DNA of 64,000 bases from Hymenobacter aerilatus (GCF_022921095.1 NZ_CP095053.1:3328501-3392500), one strand, 5' to 3'; positions 1 through 64,000 are shown, counted from the stretch's first letter. Numbers and translations: made by a program. Notes: a model not told the origin generated them from the letters alone.

Positions 1-468
1 CCCTGCACCTGGCCCGAGCAAAAGGCACCGCGCCTGCAAGCCGTGCTGCGCGAGGTGAGCACCCGCTGCGACGGCCCCTGCCACCTAGAGTTTCTGGCCG
101 ATATGCCCATTCCCGAAGCTCGGGCTTGGCTGGAACAGTTGCCGGGGGTAGGCCCTAAAACCAGCGCTGCCGTACTGCTGTTCAGCACGTTGCACCGACC
201 CGCTATGCCCGTCGATAGCCACCACCACCGCGTGGCCCAGCGCCTGGACCTCATTGGCCCGAAGGTAGGCGAAGGGCCCGCACACGCCTTACTGGCTGCC
301 CTTCTACCCCCCGACTGGACCGCCCAACAAGTCTACGACCACCATGAAGCCCTCATGTTTCATGGGCAAAAATGCTGCTACTACGCCGCTCCAGCCTGCG
401 GGCGCTGCGTGGTGCTCGACCAATGCCCATTCGGGCAAGCGCGGTTAGGAGGAGTGGGTAGTCAATAA
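1..468 (+). CDS. Endonuclease III-like DNA glycosylase, 5' end outside window
   Basis: The reading frame is open from base 1, so the N-terminus lies outside the window; 155 codons are present. It shows a helix-hairpin-helix with the LPGVGPKT signature whose Lys aligns with the catalytic Lys120 of E. coli Nth. Eighteen residues later the VDSH motif carries the Asp equivalent to Asp138, so both catalytic residues of a bifunctional glycosylase/AP lyase are kept. The C-terminus has the 4Fe-4S loop with spacing C-x6-C-x2-C-x5-C. The family removes oxidised pyrimidines in base excision repair. It could be a divergent Nth paralogue rather than the housekeeping copy, because the sequence between the motifs differs from E. 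coli Nth. Confidence 0.85.
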   Translation, partial: PCTWPEQKAPRLQAVLREVSTRCDGPCHLEFLADMPIPEARAWLEQLPGVGPKTSAAVLLFSTLHRPAMPVDSHHHRVAQRLDLIGPKVGEGPAHALLAALLPPDWTAQQVYDHHEALMFHGQKCCYYAAPACGRCVVLDQCPFGQARLGGVGSQ

Positions 469-580
469 GTTGATGCTGTTGATTGTGCACAGTGCCCTAT
501 CACTCCAACCATCCGACAGAAACAGCGTTTCAATCAGATACTACACGACAGAATCACTACTCCGAACAACTAACTCAAAA

Positions 581-781
581 ATGAAACAGACCTACGGCGT
601 TCCAGCCCTTGCTTCCATCTTCTTGCCCGGTTTGGGCCAACTGATCAAAGGTCAGATTTTGAAGGCGCTGTTTATTTGGGTGATTAGCGGCTTGGTTGGC
701 TTTTTTCTGTGGTGGACGTTTATTGTACCTTTCCTGGTGTGGGCCTGGAACGTGTACGATGCTTACAACGACCCCGCTTAA
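581..781 (+). CDS. Small membrane protein, TM2-like
   Basis: A 66-residue protein starting at the ATG at 581. An upstream in-frame extension to 470 is possible but has no hydrophobic or conserved character, so the shorter start is preferred. It has a SIFLPGLGQLIKGQ stretch, typical of TM2-like proteins where a first membrane segment ends in a Pro-Gly-Gly-Gln turn, followed by a long hydrophobic segment (about residues 25-55) and a short polar tail ending in YDAYNDPA. No catalytic motif is visible and the function is unknown. It lies 10 bases before the DUF167 gene and may be co-transcribed with it. Confidence 0.65.
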   Translation: MKQTYGVPALASIFLPGLGQLIKGQILKALFIWVISGLVGFFLWWTFIVPFLVWAWNVYDAYNDPA

Positions 782-791
782 ATAAGCTATT

Positions 792-1064
792 TTGGCCATT
801 CTGCACCTCAAAGCCAAACCCAACGCTCGCCGTAACCAGCTACTAGTAGCCTCTGATGGCACCGTGACGGTGCGCCTACAAGCACCCGCCCAAGACGGTA
901 AAGCCAACGCCTGTTTGGTAGCCTATCTGGCCGAGGTATTCGGTGTAGCCAAGGCAAGCGTTGAGCTACTGAGTGGCCACACGGCCCCTTTCAAAAAAGT
1001 AGCTCTTAATGGCGTGTCAGAAATTGACTTACAGACAGTTTTGCAGCAATATATAGTTGATTAG
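792..1064 (+). CDS. DUF167 / YggU family protein
   Basis: A 90-residue protein with TTG as the best start. It matches the small alpha/beta UPF0235 (YggU) fold: an N-terminal strand with KAKPNARRN, the VRLQAPAQDGKAN core, and the C-terminal segment with LLSGHTAPFKK. The length is usual for the family. The biochemical role is not established; members occur singly in many bacteria. It follows the small membrane protein by 10 bases on the same strand. Confidence 0.8.
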   Translation: MAILHLKAKPNARRNQLLVASDGTVTVRLQAPAQDGKANACLVAYLAEVFGVAKASVELLSGHTAPFKKVALNGVSEIDLQTVLQQYIVD

Positions 1065-1120
1065 TTAGCACAAAACCGCGAAAGACCGTAGCTTGCAAGT
1101 ACAACGATTCGTGCTTACTT

Positions 1121-2485
1121 ATGGCTGCTTTACCCGATCCATCCGCTATCCAGCCGCTGCTAGAGGCGCTTACTTTCTCGCCCGATAATTTACCGCTTCG
1201 TAAGCACGTGGCCGGCCTGCTCGTGCAAGCTCAGCGCCTACCCGAAGCCGAAGAGTTGTACCGCACCGGCCTGCGCCAAGCCCCCACCGACACAGACTTG
1301 CAGTTGGGTCTGGCCGAAGTGTACACGGGGTTGCACAAGACCTCGGCGGCGTTTGTAGTGGTAGAGGAACTGCTAGCTGGCGCCCCCGAACACGCCCGCG
1401 CCCACTTGCTGCACGCGCGCTTGCTGGCCCAAACCGGCCAGCTAGAACCCGCCCGCGAGGCCTACGCAACCGCTCTGCACCACAACCCTACCCTGGAAGA
1501 TGCTGCTCTCGCGGCTCAGCTGCGCGAGTCGGCTACGCCCGTGCCGGCACAAGGCCCACGCCCCACCGACACCACGCCGGTGGTAGACGAGCAGGCGCTG
1601 TTTGCAGGCCTCGAAAAGCCAAAAATTAACTTTGCCGATGTGGGCGGTATGGAAGCGGTGAAAGAGGAAATCCGTCTCAAGATCATTCACCCGCTGCAAT
1701 TCCCGGACCTCTACAAAGCCTATGGCAAAGCCACTGGCGGCGGCCTGCTGCTGTACGGCCCACCCGGCTGCGGCAAAACCCACTTGGCCCGCGCCACGGC
1801 CGGCGAGGTGCAGGCGTCGTTTATCAACGTCGGCATCAATGATATTCTGGATATGTGGCTGGGCAACAGCGAAAAAAACTTGCACCAGCTATTCCAGATG
1901 GCCCGGTTGCAGGCGCCCTGCGTGTTATTTTTTGACGAGGTAGACGCCCTGGCCGCCAACCGCCACGATCTACGCCAGAGTGCGGGCCGCACCGTTATCA
2001 ACCAGTTTTTGGCTGAGTTGGATGGGGCCGTCAGTGCCAACGACGGCGTGCTCATCATGGCTGCTACCAATGCGCCCTGGCACTTGGATGCTGCATTCCG
2101 TCGCCCTGGCCGCTTTGACCGCATTGTGCTGGTGACGCCTCCCGATGAGGCTGCTCGCCAAGCGGTGCTGGAGGTGATGCTGCGCGATAAGCCGCTGGCG
2201 GCCAATGTGCAGATGGCCACCCTAGCCGCCAAAACCGCTGGCTTCTCCGGCGCCGATTTGAAGGCGCTGGTCGATGTGGCTATTGAAACCCGGCTGCGCG
2301 AATCGATGAAGCAGGGTCGCCCCCTACCCCTGGAGCAGGCCGATTTCCTTCAGGCTGTTGGGCAGGTGCGCCCCAGCACCAAGGAGTGGTTTGCCACAGC
2401 CAAAAACTACGCGCTCTACTCCAACGAAGGCGGCGTGTACGATGATATCCTGACGTATCTGGGCATCAAGAAACCGCGCGACTAG
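1121..2485 (+). CDS. AAA+ ATPase with N-terminal TPR repeats
   Basis: A 454-residue protein. Residues about 12-140 form tetratricopeptide-type helices (repeated A-x-x-L-Y-x-x-A-L patterns). Residues about 165-400 are one AAA module of the p97/spastin/FtsH class: Walker A GPPGCGKT at 213-220, Walker B VLFFDEVDAL at about 268-277 with the catalytic Glu, and a second region of homology with FRRPGRFDR near 326 supplying arginine fingers. A C-terminal helical lid follows. There is no membrane segment and no protease domain. It begins a tight operon: the next gene starts 13 bases after its stop, and both following genes encode TPR membrane proteins. It probably remodels client proteins brought by its TPR partners, but no substrate can be named. 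Confidence 0.85.
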   Translation: MAALPDPSAIQPLLEALTFSPDNLPLRKHVAGLLVQAQRLPEAEELYRTGLRQAPTDTDLQLGLAEVYTGLHKTSAAFVVVEELLAGAPEHARAHLLHARLLAQTGQLEPAREAYATALHHNPTLEDAALAAQLRESATPVPAQGPRPTDTTPVVDEQALFAGLEKPKINFADVGGMEAVKEEIRLKIIHPLQFPDLYKAYGKATGGGLLLYGPPGCGKTHLARATAGEVQASFINVGINDILDMWLGNSEKNLHQLFQMARLQAPCVLFFDEVDALAANRHDLRQSAGRTVINQFLAELDGAVSANDGVLIMAATNAPWHLDAAFRRPGRFDRIVLVTPPDEAARQAVLEVMLRDKPLAANVQMATLAAKTAGFSGADLKALVDVAIETRLRESMKQGRPLPLEQADFLQAVGQVRPSTKEWFATAKNYALYSNEGGVYDDILTYLGIKKPRD

Positions 2486-2498
2486 GCAAACGGCTTGT

Positions 2499-3719
2499 GT
2501 GATGAGGCAGGAAGAAGAATGGTTTGCCCGGGCAGCGCTCCTGCTTCAACACCACCGCCCCGCCGATGCGGCACAACTCGCCATGCACCGGCTCCGGCAA
2601 GAGCCGTATGATGTGCAGGCTCATCTTACCCTCACGGAGGCCCTGCTACGGCAACGTCGACTGGCTGAAGCGTTGGAGATGAGCCGCACCACCATTGCGC
2701 TAGCCCCCGAGGAGCCCAGCGCGTTCTTCCTCCTGGCCCAGGTGCAACACTTGCTCAGCCGCTACCTGGCCGCCGACGAAGCCATCATTCAGGCCCTGCG
2801 CCTGCGGCCCGATATGGTGCGCTACTATGCGTTGCGAAGTCAGATTTTGTGGTTTGCGGGCTTGTATGCTGCGGCTATTGAGACGGCCTACGCAGGGCTG
2901 AACTTGGAGCCCCAGCACGCGGGCAACCTGCTGTGGCTGGGCATGGGCCTCAACAAGCTACACGACTATACCACCGCCGACGCCGTGTTTACGCAACTGC
3001 TGGTGCTGGCGCCCAGCACGGCCATTGTGCGGCTCAACGTGGGCTCAGCGCTTCTGGAACGGCAGCAGGCAGCCGCGGCCCTACCCCACCTGCGCGAAGC
3101 CCTGCGCCTCGACCCTACCCTGCAAGTGGCGCACCGCCTGTTGCAGCGTGCTACCCGCGATACGCGCTGGTGGCGGCGGCCCGTGGTGTGGGCTACCGCG
3201 CAAAAACAAGAGATTCAACATCACTGGCGAGCACCGCAATTGCGGAGCAAGCTGTGGGCCGTTTGCCTGGTGCTGTGTGGCCTCGTGCTGCTCCTACCGT
3301 TGGCCGGCGCGTGGCTGCTGAGCGCCGTGCTGGAATGGCGGCACCAGCAGCAGGAGCGTGCCCCTACCCCCACCGACGCTTGGTTTTATGGTGGGCTGCT
3401 GTGGGGAGCCGTTACCATTGCCAGCGCCGCCTTGTTGCCATCCTCTCTACCCCTTACCTGGGCGCTGGTAGGAGGCGGGCTGATTTTCCCGTTGCGCAAT
3501 GCGTGGCGGCGCTTCCGCGAGGGCGACAAGCGCCTACCCTTAGGCTTTATGCTGTTGCTCTCGCCGGGCAGTTGTGCCTTGTACTTACTGTATGGTCTGT
3601 TGCTGAATCCTGACCCTGCGACCGAAAGCCGGCGTTTCTTGGCTATTTTTGGCCTTTTCCTGCTGATCTACCAAGTATTTCGGCCCGCTAAGCCATACCA
3701 GCAGCCAGAACAGGCTTAA
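2499..3719 (+). CDS. TPR-repeat membrane protein, first paralogue
   Basis: A 406-residue protein. The first about 220 residues are tetratricopeptide repeats (for example LTEALLRQRRLAEALEMSRT and similar units), predicted cytosolic. The C-terminal part has about five hydrophobic segments near residues 249-271, 294-314, 318-332, 347-368 and 378-392. No catalytic residues are visible. It follows the AAA+ ATPase by 13 bases and precedes a second protein of the same layout by 24 bases. The arrangement suggests a membrane-anchored adaptor or scaffold for the ATPase; this is inference. Confidence 0.8.
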   Translation: MMRQEEEWFARAALLLQHHRPADAAQLAMHRLRQEPYDVQAHLTLTEALLRQRRLAEALEMSRTTIALAPEEPSAFFLLAQVQHLLSRYLAADEAIIQALRLRPDMVRYYALRSQILWFAGLYAAAIETAYAGLNLEPQHAGNLLWLGMGLNKLHDYTTADAVFTQLLVLAPSTAIVRLNVGSALLERQQAAAALPHLREALRLDPTLQVAHRLLQRATRDTRWWRRPVVWATAQKQEIQHHWRAPQLRSKLWAVCLVLCGLVLLLPLAGAWLLSAVLEWRHQQQERAPTPTDAWFYGGLLWGAVTIASAALLPSSLPLTWALVGGGLIFPLRNAWRRFREGDKRLPLGFMLLLSPGSCALYLLYGLLLNPDPATESRRFLAIFGLFLLIYQVFRPAKPYQQPEQA

Positions 3720-3743
3720 CGGTACTCAGCCATTTTCTACGCC

Positions 3744-4949
3744 ATGCCCGTCACCCACTGGACCGAACGCATCTTGTTGCTGCTACGTCAGGAGCGCGCC
3801 CCACAGGCCGAGCAGGAGTTGCGCCAGATGCTGCACCACGACCCCAACGACGCGCTGGCCCACGGTTGGCTGGGCATGGCCTTGCTGGAGCAGAACAAGC
3901 TGGAGGAGGGTCAGCAGGAAGCAGAGCTGGCCGTTCATCTGGCGCCGGAATACGATTTTGCGTATTACTTGCTCAGCCTGGCCCATCTGCGTCAGCACCG
4001 CCCACAGGAAGCGCAGCAGGCCATTGAACAAGCTCTGGCCTTGGATCCCGCTGACCCCAACTACCACCACACGCTGGGCATCATCCGGTTTCGGCGGGGA
4101 CAGTGGGAGGCAGCCCTACGCGCCGCCGAAACTGGCTTGCGCTTCGACCCTACCCACATCGACTGCCTGGGGCTGCGCGGCCGAGCACTAGCCCGCCTGG
4201 GCCGCCGCTCCGACGCCGCCGACACCCTCCAGGAAGCTCTACGCCACGACCCCGACGCGGCCGGCACCCACGCCGATGCCGGCTGGGTGGCCTTGGAAGC
4301 CGGCCGGCCGAAACAGGCACTGGGGTATTTCCGCGAAGCCCTGCGCCTGCACCCTACCTCCGACTACGCCCGCGAAGGGCTGGTAGAAGCCCTAAAATCT
4401 CGCTACTGGTTGTACCGCGGCTTCCTCAAGTTTGCCTATTGGTCTACCACGCTGGGCGACGGCGCCCGTCGGGTGCTGTTTATCGGGCTGTGGGTGCTGG
4501 CGCGGTTCGTGCCGCTGCTGCTGCCCCTGTATTTGTTGCTGGTGTTCATGAGCTGGTTTGCCGATCCGCTGTTCAACTCTCTGCTGCGTCTCAATAGCTA
4601 CGGCCGCCACGCCCTTAGCCCCGACCAAATACGCCTATCGAATCAGTTTTTGGTGCTGTTGCTGGGCGGAACGGCGGCCGTGGTGGGCGGCTTGCTAGGG
4701 CAGTTGCCAGCCGTAGAACTCCTGGGCATTGTCACGCTGGGGCTGCTGTTTCCGGTGGTAGGCGCGTGGCGTCTGCTATTGCCCAAGCGTCAGCGTCAGT
4801 CGATGTGGTTTGCAGGTGGCCTGGCGGTGGTAGGACTTATAGCCGTTGGGCTCGTGGCCCTCGGCCTACCCCAAACCTACGTTACCCCTGCGCTGGCCTT
4901 ATATTTCGGCGGCTTGGTGGTGTACGTGTGGACGTATGCGTTACGGTAG
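3744..4949 (+). CDS. TPR-repeat membrane protein, second paralogue
   Basis: A 401-residue protein with the same architecture as the preceding gene: about six TPR units in residues 1-220, then hydrophobic segments near 244-272, 299-340 (two), 352-375 and 380-400. The pair probably arose by tandem duplication, though identity between them is low by eye. The TPR part is more regular here, with classic A-x-G-L-R-x-x-P-x spacing. The operon ends in a long inverted repeat and a hairpin terminator just downstream. No enzymatic function can be assigned. Confidence 0.8.
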   Translation: MPVTHWTERILLLLRQERAPQAEQELRQMLHHDPNDALAHGWLGMALLEQNKLEEGQQEAELAVHLAPEYDFAYYLLSLAHLRQHRPQEAQQAIEQALALDPADPNYHHTLGIIRFRRGQWEAALRAAETGLRFDPTHIDCLGLRGRALARLGRRSDAADTLQEALRHDPDAAGTHADAGWVALEAGRPKQALGYFREALRLHPTSDYAREGLVEALKSRYWLYRGFLKFAYWSTTLGDGARRVLFIGLWVLARFVPLLLPLYLLLVFMSWFADPLFNSLLRLNSYGRHALSPDQIRLSNQFLVLLLGGTAAVVGGLLGQLPAVELLGIVTLGLLFPVVGAWRLLLPKRQRQSMWFAGGLAVVGLIAVGLVALGLPQTYVTPALALYFGGLVVYVWTYALR

Positions 4950-4964
4950 TTGGAAAAGCTGCAA

Positions 4965-5046
4965 CGGTGTAGAGACGCATACTTGCGTCTCGCCGTGACA
5001 CCGGATTTTGTTTAACGGCGAGACGCAAGAATGTGTCTCTACACCG
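4965..5046. repeat. Palindromic intergenic repeat, type III
   Basis: Two 31-base arms (4965-4995 and 5016-5046) are complementary at 29 of 31 positions, separated by 20 bases. The arms contain GTAGAGACGCA and TTGCGTCTC. It begins 16 bases after the stop of the TPR gene, the same placement as the other palindromic repeats in this window. Confidence 0.85.
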
Positions 5047-5070
5047 ATTAGATACTATGAGCAGGTTCTA

Positions 5071-5110
5071 AACACAAACGGCCCGCCTTTGAAGGCGGGC
5101 CGTTTGTGTT
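5071..5110. terminator. Bidirectional hairpin terminator
   Basis: A perfect 18-base-pair stem (5071-5088 with 5093-5110) and a four-base loop. The stem has a GC core and AT-rich ends (AACACAAA and TTTGTGTT), so it works as an intrinsic terminator in both directions. It sits between the TPR operon (+) and the convergent ammonium transporter (-). Confidence 0.85.
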
Positions 5111-5130
5111 TACGGCGTGTTTCTTCGCGT

Positions 5131-6537
5131 TTACCGAGAAATCAGCTCCCGTTCCGGCTCCGGCTCATGCTGCGCCGACGCTTTGCGATAGGTACGCTCA
5201 TATTCCTCATCCACATGGTAGGTGGATTCTTCGTGCTGGCTTAGGTCGAGGCCCAGCTCTTCGTCGGCAGGCTTCACACGCAGCCCGAAGATGGCAGCCG
5301 TTATTTTCAATAGAATCCAGGAACCCACAAAGGTGAAGGCAACGACGATAGCCAGCGCCAGCACGTGGTAGCCAAACGTGGTAGCCGACCCGTGAATCAG
5401 CCCTACCTTATCGGCAAACACACCTGTGAGCAGCATGCCCACAATACCGCCTAAGCCGTGGCAGGGGAACACGTCGAGCGTGTCGTCGAGGGTAGTGCGG
5501 CTGTTCTTCCAGTGCACGGCAGCGTAGCTGATCAGCGAAGAGACAACACCGATAAAGATGCTGTGTCCGCTCTGCACGTAGCCGGCAGCGGGCGTAATGG
5601 CCACCAGACCAACCACCGCCCCAATGCAGGCACCCAGCGCTGTGGGCTTGCCGCCCCAAAGGGTTTCAATCAGCATCCAGGCAATAAGAGCCGCACCCGA
5701 AGCCAGCGTAGTATTCACAAAGGAAAGAGCGGCTATGTCGTTGGCACCCAGCGAGGAACCAGCATTAAAGCCAAACCAGCCAAACCACAACAGACCAGTG
5801 CCCAGCATCACGTAGGGTACATTAGGTGTCGAGAAGGAGCTTTGACGCACGTGCGTAGAGCGGCGCCCCAGCACCATGGCCCCGGCCAGGGCCGCAATAC
5901 CGGCCGAGATGTGCACTACGGTACCCCCAGCAAAGTCGAGCACGCCCCACTGCCGCAGGAAGCCTTCGGGGTGCCAGGTCCAGTGAGCCAACGGGCAGTA
6001 GATAAATAAGCTAAACAGCACCATAAACGCCAGATACCCCTTGAAGCGCACGCGCTCGGCAAACGAGCCGGTAATGAGTGCCGGAGTGATGACGGCAAAC
6101 TTCAATTGAAACGCGAAGAATAGCACAAACGGAATGGTAGCCGCAAACGCCGGGTTGGGCGCAGTGCCTACGTTGCGGAGGGCCATAAAGGTGAAGGGGT
6201 TACCAATCAGCCCGTGCCAGGAGTCGCCGTAGGCCAGTGAAAAACCTACTAGATAGAAAAGCACCGTGATAACGCCCATCGCCACGAAGCTCTGGAGCAT
6301 GGTGCTGATAATGTTCTTGGGGCGCACCATACCACCGTAGAAAAACGACAGGCCCGGCGTCATGATCAATACGAGGGCGGTGGCGGTGAGCATCCAGGCC
6401 ACATCGGCGCCGTTCAGCGAGTCGGGCGCAGCGGCGGGGTGCTCCATGGGCACCAGCGCTACCACTAAACTAATGGCTACCAACGCAAACAGCGAAAACA
6501 GGGTGTAGCTTGGTCGCAGAGTAGAGGGGGAAGACAT
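5131..6537 (-). CDS. amt: Ammonium transporter, Amt family
   Basis: A 468-residue inner-membrane protein with about eleven helices that conducts ammonium/ammonia into the cell. It shows the family signature around FAVITPALITGSFAERV, the two pore histidines in DFAGGTVVHISAG and CHGLGGIVGMLLTG, and the conserved cytoplasmic tail containing EELGLDLSQHEES, which in other Amt proteins couples the subunits of the trimer and contacts PII proteins. A hydrophobic N-terminal segment precedes the core. No glnK/PII gene is next to it, which is unusual because amt and glnK are often paired. It is convergent with the TPR operon across a strong hairpin. Confidence 0.95.
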   Translation of the reverse strand: MSSPSTLRPSYTLFSLFALVAISLVVALVPMEHPAAAPDSLNGADVAWMLTATALVLIMTPGLSFFYGGMVRPKNIISTMLQSFVAMGVITVLFYLVGFSLAYGDSWHGLIGNPFTFMALRNVGTAPNPAFAATIPFVLFFAFQLKFAVITPALITGSFAERVRFKGYLAFMVLFSLFIYCPLAHWTWHPEGFLRQWGVLDFAGGTVVHISAGIAALAGAMVLGRRSTHVRQSSFSTPNVPYVMLGTGLLWFGWFGFNAGSSLGANDIAALSFVNTTLASGAALIAWMLIETLWGGKPTALGACIGAVVGLVAITPAAGYVQSGHSIFIGVVSSLISYAAVHWKNSRTTLDDTLDVFPCHGLGGIVGMLLTGVFADKVGLIHGSATTFGYHVLALAIVVAFTFVGSWILLKITAAIFGLRVKPADEELGLDLSQHEESTYHVDEEYERTYRKASAQHEPEPERELISR

Positions 6538-6741
6538 ACGTAAGGGGTTATGAGGGGACCGGGGGTATAGTTTCCAAGGGCAATATACACTTGAAACCTA
6601 TTTTCCACTCTAACACCCTATAATTTTTACCCCCTTTCTCTAATAAAACATCATACAAATCCTGATTGCACCTATATAATTTATAGTAAACAGCGCATAA
6701 CGCTGCTATTTCCATGTTTGCGGTCTAGCCAACGATTTATC

Positions 6742-7980
6742 TTACTCTTTGGCTCTGCCGAGAACATTATCCAGGTACTTCTGACCGGAGCCGGTATTGA
6801 GCAATAGGATTTGCTCGTCGGAGCTGATGCTGCCAGCAGTTAGCAACTGACGTGCAGCCATCCACACGGCGGCACCTTCGGGAGCCACGAACAAGCCTTC
6901 CAATTGACCCAACTCGCGCATGCCTGCCAGCATGTCGTCGTCGGAAACGCTTACCACGGTGCCGCCCGACTCTTGCAGTACCTGCAGCATCATTTGCTCT
7001 CCTAAGGGGCGCGGTACGGCGAGGCCGTTGGCAATAGTGGGCTGCCCCACGTACGCGGCGCAGTTGGCCTGACGGCCGAAATACGTTTCGGCCAGCGGCT
7101 GGCAATTTTCAGCTTGCACGGCTACCATGCGGGGTAGCTTCGCGCTTTCGGGTAGCCAACCGAGCGCCTGCATTTCTCGGAAGGCTTTCCAGATGCCAAT
7201 GAGGCCGGTGCCGCCGCCAGCAGGGTAGAGCAACACGTCGGGCAGTTGCCAGTCGAGTTGCTCAGCTACTTCATAGCCCATAGTTTTTTTGCCTTCGAGG
7301 CGGTAGGGCTCCTTCAACGTAGACACGTCTAGCAGCTCGTTGCGGCTGTTCAGCTCCCGCACGCGGGCGGCGCAGTCGTTGATGAGGCCATCTACCAGAT
7401 GCACCTCGGCGCCGTACCAGTAACACTCTTCCTTGAAGGCGGTGGGCGTGTGGCGCGGCATCACGACCACGGCGCGCAGTCCGGCGCGGGCGCAGTAGGC
7501 CGCCATCGCCACGCCGGCGTTGCCGGCTGTTGGGATGATGCAGCCCGTACTTCCCAGTTCCTTCGCCTTCGATACGGCCATGCTCAGGCCCCGAGCTTTG
7601 AAAGAGCCGGTCGGGTTTTGGCCTTCATCTTTGAGCAACAATTCGCGTAGGTTGTAGCGGCCTGCCAACTGCCGCAGGGGCAAAATGGGCGTGAAGCCTT
7701 CGCCTAGGGTCACCTTGTTTTCGTCGTCGAGTAGAGGGAGCATGGCCCGATAGCGCCACATGGAGGCATCGTGCACGTTGATGGCCGCGGCGCGGGTCAG
7801 GCGGGGGCGCTGGTCGTACACCGCCACCAGCGGTGCCGCGTGGCACTCTGATACGGTTTGCAACAGGTAGGCTGTATGGGCCTGGCCGCACACCGAGCAA
7901 TGCAGCTCGTGCAGGCGTGAAATGGGTTCAACGGAAGTCAGCATAGCGGGAAAGTCTACGCAAAACTTCACCCTACCCAT
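6742..7980 (-). CDS. thrC: Threonine synthase (PLP-dependent)
   Basis: About 412 residues, or 400 if the internal ATG at 7944 is used; the first twelve residues of the longer form look non-conserved. A short Cys-rich N-terminal ribbon (CSVC) is followed by the fold type II PLP domain. The cofactor Lys lies in NPTGSFKARG (Lys128 from the longer start), and a Gly/Ser-rich phosphate loop AGGGTG and the C-terminal NTGSGQKY follow. The enzyme converts O-phosphohomoserine to threonine. It stands alone, without thrA or thrB, so it could be a second copy or a related beta-replacing PLP enzyme; the Zn-ribbon-like N-terminus favours threonine synthase. A LysR gene lies upstream on the same strand. Confidence 0.8.
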   Translation of the reverse strand: MGRVKFCVDFPAMLTSVEPISRLHELHCSVCGQAHTAYLLQTVSECHAAPLVAVYDQRPRLTRAAAINVHDASMWRYRAMLPLLDDENKVTLGEGFTPILPLRQLAGRYNLRELLLKDEGQNPTGSFKARGLSMAVSKAKELGSTGCIIPTAGNAGVAMAAYCARAGLRAVVVMPRHTPTAFKEECYWYGAEVHLVDGLINDCAARVRELNSRNELLDVSTLKEPYRLEGKKTMGYEVAEQLDWQLPDVLLYPAGGGTGLIGIWKAFREMQALGWLPESAKLPRMVAVQAENCQPLAETYFGRQANCAAYVGQPTIANGLAVPRPLGEQMMLQVLQESGGTVVSVSDDDMLAGMRELGQLEGLFVAPEGAAVWMAARQLLTAGSISSDEQILLLNTGSGQKYLDNVLGRAKE

Positions 7981-8066
7981 TCCTGAACCTAACAGCTATT
8001 TGGAATAGGCTATGCCAGTTTGGAATGAGGGTAGGAAGTGAGAGGGAAGGAGGGTGTGAGGGTAGG

Positions 8067-8178
8067 AAGTATGTCATCCTGAGCGCAGCGAAGGACCTTA
8101 TCACGCAAAAACGACAGGCGTACCAACGACTCGTTCAACTGGCAGAAGGTCCTTCGCTGCGCTCAGGATGACACACTT
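8067..8178. repeat. Palindromic repeat, type I, copy 1
   Basis: A perfect 27-base inverted repeat (8073-8099 with 8146-8172, arms beginning GTCATCCTGAGCGCAGCGAA), extended by imperfect GAAGTATGTC/GACACACTTC flanks. The spacer contains AACGACTCGTTC, also found in the copies near 61.6 and 63.6 kb. It ends 13 bases from the stop of the LysR gene. Confidence 0.9.
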
Positions 8179-8191
8179 CATACCCTCAAAA

Positions 8192-9088
8192 CTACCGATA
8201 ATACCGCCGTGCAAACTGCACGAAGTTTTTATAGGGCAGGTTGTTTTCGGTGCCTTTGCGCTGCACGAAGTCGAAGTGGCGTACCAGGTTTAGGTCGCGC
8301 ACAGGCACTTCTACCAGCTCGCCGGCGGCTAGCTCTTTGGTCACGGCCTGGCGGGGTAGGAAGGCCAGGCAGGTATCTACGCGCACGAAGTTCTTGAGGG
8401 CCTCGGTACCGCCCAAGCGCACCTTCACGGGCAGGTCGGTCAGCTTGATGCCCTTTTCAGCCAGGGCCTCTTCCAGCACCGCTAGCGTACCCGAACCCGT
8501 TTCGCGCAGCGCTATGGGCACCCGCAGCAAGTCCTTCGCCACCAACTCGTGCTGCCGAAACGGGTTGCGGGCCGAGCACACCGCCACTACCTCGTCGGTC
8601 AGCAGCGGCGTGTAGGTGACGTTGCTGACTTTGTGAATACCTTCAATAATCCCTAAGTCGATTTCGTGGTCGAGCAGGGCTTTGAGGATGTTCTCGCTGT
8701 TGCGGTTTTTAAGCGTGAGCTGGGTGTTCGGAAATTTGCTGAGGTAGGCCGAGAGCACTGGCGGAATTACGTAGAGCGAAATGGTAGTGCTGGCCCCAAT
8801 GACCATGTGCACTTGCGGCGAAAACGCCTCGCTGAGCGCAGCCATGCCGCGGTGCAGCTCGTGCTGAAGCTGCCGGGCCAGCAGCAGCTTTTGATACAGC
8901 AACTCGCCAGCGGGCGTCAGCTTCACCGTGTTGCCGAGGCGCTCGAACAAGCCCGTTTTGTAGTGCTCTTCCAGGGCCTTCACCTGCTTGCTCACCGCCG
9001 ACTGTGTTACGAACAGCGTTTGGCTGGCCTTGGTAAAGCTCAGCTGTCGGGCTACTTCCAGAAAGACTTCGTGCGGGTAGGAAAGCAT
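8192..9088 (-). CDS. LysR-family transcriptional regulator
   Basis: A 298-residue regulator. Residues about 3-62 form the winged helix-turn-helix with the FTKASQTLFVTQSAVSKQVK recognition segment. Residues about 90-295 form the periplasmic-binding-like effector domain, with the TTISLYVIPP and DLGIIEG stretches typical of the CysL/CbbR branch. It is divergent from the SulP anion transporter 432 bases away, the classical arrangement for a LysR protein and its target, so it probably responds to an anion or a related metabolite. It also lies upstream of threonine synthase on the same strand. Confidence 0.9.
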   Translation of the reverse strand: MLSYPHEVFLEVARQLSFTKASQTLFVTQSAVSKQVKALEEHYKTGLFERLGNTVKLTPAGELLYQKLLLARQLQHELHRGMAALSEAFSPQVHMVIGASTTISLYVIPPVLSAYLSKFPNTQLTLKNRNSENILKALLDHEIDLGIIEGIHKVSNVTYTPLLTDEVVAVCSARNPFRQHELVAKDLLRVPIALRETGSGTLAVLEEALAEKGIKLTDLPVKVRLGGTEALKNFVRVDTCLAFLPRQAVTKELAAGELVEVPVRDLNLVRHFDFVQRKGTENNLPYKNFVQFARRYYR

Positions 9089-9156
9089 CTTGCGGAAGCG
9101 TGGTATTGTAGTGCGCTTAGTTACTGCTGTTGAAACTATGTAGGAAGTCGGCAGGC

Positions 9157-9243
9157 CGTCATGCTGAGCTTATCGAATCATTACCGCTTCGATAGGTGTG
9201 TTCAACGAAGCGGTAGAGATGCTTCGACAGGCTCAGCATGACG
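9157..9243. repeat. Palindromic repeat, type II, copy 1
   Basis: Imperfect inverted repeat. The left arm 9157-9191 starts CGTCATGCTGAGCTT, and the right arm 9206-9243 ends CTCAGCATGACG. The left arm lacks a few bases relative to the right. It is the same family as the element at 40794-40884. Unlike most copies it lies upstream of both neighbouring genes. Confidence 0.85.
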
Positions 9244-9341
9244 GATGCGAAACAATATTTCAACATCCAAAGCAACTCCTGCTGTCAATGCCCTGTACCT
9301 CAACATTACGCATTAAACGCGAATCATAAAGCTCGCTGCCG

Positions 9342-9349
9342 TACCTTTG
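9342..9349 (+). promoter_or_regulatory. Possible promoter -7 box for the SulP gene
   Basis: TACCTTTG matches the Bacteroidota -7 consensus TAnnTTTG. No good TTTG -33 box is seen at the expected distance. The start would lie about 165 bases upstream of the SulP start codon. Confidence 0.35.
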
Positions 9350-9520
9350 CAGCATCGTTATGACGATCTATCTTCTCGCGCCCATTCCTACTCCACCCTG
9401 AGCAGCTTTGACTCAGTTCTCTGGCCCCTACCTACCGTAGCTGCCTTTTCGCGCGTTTCTATTTTTCTGATTTTTCAACACACAGACTAGCCTTTCTGCG
9501 GCTTCTCTGCCCGACGGCGT

Positions 9521-11083
9521 ATGCTGGTCGGGACACCCCTCCTGTACATGATTCTGCTTGATAAGTTACCCCAGGGCTACAGCCCGAAGGACGAAGTATT
9601 GGCCGGCCTCACCACTGCCCTGGCACTGGTGCCCGAAGTGGTGGCCTTCGCCCTGTTGGCCCACGTTAGTCCGCTGGTGGGCATCGGTTCGGCCTTTGTT
9701 ATTTGTTTGATTACTAGTATCCTGGGTGGCCGACCCGGCATGATTTCGGGGGCAGCCGGCTCGGTGGCCGTGGTCATTGTGAGCCTGGTGCAGCAGCATG
9801 GCGTAGAGTATCTGTTTGCGGCCGTGGTACTCATGGGCATCATTCAGATTGGGGTAGGGCTATTGCGGTTGGGCAAGTTTATCCGGCTGGTGCCGCAGTC
9901 TGTGGTGTTTGGCTTTGTCAATGGCCTGGCTATCATCATTTTCATGGCGCAGCTGGAGCAGTTTAAGACCGAAGACGCTGGCGGCGTTACGCACTGGCTA
10001 ACGGGTTCTTCGCTGTGGCTGATGCTGAGCTTGGTGCTGCTGACCATGGCCATCGTGTACTTCCTACCCAAGCTCACGAAAGCGGTACCGTCGTCGCTGG
10101 TAGCTATTCTGGTGGTGTCGGCGCTGGTGATTTTCGGCAACCTGCCTACCAAGTCGGTGGGCGATATTGCCTCTATCAGCGGCGGCCTACCCCTACCTCA
10201 CCTGCCGGCCATCCCCTTCACCTGGGATACGCTGGCGCTGGTGTTTCCCTACTCCGTCATCATGGCGCTGGTGGGCCTGACGGAAAGCCTGTTGACCCTG
10301 ACGGTAGTAGACGAACTGACCGACACCCGCGGACGGGGCAACAAAGATTGTGTGGCCCAGGGCCTCGCCAATATGGCTTCGGGCCTGACGGGTGGCATGG
10401 GCGGCTGCGCCATGATTGGGCAAACGATGGTGAACATTGAGTCGCGGGGGCGGCACCGGCTGTCGGGCATTGTGGCGGCGGTGGCGCTGGCGCTGTTCGT
10501 GCTGGTAGGCTCGTCGCTGATTGAGCGGCTGCCGCTGGCGGCACTGGTAGGCGTGATGTTTATGGTAGTCATTGGCACGTTTGAGTGGGCCAGCCTGCGC
10601 ATCATCGGCCGCATGCCCCTCACCGACGTGGTAGTGATGGCGCTGGTAACGCTCATCACGGCCATTTCGCAAAATCTGGCGCTGGCCGTACTCGTTGGCG
10701 TCGTTGTTTCGGCACTGGCCTTTGCCTGGGAAAACGCCCTGCGCATCCGCGCCCGCAAGCACACCGACGAGCAGGGCCGCAAGCACTACGAGATTTTCGG
10801 GCCGCTGTTCTTTGGCTCCGTAGTGGCCTTCAACGAGAAGTTTGACCCGGCCAATGATCCGCAGGAAGTTATCATTGATTTCCGCGAAAGCCGCGTGACC
10901 GACTTATCGGCCATTGAGGCCCTCAACAAGCTCACGGAGCGTTACGCCAAGCTCGGCAAAACCCTACACCTGCGCCACCTCAGCCCCGATTCCCGCCGCC
11001 TACTCACCAACGCCCAGGCCCTTATCGACGTGAATTACTGGGAAGACCCCACCTATAAGGTAGTGGCCGACGCGGTAGAGTAA
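9521..11083 (+). CDS. SulP-family anion transporter with STAS domain
   Basis: About 520 residues; an alternative start is the ATG at 9548, which opens directly into the conserved LDKLPQGYSPKDEVLAG segment. The N-terminal about 410 residues are membrane helices of the SulP/SLC26 family (GLTTALALVPEVVAFALLAH, SAAGSVAVV-type segment). Residues about 425-515 are a cytosolic STAS domain with DFRESRVTDLSAIEAL. Family members carry sulfate, bicarbonate or other anions, and the substrate cannot be read from the sequence. The divergent CbbR/CysL-like LysR protein suggests bicarbonate or sulfate. A small palindrome follows 10 bases after the stop. Confidence 0.9.
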   Translation: MLVGTPLLYMILLDKLPQGYSPKDEVLAGLTTALALVPEVVAFALLAHVSPLVGIGSAFVICLITSILGGRPGMISGAAGSVAVVIVSLVQQHGVEYLFAAVVLMGIIQIGVGLLRLGKFIRLVPQSVVFGFVNGLAIIIFMAQLEQFKTEDAGGVTHWLTGSSLWLMLSLVLLTMAIVYFLPKLTKAVPSSLVAILVVSALVIFGNLPTKSVGDIASISGGLPLPHLPAIPFTWDTLALVFPYSVIMALVGLTESLLTLTVVDELTDTRGRGNKDCVAQGLANMASGLTGGMGGCAMIGQTMVNIESRGRHRLSGIVAAVALALFVLVGSSLIERLPLAALVGVMFMVVIGTFEWASLRIIGRMPLTDVVVMALVTLITAISQNLALAVLVGVVVSALAFAWENALRIRARKHTDEQGRKHYEIFGPLFFGSVVAFNEKFDPANDPQEVIIDFRESRVTDLSAIEALNKLTERYAKLGKTLHLRHLSPDSRRLLTNAQALIDVNYWEDPTYKVVADAVE

Positions 11084-11093
11084 AGCGTAATCA

Positions 11094-11128
11094 GAACGTC
11101 ATGCTCCGCTTCGCTCAGCATGACGTTC
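11094..11128. repeat. Short palindrome, fragment of type II repeat
   Basis: Perfect 12-base arms (11094-11105 with 11117-11128) reading GAACGTCATGCT, with an 11-base loop. It looks like the collapsed outer ends of a type II repeat. It begins 10 bases after the SulP stop and probably ends that transcript. Confidence 0.75.
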
Positions 11129-11167
11129 CTTTTAACTCTCTTTTCACTTCTTTTTCGCCTCTACCCT

Positions 11168-11497
11168 ATGCCTTGGCTTCTCTTATTTATTGCGGGTTTG
11201 TGTGAGGTAGGCTTTGCAGCCTGCCTGGGCAAGATGAAAGAAACTACCGGCACTACGGCTACGCTGTGGTTGCTGGGGTTCTTTGCCTTTCTCGCGCTCA
11301 GCATGACGCTCCTTTACCGCGCCACCCAAACCCTACCCATCGGCACGGCCTACGCCGTCTGGACCGGCATTGGGGCCGTGGGCACGGTGCTGGTAGGCAT
11401 TGTGGTGTTCCGCGAGCCGGCTGATTTTTGGCGGGTGTTCTTTCTTGTTACTCTCATTGCGTCCATCATCGGGCTGAAGTTCGTCTCGAACGGGTAA
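11168..11497 (+). CDS. SMR-family small exporter (Gdx/SugE-like)
   Basis: A 109-residue protein with four hydrophobic helices. The start is placed at the ATG at 11168 because the sequence from MPWLLLFIAGLCEVGFA aligns with the SMR family; an upstream ATG at 11120 would add a segment inside the palindrome. The membrane-embedded Glu in GLCEVGFA is the proton/substrate site of SMR proteins, and TAYAVWTGIGAVG is the dimer-interface motif. The sequence resembles the SugE/Gdx branch, which exports guanidinium, more than EmrE; exact specificity is uncertain. Confidence 0.88.
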   Translation: MPWLLLFIAGLCEVGFAACLGKMKETTGTTATLWLLGFFAFLALSMTLLYRATQTLPIGTAYAVWTGIGAVGTVLVGIVVFREPADFWRVFFLVTLIASIIGLKFVSNG

Positions 11498-11504
11498 TTA
11501 GTTA

Positions 11505-11529
11505 AGCTACTAGCGGATGGCTAGTAGCT
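11505..11529. terminator. Small hairpin after the SMR gene
   Basis: Perfect 10-base stem (11505-11514 with 11520-11529) around a five-base loop, followed by GTTAGCTTTTC. A weak intrinsic terminator is plausible; further imperfect GCTAGC/TAGCT repeats follow up to 11600. Confidence 0.5.
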
Positions 11530-11608
11530 GTTAGCTTTTCATTGCCCATATTTGAAGCCATTAGCTGCTAGCTATCAGCTAACAGCTATTCGCTAATAGC
11601 TCAAAAAA

Positions 11609-12697
11609 ATGCCCCTACCCTACCATCGTCTCGTCGTCAAGATTGGCTCCAACGTACTGACCCAGGCCGATGGCACGCCCGATTTGGCCCGCATAGCCCA
11701 CTTGGTAGAGCAGATTGCTGCCCTGAAACAGCCGGGCCGCGAGGTAATTGTGGTATCGTCGGGGGCAGTGGCGGCGGGCCGCAGCCTAGTGCAGGTACCC
11801 GAAAAGGCCGACGCCGTGAGCAGCCGCCAGCTGCTGGCCGCCGTGGGGCAGGTGAAGCTGCTGACCACCTACGCCGAGCTGCTGGCGCGCTATCAGCTCA
11901 CGTGTGCGCAGGTGCTGGTAACAAAAGAGGATTTCCGCGACCGGCAGCACTACCGCAACATGCAGAACTGCTTCCGGGCGCTGCTCCAAAACAACATCAT
12001 CCCCATTGTGAATGAGAATGATGTGATATCGGTAACGGAGCTGATGTTTACCGACAACGACGAGCTGGCCGGCCTGCTTGCCGCCATGCTCGATGCCGAT
12101 GCCCTGCTGATTCTCAGCAACGTAGACGGCATCTACAACGGCGACCCGAAAGACGCATCTTCCCACGTTATCCGTGAAATTGGCCCCGACACACCCGATT
12201 TTTCGGCCTTTGTGACCACGCAACGCTCCCAGTTTGGGCGCGGCGGCATGATTACCAAGTGCCACATGGCGCACAAAGTGGCGCAATTGGGCATTGCGGT
12301 ACATATTGCCAACGGCAAAACTGAGAACGTGCTACCCCGCGTGCTGAGCGGCGAGGTGGTGAACACGCGCTTCCTACCCAGCCGTACGGCCTCGGGCCGC
12401 AAGAAGTGGCTGGCCCACGCCGAACCGGCTGCCAAAGGTACGGTGCGCCTCAACGCGGGCGCCTGTGCAGCCCTCACCACGCCGGGCAAGGCCACTAGTT
12501 TGCTACCTGTAGGCGTGGTGGCGGTGGAAGGTGAGTTTGAGAAAGGCGACATTATCCGGCTACTGGCCGAAGATGGCCGCGCCGTGGGCCTGGGTATGGC
12601 CGAATACGATGCCACCAAAGCCCGCGAGCGGCTGGGCCAGCAGCAGCAGAAGCCTCTGGTACACTACGATTATCTGTTTTTGAACGCTGATATTTAG
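11609..12697 (+). CDS. proB: Glutamate 5-kinase
   Basis: A 362-residue enzyme that phosphorylates glutamate to gamma-glutamyl phosphate, the first step of proline synthesis. The amino-acid kinase domain (about 1-255) shows VVKIGSNVL, VSSGAVAAGR, NENDVISV and FTDNDELAGLLAA, and LLILSNVDGIYNGDP is the nucleotide-site segment. A C-terminal PUA domain (about 275-355) follows, so length and architecture match E. coli ProB. proA lies downstream but is separated from it by an IS110-family element. Confidence 0.95.
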   Translation: MPLPYHRLVVKIGSNVLTQADGTPDLARIAHLVEQIAALKQPGREVIVVSSGAVAAGRSLVQVPEKADAVSSRQLLAAVGQVKLLTTYAELLARYQLTCAQVLVTKEDFRDRQHYRNMQNCFRALLQNNIIPIVNENDVISVTELMFTDNDELAGLLAAMLDADALLILSNVDGIYNGDPKDASSHVIREIGPDTPDFSAFVTTQRSQFGRGGMITKCHMAHKVAQLGIAVHIANGKTENVLPRVLSGEVVNTRFLPSRTASGRKKWLAHAEPAAKGTVRLNAGACAALTTPGKATSLLPVGVVAVEGEFEKGDIIRLLAEDGRAVGLGMAEYDATKARERLGQQQQKPLVHYDYLFLNADI

Positions 12698-12705
12698 CAT
12701 TGGTA

Positions 12706-12722
12706 GCCCTACTGCTTAGGGC
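12706..12722 (+). terminator. Small hairpin after proB
   Basis: Stem of six pairs (12706-12711 with 12717-12722) with a five-base loop and no clear T-run. It could slow transcription out of proB. Confidence 0.3.
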
Positions 12723-12839
12723 AGGAGGGTGTGAGGGTAGGAAGGTATGAGTTGTTAGGGGATGATTCGCTCACGTACTTCTTCCCGCCCTCCTACCCTT
12801 GTATGATTGTACTACCCTAACTTAAGGGTAGCTAGAAAA

Positions 12840-12917
12840 GGAAACGGGGACACCATCCATCCCTAAATGCGGTGCTTTGGCGTCGACGTTGCGTGTGAGA
12901 ATCTGTGCCCCGTTTCC
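12840..12917 (+). ncRNA. Structured non-coding end of IS110, possible bridge RNA
   Basis: The arms GGAAACGGGG (12840-12849) and CCCCGTTTCC (12908-12917) pair perfectly and enclose about 58 bases. IS110-group elements are known to encode a bridge RNA in the non-coding end upstream of the recombinase, with internal loops that pair with donor and target DNA. Position and base pairing fit, but the guide loops cannot be defined without the donor and target junctions. It could also be a repeat unrelated to the transposon. Confidence 0.4.
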
Positions 12918-13049
12918 CGTTTTTGCCTGAAGACTGCACAGTATGGAGGGAGCCCCGCCCTGGCGCGGATGGCATCCCGCATTTGTACAAGGAGAGTTGC
13001 GGTGAAAACCTTGCTGGCTGGTTGCTTTCCACCTTTTTACCCCGTGCCG

Positions 13050-14111
13050 ATGCCCCGCGTCCCTTCCCCCACCGCCCCGCTGAAATACGTTGTGGGCATT
13101 GACATTGCCAAAGACACCTTCGTGGCCTGCTTCGGCCGCATCGAGGCCAGCCAGCAGCTGCGTTTTGGTAAAGAAACCACGTTTGCCAACACGCTGGCCG
13201 GCTTCACGGCCCTGCTGGCCTGGACGGCCAAGCAACAGGCGCCCGCCGCCCCATTGTGGTTCGTGGTCGAAGCCACTGGGGTCTACTACGAAGCCTTAGC
13301 CTATTTTCTCTCCGATAACGCACAGGCCCTGAGCGTGCTACTGCCCAACAAAGTCAAGCACTTTGCCCAGAGCACCGAGCTCAAGAGCAAAACCGATCAA
13401 CTCGATGCCCGCCTGCTTTGCCGCCTGGGCCTGGAGCGGGCCTTGCCCGCCTGGCAACCACCAACGCCCGCTCTGCGCCAGCTGCGGGCCCTGGCCCGCG
13501 AGCGTCAGCGCCTAAGCGAGCAGGGCGGACAGCTCAAAACCCGGTGCCACGCCTACCAGCACAGCTACCAGCCCGACGCCCGCACCCTCGAGCGCTTGGC
13601 CGCTCAGCAGCAACTCGTTGCCCAACAGCTAAAAGCCGTCGACCAAGACCTCTCGCTGCTGCTCGACGCGGAGCCGGAGTTGGCCCGCAAACTGGCCCAC
13701 CTGACCAGCATCCCCGGCATCGGTCTGACCACGGCCATCGTGGTGGTGGCCGAAACCAACGGCTTCATCCTGGTGGAAAACGAGCGCCAGCTCGCCTCCT
13801 ACGCCGGCCTAGACGTGGTGCAGCGCCAAAGCGGCCTCTCTTCCCAAGCCACGCGCATTTCCCGCCGAGGGAACGTGCGCCTGCGTACGGCGCTCTACCT
13901 GCCAGCCGTGAGCAGCCTGCGCTATAATCCGCAGCAAAAAGCCTTCTATGCCCGCTTGCGCGCCCGCCAGCCCAGCGGCAAGCCCGGCGTCATTGCCGTC
14001 ATGCGCAAGCTCTTGCTGCTCTGCTATTCGCTCTGGAAAAACGACCGCCCCTACGACCCGCAGTTCCACCCGGCCCACATGGCCGAAAAAGAAGTAGCCC
14101 CGGCCGATTAA
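13050..14111 (+). CDS. IS110-family transposase (DEDD recombinase)
   Basis: A 353-residue recombinase starting at the ATG at 13050; a longer frame from 12867 exists but crosses the structured non-coding end. The N-terminal RuvC-like domain has the acidic tetrad Asp18 (GIDIAKD), Glu74 (VEATGVYYE), Asp116 and Asp119 (KTDQLDARLL). The C-terminal Tnp20 domain (about 210-320) has SIPGIGLTTA and the QSGLSSQATRISRRGN segment, which includes the candidate catalytic Ser. No frameshift or truncation is seen, so the protein may be active. Confidence 0.92.
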   Translation: MPRVPSPTAPLKYVVGIDIAKDTFVACFGRIEASQQLRFGKETTFANTLAGFTALLAWTAKQQAPAAPLWFVVEATGVYYEALAYFLSDNAQALSVLLPNKVKHFAQSTELKSKTDQLDARLLCRLGLERALPAWQPPTPALRQLRALARERQRLSEQGGQLKTRCHAYQHSYQPDARTLERLAAQQQLVAQQLKAVDQDLSLLLDAEPELARKLAHLTSIPGIGLTTAIVVVAETNGFILVENERQLASYAGLDVVQRQSGLSSQATRISRRGNVRLRTALYLPAVSSLRYNPQQKAFYARLRARQPSGKPGVIAVMRKLLLLCYSLWKNDRPYDPQFHPAHMAEKEVAPAD

Positions 14112-14139
14112 TGGGCCGAGGCTACACAGGATGAACCCG

Positions 14140-14162
14140 AAGGCTCTCCTTGAAGGAGCCTA
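14140..14162. terminator. Hairpin near the right end of the IS110 element
   Basis: CTCCTT and AAGGAG arms around a single G, extended by GGCT/GCC pairs, about 30 bases after the transposase stop. It could end the transposase transcript or mark the right end; there is no strong T-run. Confidence 0.4.
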
Positions 14163-14248
14163 AAGATAAAAAACTTGCCCAAGTTCTTGCTCTTTATCAC
14201 AGTATCTCACACCCTCCTACCCTCCTGGGGCTCCGCAACTCCACGCCT

Positions 14249-15496
14249 ATGAACCTCACGCCTACCTTCGACGCCACGCAGCAAGCCAGCCGCACCCTCG
14301 CGCAAGTCTCCCCCGACACCATCAACGCGGTGTTGCTGGCGGTGGCCGAGGCGGCCGTGCAACACACGGAGTTCATTCTGACCGAAAACGCGAAGGATCT
14401 GGCGCGCATGGCGCCCGACGACCCCAAGTACGACCGGCTTCAACTCTCGGCGGCGCGAATCCAAAGCATTGCCGACGACCTACGCAGCGTGGCCTCCCTA
14501 CCCTCGCCGCTGGGCACCGTGCTCACCGAAACCGACCTCGCCAACGGCCTGCTCCTGCGCAAAGTGCGCGTGCCGCTGGGCGTGGTGGGCATCATCTACG
14601 AAGCCCGGCCCAACGTGACCTTCGACGTGGTGGCGCTGTGCCTAAAAACCGGTAACGCCTGCGTGCTGAAAGGCGGCTCCGACGCCGACTTTTCCAACCG
14701 CGCCATCATTTCCGTTATCCATGAAGTGCTACGCCAGCACGGCCTCGACCCAGCCGTAGCTACCCTCCTCCCCGCCGAACGCGAAGCCACCGCCGCCCTG
14801 CTGCAAGCCGTGGGTTATGTAGACGTGCTGATTCCGCGCGGCAGCCAGCAGCTGATTGATTTCGTGCGCGACAACGCCCGCGTGCCCGTCATTGAAACAG
14901 GCGCGGGCATCGTGCACACCTACTTCGACGAATCCGGCGACCTAGCGAAGGGCCGCGCCATCATCAACAACGCCAAAACGCGCCGCGTGAGCGTGTGCAA
15001 CTCGCTAGACTGCCTGCTCCTGCACGAAAGCCGCCTCATCGACCTGCCTACCCTACTCGCCCCCCTAGCCACCGCAGGCGTGCTCCTGCATGCCGACGAA
15101 CGTGCCTACCCTGCCCTGCGCGGCGTGTACCCCGCCGAACTGCTGCAACCCGCCCGGCCCGAGGATTTTGGTACCGAGTTCCTGTCGTTGCAGTTGGCCG
15201 TGAAAACCGTGGCCAGTTTGGATGAAGCACTGGACCATATTGCCCGCCACGGTTCCAAGCACAGCGAGGCTATCGTGTCGGAAGAGGCGGCCCATATCGA
15301 GCGGTTTTTGAATGTCGTGGACGCTGCCGCCGTGTACGCCAATGCTTCTACCGCCTTCACCGACGGCGCGCAGTTTGGACTGGGCGCCGAAATCGGCATC
15401 AGTACGCAGAAGCTGCATGCCCGTGGCCCTATGGGCTTAGAGGAGCTAACCAGCTACAAATGGCAGGTGCGCGGCAATGGCCAGGTACGCGCCTAA
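14249..15496 (+). CDS. proA: Gamma-glutamyl phosphate reductase
   Basis: A 415-residue enzyme that reduces gamma-glutamyl phosphate to glutamate semialdehyde, the second step of proline synthesis. The ATG at 14249 gives the usual family length; a longer frame begins in the IS-proximal spacer. Conserved segments include [16 protein letters not shown], the [10 protein letters not shown] nucleotide region, and [14 protein letters not shown] containing the catalytic Cys. The C-terminus has [13 protein letters not shown], typical of ProA. Insertion of the IS110 element upstream means its transcription may no longer come from the proB promoter. Confidence 0.95.
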
Positions 15497-15570
15497 CCGC
15501 TTCATTCACCAGACCAACGAGTGCCGTTCTGCGTCGAGCTGGCATCCCGCCCGTCCCATCCTCGCTTGCT

Positions 15571-17568
15571 ATGCTTACCTCTATGCGTTGCGTGTTTCCG
15601 CTGGCGTTCCTGCTCCTACCGCTGGGTAGCAGAGAGCAGACACTTGCCAAACCCATTGCCCCCGCAACAGCGGCCTTTCAGCCGGGTGCGTTTCAACTGC
15701 TGCCGCTGGGGACGGTGCGGCCCGCAGGCTGGCTTCAGCGCCAGCTGCGCATCCAGGCCGATGGGCTGACGGGCCATCTGGACGAGTTTTGGCCCGACCT
15801 CGGCCCCAACAGCGCCTGGCTGGGCGGCTCGGGCGAGGGCTGGGAACGGGGCCCCTACTACCTCGATGGCCTCCTACCCCTGGCCTACCTCCTCAACGAT
15901 CCTACCCTGAAAGCCAAGGCGCAGAAGTGGATTGACTGGACCTTGCAAAGTCAGCGGCCCGACGGTGCCATTGGCCCCGCCAAAAATAAAGACTGGTGGC
16001 CCAATATGCTGGTACTCAAAAGCCTGATGCAGTACCAGGAAGCCACTGGCGACCCGCGCGTGGTGCCGTTTATGGAGAAGTACTTCGCCTACCAGAGCAG
16101 CCAGCTGGCGGCTAATCCGTTGCAGGTATGGGCTCGGTATCGTTGGGCTGAGGAGCTGCTACCCATCCGTTGGCTATATGAAAAAACGAAGAACCCTCAA
16201 CTCCTAACCTTGGCCCAGCAGCTAGCTGGGCAAGGCTACAACTGGCAGCAGCTCTACGCGCAGTTTCCCTTCACCAAGCCCACCAGCTGGGCCACCATGA
16301 GCCTACCCGACGGTAGCCACGACGAAGATCTTGCCCTGAAAGCCCACGGTGTGAATAATGCCATGGCCCTGAAGATGCCCGTGCTCTGGGGCATGACCGG
16401 CGGCACCACCGCTGACCGTCAGAGCATCTACCAGCAGCTGAAAATGCTGGATCAGTACCATGGCCTGCCCAACGGTATGTACAGTGGCGACGAGCATTTC
16501 TCGGGCCGCAACCCCTCGCAAGGCATTGAGCTGTGCGCGGTGGTGGAGGCGCAGTATTCCTACGAGCAACTGCTGGCCTTGCTCGGCGACCCTGCCTTTG
16601 GCGACCGGCTCGAAAAAATCACCTTTAACGCTCTACCCGCCACCTTCGACCCTACCATGTGGGCGCACCAGTACGACCAGCAGCCCAACCAGGTGCTGGT
16701 GAATAAGGCTAAAAGGCAATGGTCCACCAACGGCGACGACTCCAATGTGTATGGCCTGGAGCCGTGGTTTGGATGCTGCACGGCCAACATGCACCAGGGC
16801 TGGCCCAAGTTTGCGGCCAACCTCTGGATGGCCTCGCCCGATGGCGGCCTGGTGGCCGCGGCCTACGCACCCAGCGAGCTAACCACCAGGGTAGGCAAAG
16901 CGGACGTCACCATCCGCGAGGAAACCGACTACCCCTTCCGCGACAACATCCGGTTTGTGGTGGCGAAATCCAGCAAGAAAATGGCCTTTCCACTGCGTCT
17001 GCGCATTCCGGCCTGGGCCGATAAAGCCACGGTGACGGTGAATGGCAAACCCGTGGCCGACGCTCCCAAAGCCGGCACGTTCTACCAGCTAAAGCGCCGC
17101 TGGCAGCAGGGCGACGTGGTGGAGCTGCGCCTACCGATGGAGGTGCGCGTGCAGCCGGGCTACCAGCAGTCGGTATCGGTAGAGCGTGGGCCGCTGGTGT
17201 ATGGGCTGAAGCTGGGCGAGCAGTGGGACAAGCTGCGCGACCGGCCCAACCAAGCCGACGACTACGCCGTGCGGGCCACTACCCCCTGGAACTACGGCCT
17301 GCTCCTACCCCAGGCCGACGCCACCGTCGCGTTCCAAGTGCAAGAGCGCCCGACTACCGGCATCGTATTTTCGCCCGACGGTGCGCCCGTGGAGCTGCGC
17401 GTGCAGGGCATCCGCCTACCCGAGTGGCAACTGGAGCAGAACTCGGCTGGTCCGCCGCCGGCCAGTCCGGTAGCCCGGCCCGCTGGGGCCACTCCCGAAA
17501 CGCTGACACTTATTCCGTACGGCGCTACTAATCTACGCATTACGTCCTTTCCAGTGGTGCGGCCGTAG
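15571..17568 (+). CDS. Secreted glycoside hydrolase, GH127/DUF1680 family
   Basis: A 665-residue protein; the ATG at 15571 is chosen because it gives a hydrophobic signal peptide (MRCVFPLAFLLLPLG). The core is an alpha/alpha barrel with WLGGSGEGWERGPYYLDG, followed by beta-sandwich domains. The metal/catalytic set of beta-L-arabinofuranosidase HypBA1 is conserved: Glu320 and Cys322 in GIELCAVVE, and Cys402-Cys403 in FGCCTANMHQG. These fit a Cys nucleophile held by zinc. The likely substrate is an arabinose- or related sugar-containing plant or glycoprotein glycan; the exact linkage is unknown. It lies 74 bases after proA with no other sugar genes nearby. Confidence 0.88.
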   Translation: MLTSMRCVFPLAFLLLPLGSREQTLAKPIAPATAAFQPGAFQLLPLGTVRPAGWLQRQLRIQADGLTGHLDEFWPDLGPNSAWLGGSGEGWERGPYYLDGLLPLAYLLNDPTLKAKAQKWIDWTLQSQRPDGAIGPAKNKDWWPNMLVLKSLMQYQEATGDPRVVPFMEKYFAYQSSQLAANPLQVWARYRWAEELLPIRWLYEKTKNPQLLTLAQQLAGQGYNWQQLYAQFPFTKPTSWATMSLPDGSHDEDLALKAHGVNNAMALKMPVLWGMTGGTTADRQSIYQQLKMLDQYHGLPNGMYSGDEHFSGRNPSQGIELCAVVEAQYSYEQLLALLGDPAFGDRLEKITFNALPATFDPTMWAHQYDQQPNQVLVNKAKRQWSTNGDDSNVYGLEPWFGCCTANMHQGWPKFAANLWMASPDGGLVAAAYAPSELTTRVGKADVTIREETDYPFRDNIRFVVAKSSKKMAFPLRLRIPAWADKATVTVNGKPVADAPKAGTFYQLKRRWQQGDVVELRLPMEVRVQPGYQQSVSVERGPLVYGLKLGEQWDKLRDRPNQADDYAVRATTPWNYGLLLPQADATVAFQVQERPTTGIVFSPDGAPVELRVQGIRLPEWQLEQNSAGPPPASPVARPAGATPETLTLIPYGATNLRITSFPVVRP

Positions 17569-17705
17569 CTCAGCGCACACCACCATTGCATAGCTCGTCA
17601 AAACCACTTGTTAGCATGAGCAGAGTCTACTGGCCGCTACAGCCATCAGGCCCAACTTAGCCGGGGATAGTTACGTTGGAGTAGACCTATTTTGGTTTCT
17701 TCTGC

Positions 17706-18761
17706 ATGCTATTACTGCACCGCCTTACCTGGTTTCGGGTAGCCCTGGCCTGGGGTGTGTTCACGCTGTTCATGATTTTGCTCGTGTATGGGCAGGCCCT
17801 CACCAGTGGCTTGTCGGTGCATTGGCGCACGGCGGTGCTGGGGCCGCTGGTCTATGGCATTATTGGAACCCTGCTCACGCCGGTGGTCTTTGAGCTGGCT
17901 ACGCGCTTCAATCTTACCGCAGGTCGGCGGCGGTGGTTGGCCTACCTGTTGGTGCACGCTGTGGCGAGTGTGCTCATTACGGTGCTCTACCGGGCTTCCT
18001 ACCTCACGCTGCTCTATTTAATGGCCGTACCGGGTGTCCGGCTTTCCTGGGCGGCTATTCTGGGCTCGGTCAACGTCTGGATTCCGATTTACTGGATGGT
18101 GCTGTTTGTGGCCTATGCTCTGGACTTTTACCACAAGTGGCAGCACCGCAGCCTGGAGGCCGCCCGCCTGGAAACCCAGTTGGTGCAGGCCCAATTGCAC
18201 GCGCTGAAGCAGCAGCTCAATCCGCATTTTCTTTTCAATACCCTCAACGCCCTTTCTACGCTGATTGAGGACGAGCCGCGCACAGCCCAGCGCATGACTG
18301 CCAAGCTCGGCGAGTTTTTGCGCCTGGTGCTCGACCACACCGAGGCCCAGCAAGTGCCTCTGGCCGAGGAACTGCATTTCGTGCAGCTCTACCTCGACAT
18401 CGAGCAGGTACGCTTCTCCAATCGCCTCACCTTCACGCACCACGTAGTACCCGCCGCCCTACCTGCCCTGGTGCCGCACCTGCTGTTGCAGCCTCTCATC
18501 GAAAATGCTGTGCGGCACGGACTGGCGGCAGTAGGCGGCGGTAGCATTCATCTGCAAGCGCATCGGCAGGGCGAACAGCTTATGCTGGAAGTGCACAACA
18601 GCGGCAGCAGCCCCCACGCCGATAGTGTGCGTGGGGTAGGCCTGGCCAATACCGAGCAGCGGCTGCGCACCTTGTATGGCAGCCGCTACGTACTTACCCT
18701 ACGCTCGGGTGCGGAGCAGGGCACGGTGGTTCGCCTGGAGCTACCCTTCCAGACAAAGTAA
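17706..18761 (+). CDS. LytS-type sensor histidine kinase
   Basis: A 351-residue membrane kinase. Four hydrophobic segments occupy about residues 8-135. The His_kinase domain follows, with the phospho-accepting His174 in LNPHFLFNTLNAL, the N-box LIENAVRHGL near 265 and the G-box GVGLANTEQRL near 308. No extracellular sensor domain is present, so the membrane part probably senses a membrane or redox state. It forms a two-component pair with the LytTR regulator 29 bases downstream. Confidence 0.93.
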   Translation: MLLLHRLTWFRVALAWGVFTLFMILLVYGQALTSGLSVHWRTAVLGPLVYGIIGTLLTPVVFELATRFNLTAGRRRWLAYLLVHAVASVLITVLYRASYLTLLYLMAVPGVRLSWAAILGSVNVWIPIYWMVLFVAYALDFYHKWQHRSLEAARLETQLVQAQLHALKQQLNPHFLFNTLNALSTLIEDEPRTAQRMTAKLGEFLRLVLDHTEAQQVPLAEELHFVQLYLDIEQVRFSNRLTFTHHVVPAALPALVPHLLLQPLIENAVRHGLAAVGGGSIHLQAHRQGEQLMLEVHNSGSSPHADSVRGVGLANTEQRLRTLYGSRYVLTLRSGAEQGTVVRLELPFQTK

Positions 18762-18790
18762 TCCTACGCTATTCTTGGTTTGCTATTCCT

Positions 18791-19576
18791 ATGTCGTCGA
18801 TTCGCACATTGATTGTTGATGATGAACCGCTTGCTCGCCGACGCATCACTCAGCTCCTGGCCCATGCTCCCGACTTCACGGTGCAGGGCCAGTGCAGCAA
18901 CGGCGCCGAGGCCCTGGCTGCCCTCTCTGGCGATGCAGAAGTAGACCTGGTGTTTATGGACGTGCAGATGCCCGACTTTACGGGCTTGCAGGTGCTCCAG
19001 CAACTCCAGGAGCAACCGATGCCGCTGGTGGTTTTCGTGACGGCCTACGACCGCTACACTCTGCAGGCTTTCGAAGCGCACGCGCTCGACTACCTGCTCA
19101 AGCCCCTCGACCCCGACCGCTTTATTCGCTGCCTGGCCCACGTGCGCCAGCGCATAGCCCAGCACCAAGCCAAGCAGTTGCACCAGCAACTCACCTCCTT
19201 CCTGAGCACCCTACCCAGCCCTGCCGCTCCGCCCACGTTTCCTACCCAGTTGCTGGTGAAGCAGCCAGGACTGCTCTATTTTGTGCCCACGGCGCAGGTG
19301 CATTACCTAGAGGCTACGGGCAACTACGTAACCGTGTACGCTCAAGGTCAGCCCCATGTGCTGCGCTCTACCCTCAGCCAGCTAGAGCGCCAACTCGACC
19401 CCAGCGTATTTCTACGCATTCACCGTTCGCTTATCGTGAACACCCAGCAGGTGAAAGAACTGCGGCCCTGGGCCCACGGCGAGTACCTGCTTACACTGCA
19501 CGATGGCCAGCACCTCACCTCTTCGCGCAGCTACAACGACGCCATTCAGCAGTTTCTGAAACAGTTTATTTCTTGA
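18791..19576 (+). CDS. LytTR-family response regulator
   Basis: A 261-residue regulator. The receiver domain (about 5-125) has the phosphate-accepting Asp57 in VFMDVQMPDFTG, the acidic pair DDEPLAR near the N-terminus, and the LKPLD Lys. The LytTR DNA-binding domain (about 155-258) has the VHYLEATGNYV and FLRIHRSLIVN segments. It is the partner of the upstream LytS kinase. The targets are unknown; the lipoprotein esterase gene 190 bases downstream is one candidate. Confidence 0.93.
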   Translation: MSSIRTLIVDDEPLARRRITQLLAHAPDFTVQGQCSNGAEALAALSGDAEVDLVFMDVQMPDFTGLQVLQQLQEQPMPLVVFVTAYDRYTLQAFEAHALDYLLKPLDPDRFIRCLAHVRQRIAQHQAKQLHQQLTSFLSTLPSPAAPPTFPTQLLVKQPGLLYFVPTAQVHYLEATGNYVTVYAQGQPHVLRSTLSQLERQLDPSVFLRIHRSLIVNTQQVKELRPWAHGEYLLTLHDGQHLTSSRSYNDAIQQFLKQFIS

Positions 19577-19766
19577 ATTACTTCTCGGCAGCCTAGCTAG
19601 CTGAGCAGGCGAATCGGGCCGGCTACCCCTTTTGTAGTGCAGCTTGTCCCTGGGCGTAGCCAGCTCGTCCCTACTAGGAGGCGGGTGTGCATCAGCGGTG
19701 CGTATGAGGGGTGACTTGAGTAGCCAGCGGTTTTAACTGGCTTACTGGGTTCCACCCCTCACCCTC

Positions 19767-20903
19767 ATGATGAACTCCATGAACAATCATCTTTCCTCTT
19801 TGGCCACTGCACGGACTTGGTCTCGGCGCGTAGTTTCTGCGCTTTTCCTGGCTGGTGTGCTGGCCGGCGCCACTTCCTGCAACGACGATTCTGACTCCGA
19901 TAGCACTAGCATCAAGCTCGCCGGCCCGAAGCCCGAGTGGGGCCCAACCATTCACCCGGAGATGCAAACCGTTATCGAAAAGCTTGACCAGCTCAGCGGA
20001 GGCGTACCGCTCAATACCCTCACCCCGCAGCAAGCCCGCATGGCTCCCTCGGCTACTGATGCGGTTATGGCCGTGATGCGTGACTATAATATCCCCGCGC
20101 CCGTGCCGCAGGTAGACACCACAGGGCAGCGTATTCCGGTGTCGGGTGGTACAATTCGCGTACGCATCTACCGTCCGAAGAACGCTACGGGCAACCTGCC
20201 AGCCATTGTGTACTACCACGGCGGCGGCTGGGTTATTGCCAACTTGAATACGTATGACCCATCGGCGCGGGCCTTGTCAGAGCAGACGGGCGCCGTGGTA
20301 GTATCGGTAGCCTACCGGCAGGCCCCGGAGTTTAAGTTTCCCACGGCTCACAACGACTCGTTTGCGGCCTACCGCTGGGTGCGCGACAACGCTACTACCC
20401 TCAACATTAACGCCCAACGCATTGCAGTGGCCGGTGAAAGCGCCGGTGGCAACCTTGCAGGGGCGGTGTGTCTAATGGCTCGTAGCGCCTCGGTGCCACT
20501 GCCCGTGCACCAACTGCTGGTGTACCCCATTGCCCGCTACGACATGAACACCACCTCCTATACGCAATACGCCAACGCCAAACCCCTAAGCAAGCCGCTA
20601 ATGCAGTGGTTCTACGACAAATACCTGACAAGTTCTGCTGACGGTACCAACCCACTGATTTCACTGGTGAATGCTACCAACCTAGGCAGCCTACCCCCAG
20701 CTACGGTCATCAATGCTGAAATTGACCCGCTGCAAAGCGAAGGTCAAGAGTACGCCAGCAAGCTGAAAGCCGCCGGTGTATCCGTAACATCGAAGGTGTA
20801 TGAGGGCGTGACGCACGAGTTCTTCGGTATGGCCACGGTAGTACCCGAGGCCCGCGAAGCGCAAGCCCTAGCTGCCTCAGAATTGAAAAAGAGCTTGCAG
20901 TAG
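19767..20903 (+). CDS. Lipoprotein esterase/lipase, HSL-type alpha/beta hydrolase
   Basis: A 378-residue protein with a lipoprotein signal (hydrophobic stretch ending AGATSCND, lipid Cys about 36), so it is anchored in a membrane. The hormone-sensitive-lipase fold shows the oxyanion motif HGGGW (His151), the nucleophile Ser225 in GESAGG, an Asp in AEIDPLQ, and the catalytic His in GVTHEFFG. It should hydrolyse short acyl esters; the natural substrate is unknown. A strong hairpin terminator follows. Confidence 0.9.
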   Translation: MMNSMNNHLSSLATARTWSRRVVSALFLAGVLAGATSCNDDSDSDSTSIKLAGPKPEWGPTIHPEMQTVIEKLDQLSGGVPLNTLTPQQARMAPSATDAVMAVMRDYNIPAPVPQVDTTGQRIPVSGGTIRVRIYRPKNATGNLPAIVYYHGGGWVIANLNTYDPSARALSEQTGAVVVSVAYRQAPEFKFPTAHNDSFAAYRWVRDNATTLNINAQRIAVAGESAGGNLAGAVCLMARSASVPLPVHQLLVYPIARYDMNTTSYTQYANAKPLSKPLMQWFYDKYLTSSADGTNPLISLVNATNLGSLPPATVINAEIDPLQSEGQEYASKLKAAGVSVTSKVYEGVTHEFFGMATVVPEAREAQALAASELKKSLQ

Positions 20904-20931
20904 CCTTTTGCTACTTCGATAGTAGCTTTTT

Positions 20932-20984
20932 ATCAAAGCAACACGGCACGGCGTCTACAAGACACCGTGCCGTGTTGCTTTGAT
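20932..20984 (+). terminator. Strong hairpin terminator after the esterase
   Basis: Arms of 24 bases (20932-20955 with 20961-20984) pair at 23 positions with one wobble and a five-base loop. AT-rich feet (ATCAAAG/CTTTGAT) make it work in both directions. Confidence 0.8.
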
Positions 20985-21088
20985 ACAGGCTGATAGCGTG
21001 GAGCTGCGCTACAATAAGCGCCGTGGCGTTCTGTATCAGCTTACTGGCGGATGATGGCGCGGGGCTGTTCCCTATGTCATCAAGCCAA

Positions 21089-21133
21089 AAACCGTCTGTC
21101 ATGCTGAGCTTGTCGAAGCATGACAGACGGTTT
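21089..21133. repeat. Type II repeat fragment forming a hairpin
   Basis: Perfect 17-base arms (21089-21105 with 21117-21133) reading AAACCGTCTGTCATGCT, with the loop GAGCTTGTCGA. The inner part equals the start of the type II repeat, so this is a shortened copy. Confidence 0.8.
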
Positions 21134-21209
21134 GCTTCTTATTGTTCAGGAATAAGCCTGATGTCCATAAGCAAGTAGGCCGTTACATTTGTTGTAGCAA
21201 CTAGCCACT

Positions 21210-21269
21210 CGACAGGAAGGGCCAGAAGGCAATCTGCGCGCGCAGATTGCCTTCTGGCCCTTCCTGTCG
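21210..21269. repeat. Perfect 60-base palindrome without loop
   Basis: Two 30-base arms are exactly complementary with no spacer; the centre is CTGCGCGCGCAG at 21234-21245. It lies 75 bases upstream of the exporter start. It has no T-run and no similarity to the other repeats here. Confidence 0.9.
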
Positions 21270-21343
21270 GAGCTGCACCCGTATTCCTTTCTTGTTCTCG
21301 TATCCTGCTGGCGGCGCTTCCGGCAGTGTTTTCCGGCTGTTTC

Positions 21344-22570
21344 ATGACCAATCAACGGTATTTCTTTCTCATCCTCATCCTGGGTGCCCTCACGGCTTTA
21401 GGGCCTTTCTCCATTGATATGTATCTGCCGGGATTTCCGGCTATTGCGCAAGATCTGCATACAAGTGTGTCGCAGGTAGCACTTTCGTTATCGAGCTTCT
21501 TCATCGGTATTTCGGCGGGGCAGCTTCTCTATGGCCCGCTGCTGGACCGGTTTGGGCGCAAAAAACCGCTCTATTTTGGGCTGGCGCTCTACGTAGTGGC
21601 CTCGCTGAGCTGCTTGGCGGTGCACCGTATTGAAACGCTCATTGCCTTGCGCTTCATCCAGGCCATTGGCAGTTGCTCGGCAGCCGTGGCGTCGGTAGCG
21701 ATGGTGCGGGACTTATTTCCCGTGAAAGAAAACGCCAAGGTTTTTGCCCTGCTGATGCTGGTTTTGAGTGTTTCGCCGCTGTTAGCGCCTACCCTTGGCG
21801 GCTACGTGACGGCGGCCTACGGCTGGCAGGCCGTATTCCTGGCGCTGGGTGTGCTGGGTGGTCTGCTGTTGCTAGCCTCGTTCCTGTGGCTACCCAACGG
21901 CTATACGCCCGACACCACGCTCTCGCTACGGCCCCGGCCCATCCTCACCAACTTCTGGACCGTACTGCGTGAACCCCAGTTTGCCACGTACGCGCTGACC
22001 GGGGCCGTCTCGTTTAGCGGTCTGTTTGCCTACGTGTCGGGCTCTCCCTTGGTGTTCATGGACCTCTACCACGTAGAGGGGAAGGTATACGGGTGGATTT
22101 TCGCTTTTCTCTCTATCGGGCTTATCGGGGCCAGTCAGGTTAACAGCCTGCTGTTGCGCCGCTACCAGAGCGAGCAGATTGTGCTGGTTGCTCTGAGCTG
22201 TCAGTTGCTGACCACGGTGGTATTGCTAGGCCTAACTAGCGCGGGCGTATTGGGCTTGGGCGGCATGGTCGCTTTGCTATTCGTCTTTTTGAGCTGCCTG
22301 GGTTTCACCAGCCCCAACACGTCGGCTTTGTCCTTGGCCCCGTTCACGCGCCATGCAGGCAGTGCCGCTGCCCTGATGGGCGCCCTACAAATGGGCGCGG
22401 GTGCCCTCGCATCGCTGGGCGTGAGTCTGTTCGACGCTCGCTCTGCAGTCCCGATGGTGGCTCTCATGGCCGGTGCTTCTTTGCTGGCGCTGCTCCTACT
22501 ACTGGTAGGCCGGCAGCGGGTGACGCACCTCGTGGCTGCTGCGCCCGGCGTGGGCGGAGCTATGCATTAA
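21344..22570 (+). CDS. MFS drug exporter, Bcr/CflA family
   Basis: A 408-residue, 12-helix inner-membrane transporter. The N-terminus with LGPFSIDMYLPGFPAIA is the hallmark of the Bcr/CflA drug:proton antiporter family, followed by the MFS loop GPLLDRFGRKKP. The ATG at 21344 is preferred over the one at 21326 because it opens directly into the conserved region. Likely substrates are drugs such as bicyclomycin or chloramphenicol, or sulfur compounds, as known for relatives; this is not readable from the sequence. Confidence 0.9.
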   Translation: MTNQRYFFLILILGALTALGPFSIDMYLPGFPAIAQDLHTSVSQVALSLSSFFIGISAGQLLYGPLLDRFGRKKPLYFGLALYVVASLSCLAVHRIETLIALRFIQAIGSCSAAVASVAMVRDLFPVKENAKVFALLMLVLSVSPLLAPTLGGYVTAAYGWQAVFLALGVLGGLLLLASFLWLPNGYTPDTTLSLRPRPILTNFWTVLREPQFATYALTGAVSFSGLFAYVSGSPLVFMDLYHVEGKVYGWIFAFLSIGLIGASQVNSLLLRRYQSEQIVLVALSCQLLTTVVLLGLTSAGVLGLGGMVALLFVFLSCLGFTSPNTSALSLAPFTRHAGSAAALMGALQMGAGALASLGVSLFDARSAVPMVALMAGASLLALLLLLVGRQRVTHLVAAAPGVGGAMH

Positions 22571-22879
22571 CGGTGTAGTTTCATCGTGGGGTAGGAGGTC
22601 AGGTAGGAGTAAGGCTCTTTTGCCACTGAGCTGAGCCTACACGAATTCGCATGGAGTCAGGCCACACAGGGTCTTCAGGCGCTTGGCTTGGTTATAGTGT
22701 TGAGGTAGGCTGCTAGCGTTTATAAGGTTTCCCAACTTCGTTGATTACAGAAAAGGGCCATAACTGGACCCCGATTGGGCAAAACGACGCGAGTACGCGA
22801 CCAGACTCTATTGGCTTATTTCGGCGTAAAACCCTAGCGGCGGTAGAAAAGCACATGGCTTGGCTGGCCGGGAACGGCG
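22571..22879. other. Intergenic region with a transposase remnant
   Basis: 309 bases between convergent genes. The middle part (22637-22744) is the degraded end of a transposase; nothing else is recognised. Confidence 0.6.
22637..22744 (-). pseudogene. IS481-type transposase remnant, C-terminal end
   Basis: Read on the minus strand this gives about 35 codons ending HYNQAKRLKTLCGLTPCEFV and a stop. The pattern (Y-N-x-A-K-R-L-K-T-L-x-G-L-T-P-x-E-F) is the C-terminal signature of the IS481/IS3-like integrase catalytic domain. An in-frame stop closes the frame upstream, and the DDE residues are missing, so only a scar is left. Confidence 0.65.
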
Positions 22880-23746
22880 TCACTTCAAATCTACTAAGGC
22901 ACCGTACACGCCATCGACTACCTGCGCCATGCGGTGAAAATCGAGTGTATCGATGGTATCGGAGGTCTGGTGATAGTTCGGGTTGCGCAAGAACGACGTG
23001 TCGTTGATCATGACGGCATCATGGCCGTAGCGCCAGTAGTTGCGGTGGTCGGAAAGCCCTGCCAGTGCCACAGACGCAGGCATATTGATGCGCTGCACAT
23101 CCAGTGAGCCAGAATGGGCCTGCATTAATTGCTGCACTTGCTGGGTGAAACCCTCCTGCCCCTCCCGGCCTACCACTGTAATAAAGTTGCCGGTATTTGG
23201 ATATAGCGCCGCCAGTGCTGGGTTCGGGAATTGCTGGGAGCCGGGCTCATCGCTAAAGTACCCGATCATCTCGTAGCAGATCATAGCCCGCACTACTGCA
23301 CCCGCTTCCTGCAACGACTTGGCGTGCACGGCGCTGCCCATGTTATCGGTGGCGAAGTAGGGTGGCTCTTCTAGGCAATACGCTACCAGGTCGAGACGGT
23401 AGAGCAGGGCGGGGCGCTGCTCGTGCAGTAGGCGGGCGGTTTCGAGTAAGCCGGCCACGGCACTGGCGTTGTCGTCGGCACCGGGCTGGTCGCCGCACAC
23501 GTCGTAGTGTGCCCCTACTACAATACGCGGGGCATCGGGCGGCCCGTAGGAGGCGATGATGTTGCGATATTCCCGGCCATCGACGCGGAATACCTGGTCC
23601 TGTGGCTGGCCGCCAGCTTGGTGTAGCGCCTCCCGAATGTAGTCGGCCGCTTGGTTGAGCGAAGCCAAGTTGCGGTAGTTGCGCGCCGGTTGCAGCTCGG
23701 TCAGGAACTGCACATCGGCATAGAGTCGGGTGTGATTAGCAGCCAT
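22880..23746 (-). CDS. M28-family zinc aminopeptidase
   Basis: A 288-residue protein of the peptidase M28 fold. Zinc ligands are visible in order: His and Asp in AHYDVCG, the bridging Asp in ADDNASAVAG, Glu in CLEEPPYF, and the C-terminal His in NYHQTSD. It has no signal peptide, so it is probably cytoplasmic, although many M28 members are secreted. It should remove N-terminal residues from peptides. It is convergent with the Bcr/CflA exporter. Confidence 0.9.
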   Translation of the reverse strand: MAANHTRLYADVQFLTELQPARNYRNLASLNQAADYIREALHQAGGQPQDQVFRVDGREYRNIIASYGPPDAPRIVVGAHYDVCGDQPGADDNASAVAGLLETARLLHEQRPALLYRLDLVAYCLEEPPYFATDNMGSAVHAKSLQEAGAVVRAMICYEMIGYFSDEPGSQQFPNPALAALYPNTGNFITVVGREGQEGFTQQVQQLMQAHSGSLDVQRINMPASVALAGLSDHRNYWRYGHDAVMINDTSFLRNPNYHQTSDTIDTLDFHRMAQVVDGVYGALVDLK

Positions 23747-23867
23747 AGGAAGGAGCGCGGGCGTAGTTGAGTATCAGATACTATACGAATAGCAAGGCTT
23801 TGCCTGCCTAAAAATCACTCTTTTATCTGGGTAGCTGAGCAGCACTTGAGCACCTAAATGCTTACTC

Positions 23868-24395
23868 CTACCCCAACAGCTCTAGAAGTAGCTGGTGCCC
23901 CTGCGGCCACAGCCCCAACCCCGATTCGGCGTTTAGATGCCCGAGCGCACCCATGTTTACAAACCGGCTACCCCAGGCTTCCGCAAACTGTTGGGCTCTA
24001 GCTAGGCTGACGTACTGATCATTGGTGCTGGCTACCACGATGCTAGGAAACGGTAGGCGCGCCAGTGGCATGGGCGCAAAGCCCACCACTTCGGGCGGAA
24101 AGTCGGGCCGGTCTACATCGGCGGGCGCTACGAATAGAACGCCTTGCAGTTGGTGGCGGGTGGTAGCGGCCCAGTGCGCCACCGTAGCGCAAGCCAGGCT
24201 GTGCGCCACCAGCACTACCTGCGGGCCGGCAGCAGCTATGGCAGCTTCCAAAGCTTGTACCCAATCGGTGCAAACGGGGTGGTCCCAATCGTGCTGCTGC
24301 ACGCGCTGGTAACTGTACTGTTGCTCCCACTGTGTTTGCCAGTGCGCTGAGCCGGAGCCGCCTAGTCCAGGTGCGGTGAGGATGGTAGTGGGCAT
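23868..24395 (-). CDS. RBBP9/YdeN-type serine hydrolase
   Basis: A 175-residue small alpha/beta hydrolase, the usual length for the RBBP9/YdeN family. The N-terminus TAPGLGGSGSAHWQTQWE is characteristic. The nucleophile Ser is in VAHSLACA, the Asp in ASTNDQYVS, and the His in GHLNAESGLG. Members act as small esterases of uncertain substrate. It is on the same strand as the M28 peptidase but 121 bases apart. Confidence 0.88.
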   Translation of the reverse strand: MPTTILTAPGLGGSGSAHWQTQWEQQYSYQRVQQHDWDHPVCTDWVQALEAAIAAAGPQVVLVAHSLACATVAHWAATTRHQLQGVLFVAPADVDRPDFPPEVVGFAPMPLARLPFPSIVVASTNDQYVSLARAQQFAEAWGSRFVNMGALGHLNAESGLGLWPQGHQLLLELLG

Positions 24396-24504
24396 AAGGA
24401 AAAGGTTATCCTGCGAATGTAAGCGCTTGTTGCTGCGTATGCTACGCCAACGCGTAGCAAGGTAGCTGGCGCGAGTTTAGCGCAGCATAACTCGTACTGC
24501 CGAT

Positions 24505-24527
24505 GCTGGGAGGCACAGCCTCCCAGC
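24505..24527. terminator. Hairpin at the foot of the IS5 element
   Basis: Perfect 10-base stem (24505-24514 with 24518-24527) and three-base loop. Its last base is the first base of the CTAG next to the insertion sequence, so the element sits at the base of the hairpin. Confidence 0.6.
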
Positions 24528-24530
24528 TAG

Positions 24531-25323
24531 GCTGTGTGGACATCTAGCGCATCCAATCGAGGGCAGCGAGCAAGTGGGCCACGGCTAAAAAGGAGGTAGC
24601 CGTTTTCTCGTAACGGGTCGCAAAGCCGCGGGCTTCTTTGAGGCGGCCGAAGAAGCGCTCCACCTTGTTGCGGTCGGCGTATAGGTTTTCGTCATAGGCG
24701 CGTTGGTCGAGGCGGTTGGCTTTGGGCGGGATGACGGCTTCGATTTCGCCTTGGGCCAACGTCTTGAGCACGTGATTGGTATCATACGCCTTGCCGGCGA
24801 CTACCGCGCCGGGTTGTTGCGGTAAGGCCGCCAACAGGCCGGGCAATTGGGGGCGGTCGGCGGCTTCGCCCGGCGTCAGGGCCAAGTGCAGGCAATTGCC
24901 TAATGCGTCCACCACCGCATGCACTTTGGTGCCGAAACCACCGCGCGAGCGGCCGAGGGCTTCGTTGGCCGGCGTGCTTTTTTTTGTCCGGCCGCCGCTT
25001 TGTGCGCCTTGGCCGTGGTCGAGTCGACCAGCACCCAGGCATAATCCGGTTCCTGCACGGCCTGAAACAACGCGGCCCACACGCCCGCATGTGCCCAGCG
25101 GCGGAAACGCCGCGCCACGGTGTTCCATGGACCGAACCGCTCGGGCAAGTCGCGCCACGCCACGCCCGTGCGCACCCGGTACAGCACGGCGTTGACGAAC
25201 AGGCGGTTATCGCGCCCTGTGCCCAGCCGGCCGAGGGCGTGTGGTTCGACCATTTTCCATTCGCGTTCGGTTAATTCATGACGGCGCATGGCGTAAAAAT
25301 ACTCTCCTTGCTGTCCACACACT
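24531..25323 (-). mobile_element. IS5-family insertion sequence, IS427 group
   Basis: A complete 793-base element. The ends carry 12-base inverted repeats sharing TGTGTGGACA (24531-24542; 25312-25323), and both sides are bordered by CTAG (24527-24530 and 25324-25327), the usual target duplication of this group. It contains two overlapping transposase frames joined by a run of eight A. Intact ends and frames suggest recent insertion. Confidence 0.88.
24544..25289 (-). CDS. IS5-family transposase made by -1 frameshift
   Basis: Frame A runs from the ATG at 25289 (MRRHELTEREW) with the DUF4096-type N-terminal domain and the first catalytic Asp in WVLVDSTTAKAHK. At the A8 run (24978-24985) a -1 slip moves it to frame B, which continues ALGRSRGGFGTKVHAVVDALGN, then the second Asp in AGKAYDTNHV and the last Glu in KVERFFGRLKEARG, giving DDE. 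Without slipping, frame A ends at 24900. The family is known to use this kind of programmed frameshifting. Confidence 0.85.
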
Positions 25324-25411
25324 CTAGAACGATGACGTTTGAATAGCACGGTTCCGCGTCGCCGCTGCGCGGCAGATGAGGTGCAAGCTCATCGTTAGTA
25401 CTGAGTGCGAG

Positions 25412-25861
25412 TTACCGTAACTTCCACCATGGTTTCTTCAAACCTGGGTTCTGCTGGTCGACTTCCTCTATTAGTCCCAAGTCGCCGTTTTCAGGAAGTA
25501 ATATAGGTCCTTCGAAACTAGGGTCATAAAAGCCAACTTGATATTTTCGAGCCAGTCGGTGAGCCGTCTCGTGCGCTTCCTTTGCCAATGACCAGCTAAA
25601 GGCGGCATAGATTACTACACGGCCAATGCTGTAGTCTGTTTCGTAATCACTCTTGTGGCCATCGGTCGTGTTAGGACCGTTCATATCAGGAAATGTTTGC
25701 TCCATTTCCATTAACCAGGCCCGAAGTTCATGAGTGGTAATAGCTGGGTCACTGTATATGTGCTCCTCTTTCCATTCTGTTTGGGCATCATACCATCCCA
25801 TAAATTCAGTCCGCGTTTTTGGGGCGGCCTCCTTGCTGAAAACTAGTAGGTCGTAGCTCAT
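25412..25861 (-). CDS. Unknown protein, MSYDLLVF family
   Basis: A 149-residue soluble protein with no signal or membrane segment. Recognisable features are the N-terminal MSYDLLVF, a WYDAQTEW block, MNGPNTTDGH and DYSIGRVVIYAAFSWS. From memory, such proteins are widespread single-domain proteins often found near polymorphic toxins, where they may act as immunity proteins; no toxin is seen here. The GC content is clearly lower than in the flanks. It starts one base after the stop of the upstream gene, so the two form an operon. Confidence 0.7.
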   Translation of the reverse strand: MSYDLLVFSKEAAPKTRTEFMGWYDAQTEWKEEHIYSDPAITTHELRAWLMEMEQTFPDMNGPNTTDGHKSDYETDYSIGRVVIYAAFSWSLAKEAHETAHRLARKYQVGFYDPSFEGPILLPENGDLGLIEEVDQQNPGLKKPWWKLR

Positions 25862-25862
25862 G

Positions 25863-26321
25863 CTAGTTAACTTTATCTATACTACTACCATTCCAAATAG
25901 CATATCCTCCTTCCGTCTGCGCAATAATGAGCGTACCGTCTTCATCTACAGGCAATCCGTCTGAGAGTTGCCAAGGTTCATTGCCATCTTCTGATGTACC
26001 TGAAATTCTAAACCAAGATCCATCTTCAAAATATACCTCCAAGTCTGACGCAGCAGTACAAGTCGCGTCAACTACCATCTTCAAATTTACCCGGTTCATT
26101 CCTATGAGCAAATACTCATTGGAATCAGTACACGGTCCGTGTTCAGGATGAAATAGGATGGGCGAATCAAAACATAACACCATATCATTTCCATGTTCAT
26201 TACGAAAATGAACAAGAGGCATCTGATGCATAATCCCAAAGCTCTCCACACTGGTATTCAATAATAACTTTCTAACTAATCTATTCGCAGTTGCATTAAC
26301 TGCCTCTTCATGAAGCGCCAT
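25863..26321 (-). CDS. Unknown AT-rich protein
   Basis: A 152-residue protein with no recognised family, signal peptide or membrane segment. It is acidic and rich in beta-type stretches (LLIGMNRVNLKMVVD, DLEVYFEDGSWFRISG). Base composition and codon use are AT-rich compared with neighbours on both sides, and it is directly upstream of the MSYDLLVF-type gene. The pair sits between a complete IS element and the large a2m gene, which suggests transfer. A role as immunity or small defence protein is only a guess. Confidence 0.6.
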   Translation of the reverse strand: MALHEEAVNATANRLVRKLLLNTSVESFGIMHQMPLVHFRNEHGNDMVLCFDSPILFHPEHGPCTDSNEYLLIGMNRVNLKMVVDATCTAASDLEVYFEDGSWFRISGTSEDGNEPWQLSDGLPVDEDGTLIIAQTEGGYAIWNGSSIDKVN

Positions 26322-26420
26322 TTTATTATCTAATTATTTAAGCAAAACATTGCGCATACAAAATACTATATAGCGCCCGTTTTCTATACCTTACCTCCTC
26401 TATCTCAACTATACCCGATA

Positions 26421-29400
26421 ATGCCCCGCCTACCCCGTCTGCCGCTGCTGTGGCTGCTACTATTCCTGTGCGCTTGCACAAAAACCACCTCCACTACCGA
26501 CCCCAACGGCGAGGAAATCGATCCCTATCAGAACCTGATATTTGAGTTCGACCAGGCGATGGTAGGCCCCGAACAGCAGGACCATTGGGATACCACGCAG
26601 GTAGTGACCTTTGAACCAGCCGTGCGGGGCAAGTTTAAGTGGGCTAACGACCGGGAGTTGATTTTCTCCCCTCTCACACCCTTTCGGCCCAGCACTACCT
26701 TCCGGGCTACGCTGCGGCCGCAGGCCCTACCCGCCGACAAGCGCGACGTAGAGCTACCAGAAAACCGCCGCGTATTTCACACACCCTACCTCCAGCCGGG
26801 CACGGTGCAGGCCTTTTGGGGCCGCTCGCGGCGGGCGGCGGGCACTGCCGAACTGCGCTTAGATGTGCCGTTCAACTACGCCGTGCGCTCCGCCGATGTG
26901 CGCCCGCTGCTGCGCCTCACGCAGGACGGGCAGCCAGTGGCCTTCGAGGTGCTGAATACTGAGCCCGACCAAACTATACAGCTTGGCCTCACGCAGGACG
27001 TGCGGCCCGGCTCCCCGCTCACGGTAGCGCTGGCGGCCGGTCTGCGCGCCGCTGGCGGCGACCAGCCTACCACGCAGGATTTCACCCTACCCGTAGACGT
27101 GCCCGATCCGCAGGCCCTGGCTGTGAGCAGCGTATCGGGCACGGTGCAGGGCACCGACCCGGTGGTGACGGTGCGCACCAACCAGCCCGTAGCCGAAGGC
27201 GACCTGACCAGCACGGTGGCTGTGTCGCCGCAGGTGCCGTTTGCGGTGGAAACGCAGGAAGGCGGCTTCACGCTGAAGGGCGGTTTTGAGGTCGGAAAAA
27301 GCTACCAAGTGCGTATTGGCAGCGGCTTGCGCGGGACATTGGGCGGACAGCTAGACGAGGACGTGACCCAAACCGTAAGCTTCGGCGACGAGCGGCCGAC
27401 CATCAGCTTCGCCAGTGGTGAGAAAGCCATGTACCTCGACGCGCTGGGTGCCCGCAACCTGGGCGTGCGCATCAACGAGGTAGCGCAAGTAAAGGTGACC
27501 ATTGCAAAAGTCTACGCCAACAATTTGCAGCAACTATTGCGGAGCGGCACCCAATACGGCTACCCCGAGTACGACCCCGATTCTGAAGAAGACAACACGG
27601 ACGACAACGGCGAGTACATCGACCGTTCGTTTCAGTACTACGACGTAGAGAACCTGGGCAATGTGCTGTCGGAGCGCACTTATACGGTAGCTGGGCTGCC
27701 TAAGCAACAGGGCCTGCGCCTACTCAACCTCAGCCTGAAAGAGCTAGAGTTTACCGACGACCTGAAAGGCCTTTATATCATCAAGATACAGGACACTGAG
27801 CGGCAGTGGCTGCAAGTGAGCAAGCTGGTAGCCGTGACGGACATCGGCCTGATTGTGAAGCAGGGCGCGGCGGGTAGCACGCTGGTATTTGCCAACTCCA
27901 TCCGCGACGCGAAACCGCTGTCGGGCGTGTCGGTGCGCTTCGTGAGTAGCAACAACCAGGTGATGGGCACCGGCACCACCAACGCTGACGGCGTGGCAAA
28001 ATTCGATAGCACAACCGCGACTAGCCGGTTCCGGCTGGGTATGGTGATGGCGCAGCGCCAATCGGATTTTACGTTTCTGGACCTGAGCCGCAGCCGCGTG
28101 GAAACGTCGCGGTTTGAGGTAGGCGGCTTGCAACGCAACGCGGCCCGCTACCAGGCTTTCCTGTACGGCGACCGGGACCTGTACCGCCCCGGCGACACCA
28201 TCCGCACGAACACCATCATCCGCACCGAGAACTGGCAAGCGCCGCCTAAAAATCTACCTGTCAAGATTCGCTTGCTCCTACCCACGGGTAAGGAATACGC
28301 CAGCTTGCGCAAGCAACTGTCGGCGGCGGGGGCGTTTGAGGCGCAGTTTATCCTGCCGCCCAGCATCATGACCGGCCTCTATACGTTGGAAGTCCTCACC
28401 GGCAACGATGTGCTGCTGACCTCACGCCAACTCAGCGTAGAGGAGTTCATTCCCGATAGACTGAAGGTGACGGTGAAAGCCTCGCGGGCCGTCGTGAAGC
28501 CGGGCCAGCCGGTTTCGGCCCAGATTATGGCCCAAAACCTGTTCGGTCCGCCCGCCGCCGACCGCAAGTTTGAGGTGGAGTTTTCGCTGAAAGAGAAACC
28601 CTTCACCCCCAAAAACTACCCCGACTATACTTTCGCCATCAACAGCGGCGAGAAGCGGCGCGGCAACTACGGCTACCAGGAGCAAACGCCGATTTCGGCC
28701 CGCTTCGAGAAGACGTTGCGCGAAGGCACCACCGACGCCGACGGCCGCGGTACTGCCACCTACCAAGTGCCCGATTACACTGACCTGGGCACGCTGGAAG
28801 GTGCGGCCTTCGCTACAGTATTCGACGAAACCGGCCGCCCGGTGAACCGTCTGGCTACGTTCGAGGTGCAGACGCAGCCAGTGCTGTTCGGTATTCGGGC
28901 GTTGCCGGAGCTGGTGAGCACCCGCGAAAAGGTGCCGGTGCAGGTGGTGGCTCTCACGCCCGCCGGTCAGCCCACCAGCGCTCCGGCGCGGGTGCAGGTG
29001 GTGCGCCTACTCTGGGAAACCGTGATTGAGCGCCAGGGCGGCCGCTACATCTACAACTCGCAGAAGCGCGAGCAAGTGGTATCTAGTCAGCAGGTTACTG
29101 TGGGCGCGGGTGGCGGCGCGGCGGTGCAGTTTGCGCCTACCTACTCCGGCGAGTACGAAATCAGGGTAGCGCGGCCGGGCGCGGTTACCTACGTGGCTCA
29201 GCAGGTGTACGCCTACGGCTACGGCGACACGCAGGCCAACAGCTTCGAGGTGAACAACGAGGGCGAGGTAACTATCGAACCCGACAAAGCGAAATACGCA
29301 CCCGGCGAAACGGCCCACCTGCTGCTGAAAACACCCTTCCCCGGCCGCGTGCTCGTGACGGTGGAGCGGGACCGGGTGCTGAACAGCTTCTACGTGACTA

Positions 29401-31964
29401 CCGACGAGAAATCGGCGAAGGTAGACGTGCCGATTCGCGCCGGGCACGTGCCCAACGTGTATGTGACGGCCACAGCTATCCGCGAGATTTGCGACAACCG
29501 CCTACCTCTTACGGTGGCCCGCGGCTTCATGCCATTGCTCGTGGAGAGGCCTAATTCGAAGCTGACCGTCAGCATCAAAGCGCCCGCGCAGAGTCGTTCC
29601 CAAACCTTCCAGACCATCGAGGTGAGCACCGCGCCCAAGGCCCAGGTAACGCTGGCCGTGGTGGACGAGGGCATTTTGCAGATGAAGGACTACCGTACGC
29701 CCGACCCGCACGGCTACTTCTACCAAAAACGCGCCCTGGAAGTGCAGGCCTACGATGTGTATCCCTTCCTGCTCCCCGAACTCGGCACCAGCAGCAGCGG
29801 CGGCGACGCCGCCGACCTCTCCCGCCGCACCACGCCCGTACCCTCGCGCCGCGTGAAGCTCCTCGCCAAATGGAGCGGCGTGCTTACAGCCGATGCCAGC
29901 GGAAAAGTGCGCTACCGCGTACGGATTCCGCAGTTTTCGGGAGCCGTGCGCGTCATGGCCGTGGCCTACAAAGACGACGCATTCGGCGCGGCCGAGCACA
30001 CCATGCGCGTCGCCGACCCGGTGGTCATCAGCACTGCCCTACCCCGCTTCCTCAGCCCCGGCGACACGATTGACGTGCCCGTGACGCTGACGAATACGAC
30101 AGGGAAAAGTACCGGTGTTTCGGAAGTTAAGATAGAAACGACAGGACCAGTTCTTCCGATTCGGCCAACTCGAACAAGCGACGCTATGACCGATTATTTG
30201 CGTTTTGTCGAGCTACAGCCGAATCAGGAAAGGCAAGTAGTATTCAAGGTTGTAGCCGGTTCTGGTTATGACCCTAAACTAGTTTTCGCCAAAGATGCTA
30301 TAGGTAATGCTACAGTGAAAGTTACTGTTACTCCCGGAAAAGGAGGGGGAAGCTTCACCGAAACCATCGAACTCCCCGTCCGGCCGGCCTCACCCTTGCA
30401 GAAGCGCAACGGTTCCGGCGAAGTAGCGGGCGGCGTGACGCAGCCGCTGAAGCTGCAAACGGATTTCATTCCGTCTTCGCTGCGGAGCCAGCTGGTGGTG
30501 AGCCGCTCGCCAATGACGGTGTTTGCCAAGGACTTGCGCTACCTGTTGCAGTATCCGTACGGATGCTTAGAGCAAACCGTGTCGGCGGCTTTCCCGCAAC
30601 TGTATTATGGTGATTTGGCGGCCACGCTGGGGCAGCAAACCGGCAAGGCCGTGAAGACGAGTCCGTATAACCCCAACTACCACGTGCAGGAGGCCATCCG
30701 CAAGGTAGAGGCCCAGCAGATGTACAATGGCAGCCTCAGCTACTGGCCCGGCGGCGACTACGACAACTGGTGGGCCACGGCCTACGCTGCTCACTTCCTA
30801 CTCGAAGCCCAGCAAGCTGGCTTCCAAGTCAACAAAACCGTGCTCGACCGGGTGCTTCGCTACCTACAAGCGCGGGTGCGCAAGCGTGAAACCGATACCT
30901 ACAACATCATTCAAACGGGAGGAGCCATCCAGCCCGTCACGCGGGCTAAGCGCGAAACTGCCTACTCGCTCTACGTGCTGGCCCTGGCCGGTCAGCCCGA
31001 CGCAGTGGCGCTGAACTATTACAAAGCCAACCGCGCCCTGCTCACTGAGGATGCACGCTGGGTGCTGGCCTGCACCTTTGCCGTGGCCGGCAACCAGCGC
31101 AGCTTCCAGCAGCTCCTACCCGCCCGCTTCGCCCCCAAGACCACCGACGTGCGTGAGCTATCCGGCTCGTTCTCCTCGCCCATCCGCGACGAGGCGCTGG
31201 TACTCAACGCCCTCCTCGCCGCCGACGCCGACCACCCACAGGTTGCCCCGCTGGCCCGGCAACTCAGCCGGCAGGTGCAGCAAGCGAGTTGGCTGAACAC
31301 GCAGGAACGGGCGTTTTCCCTGCTCGCGCTGGGCAAGCTGGCGCGCCGTAACGCCGCCAGCACCGTTACGGCTGCACTGCTGGCCGATAGTAAGGTGGTA
31401 GGGCAGTTCTCGGGTAAGGATGTGTCGGTGACGAACGTGGCCAACCGCCCGCTGATGCTGCGCACGCAGGGTAGCGGCAAGCTGTACTACTTCTGGGAGA
31501 TGGAGGGCATCTCGCCCACCGGCCGCGTGCCCGAGGAAGACCAGTACCTGCGCATCCGCCGCGAGTTCCTGGACCGTAACGGGCAGTTTTTCGCTACCAC
31601 TTCCTTCAAACAAAACGACCTAGTGGTAGTCCGCCTGACGCTACAAGCCGCCGAAACGGCTGGCGAGGTAGAGAACGTAGCCGTTACAGACTTGCTGCCC
31701 GCCGGCCTGGAAATTGAAAACCCGCGTATCGGCACCGTGCGCGACCTTGCTTGGGTGAAAGACGCCGCCCAACCCGACTACCTCGACGTGCGCGATGACC
31801 GGTTGAATCTGTTCACCACCGCCACGGCTCAACCCAAGGTGTTCTACTACCTGGCGCGAGCCGTGAGCAAGGGCACGTTCAAGCTAGGCCCGGTGAGTGC
31901 TGATGCGATGTACAATGCGGCGTATCATTCGTATTCGGGCGCGGGCGTGGTGCGGGTACGGTAG
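26421..31964 (+). CDS. Alpha-2-macroglobulin family lipoprotein
   Basis: An 1847-residue protein with a lipobox ending at Cys17 or Cys19 (LLLFLCAC), so it is periplasmic and membrane-anchored. Repeated MG beta domains run through the first 1100 residues. The thioester motif is YGCLEQ with Cys1382, Glu1384 and Gln1385, as in E. coli YfhM; the thioester forms between Cys and Gln and traps attacking proteases. A helical thioester domain and a receptor-binding-like C-terminus follow. Such proteins are thought to guard the cell envelope together with penicillin-binding protein 1C, whose gene lies 3.7 kb downstream here. Codons about 1225-1310 are AT-rich compared with the rest. Confidence 0.93.
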   Translation: MPRLPRLPLLWLLLFLCACTKTTSTTDPNGEEIDPYQNLIFEFDQAMVGPEQQDHWDTTQVVTFEPAVRGKFKWANDRELIFSPLTPFRPSTTFRATLRPQALPADKRDVELPENRRVFHTPYLQPGTVQAFWGRSRRAAGTAELRLDVPFNYAVRSADVRPLLRLTQDGQPVAFEVLNTEPDQTIQLGLTQDVRPGSPLTVALAAGLRAAGGDQPTTQDFTLPVDVPDPQALAVSSVSGTVQGTDPVVTVRTNQPVAEGDLTSTVAVSPQVPFAVETQEGGFTLKGGFEVGKSYQVRIGSGLRGTLGGQLDEDVTQTVSFGDERPTISFASGEKAMYLDALGARNLGVRINEVAQVKVTIAKVYANNLQQLLRSGTQYGYPEYDPDSEEDNTDDNGEYIDRSFQYYDVENLGNVLSERTYTVAGLPKQQGLRLLNLSLKELEFTDDLKGLYIIKIQDTERQWLQVSKLVAVTDIGLIVKQGAAGSTLVFANSIRDAKPLSGVSVRFVSSNNQVMGTGTTNADGVAKFDSTTATSRFRLGMVMAQRQSDFTFLDLSRSRVETSRFEVGGLQRNAARYQAFLYGDRDLYRPGDTIRTNTIIRTENWQAPPKNLPVKIRLLLPTGKEYASLRKQLSAAGAFEAQFILPPSIMTGLYTLEVLTGNDVLLTSRQLSVEEFIPDRLKVTVKASRAVVKPGQPVSAQIMAQNLFGPPAADRKFEVEFSLKEKPFTPKNYPDYTFAINSGEKRRGNYGYQEQTPISARFEKTLREGTTDADGRGTATYQVPDYTDLGTLEGAAFATVFDETGRPVNRLATFEVQTQPVLFGIRALPELVSTREKVPVQVVALTPAGQPTSAPARVQVVRLLWETVIERQGGRYIYNSQKREQVVSSQQVTVGAGGGAAVQFAPTYSGEYEIRVARPGAVTYVAQQVYAYGYGDTQANSFEVNNEGEVTIEPDKAKYAPGETAHLLLKTPFPGRVLVTVERDRVLNSFYVTTDEKSAKVDVPIRAGHVPNVYVTATAIREICDNRLPLTVARGFMPLLVERPNSKLTVSIKAPAQSRSQTFQTIEVSTAPKAQVTLAVVDEGILQMKDYRTPDPHGYFYQKRALEVQAYDVYPFLLPELGTSSSGGDAADLSRRTTPVPSRRVKLLAKWSGVLTADASGKVRYRVRIPQFSGAVRVMAVAYKDDAFGAAEHTMRVADPVVISTALPRFLSPGDTIDVPVTLTNTTGKSTGVSEVKIETTGPVLPIRPTRTSDAMTDYLRFVELQPNQERQVVFKVVAGSGYDPKLVFAKDAIGNATVKVTVTPGKGGGSFTETIELPVRPASPLQKRNGSGEVAGGVTQPLKLQTDFIPSSLRSQLVVSRSPMTVFAKDLRYLLQYPYGCLEQTVSAAFPQLYYGDLAATLGQQTGKAVKTSPYNPNYHVQEAIRKVEAQQMYNGSLSYWPGGDYDNWWATAYAAHFLLEAQQAGFQVNKTVLDRVLRYLQARVRKRETDTYNIIQTGGAIQPVTRAKRETAYSLYVLALAGQPDAVALNYYKANRALLTEDARWVLACTFAVAGNQRSFQQLLPARFAPKTTDVRELSGSFSSPIRDEALVLNALLAADADHPQVAPLARQLSRQVQQASWLNTQERAFSLLALGKLARRNAASTVTAALLADSKVVGQFSGKDVSVTNVANRPLMLRTQGSGKLYYFWEMEGISPTGRVPEEDQYLRIRREFLDRNGQFFATTSFKQNDLVVVRLTLQAAETAGEVENVAVTDLLPAGLEIENPRIGTVRDLAWVKDAAQPDYLDVRDDRLNLFTTATAQPKVFYYLARAVSKGTFKLGPVSADAMYNAAYHSYSGAGVVRVR

Positions 31965-33412
31965 GCCTGTTCTCTGGCTTCTCTAGGCTGCCAGGCATAC
32001 ACGCTATGCCACTGGTCCTTGTATACTCTGCGGTAGGGACCAACGCGGGTAGGCGTATCTGGTTTGATGTAGTTTATTTTATTCGATTTACGGAAATCAG
32101 AAATAATGTAGCGAACTGTATCGCGGGCTGCTAAATCAAAAAATTGTTTTGTAGTTAGCTGCTTGTTATAATAATCCTGATCGATGAAAGAATAATAGGT
32201 AAGTGATTTTATGTGGTAATTATCCATTTGCCCAAAGAAGAAACTCATGGGCGCAATAATTTTTGTATTTTTTTGAGGCATACGAGAAGCCAAACGAGCA
32301 TTTTCCGTAGCTACGGGGGGGTAGGTGTAATTTTCTCTTAAGAGATTATAGGCGCGAGTCGCGCTTCCCAATGGATACAGCGCTATCAGAGCGGCTATTG
32401 CGTAACGACGTAGCTTTGGTAATTCGACAGTTGAAACAGCTTCCGTAATTATTACAATAAAGAACGGTACGAACAAGATGTAGTAATACGCATTGTGACT
32501 TTTAGTCAGAAGCCAAAACACCACTAGCAGCCATACCAGATAGCGCGCAGCCGGGGTGAACATTTTTTGTATTGGCCGCCCCCAGCTAGTGATAAGTATT
32601 ACCATAATAAGCAAGACAGTCAATGGTGCTTCGCCTTCACTATGAAAAAATATCCGGTCATATCGAGCCATTGTGTGCAGTTTCAACAGCACATCATGGT
32701 TATTTTGGTTGACCGGGTAGTGTGTGAACTGATATAGCAAAAGCGGCAACTGATCATCAATAAGTGCATCTGCTAAAAATAGGCCTGCGACTAGGCTACC
32801 CGCGGCGCTAAACAAAATGACCCCTCGCCAGCCGCTGCGTGGTAGCAGCCAAAACGTACCAGCTCCTATATAGATTAATCCATTAAGATGAGTAAGAGCA
32901 GCAAAACCGGCTAGTGCTCCAGCCAACAATAATCGTCTGGGAGAAAGTATTCCCTTTTGTAGCAGCAAAAAGGAAGCAAAGCCGAAGGTCGCCACCATCG
33001 TTTCTGGGCGGCTATCGACACCAAACAGCCACAGAGAACCACAACCCACATAAAGCAGCGCAGCTAGTAGCTGCTGTTCTTTCCTGGGCCGGAAGTAAAC
33101 CAGCAGCAAGAGTAGGCAACTACCGGTAAACAGTAGAGTAGTTGCCCGTGCAGCCCATATATCAAATCCTATAAAATATAAGATACCTGCCTGTACATAT
33201 ACAAAGGCTTTATGGTACATATATAAGTGTTCATCCCACTGCTGATAATTGCCAAATAAGCTTGAGCGAACAAAGCCATCCTTTAATAACTGATAGGAAA
33301 GCTCTGTACTCCAGGCATCATCAAAATGCGAAATACGGTGCCATAAAGTGGTAGCAAATAGCAGAAGTAGAGCACAAAGAATTACGTAATACGTAGTGCG
33401 CGGCAGCAGCAT
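31925..33412 (-). CDS. Membrane glycosyltransferase, GT39/ArnT-like
   Basis: A 495-residue protein with about ten membrane helices. The first periplasmic loop SHFDDAWSTE has the acidic pair expected of PMT/ArnT-type (GT-C) enzymes, and FGVDSRPETM is a second loop typical of this class. These enzymes move sugars from lipid carriers to glycans, lipids or proteins. It is AT-rich and convergent with the a2m gene: its last 13 codons are read from the strand opposite to the a2m 3' end, so its native C-terminus has probably been replaced. Confidence 0.75.
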   Translation of the reverse strand: MLLPRTTYYVILCALLLLFATTLWHRISHFDDAWSTELSYQLLKDGFVRSSLFGNYQQWDEHLYMYHKAFVYVQAGILYFIGFDIWAARATTLLFTGSCLLLLLVYFRPRKEQQLLAALLYVGCGSLWLFGVDSRPETMVATFGFASFLLLQKGILSPRRLLLAGALAGFAALTHLNGLIYIGAGTFWLLPRSGWRGVILFSAAGSLVAGLFLADALIDDQLPLLLYQFTHYPVNQNNHDVLLKLHTMARYDRIFFHSEGEAPLTVLLIMVILITSWGRPIQKMFTPAARYLVWLLVVFWLLTKSHNAYYYILFVPFFIVIITEAVSTVELPKLRRYAIAALIALYPLGSATRAYNLLRENYTYPPVATENARLASRMPQKNTKIIAPMSFFFGQMDNYHIKSLTYYSFIDQDYYNKQLTTKQFFDLAARDTVRYIISDFRKSNKINYIKPDTPTRVGPYRRVYKDQWHSVYAWQPREAREQAYRTRTTPAPEYE

Positions 33413-33434
33413 TTTGAGTTCGTTGAAGTAGCTT

Positions 33435-33442
33435 CAAAGCTA
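33435..33442 (-). promoter_or_regulatory. Possible promoter -7 box for the glycosyltransferase
   Basis: On the minus strand TAGCTTTG matches TAnnTTTG, with a weak TTGG at about the -33 distance. It also forms part of a GTAGCTT/AAGCTAC palindrome (33428-33443). It lies 23-30 bases before the start codon. Confidence 0.3.
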
Positions 33443-33473
33443 CGTTTTTTGCAAGTGTCCAATCGGGCGTCGT

Positions 33474-33553
33474 TTGCTACACTCCTTCACCTCCGCCCAA
33501 TCTAGCGTGAAGCTGGGTAGGGTGCACACGGGGCCGGTTTGGTAGCACTCGCC
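33474..33553 (-). pseudogene. Uma2 endonuclease remnant, C-terminal end
   Basis: The minus-strand translation reads GECYQTGPVCTLPSFTLDWAEV. The intact Uma2 gene at 35 kb reads GEFYQPGP and SLTLEWAEV at its C-terminus. Only about 25 codons remain. It is joined directly to the a2m tail fragment. Confidence 0.7.
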
Positions 33554-33774
33554 GTGCGCGACCTAACTTGGGCCACCAACGCCGCCCACCCCGACTACCT
33601 CGCCGTGCGCGATGACCGCCTGAACCTGTTCGCCACCGGCACCGCTCGGCCGAAGGCGTTCTACTACTTGGCGCGGGCCGTGAGCACAGGCACGTTCAAG
33701 CTAGGCCCGGTAACGATGCTATATACAACGCGGCGTATCACTCATATTTGGGCGTGGTGCGGGGGCGGTGAAAT
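33553..33774 (+). pseudogene. Duplicated 3' end of the alpha-2-macroglobulin gene
   Basis: The frame reads VRDLTWATNAAHPDYLAVRD and LNLFATGTARPKAFYYLARAV, very close to the C-terminus of the a2m protein (VRDLAWVKDAAQPDYLDVRD). After LGPV a frameshift occurs, beyond which the other frame continues DAIYNAAYHSYLGVVRGR and a stop. The copy has no start or signal and covers only the last about 75 codons. Confidence 0.85.
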
Positions 33775-33864
33775 TCCTTACCTTAGCCCGCACAATCTCT
33801 GAAAGCGTCCGTGAGCGGATACTGGCTCGGATTGGATGATAATTCGTTAAGCAATAAGTAATTA

Positions 33865-34704
33865 ATGAATACAGCGTCCTATTACCTGAATTCTACCTAT
33901 TATTTCATGATGCGATGGGTTTTCCATAGGCAGTATCTAATTGCTCCGGTACCCGATTATAATTTAAGCTTTAAGTTTAAAACCGAGGATGTGGTCGGTA
34001 GGCGGATGCTTAAGACCGGCTTATGTGAACCCGGCATTACCCGCTGCTTTTTAAACAATGTGCATTTAGAAGAGCATGATATAATGCTCGACATTGGGGC
34101 CAATATTGGTTGGTACTCAATGCTATTTGACCGGCATTCGCCTGCTTCGGCACGTATTTATGCCTTTGAGCCGGACCCCCTCAATTACGGCTTGTTAACT
34201 AATAACGCGCAGAGAAACAACGCGCGGAAGGTCATATGCATCCCTCAGGCGCTTTCCGACCGGCAGGAGAACAAGACACTATATCTATATCCCGATAAAA
34301 ACCGCGGCCGTCATTCACTGCTGCCCCTGCATACTGGCGAACAGATAGAAGTTTCTACCACCACGGTAGACGATTTTATGCGCGATAAGCAACTGGACCC
34401 GCGGCGAATTAAATTCGTTAAGATAGATGTTGAGGGCTACGAATATTTTGTGCTCAAAGGAGCGAAGACTCTGCTCCCTCACCTGCCGATTCTGCACACC
34501 GAATACTCTTTGGAGATGATGAAAAAAGGCGGAATCGACCCTCAAGAATTTCTTGATCTGATTGTGAGCTATGGGTTTCAACCCTTCATCATCGATGCAC
34601 AGGGAGAGTTAAAAGCTTCATCCAGCGAACAACTTATGACTATAGAAAAAGGAATTGATATTTTATGGAAGAAGGTCACCACTGCCGAAGCAACTGCTGA
34701 GTGA
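33865..34704 (+). CDS. FkbM-family methyltransferase
   Basis: A 279-residue enzyme. The S-adenosylmethionine site is LDIGANIGWYS near residue 75, with the acidic post-II loop YAFEPDPLNYG, and the FkbM-specific VDDFM and KFVKIDVEGYEYFVLKGA segment near 190. FkbM proteins methylate sugars or polyketides, and in Bacteroidota they usually sit in glycan clusters. It is AT-rich like the glycosyltransferase on the other side of the junction, so both may have come in one cassette that modifies a surface glycan. Confidence 0.85.
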   Translation: MNTASYYLNSTYYFMMRWVFHRQYLIAPVPDYNLSFKFKTEDVVGRRMLKTGLCEPGITRCFLNNVHLEEHDIMLDIGANIGWYSMLFDRHSPASARIYAFEPDPLNYGLLTNNAQRNNARKVICIPQALSDRQENKTLYLYPDKNRGRHSLLPLHTGEQIEVSTTTVDDFMRDKQLDPRRIKFVKIDVEGYEYFVLKGAKTLLPHLPILHTEYSLEMMKKGGIDPQEFLDLIVSYGFQPFIIDAQGELKASSSEQLMTIEKGIDILWKKVTTAEATAE

Positions 34705-34961
34705 AGCTAAAACTCAACACAGTGCTTTCTTGTGGTTTATGAGTAGTCCTTCGCCCCCATTAAAGTTAGGGGTGTTTCGACCGATAAGCAATCGGTCTTC
34801 CAATTAAGCATGAACTGAATGCTGTGCCTGCCTACTCGGTGCGCCAATTGTAAAAAGACCGGATTAATGATGGCTGTTACGCATCAGCAGTTCACATCGG
34901 CGGGCACCGCTTACGGGCCCGACTGGGACGGGCGATGGTGAGAGCCGCAAAAGGCGTAATT

Positions 34962-35558
34962 TCAGAGCCCCTCAAACACCTCTGCCCATTCTAGCGTGAG
35001 GCTTTGCAACGTACGTACCGGAATGGGGCCGGGCTGATAGAACTCGCCCTGCAGCTGATACTGCCCGTTTTCCAGCACGTATACAATTACGTTTTTCAGG
35101 CCAGGATCGACCATCCAGTACTCTCCTACCTCGTTTTCCTCGTAGAGGTCGAACTTAGTTTTGCTGTCGTGCGCCATGCTGCCGGGGCTCAGGATTTCGA
35201 TGATCCAGTCGGGGGCGCCCACGCAATCAAACTCATCGAGCTTAGCCGGGTCGCAGACGACACAGATATCGGGCTGCACGACCGTGCGGATGGCTGTATC
35301 GCCGTTGGGGGTAGCTTTAGTAAGGCGCACATCGAGAGGCGCGGCAAAGCCTCGGCACTGCTTTCCGCGTAATGCTACGCCCAAAGCCGTATTCAGATTG
35401 AAGGAAATAGTCTGGTGGCGTACCCGTGGCGCAGGACTCATACGCCAAATTTTCCCTCTGATTAGCTCAACAAACTCGCCGAGCCGCCACGTAAGGTAGT
35501 CGACGTAGGTGTACGTTTTGGTAAAGTCGAGCTGAGAAATATCCGTGATAGTCGGCAT
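34962..35558 (-). CDS. Uma2-family restriction endonuclease-like protein
   Basis: A 198-residue protein; the ATG at 35558 is preferred because the conserved part begins at MPTITDISQLDF. The PD-(D/E)XK nuclease core shows an Asp in VVQPDICVV and a Glu in DWIIEILSPGS, the usual Uma2 arrangement. Biological roles are poorly known; these genes multiply in cyanobacteria and in GC-rich Bacteroidota. A broken copy of its C-terminus lies at 33.5 kb. It is divergent from pbpC, with 79 bases between the two start codons. Confidence 0.85.
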   Translation of the reverse strand: MPTITDISQLDFTKTYTYVDYLTWRLGEFVELIRGKIWRMSPAPRVRHQTISFNLNTALGVALRGKQCRGFAAPLDVRLTKATPNGDTAIRTVVQPDICVVCDPAKLDEFDCVGAPDWIIEILSPGSMAHDSKTKFDLYEENEVGEYWMVDPGLKNVIVYVLENGQYQLQGEFYQPGPIPVRTLQSLTLEWAEVFEGL

Positions 35559-35637
35559 GGCGAAGTGAGGTTGCGCTGATAACGAAGATACGAGGCTTTG
35601 CGCTACACTTGCCCCCTCAACCCTGTATCTTGCAGCC

Positions 35638-37953
35638 ATGAAACGGCGCATCAGCATACGGTTCCTCGCGACACTAGGGCTGCTACTGTTGCTGCTGTTC
35701 AGCCTCGATTGGGCGTTTCCCCTGCCCCCTACCCCGCGCTACTCGCCTCTGGTGCTGGCGGCCGATGGCTCGGTGCTGCACGCCTACCTCAACCCTACTC
35801 AGAAGTGGCGGATGAAGTCGGAGCTGCAAGACATTACGCCGGCCTTGCGGGCGGCTATACTTGAGAAAGAAGACAGATACTTCCGCTACCATTTTGGGGT
35901 GAACCCCGTGGCGGTGGTGCAGGCCGCTGGGCGCAACCTACTGGGCCGCGGCCGCACCACCGGGGCTAGCACCATTACCATGCAGGTAGCGCGGTTGCTG
36001 GAACCCAAAGAGCGCACTTTTGGCAACAAGCTGCTGGAAATGCTGCGCGCCATGCAGTTGGAAGCGCATTTCAGCAAAGATGAAATCCTACAGCTTTACC
36101 TCAACCTAGTGCCCTATGGTGGCAACATTGAGGGCGTGAAGTCGGCGGCGTTGCTTTACTTTCAACAGCCCCCACACTACCTCTCGCTGGCTCAGACGGT
36201 AACGCTGGCCATCATCCCGAACCGTCCTACCAGCCTGGTGCTGGGCCGCGACAACGTCCGCATCATGCAGGAACGCAACCGTTGGCTCCGGCGCTTCGGC
36301 CGCGAGGGGTTGTTTCCGCAGAAAGATATAGCCGACGCCCTGCTGGAGCCGCTCGACGCCCACCGCCACGCTGCCCCTACCCTGGCGCCACACCTAGCGC
36401 GCCGGCTGGTGCAACAGTATCCGCGGGAGGCTATTATCCGGAGCACCCTGCAGCGCAGCCAGCAGGCTCGCGCCGAGGACCTGACGCGCAACTACGTGCG
36501 CCGCCTGCACGAACTGGGCATCACGCAGGCCGCCGTACTGGTGGTGAACAACCGCACCCGGCAGGTAGCGGCCTACGTGGGCTCGGCCGATTTTCGGGAC
36601 TTTGCCAGCCAGGGCCAGAACGACGGCATCACGGCCGTACGCTCGCCGGGCAGCACGCTCAAACCGTTTCTCTACGCGCTGGCCCTCGACCGCGGCCTGG
36701 TCACGCCCAAGCTGCTGCTGCCCGATGTGCCCACCAATTTCCAGGGCTACCGCCCCGAGAACTTCGACAAGCATTGCCAGGGCGAAGTGACGCTAGAACG
36801 TGCCCTGGCCTACTCCCTCAACATCCCGGCTGTGCGCGTGCTACAGGAAGTAGGCGTGCCCACCTTCACGGAGCAGCTGCAGCGGGCGGGCTTCCGCAGC
36901 ATCACCCGTAACCGGGCGCACCTGGGCTTGAGCAGCATTCTGGGTGGCTGTGGGGCCAGTTTGGAGGAGTTGACGGGACTGTACGCGGCGCTGGCCAATG
37001 GGGGGCGGTATGCGGAACTACGCTTACGAGCACCTTACCTCCCGGAGGGGAGGGGGCCGGGGGGTGGGGTGCTCGTCTCCCCCGCGGCCGCCTTCCTCGT
37101 CACCGACATCCTCTCCCAGCTCACCCGCCCCGACCTACCCATCAACGCCACCAGCAGCCTGCGCCTACCCAAGATTGCCTGGAAAACCGGCACTAGCTAC
37201 GGCCGCCGCGACGCTTGGAGCATTGGGTATAATAAGGAGTACACCATTGGCGTATGGGTAGGCAACTTCAGCGGGCAGGGGGCACCTACCCTTACGGGCG
37301 CCGATGTAGCCACGCCTCTGCTCTTCGACCTGTTCAATACCCTGGCGTACAACTCGCCTAACAACTGGTTCGCCCCGCCCGCGGCGCTGGACTTCCGGCT
37401 GGTATGCGCCGAAACCGGCCTAGTACCAGGCGAGAATTGTCCTAACCAAATCATCGACTATTTTCTGCCCAGCGTGAGCAGCGGGCGGCGCTGCCAGCAC
37501 CAACGCGAAGTGCTGGTATCGGAAGATGGGGCAATGGCCTACTGCCGGGCGTGTGCGCCGGCTGCGGGCTACCGGCGCGTGCTCTACCCTAATATGCTGC
37601 CCGAGGTGGCGGCCTACAAAGAGGCCCAGGGCATTCCGTACCGCCGCCTACCCCCGCACAACCCGCAGTGCCAGTTGGTGCGCGGCGGTGCCGAGCGGGC
37701 GCCCACCATCACCTCGCCCCTACCCAACACGGAGTATGTGCTCGACCACCACGAGCACCAGCAGCTCCTGCTCAGCTGCACTACCGATAGTGAGGTGCGC
37801 CAGGTATACTGGTACGTGAACGACCAATTTCTGCGCGCTGCCGGCGCAACCGAGCGGGTGTTCTTTCGTCCTTCGCCGGGTCCGCTGAAAATTTCTTGTG
37901 CCGACGACCACGGCCGCAACGTGGACGTGCAGGTGCTGGTGACGGAGCTCTAA
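35638..37953 (+). CDS. pbpC: Penicillin-binding protein 1C
   Basis: A 771-residue bifunctional peptidoglycan synthase. A membrane anchor (about 8-28) is followed by a GT51 transglycosylase domain with the catalytic Glu in LEKEDRYFRYH, and a transpeptidase domain with the SxxK motif Ser339-Thr-Leu-Lys342 in SPGSTLKPF. The C-terminal about 90 residues form the BiPBP_C Ig-like domain specific to PBP1C. In many bacteria pbpC is next to the alpha-2-macroglobulin gene, as in the E. coli yfhM-pbpC pair; here 3.7 kb of other DNA separates them. A TATCTTGC box lies just before the start codon. Confidence 0.94.
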   Translation: MKRRISIRFLATLGLLLLLLFSLDWAFPLPPTPRYSPLVLAADGSVLHAYLNPTQKWRMKSELQDITPALRAAILEKEDRYFRYHFGVNPVAVVQAAGRNLLGRGRTTGASTITMQVARLLEPKERTFGNKLLEMLRAMQLEAHFSKDEILQLYLNLVPYGGNIEGVKSAALLYFQQPPHYLSLAQTVTLAIIPNRPTSLVLGRDNVRIMQERNRWLRRFGREGLFPQKDIADALLEPLDAHRHAAPTLAPHLARRLVQQYPREAIIRSTLQRSQQARAEDLTRNYVRRLHELGITQAAVLVVNNRTRQVAAYVGSADFRDFASQGQNDGITAVRSPGSTLKPFLYALALDRGLVTPKLLLPDVPTNFQGYRPENFDKHCQGEVTLERALAYSLNIPAVRVLQEVGVPTFTEQLQRAGFRSITRNRAHLGLSSILGGCGASLEELTGLYAALANGGRYAELRLRAPYLPEGRGPGGGVLVSPAAAFLVTDILSQLTRPDLPINATSSLRLPKIAWKTGTSYGRRDAWSIGYNKEYTIGVWVGNFSGQGAPTLTGADVATPLLFDLFNTLAYNSPNNWFAPPAALDFRLVCAETGLVPGENCPNQIIDYFLPSVSSGRRCQHQREVLVSEDGAMAYCRACAPAAGYRRVLYPNMLPEVAAYKEAQGIPYRRLPPHNPQCQLVRGGAERAPTITSPLPNTEYVLDHHEHQQLLLSCTTDSEVRQVYWYVNDQFLRAAGATERVFFRPSPGPLKISCADDHGRNVDVQVLVTEL

Positions 37954-38013
37954 AACCCCACGCCTGCAACCGCCAGGTAGTTGCTAACGCAAAAAATATC
38001 AAACTGTAACCAC

Positions 38014-38095
38014 CTGTATTACAGATGTAAACCATTGGAATACAGTAGTATTTGCAAGCTAAAAACTCCATTGGCTAAAACATTCTGTATTCCAA
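38014..38095. promoter_or_regulatory. Triple operator-like motif before the RND operon
   Basis: Three related sites occur upstream of the efflux operon: CTGTATTACAG (38014-38024, palindromic), TTGGAATACAG (38035-38045) and CTGTATTCCAA (38085-38095). The last two are exact reverse complements. They look like a regulator binding array; no regulator gene is adjacent. Confidence 0.5.
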
Positions 38096-38173
38096 ATAGG
38101 TAGATAACGGGCTTGTGCTCTGCCGAAATCAGTTTTGAGTAGGCTGCGCAGCTCGGCAAAACGATTGCATTAC

Positions 38174-39592
38174 ATGATACAAGACGTACTAGGGATAATG
38201 CCCCGGCCCCTCCACCGGCTTCGCGTTAGCCCCCGGCACTGGCTGGCTGCCTTGGCCATGCTGCTAGTGCTGCACGGCGCCTCGGCCCAACCGACAACCG
38301 CCCCCGTAGGCCAGCCCCTACCCCCCAACGCTACCCTCGACCAGTGCGTAGAGTTTGCCCTGCGCAACCAGCCCCTTGTGCGGCAGTCGCAGCTAGACGA
38401 GCGTATTGCCGACCGCAACGTACGCATCGGGCTTTCCTATTGGCTGCCGCAAATCAATGGTACGGGTGCTTACACGCGCAACATTCAGCTGCAGGCATCG
38501 GTACTCCCAAACTTTGCTGACCCCTCGGCGGGGCAGCAAATCATTCGGATCGGTCTGAAAAACGTATCGACGCTGGGTTTGCAGGCCACCCAGCTGCTGT
38601 ACAGCAACGATGTGCTGCGCGCCGCCCGCTCGGTGCGCGCTACCCGCCTGAACTACGCGCAAACCACAGCTCTCAACAAGATTGATGTGGTGACCAATGT
38701 AAGCAAAGCGTTTTACGACATTTTGCTGACCGAAGAGCAGCTGCGGATTCTGCTGGAAGTGCTGCAGCGCCAGGAACGCCAGGTGCGCGATGCCAAGGCA
38801 CAGTACGAGGTAGGCATTGCCGATAAAACCGACTTTCTGCGGGCTGATATTTCGCTGAAGAATGCCGTTGCGCAGCGGCGTAGCTTGGCGGCCGCGCTAC
38901 CCGGCAAGTATGCTACCCTAAAGCAGCTGATGGGCATTGAATCGGGCAACAAGCTGGCGCTTCGCTACGACACGCTGGAAATGGTTCGCCAAACCCTGCT
39001 GGATACTACGGTGCAGCTGGCTTACGAAAAGCGCGTGGAGATTCAGCAGCTCCAGACGCAGAAGCAGCTCCAGCGCTACAACATCGACTACTACCGCTAC
39101 GGCTTCCTACCCTCGCTGTCGAGTTTTTACAACTACAACCGGGTGTACCAGAACAACGAGTTTTCGGAGCTATATAAACGTGCCTTCCCCAACCAGCAGG
39201 CGGGCTTGCAGCTGGCCCTACCCATTTTCACGGGCACGCGGCGCTTGCAGAACCTGAAGATTGCGGAGTTGCAGGACGAGCAGCTGGACCTGACCATCTT
39301 CGATACTAAAAACCAGATCAACAGCGAGTTTGAGCAAGCGATGGGCGCCTACAAAGGCTCTCTCAACGAGCTCTATACCATAGAGCAAAACGTGGCAGAG
39401 GCCAAGGAAGTGTACCGCATCCTGAACCTGCAATACCGTGAGGGTCTGCGCACGTTCCTGGACGTGATTATCGCCGAAACCGACCTGCGCACGGCCCAGC
39501 TCAACTACTACAACGCGCTCTTCAACGTGCTATCCACCAAGCTGGACGTGCAGCGCGCCCTGGGCAACATTACCTTCAATCAGAATCAGTAA
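38174..39592 (+). CDS. TolC-like outer membrane efflux protein
   Basis: About 472 residues; starts at 38174 or, better for a signal peptide, the ATG at 38198 (LAALAMLLVLHGASA, cleavage after ASA). Two OEP repeats follow, with long coiled-coil helices (about 180-260 and 350-440) that form the periplasmic tunnel. It is the outer-membrane channel of the tripartite pump whose adaptor and inner-membrane parts follow; the adaptor starts 13 bases after its stop. Confidence 0.93.
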   Translation: MIQDVLGIMPRPLHRLRVSPRHWLAALAMLLVLHGASAQPTTAPVGQPLPPNATLDQCVEFALRNQPLVRQSQLDERIADRNVRIGLSYWLPQINGTGAYTRNIQLQASVLPNFADPSAGQQIIRIGLKNVSTLGLQATQLLYSNDVLRAARSVRATRLNYAQTTALNKIDVVTNVSKAFYDILLTEEQLRILLEVLQRQERQVRDAKAQYEVGIADKTDFLRADISLKNAVAQRRSLAAALPGKYATLKQLMGIESGNKLALRYDTLEMVRQTLLDTTVQLAYEKRVEIQQLQTQKQLQRYNIDYYRYGFLPSLSSFYNYNRVYQNNEFSELYKRAFPNQQAGLQLALPIFTGTRRLQNLKIAELQDEQLDLTIFDTKNQINSEFEQAMGAYKGSLNELYTIEQNVAEAKEVYRILNLQYREGLRTFLDVIIAETDLRTAQLNYYNALFNVLSTKLDVQRALGNITFNQNQ

Positions 39593-39604
39593 AAGACGAA
39601 TCCC

Positions 39605-40780
39605 ATGACGTGGAATTCTAAGCGAGTGTGGCCCGTGTTTGTCAGCAGTGCGCTGCTACTAGCCAGCTGCGGCTCCAAAGACGAAGCAGCACAACAGCAG
39701 CAAGGCCCGCCGCCGGCTGTGCCAGTGGCTGTATACAAAGTGCAAAGCGAAGACGTAGTGAGCACAGATACCTACCCCGGCACGGTAGTACCCCTGAACG
39801 AGGTGCAGCTATTGGCCGAGGTAACGGGCTTCCTGACCAACATCTACGTGCAGGACGGCCAGCACGTGACCAAAGGCCAGAAGCTGTATACCATTGACCG
39901 CACTCGCTACGCCGCCGCCGCCAACGAGGCCCAGGCCCAACTGGACGTGGCTAAAACCAACTACGACCGCGCCGTGCAGGACGCCCAGCGTTACGAGCGC
40001 CTCGACCAGCTCGATGCCGTGGCCAAGCAGCAGGTGGATATTGCGAAGGCTGGCCGCGCCAACGCGGCCTCGCAGGTAGAGGCGGCCCGCGCCAACCTAC
40101 GCAGCGTGAACCTCGATTTGCTCCACGCCACCATTACGGCCCCCCTCACGGGCACTATTGGTATTGCGCAGGTAAAGCTGGGTGCGCTGGTTACGCAGGG
40201 CCAGACGCTCATCAACACCGTATCGGCTGAAGACCCGATTGCGGTGGATGTGAACATTGGCGAAGCTGACATTACCCGTTTTCTGGAGCTACAGCGCAAC
40301 TCTAGCGCCGCCCAGGATTCGGTGTTTACGCTGATGCTGCCCGGTAATCAGGAATACCCGCTGCCCGGCAAGATTGTGACGGTAGACCGCGCTGTGGATC
40401 CACAAACCGGTACTCTGCGCGTCCGCATTCAATTTCCGAACCCGAAAAAGCTGCTGAAAGCTGGCCTAAACGTATCGGTGCGCGTGCGTAACCAAGACAA
40501 CGGCAACCAGCTCGTGATTCCGACCAAGGCGCTTACCGAGCAGCTGGGCGAGTTCTACGTGTATGTGGTGGGCGACAGCAACAAGGTAGCCCAGCAGAAA
40601 GTAGCCACCGGTGCCAAGATACAAGGCAAAACCGTGGTGCGCCAGGGCCTGAAAGAAGGCCAGACCATTGTGAGCGACGGCGTGCAGAACCTGCGCCAGG
40701 GCGCCGTGGTGCAGGTAGGCGACCCCAGCAAGCCTGCAGCGGCCCAGGGCCAAGGCCAGCCCGCCGCTTCGGGCAAGTAA
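39605..40780 (+). CDS. RND efflux periplasmic adaptor lipoprotein
   Basis: A 391-residue membrane-fusion protein with a lipobox (SALLLASC, Cys22). Order of parts: an N-terminal beta strand region, a lipoyl half with EVQLLAEVTGFLTNIYV and DGQHVTKGQKLYTID, a coiled-coil hairpin (about 95-170), the second lipoyl half with LGALVTQGQTLINTVS, and beta-barrel and membrane-proximal domains. It bridges the outer-membrane channel and the RND pump. The pump gene starts 151 bases downstream with a type II palindromic repeat in between. Confidence 0.94.
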   Translation: MTWNSKRVWPVFVSSALLLASCGSKDEAAQQQQGPPPAVPVAVYKVQSEDVVSTDTYPGTVVPLNEVQLLAEVTGFLTNIYVQDGQHVTKGQKLYTIDRTRYAAAANEAQAQLDVAKTNYDRAVQDAQRYERLDQLDAVAKQQVDIAKAGRANAASQVEAARANLRSVNLDLLHATITAPLTGTIGIAQVKLGALVTQGQTLINTVSAEDPIAVDVNIGEADITRFLELQRNSSAAQDSVFTLMLPGNQEYPLPGKIVTVDRAVDPQTGTLRVRIQFPNPKKLLKAGLNVSVRVRNQDNGNQLVIPTKALTEQLGEFYVYVVGDSNKVAQQKVATGAKIQGKTVVRQGLKEGQTIVSDGVQNLRQGAVVQVGDPSKPAAAQGQGQPAASGK

Positions 40781-40793
40781 GAACATACTAGCC

Positions 40794-40884
40794 CGTCATG
40801 TTGAGCTTGTCGAAGCATCTCTACCGCTTCGTTGAATACCATCTGCCGAAGCGGTAGAGATGCTTCGACAAGCTCAGCATGACG
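40794..40884. repeat. Palindromic repeat, type II, copy 2
   Basis: Two 38-base arms (40794-40831 and 40847-40884) pair at 37 positions. It starts 14 bases after the adaptor stop and lies inside the efflux operon, where it may lower expression of the downstream pump gene or stabilise the upstream messages. Confidence 0.9.
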
Positions 40885-40930
40885 AGCACATCAGCAACGA
40901 TACGCGCGTTTTTCCTCCGCGCTTCCTTTT

Positions 40931-43900
40931 ATGATATCAGACGTATTTATCCGGCGCCCCGTCACGGCCATTGTGGTGTCCATCGTGATTGTGCTGGTGG
41001 GGGTGCTGGCCATTCTGAACCTGCCCATCAGTCAATATCCCAATATCTCGCCGCCGGTGGTGCAGATTTCGGGAAGCTTCACGGGGGCCGATGCCCTCAC
41101 GGTGGAGCAAACGGTGATGACACCCATCGAAACGCAGGTGAACGGTACGCCCGGCATGGCCTACCTGCAAAGCAACGCCACCAGCGACGGCAACCTGTCG
41201 TCGAACGTGACGTTCGAAATCGGTACCGACATCGACATTGCGACCCTGGACGTGCAGAACCGCGTGAGCGTGGCGCAGCCCCAGCTCCCCGACGAGGTGA
41301 AACGCCTAGGCCTCACGGTGAAAAAGCGTAACCCCACCATTCTGATGGTAGTGGGCCTGTATTCGCCCAAGGGCACGCACAACGTGCAGTTTCTCGACAA
41401 CTACACCAACATCTACGTGCGCGACGCCCTATTGCGCGTGAAGGGGGTAGGCGACGTGACCAGCATCGGGCAGGACTTCTCGATGCGCGTGTGGCTGAAC
41501 CCCGATAAGATGTCGCAGCTGGGCTTGACGGCTACGGATGTGACCAATGCCCTGCGCGAGCAGAACATTCAGGTGGCTGCGGGCTCGGTGGGCTCGGCGC
41601 CGCAATATGGCTCGCAGGCGTTTGAGTATACCATCTTCGTGAATGGTCGCCTGAGTACGGAGGAGCAGTTTGGCGACGTGATTATTCGCACCGACCCACA
41701 GACCGGCTCCCTGGTGTACCTGCGTGATATTGCCCGCATTCAGCTGGGCAGCTTCAGTTACTCCCGCGCCGCCACCGTGAACGGCCAGCCCGCTACCCTG
41801 CTGCTGGTGAACCAGGTACCGGGCGGCAACGCCCTGGAAACCGCCGACGGCGTGAACGAGGCCTTGGAAGAGCTAGCGAAAAAATTCCCGCCAGACGTGG
41901 CCTACCGCGTGCCGTTTGAATCGGTAACGGTGGTGCGCGTATCGATTGAGGAAGTGCTGCATACGCTGGCAGAAGCGCTGGTGCTGGTAACGGTGGTGGT
42001 ATTCGTGTTCCTGCAAAGCTGGCGCGCTACCCTCATCCCCATCCTGGCCGTGCCGGTAGCTATTGTGGGCACGTTTATCCTGTTCATTCCGCTGGGCTTC
42101 ACCATCAACACGCTCACGCTCTTTGGCTTCGTGTTGGCGATTGGTATTGTGGTGGATGATGCCATTGTGGTGGTAGAGGCTGTGCAGCACTACATCGACA
42201 CGGAAAAGCTTTCAGCGCGCGAGGCCACCGAGAAGGCCATGAAGGACATTACGGCCCCGGTTATCGCCATTGCCCTGATCCTGGCAGCGGTGTTCGTGCC
42301 GGTAGGCTTTATTCCGGGTATCGTGGGACGCTTGTATCAGCAGTTCGCCATCACCATTGCCATTTCGGTGGTACTGTCGGCCTTCATTGCGTTGTCGCTC
42401 ACGCCGGCGCTGTGCTCCTTGCTAATGCGGCCTTCGGAGCAGAATGCCGATGCCAAAGGCATCAATAAGCTGTTCTATAAGTTCAACCAATGGTTTGCCC
42501 GCGTCACGCATTCCTACTCTAATGGCGTAAAGCGCAGCCTGAAGTTCACGCCGCTAGTGGTTATTTTGCTGGTGCTGGTATATGCCGGCACGTTTGGTCT
42601 GTTCCGCGCCAAGCCCGGCGGGTTTATCCCGACCGAAGATGAAGGCCGCTTGTATGTTTCTATTGAGCTACCGGCCGGCGCGGCCAGCGCACGTACTCGC
42701 GCTGTGATGGCGCAGATGTCGAAAATTTTCAAGGAGAAAGCACCGGCCGTGAACAACTACTCCGGCATTGCGGGCCTGAATGCGTTGAACTTCTCCTTTA
42801 AGCCCAGCAGCGGTACCTACTTCGTGCAGCTCAAGCCCTGGGACGAGCGCAAAGACAAAGCCTTGCAGCTGCAAGGGGTAGTGGAGTCTCTGCAGAAAGA
42901 GTTTGCGGCTATCAAGGGGGCCAACATCCGGGTGGTGCCGCCACCGGCTATTCCGGGCTTGGGCAACACGGGCGGTTTCAGCTTCCAGTTGGAGCAGCGG
43001 GAGGCTAGCACTGATATCAAAGAGTTTGAGGCCAACATCAACAAGTTTGTGGCCGCTGCCAACCAGCGCCCCGAAATTGCGCGGGCCTATACGTTCTTCA
43101 CGGCCCAAACCCCTGGCTACCAGGTTACGGTGAACCGCGAGCAGGCCAAGAAGCTGGGCGTGCCGCTCACGAACATCTTCAACACGATGTCGACGTTCAT
43201 GGGCTCGGCCTACATCAACGACTTCACCAAGTACGGCCGCAACTTCCGGGTAGTGGCCCAGGCCGATACCGCCTACCGGCAGAACATCGACGACCTGAAT
43301 GGCTTCTATGTGCAGAACGCGCAGGGGCAACAAGTTCCGCTAAGCTCGCTTATCACCTACAAGCTGGTAGAAAACGCCCCGCTGATTTCGCACTTCAACC
43401 TGTTCCGCTCGGCCGAAATTAACGGCGACGCCAAGGAGGGCTATAGCTCCGGTCAGGCCATTGCGGCCTTGCAGGAAGTAGCGGCCAAAACCCTACCCGC
43501 CGACTACGGCTTCGACTTCTCGGGTCTGAGCCGCGAGGAAATCAGTGCCGGCAACAGCACCATCATCATCTTTGGCCTGTCGATTTTGTTTGTGTTTTTG
43601 CTGCTGGCGGCGCTGTATGAGAGCTGGTCGATACCGTTCTCGGTGCTGCTGTCGGTGCCGCTGGGGGCGTTTGGCGCCATTGTGGCCCTCACGCTTATTC
43701 CGCGCCTCACCAACAACGTGTACGCGCAGATTGGTCTGATTACGCTGATTGGTCTGGCTGCCAAAAACGCCATTCTGATTGTGGAATTTGCCAAGGAGCG
43801 CCTGGATAGTGGGGTACCGGTGATGGAGGCCACCATTGAAGCCGTAGAGCTGCGCCTGCGCCCCATCATCATGACTTCGCTGGCCTTTATATTAGGTGTG

Positions 43901-44227
43901 CTACCCTTGGCCTTTGCCTCGGGCGCGGGTGCCGTATCACGCCAGACTATTGGCTGGACCGTGACGGGCGGTATGCTGGCGGCTACTTTCCTGGCCATCT
44001 TTGCCGTGCCAGTGCTGTTCCTGAACATCACCAAGCTGGCCTATGGCAAGGAAAAGCTGGCCGAGATGTCGAAGGACTACAACCCCGAGGAGCACGGCCA
44101 TGCCCAGCACGGCTCACAGGAGCCCAATACGCCACCTGAAGGCCCATCGGAAGAAGGCAAACAGAACGACAAGGCAACCGAAAAGCGGAAGCGCGACGAG
44201 CAAACGCCGCCGGAATTGGGCACATAA
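40931..44227 (+). CDS. RND multidrug efflux pump, HAE1 (AcrB-like)
   Basis: A 1098-residue inner-membrane antiporter. The usual twelve helices and two large periplasmic loops are present. The proton-relay acidic pair in helix 4 is in GIVVDDAIVVVEAV, and FIRRPVTAIVVSI opens the protein as in AcrB. GQDFSMRVWLNPDKM and similar pore-domain stretches identify the hydrophobe/amphiphile (HAE1) branch, which exports drugs, dyes and detergents. The C-terminal about 60 residues are polar, Glu/Lys-rich and not conserved. A type I repeat lies 28 bases after the stop. Confidence 0.95.
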   Translation: MISDVFIRRPVTAIVVSIVIVLVGVLAILNLPISQYPNISPPVVQISGSFTGADALTVEQTVMTPIETQVNGTPGMAYLQSNATSDGNLSSNVTFEIGTDIDIATLDVQNRVSVAQPQLPDEVKRLGLTVKKRNPTILMVVGLYSPKGTHNVQFLDNYTNIYVRDALLRVKGVGDVTSIGQDFSMRVWLNPDKMSQLGLTATDVTNALREQNIQVAAGSVGSAPQYGSQAFEYTIFVNGRLSTEEQFGDVIIRTDPQTGSLVYLRDIARIQLGSFSYSRAATVNGQPATLLLVNQVPGGNALETADGVNEALEELAKKFPPDVAYRVPFESVTVVRVSIEEVLHTLAEALVLVTVVVFVFLQSWRATLIPILAVPVAIVGTFILFIPLGFTINTLTLFGFVLAIGIVVDDAIVVVEAVQHYIDTEKLSAREATEKAMKDITAPVIAIALILAAVFVPVGFIPGIVGRLYQQFAITIAISVVLSAFIALSLTPALCSLLMRPSEQNADAKGINKLFYKFNQWFARVTHSYSNGVKRSLKFTPLVVILLVLVYAGTFGLFRAKPGGFIPTEDEGRLYVSIELPAGAASARTRAVMAQMSKIFKEKAPAVNNYSGIAGLNALNFSFKPSSGTYFVQLKPWDERKDKALQLQGVVESLQKEFAAIKGANIRVVPPPAIPGLGNTGGFSFQLEQREASTDIKEFEANINKFVAAANQRPEIARAYTFFTAQTPGYQVTVNREQAKKLGVPLTNIFNTMSTFMGSAYINDFTKYGRNFRVVAQADTAYRQNIDDLNGFYVQNAQGQQVPLSSLITYKLVENAPLISHFNLFRSAEINGDAKEGYSSGQAIAALQEVAAKTLPADYGFDFSGLSREEISAGNSTIIIFGLSILFVFLLLAALYESWSIPFSVLLSVPLGAFGAIVALTLIPRLTNNVYAQIGLITLIGLAAKNAILIVEFAKERLDSGVPVMEATIEAVELRLRPIIMTSLAFILGVLPLAFASGAGAVSRQTIGWTVTGGMLAATFLAIFAVPVLFLNITKLAYGKEKLAEMSKDYNPEEHGHAQHGSQEPNTPPEGPSEEGKQNDKATEKRKRDEQTPPELGT

Positions 44228-44254
44228 TTCATTGCCTTTTCCCGCTCATTTCCT

Positions 44255-44352
44255 GTCATCCTGAGCTTGCGAAGGACCTTTTCACGTAAAAACAAGTCGT
44301 TGCCACGGCTGTCGTTCTACGCGAAGAGGTCCTTCACTGCGTTCAAGAGGAC
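44255..44352. repeat. Palindromic repeat, type I, degenerate copy 2
   Basis: The left arm 44255-44280 starts GTCATCCTGAGC, and the right arm 44325-44352 ends CAAGAGGAC with several mismatches. The inner part keeps a changed AACGACTCGTTC-like core. It lies 28 bases after the pump gene stop. Confidence 0.75.
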
Positions 44353-44370
44353 ACTGTATCTTAGCAACCG

Positions 44371-45291
44371 ATGAAACACCTTGCTCTCACTACCTTGCTC
44401 CTACTTGGCACTGCTTCCATGCTCCGCGCCCAACAGGTTTTGCCGCTCTACAAGGGAAATATTCCCGATTCTAAACCCAGTGAGGTGAAGGAAACGAGCA
44501 TTACGCTGGCTAACGGTGGCGTGCGCATCAGCAACGTGGTGCAGCCTACCCTCACGGTGTTCTTAGCTCCGGCCGATAAGGCCACCGGCACGGCGGTTAT
44601 CATTTGCCCCGGCGGAGGCTACGCGCGCCTTTCCATCGACCACGAGGGCTACAATGTGGCCAAGCGCCTAAACGAAATGGGCGTGACGGCCTTTGTGCTG
44701 AAGTACCGCCTCCCCAACGACCAAAGTCAGCCCGACAAAACTACCGCTCCGCTGCTCGATGCCCAGCAAGCTATTCGGATGGTGCGCGAGCAGGCCACCG
44801 CGTTCAGAGTAAACCCTAACCGGATTGGGCTGATGGGCTTTTCGGCGGGTGGCCACCTAGCCAGCACGGCCGGCACGCACTTCGCCCATCCCGTGAACAG
44901 CAAAGCCGGCGCTACCTCGGTGCGCCCCGATTTTCTGATGCTGCTCTACCCGGTGGTCAGCTTCTCGGATAGCCTGGCGCACGCGGGCTCGCGGGATAAC
45001 CTGCTGGGTAAAAATGCGTCGGCTGCGCAACTGCATCTGTATTCCAACGAGTTGCGCGTGACAGCCCAAACGCCGCCTACCTTCCTGGTGCACGCCCAAG
45101 ACGATAAGACCGTGCCCGTGCTGAACAGCCTAGTATTCTACCAGGCCCTTACGCATCACAAAGTGCCCGCCGAAATGCACCTCTACCCCAAGGGCGGCCA
45201 CGGCTTCGGCCTGCACAACCAAACCACCCAGGATGACTGGACCGAACGACTGCGCAACTGGCTGGCAGCTAATGGCTGGCTGAGCCGGTAA
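44371..45291 (+). CDS. Secreted esterase, BD-FAE/xylan-esterase-like
   Basis: A 306-residue protein with a signal peptide (ALTTLLLLGTASMLRAQ, cut after RAQ). The alpha/beta hydrolase fold has the oxyanion motif CPGGGYARL, the nucleophile Ser158 in GFSAGGHLA, the Asp in HAQDDKTVP and the His in GGHGFGL. It resembles enzymes that remove acetyl or feruloyl groups from plant polysaccharides. The start codon follows a TATCTTAG box and the type I repeat. A good hairpin terminator follows. Confidence 0.88.
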   Translation: MKHLALTTLLLLGTASMLRAQQVLPLYKGNIPDSKPSEVKETSITLANGGVRISNVVQPTLTVFLAPADKATGTAVIICPGGGYARLSIDHEGYNVAKRLNEMGVTAFVLKYRLPNDQSQPDKTTAPLLDAQQAIRMVREQATAFRVNPNRIGLMGFSAGGHLASTAGTHFAHPVNSKAGATSVRPDFLMLLYPVVSFSDSLAHAGSRDNLLGKNASAAQLHLYSNELRVTAQTPPTFLVHAQDDKTVPVLNSLVFYQALTHHKVPAEMHLYPKGGHGFGLHNQTTQDDWTERLRNWLAANGWLSR

Positions 45292-45312
45292 GCAAAGACT
45301 ATCCTGTTACAA

Positions 45313-45348
45313 TCCAAAGTCCCCGGCAGCCGCTACCGGGGACTTTGG
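45313..45348 (+). terminator. Intrinsic terminator after the esterase
   Basis: Perfect 13-base stem (45313-45325 with 45336-45348), a ten-base loop and a CTTTTATAAAA tail. Confidence 0.85.
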
Positions 45349-45427
45349 CTTTTATAAAACAAAAAAATCCAGTTAGCAGTATGGGCCGTATATGCCTTCT
45401 GTGCCCACATAAGCTATAAAAATGGTA

Positions 45428-45443
45428 TGGCACAATGCTTGCA
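45428..45443 (+). promoter_or_regulatory. Sigma-54 (RpoN) promoter
   Basis: TGGCAC at 45428-45433 and TTGCA at 45439-45443, with exactly ten bases between the invariant GG and GC, match the -24/-12 consensus TGGCAC-N5-TTGCA. It lies 50 bases before the glycine-zipper gene. Such promoters need an enhancer-binding protein. Confidence 0.65.
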
Positions 45444-45493
45444 AAAACTTGTCAGAATCAAATACTGACTTCTCACCTTAACGATCTACCATC

Positions 45494-45991
45494 ATGAAAA
45501 AGGCCAGTTATGTCTTCTTGCTCGTGCTCTTCTTATTTGCGGCAGTGCGGCCCGAGGCTCATGCTCAGAAGAAAATCAGCACGCAGGCCAAAGGCACCAT
45601 CATTGGTGCGGGCGCGGGTGCTTTGGGCGGCGCCCTGATTCATAAGCGCAACCGGGCCGCAGGTGGGGTAGTAGGGGGCGTGGTAGGCGCCGGCGCCGGC
45701 TATGCCGTGGGCAAGCACATCGACAACAAGCAGAAAGAGCGTGCCCGCATTGCGGCAGCCAACCGCGCAGCAGCCCAACGCGCCGCCGCCGCTCGTGCCG
45801 CTGCCGCGCGCAAGGCTTCTGCTCCCAGCGGGGTGGCCGCTGCTCCCGCTGCTATGGCGCTTACTTCGGCTTCGGCGGCTCAGCCAGCGGCGGCTGGCGC
45901 CGTATTGGCCAATGGCTATCTGGTGAATACCACGTACGGGGAGCGGGATACGCCTTATCCCACTTCTGAGTATCGTCGCAAGAGCTGGTAA
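45494..45991 (+). CDS. Glycine-zipper outer-envelope protein
   Basis: A 165-residue protein with a signal peptide ending AHAQ. Residues about 30-80 are a glycine zipper (TIIGAGAGALGGALI, GGVVGGVVGAGAGYAVG) of the YMGG type that inserts in membranes. Residues about 85-120 are an Ala/Arg-rich helix with many RAAAA units, probably coiled coil. Function in Bacteroidota is unclear; envelope stress or outer-membrane integrity is likely. A sigma-54 promoter precedes it and a hairpin terminator follows. Confidence 0.8.
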   Translation: MKKASYVFLLVLFLFAAVRPEAHAQKKISTQAKGTIIGAGAGALGGALIHKRNRAAGGVVGGVVGAGAGYAVGKHIDNKQKERARIAAANRAAAQRAAAARAAAARKASAPSGVAAAPAAMALTSASAAQPAAAGAVLANGYLVNTTYGERDTPYPTSEYRRKSW

Positions 45992-46008
45992 CTCGGACTG
46001 GTTTGCTT

Positions 46009-46048
46009 CGGAAAGCTCAGGCCAGTGCTTGTGCTTTCCGCCTTTTTT
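46009..46048 (+). terminator. Intrinsic terminator after the glycine-zipper gene
   Basis: CGGAAAGC (46009-46016) pairs with GCTTTCCG (46033-46040), followed by CCTTTTTTG. It has a loop of 16 bases. Confidence 0.7.
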
Positions 46049-46071
46049 GTCTTCCCTACCTTCTACTTTTT

Positions 46072-46527
46072 ATGAGAATTCTTTTTGGTCTGCTACTCGG
46101 GGGCGCGCTGGCGTCGTGCTCTTCCGATAAAGCCCCCGACACTGCAAATGTGCAAAGCCTCAATCAGCAGTTTATTGGTGCCTGGAACAGCAAGAACGCA
46201 GCGCAGCTTGATTCGCTTTTGGCCGATGACGTCCAGTTTGTGCAGGGCGAAACCCATTTCAAAGGCAAAGCCGAAGTATCTGATAAGTGGGTGAAAGCCA
46301 CCATTGGTACCATTGCCAACCTCAAAACCTATACCGCCAGCTCCAGCGCCGACACGCAGCTTGCCTATGATGCGGGCACTTTCACGGCTGAGGTGCTACC
46401 CGAGGAGACTGGCGGCCCGGCAGGGGTAGGCGAAGGAAACTACATGCTACTCTGGAAAAAGGATGCTGCCAATAAATGGAAGCTCGGCTACGCCCAGCTC
46501 GAAGGACTACCCGTGCAAGTGAAATAG
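46072..46527 (+). CDS. Lipoprotein with a SnoaL/DUF4440-like fold
   Basis: A 151-residue protein; the ATG at 46072 gives a clean lipoprotein signal (LLLGGALASC, Cys16). The mature part resembles NTF2-like DUF4440 domains, with FIGAWNSKNAAQLDSLLADD and a conical pocket made of alternating strands (GEGNYMLLWKKD, WKLGYAQLE). Such domains bind small molecules or act as polyketide-type isomerases; no catalytic residue can be named. It is followed by a bidirectional terminator. Confidence 0.75.
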   Translation: MRILFGLLLGGALASCSSDKAPDTANVQSLNQQFIGAWNSKNAAQLDSLLADDVQFVQGETHFKGKAEVSDKWVKATIGTIANLKTYTASSSADTQLAYDAGTFTAEVLPEETGGPAGVGEGNYMLLWKKDAANKWKLGYAQLEGLPVQVK

Positions 46528-46551
46528 GTAGTTTTTATTGAGCGTCTATTT

Positions 46552-46607
46552 CCACCCAACACAAAAGCCCCGCTACCTATAGGTAGCGGGGCTTTTGTGT
46601 TGGGTGG
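46552..46607. terminator. Bidirectional terminator, perfect 28-base arms
   Basis: Two exactly complementary arms (46552-46579 and 46580-46607) meet without a spacer, with AAAAG/CTTTT at the stem. It lies between the lipoprotein (+) and the manganese catalase (-), two convergent genes. Confidence 0.88.
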
Positions 46608-46618
46608 ATCAACGTTGT

Positions 46619-47488
46619 TTAGCTGAAAGCGTCTTTCACGTTACCAATGATGGTATCTGAGACAGTCATTTGCTCCGTTTGGGCGTGGCCCTCGGGTACG
46701 GGTGGCGCCAGTTTGGGCTCGTCGCCGTAGGGCTGGGCTTTCAGTACCGAGAACTGGCCGTTGCCGTCGATGCTGGTGCCATGCGTCCAGCGGCCTTCGG
46801 GCGTGCCAGTACCGTCGATGTTGGGTGTGATGAAGGCGTAGCTGAACTCTTGGTTTTCCTTGCTTTGCGGGAAGGAGTTGGGAATGGGTAGGCCTTTGGC
46901 GCCGCCTAGCTCCTCAATCACAGCCAGCCACTGCTGCTGGTGCATGGTGTCGCGGGCAATCATGAAGGACAGCATGTCTTTCATGCCGGGGTCGTCGGTG
47001 ATTTCCCAAAGGCGGGTAGCTAGGGCACGGCCAGTGCTTTCGGCAGCCACGTTGGTGTACATGTCGGCCATCAGATTGCCGCTGCCTACCACGTAGGCTC
47101 CGCTAAATGGAACGCCTTCTGCGTCGTAGGCCAAGGCACCCAGACCAGCTGAAAGAAATTGACGCGGGTTCATGCCGCCCAATACTGCGCCAACTACGCC
47201 ATCTTGCTTAATAGCCGATTCCTGCACGCTCAGCGGAGCGCCTTCCAGATTGAGTGCCACGGCTGTAGCCAGCATTTCAATGTGCGAGATTTCCTCCGTA
47301 CCAGTGTCTAGCAGCATATCGCGGTACTTTACCGGGCCGCGGGCGTTCCACGCCTGAAACAGGTACTGCAAGCACACGCGCATTTCGCCTTCAATGCCGC
47401 CGATGGCTTGTTGTAGCATGCGCGCAAACGCTGGGTTAGGCTTCTCAACACGTACTTTGTACTGGGTTTTCTTATCGTGGTAGAACAT
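46619..47488 (-). CDS. Manganese catalase
   Basis: A 289-residue ferritin-like enzyme that splits hydrogen peroxide at a dimanganese centre. The ATG at 47488 (MFYHDKKTQYKV) matches the family start. Metal-ligand helices are visible: Glu in GGIEGEMRVCLQY, Glu and His in TGTEEISHIEML, Glu in NVAAESTGRA, and the His in ARDTMHQQQW. The C-terminal tail is long, as in other bacterial members. It gives protection against peroxide and fits with the stress-type neighbours upstream. Confidence 0.93.
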   Translation of the reverse strand: MFYHDKKTQYKVRVEKPNPAFARMLQQAIGGIEGEMRVCLQYLFQAWNARGPVKYRDMLLDTGTEEISHIEMLATAVALNLEGAPLSVQESAIKQDGVVGAVLGGMNPRQFLSAGLGALAYDAEGVPFSGAYVVGSGNLMADMYTNVAAESTGRALATRLWEITDDPGMKDMLSFMIARDTMHQQQWLAVIEELGGAKGLPIPNSFPQSKENQEFSYAFITPNIDGTGTPEGRWTHGTSIDGNGQFSVLKAQPYGDEPKLAPPVPEGHAQTEQMTVSDTIIGNVKDAFS

Positions 47489-47617
47489 ACGAAAGGTGTA
47501 GGATGTGGAGGATAGAGTCACAGTCGTGCTGCGTCCCTATCTCTATACGCCTCCCTCTCCTGCTACAACGAATCAGAAAATACGGATTTTCGAAACACTA
47601 TTTTGGTCTTACCGACT

Positions 47618-47650
47618 CCGTATAAATTCCCCGCTACCGTATTTATACGG
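47618..47650. promoter_or_regulatory. Inverted repeat between DUF779 and catalase genes
   Basis: CCGTATAAAT (47618-47627) and ATTTATACGG (47641-47650) are perfectly complementary with 13 bases between. It lies just after the DUF779 stop and about 130 bases upstream of the catalase start; it may be an operator or a weak terminator. Confidence 0.35.
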
Positions 47651-47652
47651 GT

Positions 47653-48057
47653 TCAGGGTGCAACATTTGGGTATTCGTCGCCATCGAACACTGGCGTGAG
47701 GTTGTCGGCTTCTTCTGCTGTAAACATGCGCGAGCGAATTAAAAATCGCACGCCCAGCGGAATTTCCAGTGAGAAGCTAGCGCCCCTACCCTTCACTACA
47801 TCCACGGTGAGCTGGGTATGTTTCCAGTACTCAAACTGACTTGCGCTCATAAAGAAGTCGCAGCCGTAAATACGCCCCAGCCACACATCGTTGGCCCCCA
47901 CCCGAAACTCGCCCGCTGCAAAGCACATGGGCGAGGAACCGTCGCAACACCCACCACTCTGATGAAACATCAGTGGGCCATGCTCGTCGCGTAGCAGGTC
48001 AATAGTAGCTTCGGCAGCAGAAGTAATAAGGACGCGAGGGGTAGGGTCGGATGGCAT
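47653..48057 (-). CDS. DUF779 protein, partner of aldehyde dehydrogenase
   Basis: A 134-residue protein with the DUF779 core: the Cys-rich HQSGGCCDGSSPMCF near residue 35, and GCDFFMSASQFEYWKHTQL. It has no signal peptide. DUF779 genes are regularly placed beside acetaldehyde-type aldehyde dehydrogenases, and the same holds here (the dehydrogenase lies 560 bases upstream). The Cys residues may bind a metal. Its biochemical job is not established. Confidence 0.88.
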   Translation of the reverse strand: MPSDPTPRVLITSAAEATIDLLRDEHGPLMFHQSGGCCDGSSPMCFAAGEFRVGANDVWLGRIYGCDFFMSASQFEYWKHTQLTVDVVKGRGASFSLEIPLGVRFLIRSRMFTAEEADNLTPVFDGDEYPNVAP

Positions 48058-48084
48058 GGGTAGGAAGTCAGGTTGAAACAGATG

Positions 48085-48432
48085 CTACTTTGCTTTGCGA
48101 GCATACGTGTAGACCGCGCCCGTGCGCTGCTCACGCACTAACACCAGCTTATCGGGTGCCATCTCATCGGGCCGGCTCATCCACTCGTATGCAAGCTGAC
48201 GCTGCGCGTCCCACACGCGGCGGTGGTTACCAGCACTGGCAATGCTTTTTTGCATGGCATTCGGCATAGCATCGGTAGCAGGCGGCGGCGCAGCGGCAAT
48301 ACCTGCGCTATTTTGCGCCTCTACTTTCTGAAGCGTCCAGTCGGGGTTTTGCTGATGGGGCGTTGGAAGCAGCTGTGCCTGCGCAGCGGAAGCTATACCG
48401 AAGGCAGCAAGTATAAAGAGTAAACGTTTCAT
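48085..48432 (-). CDS. Small secreted protein of unknown function
   Basis: A 115-residue protein with a typical signal peptide (LLFILAAFGIASAAQAQ, cleavage after AQA). The mature part is polar with a Pro/Ala-rich section and no recognised domain. It lies between the DUF779 gene (27 bases downstream) and the aldehyde dehydrogenase, all on the minus strand. Confidence 0.65.
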   Translation of the reverse strand: MKRLLFILAAFGIASAAQAQLLPTPHQQNPDWTLQKVEAQNSAGIAAAPPPATDAMPNAMQKSIASAGNHRRVWDAQRQLAYEWMSRPDEMAPDKLVLVREQRTGAVYTYARKAK

Positions 48433-48497
48433 AGTGAAGTATATACTGGATGGATATACCAGAGACGCAACTCGCTGTGAAAAAGATGCTCACTTTC

Positions 48498-48600
48498 AAA
48501 AACGTCTGTCATCCTGAGCTTGCGAAGGACCTTCTCACATAACAACGATTCGTTCTCGCGTGAGAAGGTCCTTCACAAGCTCAGGATGACAGACGTTTTT
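48498..48600. repeat. Palindromic repeat, type I, copy 3
   Basis: Two 41-base arms (48498-48538 and 48560-48600) pair at 40 positions. The spacer is shorter than in the other copies. It ends 16 bases after the aldehyde dehydrogenase stop and probably serves as its terminator. Confidence 0.92.
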
Positions 48601-48616
48601 GCCTATTCACCCATTG

Positions 48617-50143
48617 CTAGAAGAACCCTAGTTTCTGCTGGCTGTAGCTAATGAGCATGTTCTTGGTTTGGCGGTAGTGCTCCAGCATCATCTTGTGGTT
48701 CTCGCGGCCAAAGCCCGACTTTTTATAGCCGCCGAAGGGCGCGCCGGCGGGGTAGTCGTGGTAGCAGTTCACCCACACGCGGCCGGCCTGGATGGCGCGG
48801 GGCACCTGGTATAGCTCGTGCGCGTCGCGGGTCCAGACGCCGGCACCGAGGCCATAGAGTGTGTCGTTGGCCAGTTCAATGGCCTCGTCTACTGTTTTGA
48901 AGGTGGTGACGGAGAGTACCGGGCCAAAGATTTCCTCCTGGAAGATCCGCATCTTATTGTGGCCTCGGAACACCGTGGGCTGAATGTAGTAGCCCTCGGC
49001 CAGAGCGCCGTCTTGCTGCTGGTAGGCGTCGCCACCGGTCAGCACCTCGGCGCCTTCGTCCTTCCCGATTTCCAGGTAGCTCAGGATTTTTTCGAACTGG
49101 TCGTTGCTGGCCTGAGCGCCCATCATGGTTTCTTTATCGAGCGGGTTGCCAAGTTTGATGGCCTTCACGCGCTCAATCACGCGGGCAATGAATTCGTCGT
49201 AGATGTCTTCCTGCACCAGCATGCGTGAGGGGCACGTGCAGATTTCGCCCTGGTTCAGGGCAAACATCACGGCACCTTCAATGGCTTTGTCGAGGAAGTC
49301 GTCGTCGGCATCCAGCACGCTTTTAAAGAAGATATTCGGCGACTTGCCGCCCAGTTCCATCGTTACGGGAATGATGTTCTCGGAGGCGTACTGCATGATG
49401 AGGCGGCCGGTGGTGGTTTCGCCCGTAAACGATACTTTCTGAATGCGCGGCGACGAGGCCAACGGCTTGCCGGCTTCCAGCCCGAAGCCGTTCACCACGT
49501 TTACTACCCCAGCCGGAAGCAGGTCCTGAATCAACTCCATGAGCACCATAATGCTGGCGGGCGTTTGCTCGGCGGGTTTCATCACCACGCAGCAGCCGGC
49601 GGCCAGGGCGGGCGCCAGCTTCCAGGTAGCCATCAGCAGCGGGAAGTTCCAGGGAATGATTTGTCCCACCACGCCCAGCGGCTCGTTGATATTCAGCGAC
49701 AACGTGGTTTCGTTTAGCTCGGTGGCGCTACCCTCCTCAGCCCGAATCACGCTGCCAAAGTAGCGGAAGTGGTCGATGACTAAGGGTAGGTCGGCGTTGA
49801 GGGTTTCGCGGATGGCTTTGCCGTTTTCCACGGTTTCTACAGCGGCCAAGTGCTCCAAGTTTTGCTCTATCACGTCGGCAATCTTCAGCAGCATGTTGCT
49901 GCGCGTGGTGGCCGACGCGTGTTTCCAGGTTTTGAAAGCCTCGTGGGCGGCATCCAGCGCCAGCTCTACATCCTCTTTGGTAGAGCGGGCCACCTTGGTA
50001 AAGGCCTTGCCATCAATGGGCGACGGGTTGTCGAAATACTGGCCTTTGGTGGGCGCTACCCACTTGCCGCCAATGAAGTTGTCGTAGTGTTCTTTGAAGG
50101 TAGGGCGCTCCACCAGCGTGGTGGTTTTTTCCATCGTTTCCAT
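48617..50143 (-). CDS. Aldehyde dehydrogenase, acetaldehyde type
   Basis: A 508-residue NAD(P)-dependent enzyme. The ATG at 50143 gives the family length. Features include the [13 protein letters not shown] coenzyme segment, the catalytic Glu in [11 protein letters not shown] and the catalytic Cys in [23 protein letters not shown] and the C-terminal tail ending [10 protein letters not shown] are typical of the AldA/ExaC-like group that comes with DUF779. Likely role: oxidation of acetaldehyde or other small aldehydes to acids. The divergent AraC-type gene is its probable regulator. Confidence 0.94.
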
Positions 50144-50321
50144 ACAAGCGGGAGTTTTAAGAGTGTGTTCGGATAATGGCAAGCTACTTTTTACTCTGCC
50201 GAAAAAGATGTACTATTCTCGCAGTAAAGCGTTCTATTGTCGCAAGTTGCCTTGCCACCTCTTGTCCGCAAGCTGTTGCTTCGGCTGCTCTGCTTGCGCC
50301 CTACCCTTTTGCCCCGTTGCT

Positions 50322-51239
50322 ATGCCCCACCCTACCCTAGCACACCCACTTCACACCCGCGAGCAGCTCACTACGCTGGTCGAAAACCGTACGGTATACT
50401 CGCTCGATGCCTTTGAGCTGAACGTGTTTGAAACCCACCGCGTGGCCGAGCAGGTGCCCCTGAGCATGGGCCACTTAGTACTTACCACCATGCTGCGCGG
50501 CAAAAAAGTCATGCACCTGCCCGGTCGCCCGGCCTTCGACTACCTGCCCGGCGAATCGGTGCTGGTGGGTGAAGATCAGACCATGGTCATCGACTTTCCG
50601 GAGGCCACCGAGGACGCCCCTACCCAGTGCCTAGCCGTGGCCATCCCTACTGATACCATTCGGCACACCGTAGACCTGCTGAACGAGGAATACCCGCATG
50701 CTGAGGCCCACCTACCCTGGCACCTGGATACCACCGAGCACGCTCACCTCACCAACTCACCAGAGCTGACTGGCACCCTGGAGCGCCTCGTGCAGCTCTC
50801 CCGCGACACGGGCCGCGTGAAGGACGTGCTAGCCAACTTCACCATACAAGAAATGCTGGTGCGGCTGATGCAGACCCAGGCCAGGCAGTTGCTTTTCCAC
50901 AACTATGCCCGGCACGCTACCTCTCACCGCTTTGCAGCCGTAGTGCAGTATATCAAGCAGCACCTCGCCGACAAGCTCACCATCGACAAGCTCAGCAACC
51001 TGGCTTGCATGAGCAAGGCCACGTTTTTCCGGGTGTTTCGGCAGGAGCTGGGCATCACACCGGTGGAGTACATCAACCAGGAGCGCCTAGCCGAAGCCAA
51101 ACGCCTGCTGCGTCAGCCCCTTACCTCGGTGGCCGATGTGTGCTACCGGGTAGGCTTTACCAGCACGGCCTACTTCCAACGGTTGTTCAAGCAGGCCGAA
51201 GGCCTCACGCCGGGTGCGTACCGCAAACGCTGCCTCTGA
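50322..51239 (+). CDS. AraC-family transcriptional regulator
   Basis: A 305-residue regulator, start at the ATG at 50322. The N-terminal about 190 residues are an AraC_N-type effector domain (MGHLVLTTMLRGKKVMHL). The C-terminal about 100 residues carry the two helix-turn-helix motifs, with LSNLACMSKATFFRVFRQE and SVADVCYRVGFTSTAYFQRLFK. It faces the aldehyde dehydrogenase across about 180 bases, so it probably activates that gene in response to aldehyde or alcohol. Confidence 0.93.
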   Translation: MPHPTLAHPLHTREQLTTLVENRTVYSLDAFELNVFETHRVAEQVPLSMGHLVLTTMLRGKKVMHLPGRPAFDYLPGESVLVGEDQTMVIDFPEATEDAPTQCLAVAIPTDTIRHTVDLLNEEYPHAEAHLPWHLDTTEHAHLTNSPELTGTLERLVQLSRDTGRVKDVLANFTIQEMLVRLMQTQARQLLFHNYARHATSHRFAAVVQYIKQHLADKLTIDKLSNLACMSKATFFRVFRQELGITPVEYINQERLAEAKRLLRQPLTSVADVCYRVGFTSTAYFQRLFKQAEGLTPGAYRKRCL

Positions 51240-51320
51240 GGCACACCGTCACAACCATTACCAGCATTCGGCGGTTAGTACACCTAGCCCGGCTTTTCGG
51301 GTGCGTTTTGCTGTTGCCTT

Positions 51321-52541
51321 ATGCCTACTTCACCGGCCGCTGTGCCGCTTGCTGTTGCTGCTTCCGAGCGGCCTGTTCCTACCACCCAGCCGCCCATTGC
51401 CCCGGCACTGGTATGGCTCATGGCCATTACCTGCGGACTGGTGGTGGCCAACCTCTACTACAACCAGCCACTGCTGGTTGAGATTAGTACGGCGTTTGGC
51501 ATCACGGAGGGAAGAGCCAGTCTGGTGGCCACGGCTACACAAGTTGGCTACACGCTCGGTCTGCTGTTTATGGTGCCACTTGGCGACAAACTAGAACAGA
51601 AACGACTGATTATTCTGCAACTGCTGGGAGCAGCGGTCTGCCTGGTGGTGGTGGCCACGGCGCCTACCTTTGGTATACTACTGTTTGCCAGCTTACTTAC
51701 TGGCATATTTTCTTCGGTGCCGCAGTTGCTGATGCCCCTGGCAGCCCACCTCGCCAACGACCAGGAGCGCGGCCGGGTAGTGGGCAAAGTAATGAGCGGC
51801 CTGCTGATTGGCATCTTGCTCTCGCGCACTATCAGTGGCTACGTAGGAGCACATTTTGGATGGCGCACCATGTTCTGGGCTGCTGCCGCTACTATGGTGG
51901 TGCTCGGCGGCATTCTGCTTCTGATGCTGCCCCGGCACCAGCCACTGTTCAGTGGCAGCTACAAAGACTTGCTTCGCTCCCTGGGCAACCTCACCCGCGA
52001 GCAGCCGCTGCTGCGCCGCTCGGCGCTGGTGGGTGCCTGCATGTTCGCCGGCTTCAGCGCGTTCTGGACTACCCTCGTCTTCTTCCTCGAAAGCCCGGCC
52101 TACGGCTACCATAGCGACACGGCCGGACTGTTTGGCCTGATTGGAGCATCGGGGGCGCTGGCGGCACCGCTGGCCGGCAAATCAGCCGATAAGCGCGGCG
52201 CACAGTATGCGCTGGGTGCTGGTATTCTGCTTTTCCTGGGGGCCTATGTGCTGTTGGCGCTGGGTGGGTACTACCTCATCGGGCTGATTATTGGGGTGGT
52301 TGTTCTCGACGTGGGGCAGCAGCTCACGCACATTTCTAATCAGTCGCAGGTGTTTGCGTTGGTGCCCGAGGCCCGCAGCCGCCTCAATACAGTATACATG
52401 ACGGCCTGCTTCATTGGCGCCTCCCTGGGCTCCTACGCCGGTGGTCTGGCCTGGACGGCTTTTGGCTGGTTGGGCGTGTGCGGGGTAGGACTGGTGTTTG
52501 TGGGGTCTGCTTTCTTGGTGAATCGTTTCTACAACCGGTAG
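51321..52541 (+). CDS. MFS transporter
   Basis: A 406-residue protein with twelve hydrophobic segments. ANLYYNQPLLVEIS and the loop GDKLEQKRLI mark an MFS drug/sugar-phosphate exporter related to the YfcJ/YnfM group. No substrate motif can be recognised. It lies 81 bases after the AraC gene on the same strand, so it may be co-regulated with the aldehyde dehydrogenase. Confidence 0.85.
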   Translation: MPTSPAAVPLAVAASERPVPTTQPPIAPALVWLMAITCGLVVANLYYNQPLLVEISTAFGITEGRASLVATATQVGYTLGLLFMVPLGDKLEQKRLIILQLLGAAVCLVVVATAPTFGILLFASLLTGIFSSVPQLLMPLAAHLANDQERGRVVGKVMSGLLIGILLSRTISGYVGAHFGWRTMFWAAAATMVVLGGILLLMLPRHQPLFSGSYKDLLRSLGNLTREQPLLRRSALVGACMFAGFSAFWTTLVFFLESPAYGYHSDTAGLFGLIGASGALAAPLAGKSADKRGAQYALGAGILLFLGAYVLLALGGYYLIGLIIGVVVLDVGQQLTHISNQSQVFALVPEARSRLNTVYMTACFIGASLGSYAGGLAWTAFGWLGVCGVGLVFVGSAFLVNRFYNR

Positions 52542-53157
52542 TTGTCGTATTTTTTCAGGCCACCCTCATTCTATTATCCTGATAGGAGGGGTGCCTCTTC
52601 GTTCCTGCTTAAACCGCTCCGGCGCCTGGGTGCAAGGCAGGCTTGCGTGCAACATTAGCACAAAGCGCAATGGTACCTAATATGGTGCACTACGAGTACA
52701 TGCTCTTGTGTAGCCCTTGGAATCTGAAGCTGCAGGTCGTGTGCTACTATTTTAATCCGAAATAGGTCAACGGTACGGACATAAATTTCGTTGAGATGGG
52801 TGCTTATAGGGCAAATTATTAGCCTCCCAAAGCAAGCTGTATACTGCCAACGTAGCCTATCACCTGCCGGTGAAAATGCGCCTGTTACAAGGCATTACGT
52901 TCTACAACGACTACGGCTATTATCAAAAGCGCATCAGCGACCAACAGGTTCGAGAATTCGCGCACAAGCGTACTGGAGCGTTGTTTACAGCCGGCCCGAT
53001 GTACATCTACACCGACGCGGCTGTCGGTTGCAACCACCCCTGACTGGGGCTTGAGTGAATAAATGTCTTTGCCGTGGATACCCCCGAAAACACGGACTAG
53101 CGCCTGCGCTTCGACATCAACACGGGGTATTGTTTCTAGATCTAAGAAGCACTGAAC
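52542..53157. other. Intergenic region with a porin remnant
   Basis: 616 bases between the MFS gene and the BCCT gene. The second half (52831-53139) is a decayed porin end. The first half shows no gene, repeat or recognised site. Confidence 0.6.
52831..53139 (+). pseudogene. Outer-membrane porin remnant, C-terminal end
   Basis: One frame reads YTANVAYHLPVKMRLLQGIT, then FYNDYGYYQKRISD and GPMYIYTDAAVG, and ends FDINTGYCF before a stop. Alternating aromatic strands and a terminal Phe are typical of beta-barrel porins. Three internal stops (TGA, TGA, TAG) break the frame and no start is present. It may once have been the porin linked to the BCCT transporter. Confidence 0.65.
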
Positions 53158-54822
53158 ATGAGCAAAGTAAGGAGTGACACGAAAAAATCTTTCGGGCTGG
53201 AAGTCAATGGACCGGTGTTCTGGCCGTCCATCGTGATACTTGTGCTCAGCATCACATTGGTGCTCATCTTCCAGAAGGACGCCGAGGTGTTCTTCTCGCG
53301 GATTCAGACACTAGTCACGTCCAATATGGGGTGGCTGTTCATTCTGAGCGTGAACATTTTTGTAGCGTATTGTTTGTTTCTGGCCTTCGGCCGATTTGGC
53401 GGTATTCGGCTGGGTGGCCAAGATGCTCGGCCGGAGTTCAGCACCGGGTCATGGTTTGCCATGCTTTTCAGTACGGGCATGGGCATTGGTCTGCTCTTTT
53501 GGAGCGTGGCAGAACCGATCAACCATTTTCAGACGCCCCCACTCGGAGAGCCGGGCACACCGGCGGCGGCCCGGCAGGCCATGAACTTCACGTTCCTGCA
53601 CTGGGGCTTGCACGCTTGGGCCATCTACGCGCTGGTAGGGCTGGCACTGGCCTTCTTCACGTACAACCGCCAGTTGCCTCTAACGGTCCGGTCTGCCTTC
53701 TACCCTTTCCTGGGCGAGCGAATTCACGGCATCAGCGGCCACGTTATCGACATTCTGGCGGTCATTGCTACCCTTTTCGGCCTGGCCACCTCGCTAGGCC
53801 TGGGGGTGAAGCAGGCGGCAGCAGGACTACACCACGTTTTTCCGGTCATCGTCAACGACGTCACGACACAGGTTATTCTCATTGTACTGATTACGGGCGT
53901 CACTACAGCATCGGTCGTGTCGGGGGTAGACAAAGGCGTGCGCATCCTTAGCGAGTGGAACGTTTGGATTGCGCTCCTGGTGCTGGTGGCGGTGCTGGTA
54001 CTGGGACCTACTGTGTTTATTCTGGGCTCCTACGTGCAGAATACCGGCTACTACATCGGGAACTTTATGCAACTATCCTTCTGGAATGAGGCGTACAGCG
54101 ACAGTAACTGGCAGGGTACCTGGACAGTGTTTTACTGGGCCTGGTGGGTATCGTGGGCGCCCTTTGTAGGCATATTCATCGCGCGTGTGTCAAAGGGACG
54201 CACCATCAAGGAGTTTGTGCTGGCCGTGCTGATTGTTCCTACCCTGCTTTCGTTTTTGTGGATGACAGTGTTTGGCAGCACCGCCCTGCGCGAAGTGCTG
54301 GCCGGCAATACGGCCGTGGCCGAAGCCGTAGCCACCGACGTATCGACGGCCCTGTTCATCTTTTTCGAGCAGTTGCCTTTCCCTACAGTGCTGTCGGTGA
54401 TTGGCATTGTGCTCGTTATTGGTTTTTTCGTTACCTCTTCAGATTCTGGCTCGCTGGTGGTCGTCAGCCTCACGTCAGGCGGCCGACCCGACCCCTCGGT
54501 GGCAACGCGCATCTTCTGGGCACTTGCTGGTGGGGCCATTGCGGCGGTGCTGCTGCTGGGCGGCGGCTTGCAGGCCCTGCAAACGGCGGTTATCATCACA
54601 GGCCTTCCCTTCGACATTATTCTGCTGGTGATGTGCTATAGCCTCTACAAAGGGCTGAACGAAGAGCTGGAAGAAGAAACTAGGCTGCGTAGCACACAGC
54701 AACGGAAAGCCTACCAGCAACTAGTATCGGAGATGCTGGCCAAGCGGGTTCAGAAACAGGAGGCAAACGCCTCACCACCCACAACGGCTCCTCCCTCACC
54801 ACCAACTGCAGCGACGCTATGA
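53158..54822 (+). CDS. BCCT-family osmolyte transporter
   Basis: A 554-residue inner-membrane protein of the betaine/carnitine/choline transporter family with twelve helices. GMGIGLLFWSVAEP is the glycine-rich substrate loop, and the family signature FYWAWWVSWAPFVGIF, then ARVSKGRTIKEFV, is complete. The C-terminal about 60 residues are charged and then Pro/Thr-rich. It imports glycine betaine or a similar compound for osmotic protection. The next gene, a universal stress protein, overlaps its stop by four bases (ATGA). Confidence 0.93.
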   Translation: MSKVRSDTKKSFGLEVNGPVFWPSIVILVLSITLVLIFQKDAEVFFSRIQTLVTSNMGWLFILSVNIFVAYCLFLAFGRFGGIRLGGQDARPEFSTGSWFAMLFSTGMGIGLLFWSVAEPINHFQTPPLGEPGTPAAARQAMNFTFLHWGLHAWAIYALVGLALAFFTYNRQLPLTVRSAFYPFLGERIHGISGHVIDILAVIATLFGLATSLGLGVKQAAAGLHHVFPVIVNDVTTQVILIVLITGVTTASVVSGVDKGVRILSEWNVWIALLVLVAVLVLGPTVFILGSYVQNTGYYIGNFMQLSFWNEAYSDSNWQGTWTVFYWAWWVSWAPFVGIFIARVSKGRTIKEFVLAVLIVPTLLSFLWMTVFGSTALREVLAGNTAVAEAVATDVSTALFIFFEQLPFPTVLSVIGIVLVIGFFVTSSDSGSLVVVSLTSGGRPDPSVATRIFWALAGGAIAAVLLLGGGLQALQTAVIITGLPFDIILLVMCYSLYKGLNEELEEETRLRSTQQRKAYQQLVSEMLAKRVQKQEANASPPTTAPPSPPTAATL

Positions 54823-55694
54823 CTACAATAGACGCGATGATGGTCTGCCTGGACCTAAGTGATATAGATGAAAAACTGGTGGACTTTGCCCGTTCCTTAT
54901 GCGAGCGTCTACCGGTAGGCAAGGTGTATTTTGTGCACAACATTAAGGTAGCCGAGCTAAGCGACGACTTCCGGCAATGGTTTGGCAATCTGGATCTTGC
55001 CAGCGAGGTAGAAGGCAACATCAACGACATTATAGCCGAGCACTTCGGCAATGCCGTCGCGTATGAGGTACTGGTGGGCGAGGAGCCAAACACAGAGGTA
55101 CTATTGGCTGATCTGGTAAAGCGCTACCGAATAAAGCTGGCTGTACTGGGCAAAAAAATGAGCCACAAGAGCACTGGCTCCCTCGGCACCAAGCTGCTCC
55201 AGGTGCTGCCTTGCAGCGTGCTTGTTTTCCCCGAAACGGCTTCGGTACAGATCAAAAAGGTGCTGCTGCCGCTGGATTTTTCGGCTACCTCGGTGCATGC
55301 CCTTCGGCTCAGCCAGAACCTGGCTAGTCATCTGGGGCTGCAGTTGGAAATACTGCACGTATACCGGCTCCCTACCCAGTATTTTCCGCTTATCTCGGAA
55401 GAAAGGGCCGTGAAGAAGGCAGAAGAAATTGTGAAAGAGCGGTTTGCCGCCTTGCAGCGCAAGCACCAGGAAACAGCTGGCGTGCCCTATACCCTGGTGC
55501 GGGCGGCCAATAAAAGTGTAGCGGAGCGCATTCGCCTGCACCTAGGCAAGGGAAACTACGACCTGCTGGTGCTGGGCCTGAAGGGAAGCAACCCCCTACT
55601 CTCTTTGCGCTTTGGCAGCGTACCGAAAGAAATCTACAACATGGACTTATCTATTCCGCTGTGGCTGGTCTACTCAGAGGAAGTGATAGGGTAG
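54819..55694 (+). CDS. Tandem-domain universal stress protein
   Basis: A 291-residue protein made of two Usp domains (about 1-140 and 145-290). The second keeps the ATP-binding pattern G-x2-G-x9-G-S in GLKGSNPLLSLRFGS; the first is degenerate. Translation is coupled to the BCCT gene through the ATGA overlap, which implies a joint role in osmotic or general stress. The protein may bind ATP and adjust the transporter, but this is inference. Confidence 0.9.
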   Translation: MTTIDAMMVCLDLSDIDEKLVDFARSLCERLPVGKVYFVHNIKVAELSDDFRQWFGNLDLASEVEGNINDIIAEHFGNAVAYEVLVGEEPNTEVLLADLVKRYRIKLAVLGKKMSHKSTGSLGTKLLQVLPCSVLVFPETASVQIKKVLLPLDFSATSVHALRLSQNLASHLGLQLEILHVYRLPTQYFPLISEERAVKKAEEIVKERFAALQRKHQETAGVPYTLVRAANKSVAERIRLHLGKGNYDLLVLGLKGSNPLLSLRFGSVPKEIYNMDLSIPLWLVYSEEVIG

Positions 55695-55700
55695 ACCGCA

Positions 55701-56321
55701 TTATGGCTGCGCTCGTCCGGCTGCCAGCAGCAAGTGACTGATACCGGTGGTAATCATGTCTACCCCAATGGCGCCCAGAAAAAACCCGTTGATGCGCAGC
55801 AGCAGTTCCATAATCTTGTCGAAGGCTATCTGAAAATTCTTGGAGCGCATGGTGCGGCGCATTTGCTTTAGCCCCATGATGATCAGATAGTTGATGACCA
55901 TGATTAAAACAAGGGCCACTACCCCCTGCCACAGTTGCAACTGCTCCGACATTAGAACGGTAAGTGAGATGGTGCCGGCCCCCACCATGAAAGGCAGCGC
56001 GATTTCGGAAGCCAAATCGTGCAAATCTCCTTTTATCTGAATGAACGCCTTTTTCCCCTGCACAATAAAAATGTAGGCAAAGGAAAAGAGAACGATGCCG
56101 CCGAATATCCGAAACGACTCAAAATTGATGTTGAAGACTTTCTGAAAGACCAAGTCGCCGAACAGCAGGAAAACAAGGTAGATGCAGAACGAGATAATGC
56201 TAGCTTTCAGAAATACCGACCGAAAATCAGTTTCTGAAAGATCTTGCATAATCGGTTTTAGGTACAGAAACAGGGCAAACGGGTTTAGCATCACTAGGAA
56301 GCTGACTATAGCTGCTGTCAT
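55701..56321 (-). CDS. MarC-family membrane protein
   Basis: A 206-residue protein with six hydrophobic helices. The ATG at 56321 opens with MTAAIVSFLVMLNPFALFLY, the MarC/YchE hallmark, and ALPFMVGAGTISL is the second conserved block. The function of the family remains unclear; despite the name it is not required for multidrug resistance in E. coli. It is convergent with the universal stress gene, with only 6 bases between them. Confidence 0.9.
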   Translation of the reverse strand: MTAAIVSFLVMLNPFALFLYLKPIMQDLSETDFRSVFLKASIISFCIYLVFLLFGDLVFQKVFNINFESFRIFGGIVLFSFAYIFIVQGKKAFIQIKGDLHDLASEIALPFMVGAGTISLTVLMSEQLQLWQGVVALVLIMVINYLIIMGLKQMRRTMRSKNFQIAFDKIMELLLRINGFFLGAIGVDMITTGISHLLLAAGRAQP

Positions 56322-56411
56322 CGGCTTATAGCTTGTGAGTGTCTTTGGTAGGCGGCACCAAGAAGATGAATTTTCTGCTGTATAATGGCGTACGAGCAAG
56401 CAAGAGCGTTA

Positions 56412-57092
56412 TTATAACGGTACTCGGGGGTAGTTGGCCACCTCTATATCCTGGCCGTCTTTGGTGCGCAGCAAGCGGCTGGGGCGGGTGCGCTGAGTTA
56501 CCTCGTGCGCCTTCGCTAGGGCTTGCGCTTCATCGGCAAAGGCCTCGACAAGCTCGCGACTGTAGTTCAGCACCTCCCACTGCGTTTTCTCCTCATTCCA
56601 GTGCACGTAGTATATCTTCTCTACCGTACGCTCTCTGTTGCGAATCAGATCCAGAATAACCTTCCCGTCGCTGAAATTCCCGTCGGGGTAGGGCATGGGC
56701 AGCAGCGCGAAGAAGACGTAGTACAGCGAGAAATACGTAAACTGATAGGTAAGCATACCCTCTTCCAACGTATCTAGTTCGATCAGGTATACCACGGCTA
56801 CCGCCGCCGCGGCGTTGAACAACGAGCCGCCCGCAAAGATGAGCGCATTCGCCAGACGATGATTGCGTCTTAGATTATCGAACGTGCATTGGCCGTACCA
56901 GAAGTAATATTGGCGCACCTCCAGCGCCCCCCAGCGAAACACCACATTGCCGGAACCCACGGTAACTTTGATGTTTTTAGCCCCCATCAGCCAGGCGAAG
57001 AACACGTGCCCGGTTTCGTGCAACAACGAAATAATCGGCATCACCAGAAAAAAGGCCAGGAAGAACTTCGGGATATCATGTACTCCAAACAT
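56412..57092 (-). CDS. M50-like membrane zinc metallopeptidase
   Basis: A 226-residue membrane protein. His25-Glu-Thr-Gly-His29 in LLHETGHVFF is a HExxH zinc site inside the first membrane segment, and PYPDGNFSDGK supplies a second Asp-Gly motif like the NPDG of site-2 proteases. Two further hydrophobic segments (about 80-105 and 115-135) lie between. The C-terminal about 70 residues are soluble. It may cleave a membrane protein such as an anti-sigma factor or process a lipoprotein; no partner is evident. Confidence 0.72.
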   Translation of the reverse strand: MFGVHDIPKFFLAFFLVMPIISLLHETGHVFFAWLMGAKNIKVTVGSGNVVFRWGALEVRQYYFWYGQCTFDNLRRNHRLANALIFAGGSLFNAAAAVAVVYLIELDTLEEGMLTYQFTYFSLYYVFFALLPMPYPDGNFSDGKVILDLIRNRERTVEKIYYVHWNEEKTQWEVLNYSRELVEAFADEAQALAKAHEVTQRTRPSRLLRTKDGQDIEVANYPRVPL

Positions 57093-57196
57093 AGCCTTAT
57101 GGTGTACGGATAAACGAAAAGGAGTTACGCGCTTTTCTGGTTGTTCAGCCGCTATGGCTTGCGGCTCTTCGCGTCACTTTCTTCCTACCCTCACTC

Positions 57197-58042
57197 TCAC
57201 CATTGCACTTCCGCATGGCGGCGCATATAGGCGGCCACCTCATAAATCAGCCCGGCGTGGCCGGTGTCGAGCAGCACGGTGCGGGCGTTGGTGAGGGAGG
57301 CAATAAACCGCTGCAGGCCCGCGTGCGGAATCACCTGGTCGTGGCGGCCCAGAAAGAACGTGACGGGGGTAGGCCGCTGGTTTAGCAGGCGGGCCAGGGC
57401 TTTCAGCGAAAACGTGAGCTCGCGAAACCCTACCCAGCTACGATAGATGCGCAGGCGTTTCTCGCGACTATCCAGCTGCCACTCGGCAAAGCGCACCAGA
57501 CCGGCGTCTACCAGGCGCCGCTGCCGCAACGAGTCGATGAACCCCAGTAGGCGCTGCGGACGCAGCACGGTGCGGCCCAGCAAGTTGCGCATGAAGGGTG
57601 GCCTGGTAGCCAATGTGTACCAGAGTTGCCGCTGCAGGCCATCGGGCGCCAGCAGCCAGAGCTGCTCTACCTTGTCGGGGAAGCGCTCGGCTGCGGTGAG
57701 GGCAAACTTAGCGCCCATACTGAACGCCAGCAGGCCGAAGCTGTCGATTTGCTGCTCGCGGAGGAAATCAGCCAGCAGGTTGCCCAGGCGTTGCTTGGTA
57801 AGGGGGGCATCGGTGCGGCTAAGGCAGCTTTGGCCGTGGTAGAACAGGTCGAACGCGTACACGCTCACCCGCTGCTCACCCAGCACCGATACTAGGCTGC
57901 GCCAGTGTCCGTGCCCCTGCCCATAGCCGTGAAAAGCCAGCACTACCCGCGGCCCGGAGCCGTAGCGCTGGAAATGGAGTGTCGTTTTCAACTGCGGTAT
58001 TCTACTGAGGAAATAGCTCTTTAGAACACTCCAACGCGTCAA
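57197..58042 (-). CDS. Alpha/beta hydrolase
   Basis: A 281-residue protein of the hydrolase-1 fold: AFHGYGQGHGHW oxyanion region, nucleophile Ser in LLAFSMGAKFAL, Asp in GRHDQVIP and His in DTGHAGLIYE. It has no signal peptide. The substrate is unknown. It lies 11 bases after the DUF502 gene on the minus strand, so the two are co-transcribed. Confidence 0.85.
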   Translation of the reverse strand: MTRWSVLKSYFLSRIPQLKTTLHFQRYGSGPRVVLAFHGYGQGHGHWRSLVSVLGEQRVSVYAFDLFYHGQSCLSRTDAPLTKQRLGNLLADFLREQQIDSFGLLAFSMGAKFALTAAERFPDKVEQLWLLAPDGLQRQLWYTLATRPPFMRNLLGRTVLRPQRLLGFIDSLRQRRLVDAGLVRFAEWQLDSREKRLRIYRSWVGFRELTFSLKALARLLNQRPTPVTFFLGRHDQVIPHAGLQRFIASLTNARTVLLDTGHAGLIYEVAAYMRRHAEVQW

Positions 58043-58053
58043 TACGTGCCCGT

Positions 58054-58653
58054 TTACCCTACTCCGGTATCGTTAAGACGTTCTTGCTCCGACTCGCGCG
58101 GCACTCCCCGGATGGAAGACACCCCACCCGATACAATGAACTTCATGGCCTCGCTGCTGGAGATATTTAGGTACGTGATGCTCTCCACGGGCACCAACTG
58201 CAGCTCGCCCGAGAAATTGTAGGAGTGCGGGTAATACACTGCCACCAGATGCGGCTGATCGAGGGCCACAATATTTTCCTGGGTCGCAAAGCCCATCCGA
58301 TAAGCGGGCAGCTCAGAATTGGTGCGCACCAGCACCGGCCGGTTGAACTTTTGGTTATCACCGACAAAAGCAGCAAACAGATCCTTAATGCTGGAGTAGA
58401 TGATGCCTACCAGCGGCATGCGGTGCAGCATTCGTTGCGTAATCGTGAGCCAGGGCCGCACCAGGAAAGTAGTGGCCAGAAACCCGATACTGGTTATCAG
58501 TACGGCCAGCAGCACTAGTCCTAATCCCGGTACTCCTTCCACGTAAAACAGGTGGTCGAGCCAAGTGAAGGCGGCTATCAGAATGTATACCGTGAGGGCA
58601 ATGGGGGCCACTACCAGCAGCCCACTCAGAAAGTAATTCGCAAGGTTACGCAT
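58054..58653 (-). CDS. DUF502 membrane protein
   Basis: A 199-residue protein of the DUF502 (COG2928) family with two N-terminal membrane segments (about 8-30 and 42-65) and a soluble domain. Typical stretches are FLSGLLVVAPIALTVYI, MPLVGIIYSSIKDL and a Val/Pro-rich strand QLVPVESITYLNIS. Function is unknown; plant homologues are linked to membrane trafficking. It precedes the hydrolase by 11 bases. Confidence 0.88.
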   Translation of the reverse strand: MRNLANYFLSGLLVVAPIALTVYILIAAFTWLDHLFYVEGVPGLGLVLLAVLITSIGFLATTFLVRPWLTITQRMLHRMPLVGIIYSSIKDLFAAFVGDNQKFNRPVLVRTNSELPAYRMGFATQENIVALDQPHLVAVYYPHSYNFSGELQLVPVESITYLNISSSEAMKFIVSGGVSSIRGVPRESEQERLNDTGVG

Positions 58654-58784
58654 GCAACAAAATCAGCAGGTACTCCGGAGGCAGGGCGCAAATCATGCCA
58701 TACCCCCTACCCTATTAGCGCGACTGCCCGGCTGGTAGGGTACCAGCCGGGCAGTTGTTTTACATAGTATTGCTAACAAGCAGC

Positions 58785-59666
58785 TTACACCAGTTCTCCA
58801 ATCTCGGCAATGTGGTCAGCAACCTGTTGCATCAACCACATGGGTGTGCTGGTGGCACCACAAATCCCTACCGATTGTGCCTCGTGAAACCACTCGTCCT
58901 GCAATTCGGTCTCGTTTTCTACGAAGTAGCTGCGTGGATTGGTCTTGTTCACTACCCCAAACAGGGCCTTCCCATTGGAGCTTTTGCGGCCGCTCACAAA
59001 CACAATCACGTCGTGCTGAGTGGCAAACTTAGCCAGAGCCGGCTCGCGGTTGCTCACCTGCCGGCAAATGCTGTCGTTAGCGTCGAAGGTGGCTACGTCG
59101 GCACCAGCGGCGGCAATGCGCTCCTCAATTACCTGTTTCATGTGGTAGAAACCGGCCGTGCTCTTGGTGGTTTGGCTAAACAGCGTGACGGGGCGCGAGA
59201 AGTCTACCTGATCCAAGTCCGACTCGTTCATCACGATGATGGCCTGGTTGCCGGTCTGGCCAGCCAAACCGGCTACTTCGGCGTGGCCGGGCTGGCCATA
59301 GATGACAATCTGTCCTTGCTGGCGGTTGCTGATGTCGAAGGCGTGCTTCACGCGGTTTTGCAGCTTCAGCACCACCGGGCACGAGGCATCAATTAGCTCC
59401 AAGTTGTTCTGCATGGCCAGCTGGTAGGTTTCCGGCGGCTCGCCGTGCGCCCGAATCAGCACTTTACAATCGTGGAGTGTGCCTAGCTGCTCACGGTCGA
59501 TGATGCGCAGCCCCAAGGCGTGCAGACGTTCTACCTCCATCCGATTGTGCACAATGTCGCCCAGGCAATACAGGGTTTCCTCGTGCGCCAGTTCATCCTC
59601 GGCCATCTGAATGGCGAATTCAACGCCGAAACAGTAGCCCGAATTTTTGTCGATGGTGATGTTCAT
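58785..59666 (-). CDS. ispH: 4-hydroxy-3-methylbut-2-enyl diphosphate reductase
   Basis: A 293-residue iron-sulfur enzyme that makes isopentenyl and dimethylallyl diphosphate, the last step of the MEP isoprenoid pathway. The ATG at 59666 gives MNITIDKNSGYCFGVEFA. The three cluster cysteines lie in GYCFGVEFA, DASCPVVLK and ICGATSTPMWL, and AHGEPPE contains the conserved His. The protein is of the compact Bacteroidota size. The cmk gene lies 66 bases upstream on the same strand, a gene order often seen. Confidence 0.95.
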   Translation of the reverse strand: MNITIDKNSGYCFGVEFAIQMAEDELAHEETLYCLGDIVHNRMEVERLHALGLRIIDREQLGTLHDCKVLIRAHGEPPETYQLAMQNNLELIDASCPVVLKLQNRVKHAFDISNRQQGQIVIYGQPGHAEVAGLAGQTGNQAIIVMNESDLDQVDFSRPVTLFSQTTKSTAGFYHMKQVIEERIAAAGADVATFDANDSICRQVSNREPALAKFATQHDVIVFVSGRKSSNGKALFGVVNKTNPRSYFVENETELQDEWFHEAQSVGICGATSTPMWLMQQVADHIAEIGELV

Positions 59667-59732
59667 AGCTTTTCGTTCTGCAAACAGAGCGCCAATTGCC
59701 AACCGGCTGCGCAATTTTACTTGTATAACCGC

Positions 59733-60446
59733 TTAGCCGCCATTCCGTTCACTGCTAGCCGCCACGGGGGCAAACAATGCAGCCGAAACACGTTCCAGTA
59801 CAAAATCCACTTGCTCGTCGATGGTCATGTGCGAGGTGTCGAGCAGCACGGCATCGGAGGCGCGGCGCAAGGGGCTTTCGGCGCGGGTAGAGTCGATGTG
59901 GTCGCGCTTTTCGAGGTTGTCGATGATGTCGGCCAGCTCTACTACTTCGTTTTTCACAGCCAACTCTTCCTGCCGGCGTGTGGCGCGGGTGTGGGTATCG
60001 GCTGTCATAAAAATCTTGACCTCAGCATCGGGAAACACGGTGGTGCCAATGTCGCGGCCATCCATCACAATACCGCGCTTACGGCCCATTTGCTGTTGCT
60101 GGCGCACTAGGGCGTGGCGCACAGCCGGAATCACCGACACCTCACTTACGGAGTTGGAAATACGCATTTGCCGAATTTCGTCCTCGCGCACTTTGCCATC
60201 GAGGCACAGCTCGTTGCGGCCAGTTTTGCGGTTGCGCTTAAAGGAAATCTGCATCTGGTGCAGGGCCTCCTCTATATGTGGTAGGTCGTCGAAGGCAATG
60301 CTGTGCTCCAGCAAGTAGAGCGTCACGGCCCGATACATGGCCCCAGTGTCGATGTACGCGTAGCCTAGCTCGGCAGCTACGGCCTTGGCCGTGGTACTCT
60401 TGCCACAGGAGGAGTGACCATCAATGGCAATAACGAGCTGGCGCAT
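59733..60446 (-). CDS. cmk: Cytidylate kinase
   Basis: A 237-residue enzyme that phosphorylates CMP and dCMP. The P-loop is IDGHSSCGKSTTAK at the N-terminus from the ATG at 60446, the CMP site follows in AYIDTGAMYRAVTL, and DGRDIGTTVFPDAE plus the Arg-rich lid are conserved. Length is close to E. coli Cmk. It lies between ispH and a short unknown gene and is probably in one operon with ispH. Confidence 0.95.
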   Translation of the reverse strand: MRQLVIAIDGHSSCGKSTTAKAVAAELGYAYIDTGAMYRAVTLYLLEHSIAFDDLPHIEEALHQMQISFKRNRKTGRNELCLDGKVREDEIRQMRISNSVSEVSVIPAVRHALVRQQQQMGRKRGIVMDGRDIGTTVFPDAEVKIFMTADTHTRATRRQEELAVKNEVVELADIIDNLEKRDHIDSTRAESPLRRASDAVLLDTSHMTIDEQVDFVLERVSAALFAPVAASSERNGG

Positions 60447-60478
60447 GGCGAAGGGGCTAGGCGAAGGAAGGGTATCCA

Positions 60479-60874
60479 CTAAATCCAGTTTTTACGACGT
60501 TGAGCAGCTTGCAGATGCATAGGCACCTGCGCAAAAAATACGGCCACCGACTCGGGCAACCCGTGCGCCAATTGCTGCGACACGCGGTAGAAGGGGTTGA
60601 AGAAACTTTTGCCGCCGATGCCTACCCCCGTGGTATTATCGAGGCCGGCAGCCCACTCGCCCTGGTAGGTATGCACTAGGCACTGCCCCAGAAAACAGCC
60701 CAGCGCCATTACCACACCTTCCTGCTCAGCGGGCTTGATGGTAGGGCGCTGCTCTTCGATAAACGCAGCTAAACGCTCCACGGCGGCCACATCGTAGGCG
60801 TTCAGGCGCAACTGCTGACGCACCGCCTCGGCGGCACGGTGGAGGGAGGCAAGGGGCGATTCGGCTTCGGGCAT
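60479..60874 (-). CDS. Short protein of unknown function
   Basis: A 131-residue protein; the ATG at 60874 is preferred, since the upstream part overlaps the next gene and looks non-conserved. Conserved-looking parts are EGVVMALGCFLGQCLVHTYQ and GVGIGGKSFFNPFYRV, which resemble DUF3806-type proteins, but the match is uncertain. No signal peptide or membrane segment is present. It lies 32 bases upstream of cmk on the same strand. Confidence 0.6.
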   Translation of the reverse strand: MPEAESPLASLHRAAEAVRQQLRLNAYDVAAVERLAAFIEEQRPTIKPAEQEGVVMALGCFLGQCLVHTYQGEWAAGLDNTTGVGIGGKSFFNPFYRVSQQLAHGLPESVAVFFAQVPMHLQAAQRRKNWI

Positions 60875-60924
60875 GGCGTACAAAAGTACGAAGCTCCTCG
60901 GAAGTGGCCGCTCCGTGGGGTAGT

Positions 60925-61530
60925 TTATTGCCGGGGCGCTGCCGATTGTGCCTGCTGCCACTGCTGGTATTGCTCCAAAATAGCCGCAGCATCGCGGCGG
61001 CGGTAAGCACGGGCTTGCAAGCGCTTGGCCAGCTCCGGATCATCGCCCACCACGCTCAGCATCTGCCGGCTGAACGCGGCACGGCCGCTACGCAGCTTCA
61101 CAACGGCTCCATCGGGGCGGCGTAGCCACCACTGCGTACCCAACAGCTGCCAGATAAAGCCCGCTTCCATATCCTGGTATTGATATAGCCCCAGCTTACT
61201 GCCTGCAAATAATTCCTGCGCAAAAAAGCGCCCTACCCCACCGTACGTGGCATCGGGCAGCACCACACGAATTACCTCGGTGGGCAGGTAGGAAATAGCT
61301 TGTTGGTACTCATTGACGAGGTAGACGCGCTCGGTCTTTAACCGGTGAAGCTGGCCGTCGTGCCACTTGCGGTCGGCGGTTTGGTAGCGTATCGGCTGGC
61401 TATTCCGCACGTTGGAGACGGTGCCGGGTAGTACGTTCGGATACATCGTGCGCTGAGCCGGCTCTTGAGGTCGGAGTTGGGCAGCGGCGGGTAGGGATAG
61501 AAAGAGTAATGGAAGTAGCGCTTGCTTCAT
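60925..61530 (-). CDS. Secreted protein of unknown function
   Basis: A 201-residue protein with a signal peptide (LLPLLFLSLPAAAQ). The mature part is mostly beta: VSNVRNSQPIRYQTADRKWH, YLVNEYQQAISYLPTEVIRV and FIWQLLGTQWWLRRPDGAVV. No known family is recognised. A type I repeat and a TATATTTG box lie before it. Confidence 0.65.
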   Translation of the reverse strand: MKQALLPLLFLSLPAAAQLRPQEPAQRTMYPNVLPGTVSNVRNSQPIRYQTADRKWHDGQLHRLKTERVYLVNEYQQAISYLPTEVIRVVLPDATYGGVGRFFAQELFAGSKLGLYQYQDMEAGFIWQLLGTQWWLRRPDGAVVKLRSGRAAFSRQMLSVVGDDPELAKRLQARAYRRRDAAAILEQYQQWQQAQSAAPRQ

Positions 61531-61576
61531 CAGTTGATAAGGGTAATGTAGTAGAAATTGACTAGTGCTTTCCGGT

Positions 61577-61584
61577 CAAATATA
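61577..61584 (-). promoter_or_regulatory. Possible -7 promoter box
   Basis: Minus-strand TATATTTG matches TAnnTTTG, about 47 bases before the start of the secreted protein gene. No clear -33 box is seen. Confidence 0.4.
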
Positions 61585-61589
61585 AATAT

Positions 61590-61689
61590 GTCATCCTGAG
61601 CGCAGTGAAGGACCTTCTCATGTGTGAACGACAGATGTAACAACGACTCGTTCTAACGTGAAAAAGTCCTTCGCTCCGCTCAGGATGAC
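61590..61689. repeat. Palindromic repeat, type I, copy 4
   Basis: Arms start GTCATCCTGAGCGCAGTGAA (61590) and end CGCTCAGGATGAC (61689) with a few mismatches. The spacer keeps AACGACTCGTTC. It ends 27 bases from the stop of the small lipoprotein gene. Confidence 0.85.
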
Positions 61690-61716
61690 GAGAGGCTTGT
61701 AGAATACTTATTAACC

Positions 61717-61872
61717 CTAATTACTCTCGCACGGGCACGGAATCTTACCCTTCGACCGATGCTTATAGGCCGCCGTTTTTTTAGCCAGAGAAGAACGGTG
61801 GGCGCAGCCCGATGACAGGAGGCCGGTGCCCATGAGTAGCGCTGCTAGCGCAAGAGTTGTAATCTTTTTCAC
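61717..61872 (-). CDS. 51-residue lipoprotein
   Basis: A short gene with GTG start. It reads MKKITTLALAALLMGTGLL, then SSGC with the lipid Cys near residue 23, and a basic tail ending KIPCPCESN. A TATATTTG promoter box lies 18 bases before the start codon. The type I repeat 27 bases after its stop matches the usual placement of these repeats, which supports the gene. No function is known. Confidence 0.7.
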   Translation of the reverse strand: MKKITTLALAALLMGTGLLSSGCAHRSSLAKKTAAYKHRSKGKIPCPCESN

Positions 61873-61889
61873 GCCTAAAGAAGTTTAGT

Positions 61890-61897
61890 CAAATATA
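61890..61897 (-). promoter_or_regulatory. Possible -7 promoter box for the small lipoprotein
   Basis: Minus-strand TATATTTG matches TAnnTTTG, 18 bases before the GTG start. The -33 box is not clear. Confidence 0.4.
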
Positions 61898-61950
61898 AAG
61901 TTCTTTACCTAGCCGCCCATTGGGTTGGCTTTTTTGCCACTCTGTTGCTT

Positions 61951-63603
61951 ATGGCTTCCTCTTTCACACGCACGGCCAACGTCGTCGATTTATTTGCCAA
62001 CACCATATACCCTGCCATAATTCACGTGGCCGAAGGTCGTATTAGCCGCCTGGAGCCCACGGGCACTGTGCCCAATCCGGCCCTACCCTACGCCCTGCCG
62101 GGCTTCGTGGATGCCCACGTACACGTGGAAAGCTCGCTGCTGGCGCCCTCGGAGTTTGCCCGCCTGGCAGTGGTGCACGGCACAGTGGCTACCGTATCGG
62201 ACCCGCACGAGATTGGCAACGTGCTGGGCGTGCAGGGCGTGGAATACATGCTAAAAAATGGTCGGCAGGTGCCGTTTAAGTTCTGCTTCGGGGCCCCCTC
62301 GTGCGTGCCAGCCACGCCGTTCGAAACAGCTGGGGCCATTATTTCGGCCACAGATATCGAGCAGCTATTTCAGCGCTACCCCGAAATTGGCTACTTGGCC
62401 GAGATGATGAATTGGCCCGGCGTGCTCAACCGTGATGCCGATGTGATGGAGAAAATTCGGCTGGCCCAGCAGTATAACCGCCCCGTAGACGGGCATGCGC
62501 CCGGCCTCACTGGCGCCGACGCCGTGCGCTATATCCAGGCCGGCATCAGCACCGACCACGAGTGCTTTATGGCCGGTGAGGCGCTGGATAAGCTGCAAGC
62601 CGGGATGAAGGTATTGATTCGGGAGGGCTCGGCGGCCCGCAACTTCGAAGCCCTCATCGACCTGCTGCCCGAGCACTACGAAAACATGATGTTCTGCTCC
62701 GACGACAAGCACCCCGATACGCTGGTGCTGGGCCACATCAACCAGCTGGTGCAGCGGGCCGTGGCGCGCGGCCAAGAGGTACTGAAGGTGCTACGCGTGG
62801 CCTGCCGCAACCCCGTGGAGCATTACCGCCTACCCGTAGGCTTACTGCGCGAAGGCGATGCCGCCGACTTCATTGTGGTGGATAATCTCCAGGATTTCAA
62901 CGTTCAGCAAACCTACCTCAACGGCGAGCTAGTAGCCGAGAACGGCCGTACGCTGATTTCAGCCGTACCGGTAGAAGTGGTCAATAACTTCATAGCGCAC
63001 CCGGTGCAGGCGCAGGACTTTCAGTTGTCGGCCCCTACCCCCCAGCCTACCCTGCGCGTGATGGAGTGCTTCGATGGTCAGCTTATCACTGCCCGTCACG
63101 ACGTGCCCGCTCGCATTGAGAATGGTCTGGTGGTCCCCGACGTGGCGCAAGATGTGCTCAAGCTGACAGTAGTGAACCGCTACGCTGCGGCTTCGCCCGC
63201 CGTGGCCTTCATCAGAGGCTTTGGCCTGCAACGCGGCGCCCTGGCCAGCAGCGTGGGCCACGACTCGCACAACATCACCGCCATTGGCTGCGACGACGAG
63301 AGCCTGGCCCGCGCTGTGCAGCTGGTGATGGAGGCGAAAGGCGGTCTGGCCGCCGTAGGGCCCGATGGCCAAGAATTGCTTCTGCCCCTACCCGTAGCGG
63401 GCCTCATGTCGGACCAGGATGGCTACGCGGTAGCCGCGGCCTATACCGCCGTAGATGCCCTAGCCAAGGAGTTGGGCTCTACCCTACAAGCGCCCTTCAT
63501 GACGCTTTCCTTTATGGCGTTGCTGGTTATTCCCAGCCTGAAGCTGAGCGACAAAGGCTTGTTTGATGGTGAGGCATTTCGGTTTGTGGAAGCAGTAATG
63601 TAA
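61951..63603 (+). CDS. ade: Adenine deaminase
   Basis: A 550-residue amidohydrolase that turns adenine into hypoxanthine and ammonia. The ATG at 61951 is preferred over a TTG six bases earlier. Metal-binding His residues are in GFVDAHVHVESS; the other family motifs SDPHEIGNV, DGHAPGL, STDHECF, CSDDKHPDTL and SSVGHDSHN follow, and the C-terminus has FMTLSFMALLVIPSLKLSDK. It belongs to purine salvage and is transcribed away from the small lipoprotein. Confidence 0.95.
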   Translation: MASSFTRTANVVDLFANTIYPAIIHVAEGRISRLEPTGTVPNPALPYALPGFVDAHVHVESSLLAPSEFARLAVVHGTVATVSDPHEIGNVLGVQGVEYMLKNGRQVPFKFCFGAPSCVPATPFETAGAIISATDIEQLFQRYPEIGYLAEMMNWPGVLNRDADVMEKIRLAQQYNRPVDGHAPGLTGADAVRYIQAGISTDHECFMAGEALDKLQAGMKVLIREGSAARNFEALIDLLPEHYENMMFCSDDKHPDTLVLGHINQLVQRAVARGQEVLKVLRVACRNPVEHYRLPVGLLREGDAADFIVVDNLQDFNVQQTYLNGELVAENGRTLISAVPVEVVNNFIAHPVQAQDFQLSAPTPQPTLRVMECFDGQLITARHDVPARIENGLVVPDVAQDVLKLTVVNRYAAASPAVAFIRGFGLQRGALASSVGHDSHNITAIGCDDESLARAVQLVMEAKGGLAAVGPDGQELLLPLPVAGLMSDQDGYAVAAAYTAVDALAKELGSTLQAPFMTLSFMALLVIPSLKLSDKGLFDGEAFRFVEAVM

Positions 63604-63623
63604 GGGTAGGCAAGTATCAATTA

Positions 63624-63746
63624 GAAAGAGCGTCTGTCATCCTGAGCGCAGCGAAGGACCTTCTCACACAAGAAAGACAAGCGTAAAAACGACTCGTTCT
63701 GGTGTAATAAGGTCCTTCGCTGCGCTCAGGATGACAGACGCTTTTT
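63624..63746. repeat. Palindromic repeat, type I, copy 5
   Basis: Arms about 39 bases long (63624-63662 and 63708-63746) pair almost completely and end in AAAG/CTTTTT, so it can also end transcription. The spacer has AACGACTCGTTC. It starts 21 bases after the adenine deaminase stop, between convergent genes. Confidence 0.92.
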
Positions 63747-63758
63747 GTTCCGATTTCT

Positions 63759-64000
63759 CTAAAACCGCTTTTCCAGCAGCTTCTGCATTTTTTCTTCCGT
63801 CAAGGGCTTGGCCAAGTATTCTACCCCTTCATACTGCGCCACGCGGGCGGTGTCGGCAGCGTGCATAGAGGTGGTGAGGACGGTGAGGACAGTTTGCTGC
63901 TTCACGTCGCTGGGTAGCCGGTCGTACATGCGCAGGAACTCGAAGCCGTCGATGCCAGGCATTTTTAAGTCCACAAACACCAGTTCGGGAATAGGCTCGT
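63759..64000 (-). CDS. Response regulator receiver domain, N-terminus outside window
   Basis: The minus-strand frame is open to the window edge. The visible part is the C-terminal two thirds of a CheY-like receiver: phospho-acceptor Asp in LVFVDLKMPGIDG, the Thr in TVLTTSMHAAD, and the Lys in YLAKPLTEEK. The frame stops right after the receiver fold, so the protein is a stand-alone receiver without a DNA-binding domain, as in chemotaxis or phosphorelay systems. Confidence 0.88.
   Translation of the reverse strand, partial: EPIPELVFVDLKMPGIDGFEFLRMYDRLPSDVKQQTVLTVLTTSMHAADTARVAQYEGVEYLAKPLTEEKMQKLLEKRF

Follow-up and report, generated by a model that had tools for sequence, protein, structure and literature searches.

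Among the AAA motors at bacterial membranes FtsH is the best known, and Msp1/ATAD1 carries its own membrane anchor. The principle of an AAA ring served by a membrane adaptor is already known from eukaryotes, where the AAA ring Pex1/Pex6 is recruited by Pex15, a tail-anchored and poorly conserved protein whose core is alpha-helical (PMC9265785). Msp1/ATAD1 and Cdc48 both present two aromatics in pore loop 1, W-Y in Msp1/ATAD1 (PMC9273213), while EccA, SpoVK and CbbX are AAA chaperones of bacteria, the first of them with N-terminal TPRs (PMC10659427). The bacterial pair described here, an ATPase and a membrane protein that both contain TPRs, is unnamed.

The pair lies on the + strand at positions 1121-4949 of the window, the whole stretch of 64,000 nucleotides that was analysed. 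Three ORFs are found there, where the initial annotation had placed them, with spacings of 13 and 24 nt: an ATPase of 454 aa (1121..2485; Pfam AAA 1.5e-38, AAA_lid_3 and TPR), gene 2 of 406 aa (2499..3719), which starts with GTG or possibly with the following ATG at 2502, and gene 3 of 401 aa (3744..4949), hereafter B. Pfam recognizes TPR repeats in genes 2 and 3, and hydropathy confines their transmembrane segments to the C-terminal half; by the same measure the ATPase has no transmembrane segment. ORFs, spacings, Pfam and hydropathy all agree with the layout first proposed, a TPR-AAA ATPase followed by two TPR membrane proteins. Since this layout is kept across phyla, the arrangement is not due to chance. 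The host genome (5.28 Mb) contains a single full-length ATPase and a single B.

The AF2 model of the ATPase (pLDDT 87.3, pTM 0.61) shows an N-terminal TPR domain (residues 7-136, 1139..1528, where Pfam and the predicted helices coincide), a disordered linker (residues 140-158), the AAA module with its lid (residues 164-416, 1610..2368) and a helical C-terminal tail (residues 417-451, 2369..2473). The AAA module displays a Walker A motif GPPGCGKT, a pore loop DMWLG, a Walker B motif FFDEVD, a sensor-1 ATN and the arginines R327, R328 and R331, and its catalytic positions are invariant or nearly so among 36 relatives: the K/T of Walker A, the D/E of Walker B, N317 of sensor-1, R328 and R331 are found in all of them, and R327 in 33. 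With Walker A and B, the sensor-1 asparagine, the arginine fingers and an aromatic pore loop 1, all hallmarks of a classical AAA unfoldase are present and, judged from its sequence, the ATPase is catalytically competent. The tail, with the consensus KPSTxEWFxTAKNYALYANxGGLYDDILxYLKIKK, marks the family and is conserved at 3.31 bits per column, against 3.23 for the AAA core.

The closest PDB structures are those of Cdc48/p97, with D2 outscoring D1 and identities of ~38-41% in the fold matches. The description as a p97-type ATPase is thus borne out for the AAA domain, which resembles p97 D2, though it falls in a clade of its own. A tree built from 104 AAA domains puts the family (47 rows, 99/96) inside a wider clade apart from both p97 and FtsH (100/98), with an unsure branching order at depth because long branches meet there. 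Family models score well below their cut-offs: 224.5 bits for CDC48 (cut-off 802.65), 211.7 for FtsH (600) and 33.5 for EccA (466.65). Within the same tree, the rows of the host genus cluster with Verrucomicrobiota and not with other Bacteroidota (93/81), a hint of horizontal transfer.

Pore loop 1 bears on what such a motor might do. Its X1 position is aromatic in 36/36 relatives, while X2 is aliphatic in 35/36 and T in the remaining one, a pattern that reads as that of ordinary threading AAA proteins. The initial annotation had suggested membrane protein quality control, that is, an extraction of membrane proteins in the manner of a bacterial Msp1 or ERAD, and a p97-D2-like motor combined with a membrane receptor would suit it. 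However, the loop offers one aromatic where Msp1/ATAD1 and Cdc48 have two (PMC9273213), a mild counter-argument. As the double aromatic of Msp1/ATAD1 is missing, membrane-protein extraction is left without specific support, and the sequence does not favour a direct pulling of transmembrane segments by the ATPase.

Gene 3 is the conserved membrane partner, and its orthologues adjoin the ATPase in several phyla with scores of about 249-605 bits. Its AF2 model, built with 32 aligned relatives (mean pLDDT 94.2, pTM 0.86), presents an arm of six TPRs (residues 3-202, 3750..4349, also seen by Pfam), a cap, a helix next to the membrane (the juxtamembrane helix) and a membrane domain of 5-6 helices (residues 239-400, 4458..4943), which is also supported by hydropathy and by the profile A3 described below. 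Segments rich in K/R precede TM1 and occupy the TM2/3 and TM4/5 loops, while the TM3/4 and TM5/6 loops are neutral or acidic; by the positive-inside rule, this distribution of charges places the TPR arm in the cytosol. B is therefore predicted to expose six TPRs to the cytosol, and for gene 3 the cytosolic arm of the initial annotation agrees with both the rule and the model. Fold searches of B yield TPR superhelices, and because the arm fills the list of matches, the membrane domain is barely probed and we make no claim of a new fold.

Conservation along B is uneven. It peaks at the last TPR, the cap helix and the juxtamembrane helix (residues 173-236, 4260..4451), with 2.51-2.65 bits per column versus 1.75-2.02 for TPR1-5, and we propose a dock for the ATPase at this peak. 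TM helices 1-2 and the TM2/3 loop are also better conserved than the outer TPRs, beyond the needs of a mere anchor. This last feature would be expected if B were the client, with the ATPase as its dedicated chaperone for building, dismantling or resetting B oligomers and with the actual function residing in the membrane domain of B. Dedicated AAA chaperones are known (SpoVK, CbbX and EccA; PMC10659427), CbbX acting on Rubisco.

The association between both proteins was assessed at the level of loci and of genomes. A scan of the whole collection found relatives of the ATPase in Planctomycetota, Cyanobacteria, Verrucomicrobiota, Fibrobacterota, Chloroflexota, Actinomycetota, Bacillota and Pseudomonadota. 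Taking as informative those loci where the ATPase match reaches 370 bits and the downstream sequence is long enough, which leaves out three where the sequence ends too soon after the ATPase (L074, L076 and L077), B follows the ATPase in 39/42, either directly or after a gene-2-type gene; the exceptions are L054, L069 and L137. Of 20 Bacteroidota loci inspected, 19 have a B-type gene downstream of the ATPase. Stop and start codons overlap by 4 nt in seven loci (L049, L055, L058, L059, L065, L067 and L072) and also in Actinomycetota pairs, and the recurrence of such overlaps points to translational coupling.

Distribution across genomes follows the same trend. In the host genus 9/36 other genomes encode the ATPase, and in the remainder of the order 3/22. 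For the Bacteroidota, one set of 395 genomes was queried with the ATPase and with profile A3, which covers only the membrane domain of B in order to exclude TPR noise; the profile includes rows from some of the counted genomes, G121, G345 and G287 not being among them. Both proteins occur in the identical 8/395 genomes (hypergeometric p ~7e-17, 3e-11 by genus). Among 199 Planctomycetota genomes the full-length ATPase is present in 29, B in 28 and both in 27 (p ~7e-30), with a cut for the former of E <= 1e-115 that was chosen after the scores were seen; at 1e-55 the ATPase count rises to 56 genomes, the added ones being lower-scoring AAA relatives of about 190-330 bits. All these p-values ignore shared ancestry and so overstate the evidence. 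The membrane domain of B starts 588-788 nt past the ATPase match, that is, in the next gene, in 22 of the 27 Planctomycetota genomes with both; in the other five it comes ~1.9 kb after (two genomes), upstream (two) or on another contig (one). Long open frames that could suggest a natural ATPase-B fusion in this phylum proved to lie off the ATPase frame (six were worked out, each with an offset of 2 mod 3), and this candidate was rejected.

The two genes are not always linked. In G287 the ATPase lies at 3.47 Mb and B at 0.306 Mb of a 3.95 Mb contig (C1), and this B reads as a complete TPR-TM protein. The unlinked case, together with the patchy pattern, indicates that simple linkage is insufficient as an explanation. 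A few ATPases have no recognizable B, those of L069 and its MAG and of the Planctomycetota genomes G466 and G619. An ATPase standing alone or among unrelated neighbours is therefore not what most relatives of this family present (B follows in 39/42 loci and is found in all 8 Bacteroidota and in 27/29 Planctomycetota genomes with the ATPase), and these sequence comparisons show ATPase and B to be an obligate or nearly obligate pair. The three-gene unit first proposed survives in part: an ATPase and a TPR membrane protein do form a conserved unit, but this unit has two genes and gene 2 is optional.

The same distribution weighs on the alternatives. No third conserved partner was found among the neighbours of the pair, and this narrow one-to-one pairing is what B as a client would produce; adjacency alone would equally fit B as the sole client of the ATPase. 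Quality control, on the other hand, is hard to reconcile with a system found in so few Bacteroidota genomes, unlike a general housekeeping one, and with no protease linked to the pair, which together with the pore loop makes extraction distinctly unlikely. Patchiness would be at home in phage defence or another kind of conflict, where the TPR membrane protein would be the sensor or effector, as would the fast evolution of gene 2 and the occurrence of related pairs on certain plasmid records from Streptomyces and Actinomyces. Yet the similarity to PADLOC models is of the generic AAA kind (TRIP13, and IetA with 125 bits over the AAA region only), no effector domain is present, no match appears among 50,697 phage records and no defence gene is conserved nearby; a conflict role thus seems highly improbable. 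Among the conserved neighbours there is no IetS, the partner of IetA.

Gene 2 aligns with gene 3 across the arm and the juxtamembrane region (240 columns, E 2.7e-52), while the membrane halves do not align. Its mean identity over nine loci of the host genus is 33%, compared with 58% for gene 3 and 74% for the ATPase. Most loci of this genus place one or two gene-2-type genes between ATPase and B, with two at L049 and none at L043. When the membrane half of gene 2 served as the sole query, it matched its own genome only; this half evolves too fast to be used as a marker. Second TPR-TM genes also occur at L071, L081, L093 and L118, and second matches to B in the Planctomycetota genomes G542, G544, G555, G585 and G586. 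By sequence, gene 2 is a paralogue of B that evolves fast, an optional and diverged second arm. A conserved core accompanied by an optional variable arm suggests that such arms may serve client choice.

More distant relatives widen the picture. Most of the more distant ATPases, from Actinomycetota, Bacillota and Pseudomonadota, likewise adjoin a protein that combines TPRs with at least one TM segment; profile A3 matched this protein marginally or not at all in the genomes tested. In Paenibacillus (L114) the ATPase lacks the N-terminal TPR domain and the partner consists of TPRs and one TM. The layout is thus wider than the B family, and the sister clades of Actinomycetota and Bacillota appear from their sequences to combine a related ATPase with a TPR protein whose membrane part is different. 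Related pairs also appear on some plasmid records of Streptomyces and Actinomyces, and in public records the ATPase goes by the generic name 'ATP-binding protein' or 'AAA family ATPase', its partner by 'tetratricopeptide repeat protein' or 'hypothetical protein'. These variations bear on B as the client of a dedicated chaperone, the main rival: several lineages pair one ATPase with two different TPR membrane proteins, and sister clades retain the TPR arm and swap the membrane part; both observations suit an adaptor more than a sole client. We consider B as client unlikely.

The reading that we prefer is that of a two-component, membrane-docked machine for protein remodelling, in which B probably docks a threading unfoldase at the cytosolic face of the membrane, as Pex15 does for Pex1/6. 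Mechanistically, the ATPase would assemble into a hexameric threading ring. The last TPR, cap and juxtamembrane region of B would hold this ring against the cytoplasmic membrane from the inside, contacting either the N-terminal TPRs of the ATPase or the conserved tail at its C-terminus. The distal TPRs of B and, in the host genus, the fast-evolving gene 2 would choose the client, which would be a membrane-associated protein or complex. The ring would then pull on it using ATP and let it go in a remodelled, not a degraded, form, as no peptidase is linked to the pair and the C-termini of the ATPase (..YLKIKK, ..KKPRD etc.) lack the HbYX motif of PAN and ARC/Mpa. More tentatively, the pair may stand for a wide, undescribed class of bacterial AAA machines. 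Their p97-D2-like unfoldase would be brought to the membrane by a TPR receptor, the arms of such receptors would be interchangeable and pick the clients, and the class would form a counterpart, across many phyla, of the AAA systems at organelle surfaces.

Neither protein receives a name more specific than AAA or TPR from the Pfam, NCBIfam and PADLOC models, and we found no description of the pair in the open-access literature; family models, public annotation and this literature thus concur with the initial statement that no named system with such a layout is known. If our reading is true, bacteria would have a second membrane motor, one whose anchor, and perhaps client choice, is supplied by a partner protein. 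The receptor-plus-AAA principle would be newly found in use in bacteria, in Bacteroidota, Planctomycetota, Verrucomicrobiota, Cyanobacteria and Fibrobacterota and, in a related form, in Actinomycetota and Bacillota. As the pair is compact, its function can be tested directly.

Compared with described systems, the pair shares separate features with each. FtsH, which occurs in the same genomes, is also a classical AAA protein tied to the membrane, but it has N-terminal TMs and a C-terminal zinc protease, whereas the ATPase has neither and ends with its AAA module and a 35-aa tail. Msp1/ATAD1 is likewise a single-ring AAA protein acting at a membrane; here the ring is the one that we infer, the anchor is a separate protein, the ATPase has no TM and X2 of the pore loop is aliphatic in 35/36 relatives. 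EccA, of type VII secretion, is a bacterial AAA protein with N-terminal TPRs, as is the ATPase, but the SpoVK/CbbX/EccA clade bears a GY signature in sensor-1 (PMC10659427) in place of the ATN present in 36/36 relatives. The AAA module is nearest to p97 D2, which relates it to Cdc48/p97 and to Cpa, the actinobacterial Cdc48-like protein; these carry an N-domain and two AAA modules (PMC6017811), compared with TPRs and one AAA module here. The nearest mechanistic precedent, by analogy, would be Pex15/PEX26 with Pex1/Pex6, where a soluble AAA threading motor is recruited by a poorly conserved, helical, membrane-anchored partner, as the docking proposed for B would have it. Pex1/Pex6 is a double-ring heterohexamer and Pex15 has one TM, whereas the pair described here is bacterial and brings together one AAA module, a TPR N-domain and a multi-pass partner whose TPRs are canonical.

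The region 3' of gene 3, which encodes the TPR membrane partner of the ATPase, contains two palindromic features. Between this gene and the downstream convergent transporter gene lies a repeat (window 4969-5046) formed by GTAGAGACGCATACTTGCGTCTC and an imperfect inverted partner. A motif search of the host genome returned 13 strand matches to GTAGAGACGCATACTTGCGTCTC, versus 0 for the reversed control. The repeat is likely to belong to a dispersed element of the REP or MITE type. Also between the convergent genes, a G+C-rich hairpin (window 5080-5110), with GGCCCGCCTTTGAAGGCGGGCC inside a longer palindrome, is by eye a likely bidirectional terminator.

In the AAA-domain tree, the ATPases of the host genus (the window's own, WIN, and loci L041-L049) fall with Verrucomicrobiota, and the Fibrobacter row L073 is placed within Bacteroidota; these placements would be signs of horizontal transfer of the ATPase and its partner.

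Relatives of the ATPase are also carried by archaeal loci L126, L135 and L136, where no adjoining TPR partner with a TM segment was found, and which possibly form a partner-free branch. The Bacillota version (L114:6902-8744 and L115:2256-4085) combines an ATPase of 315-321 aa, devoid of the TPR domain, with a TPR protein bearing only one TM segment, at its C-terminus; it is a minimal form of use in biochemistry.
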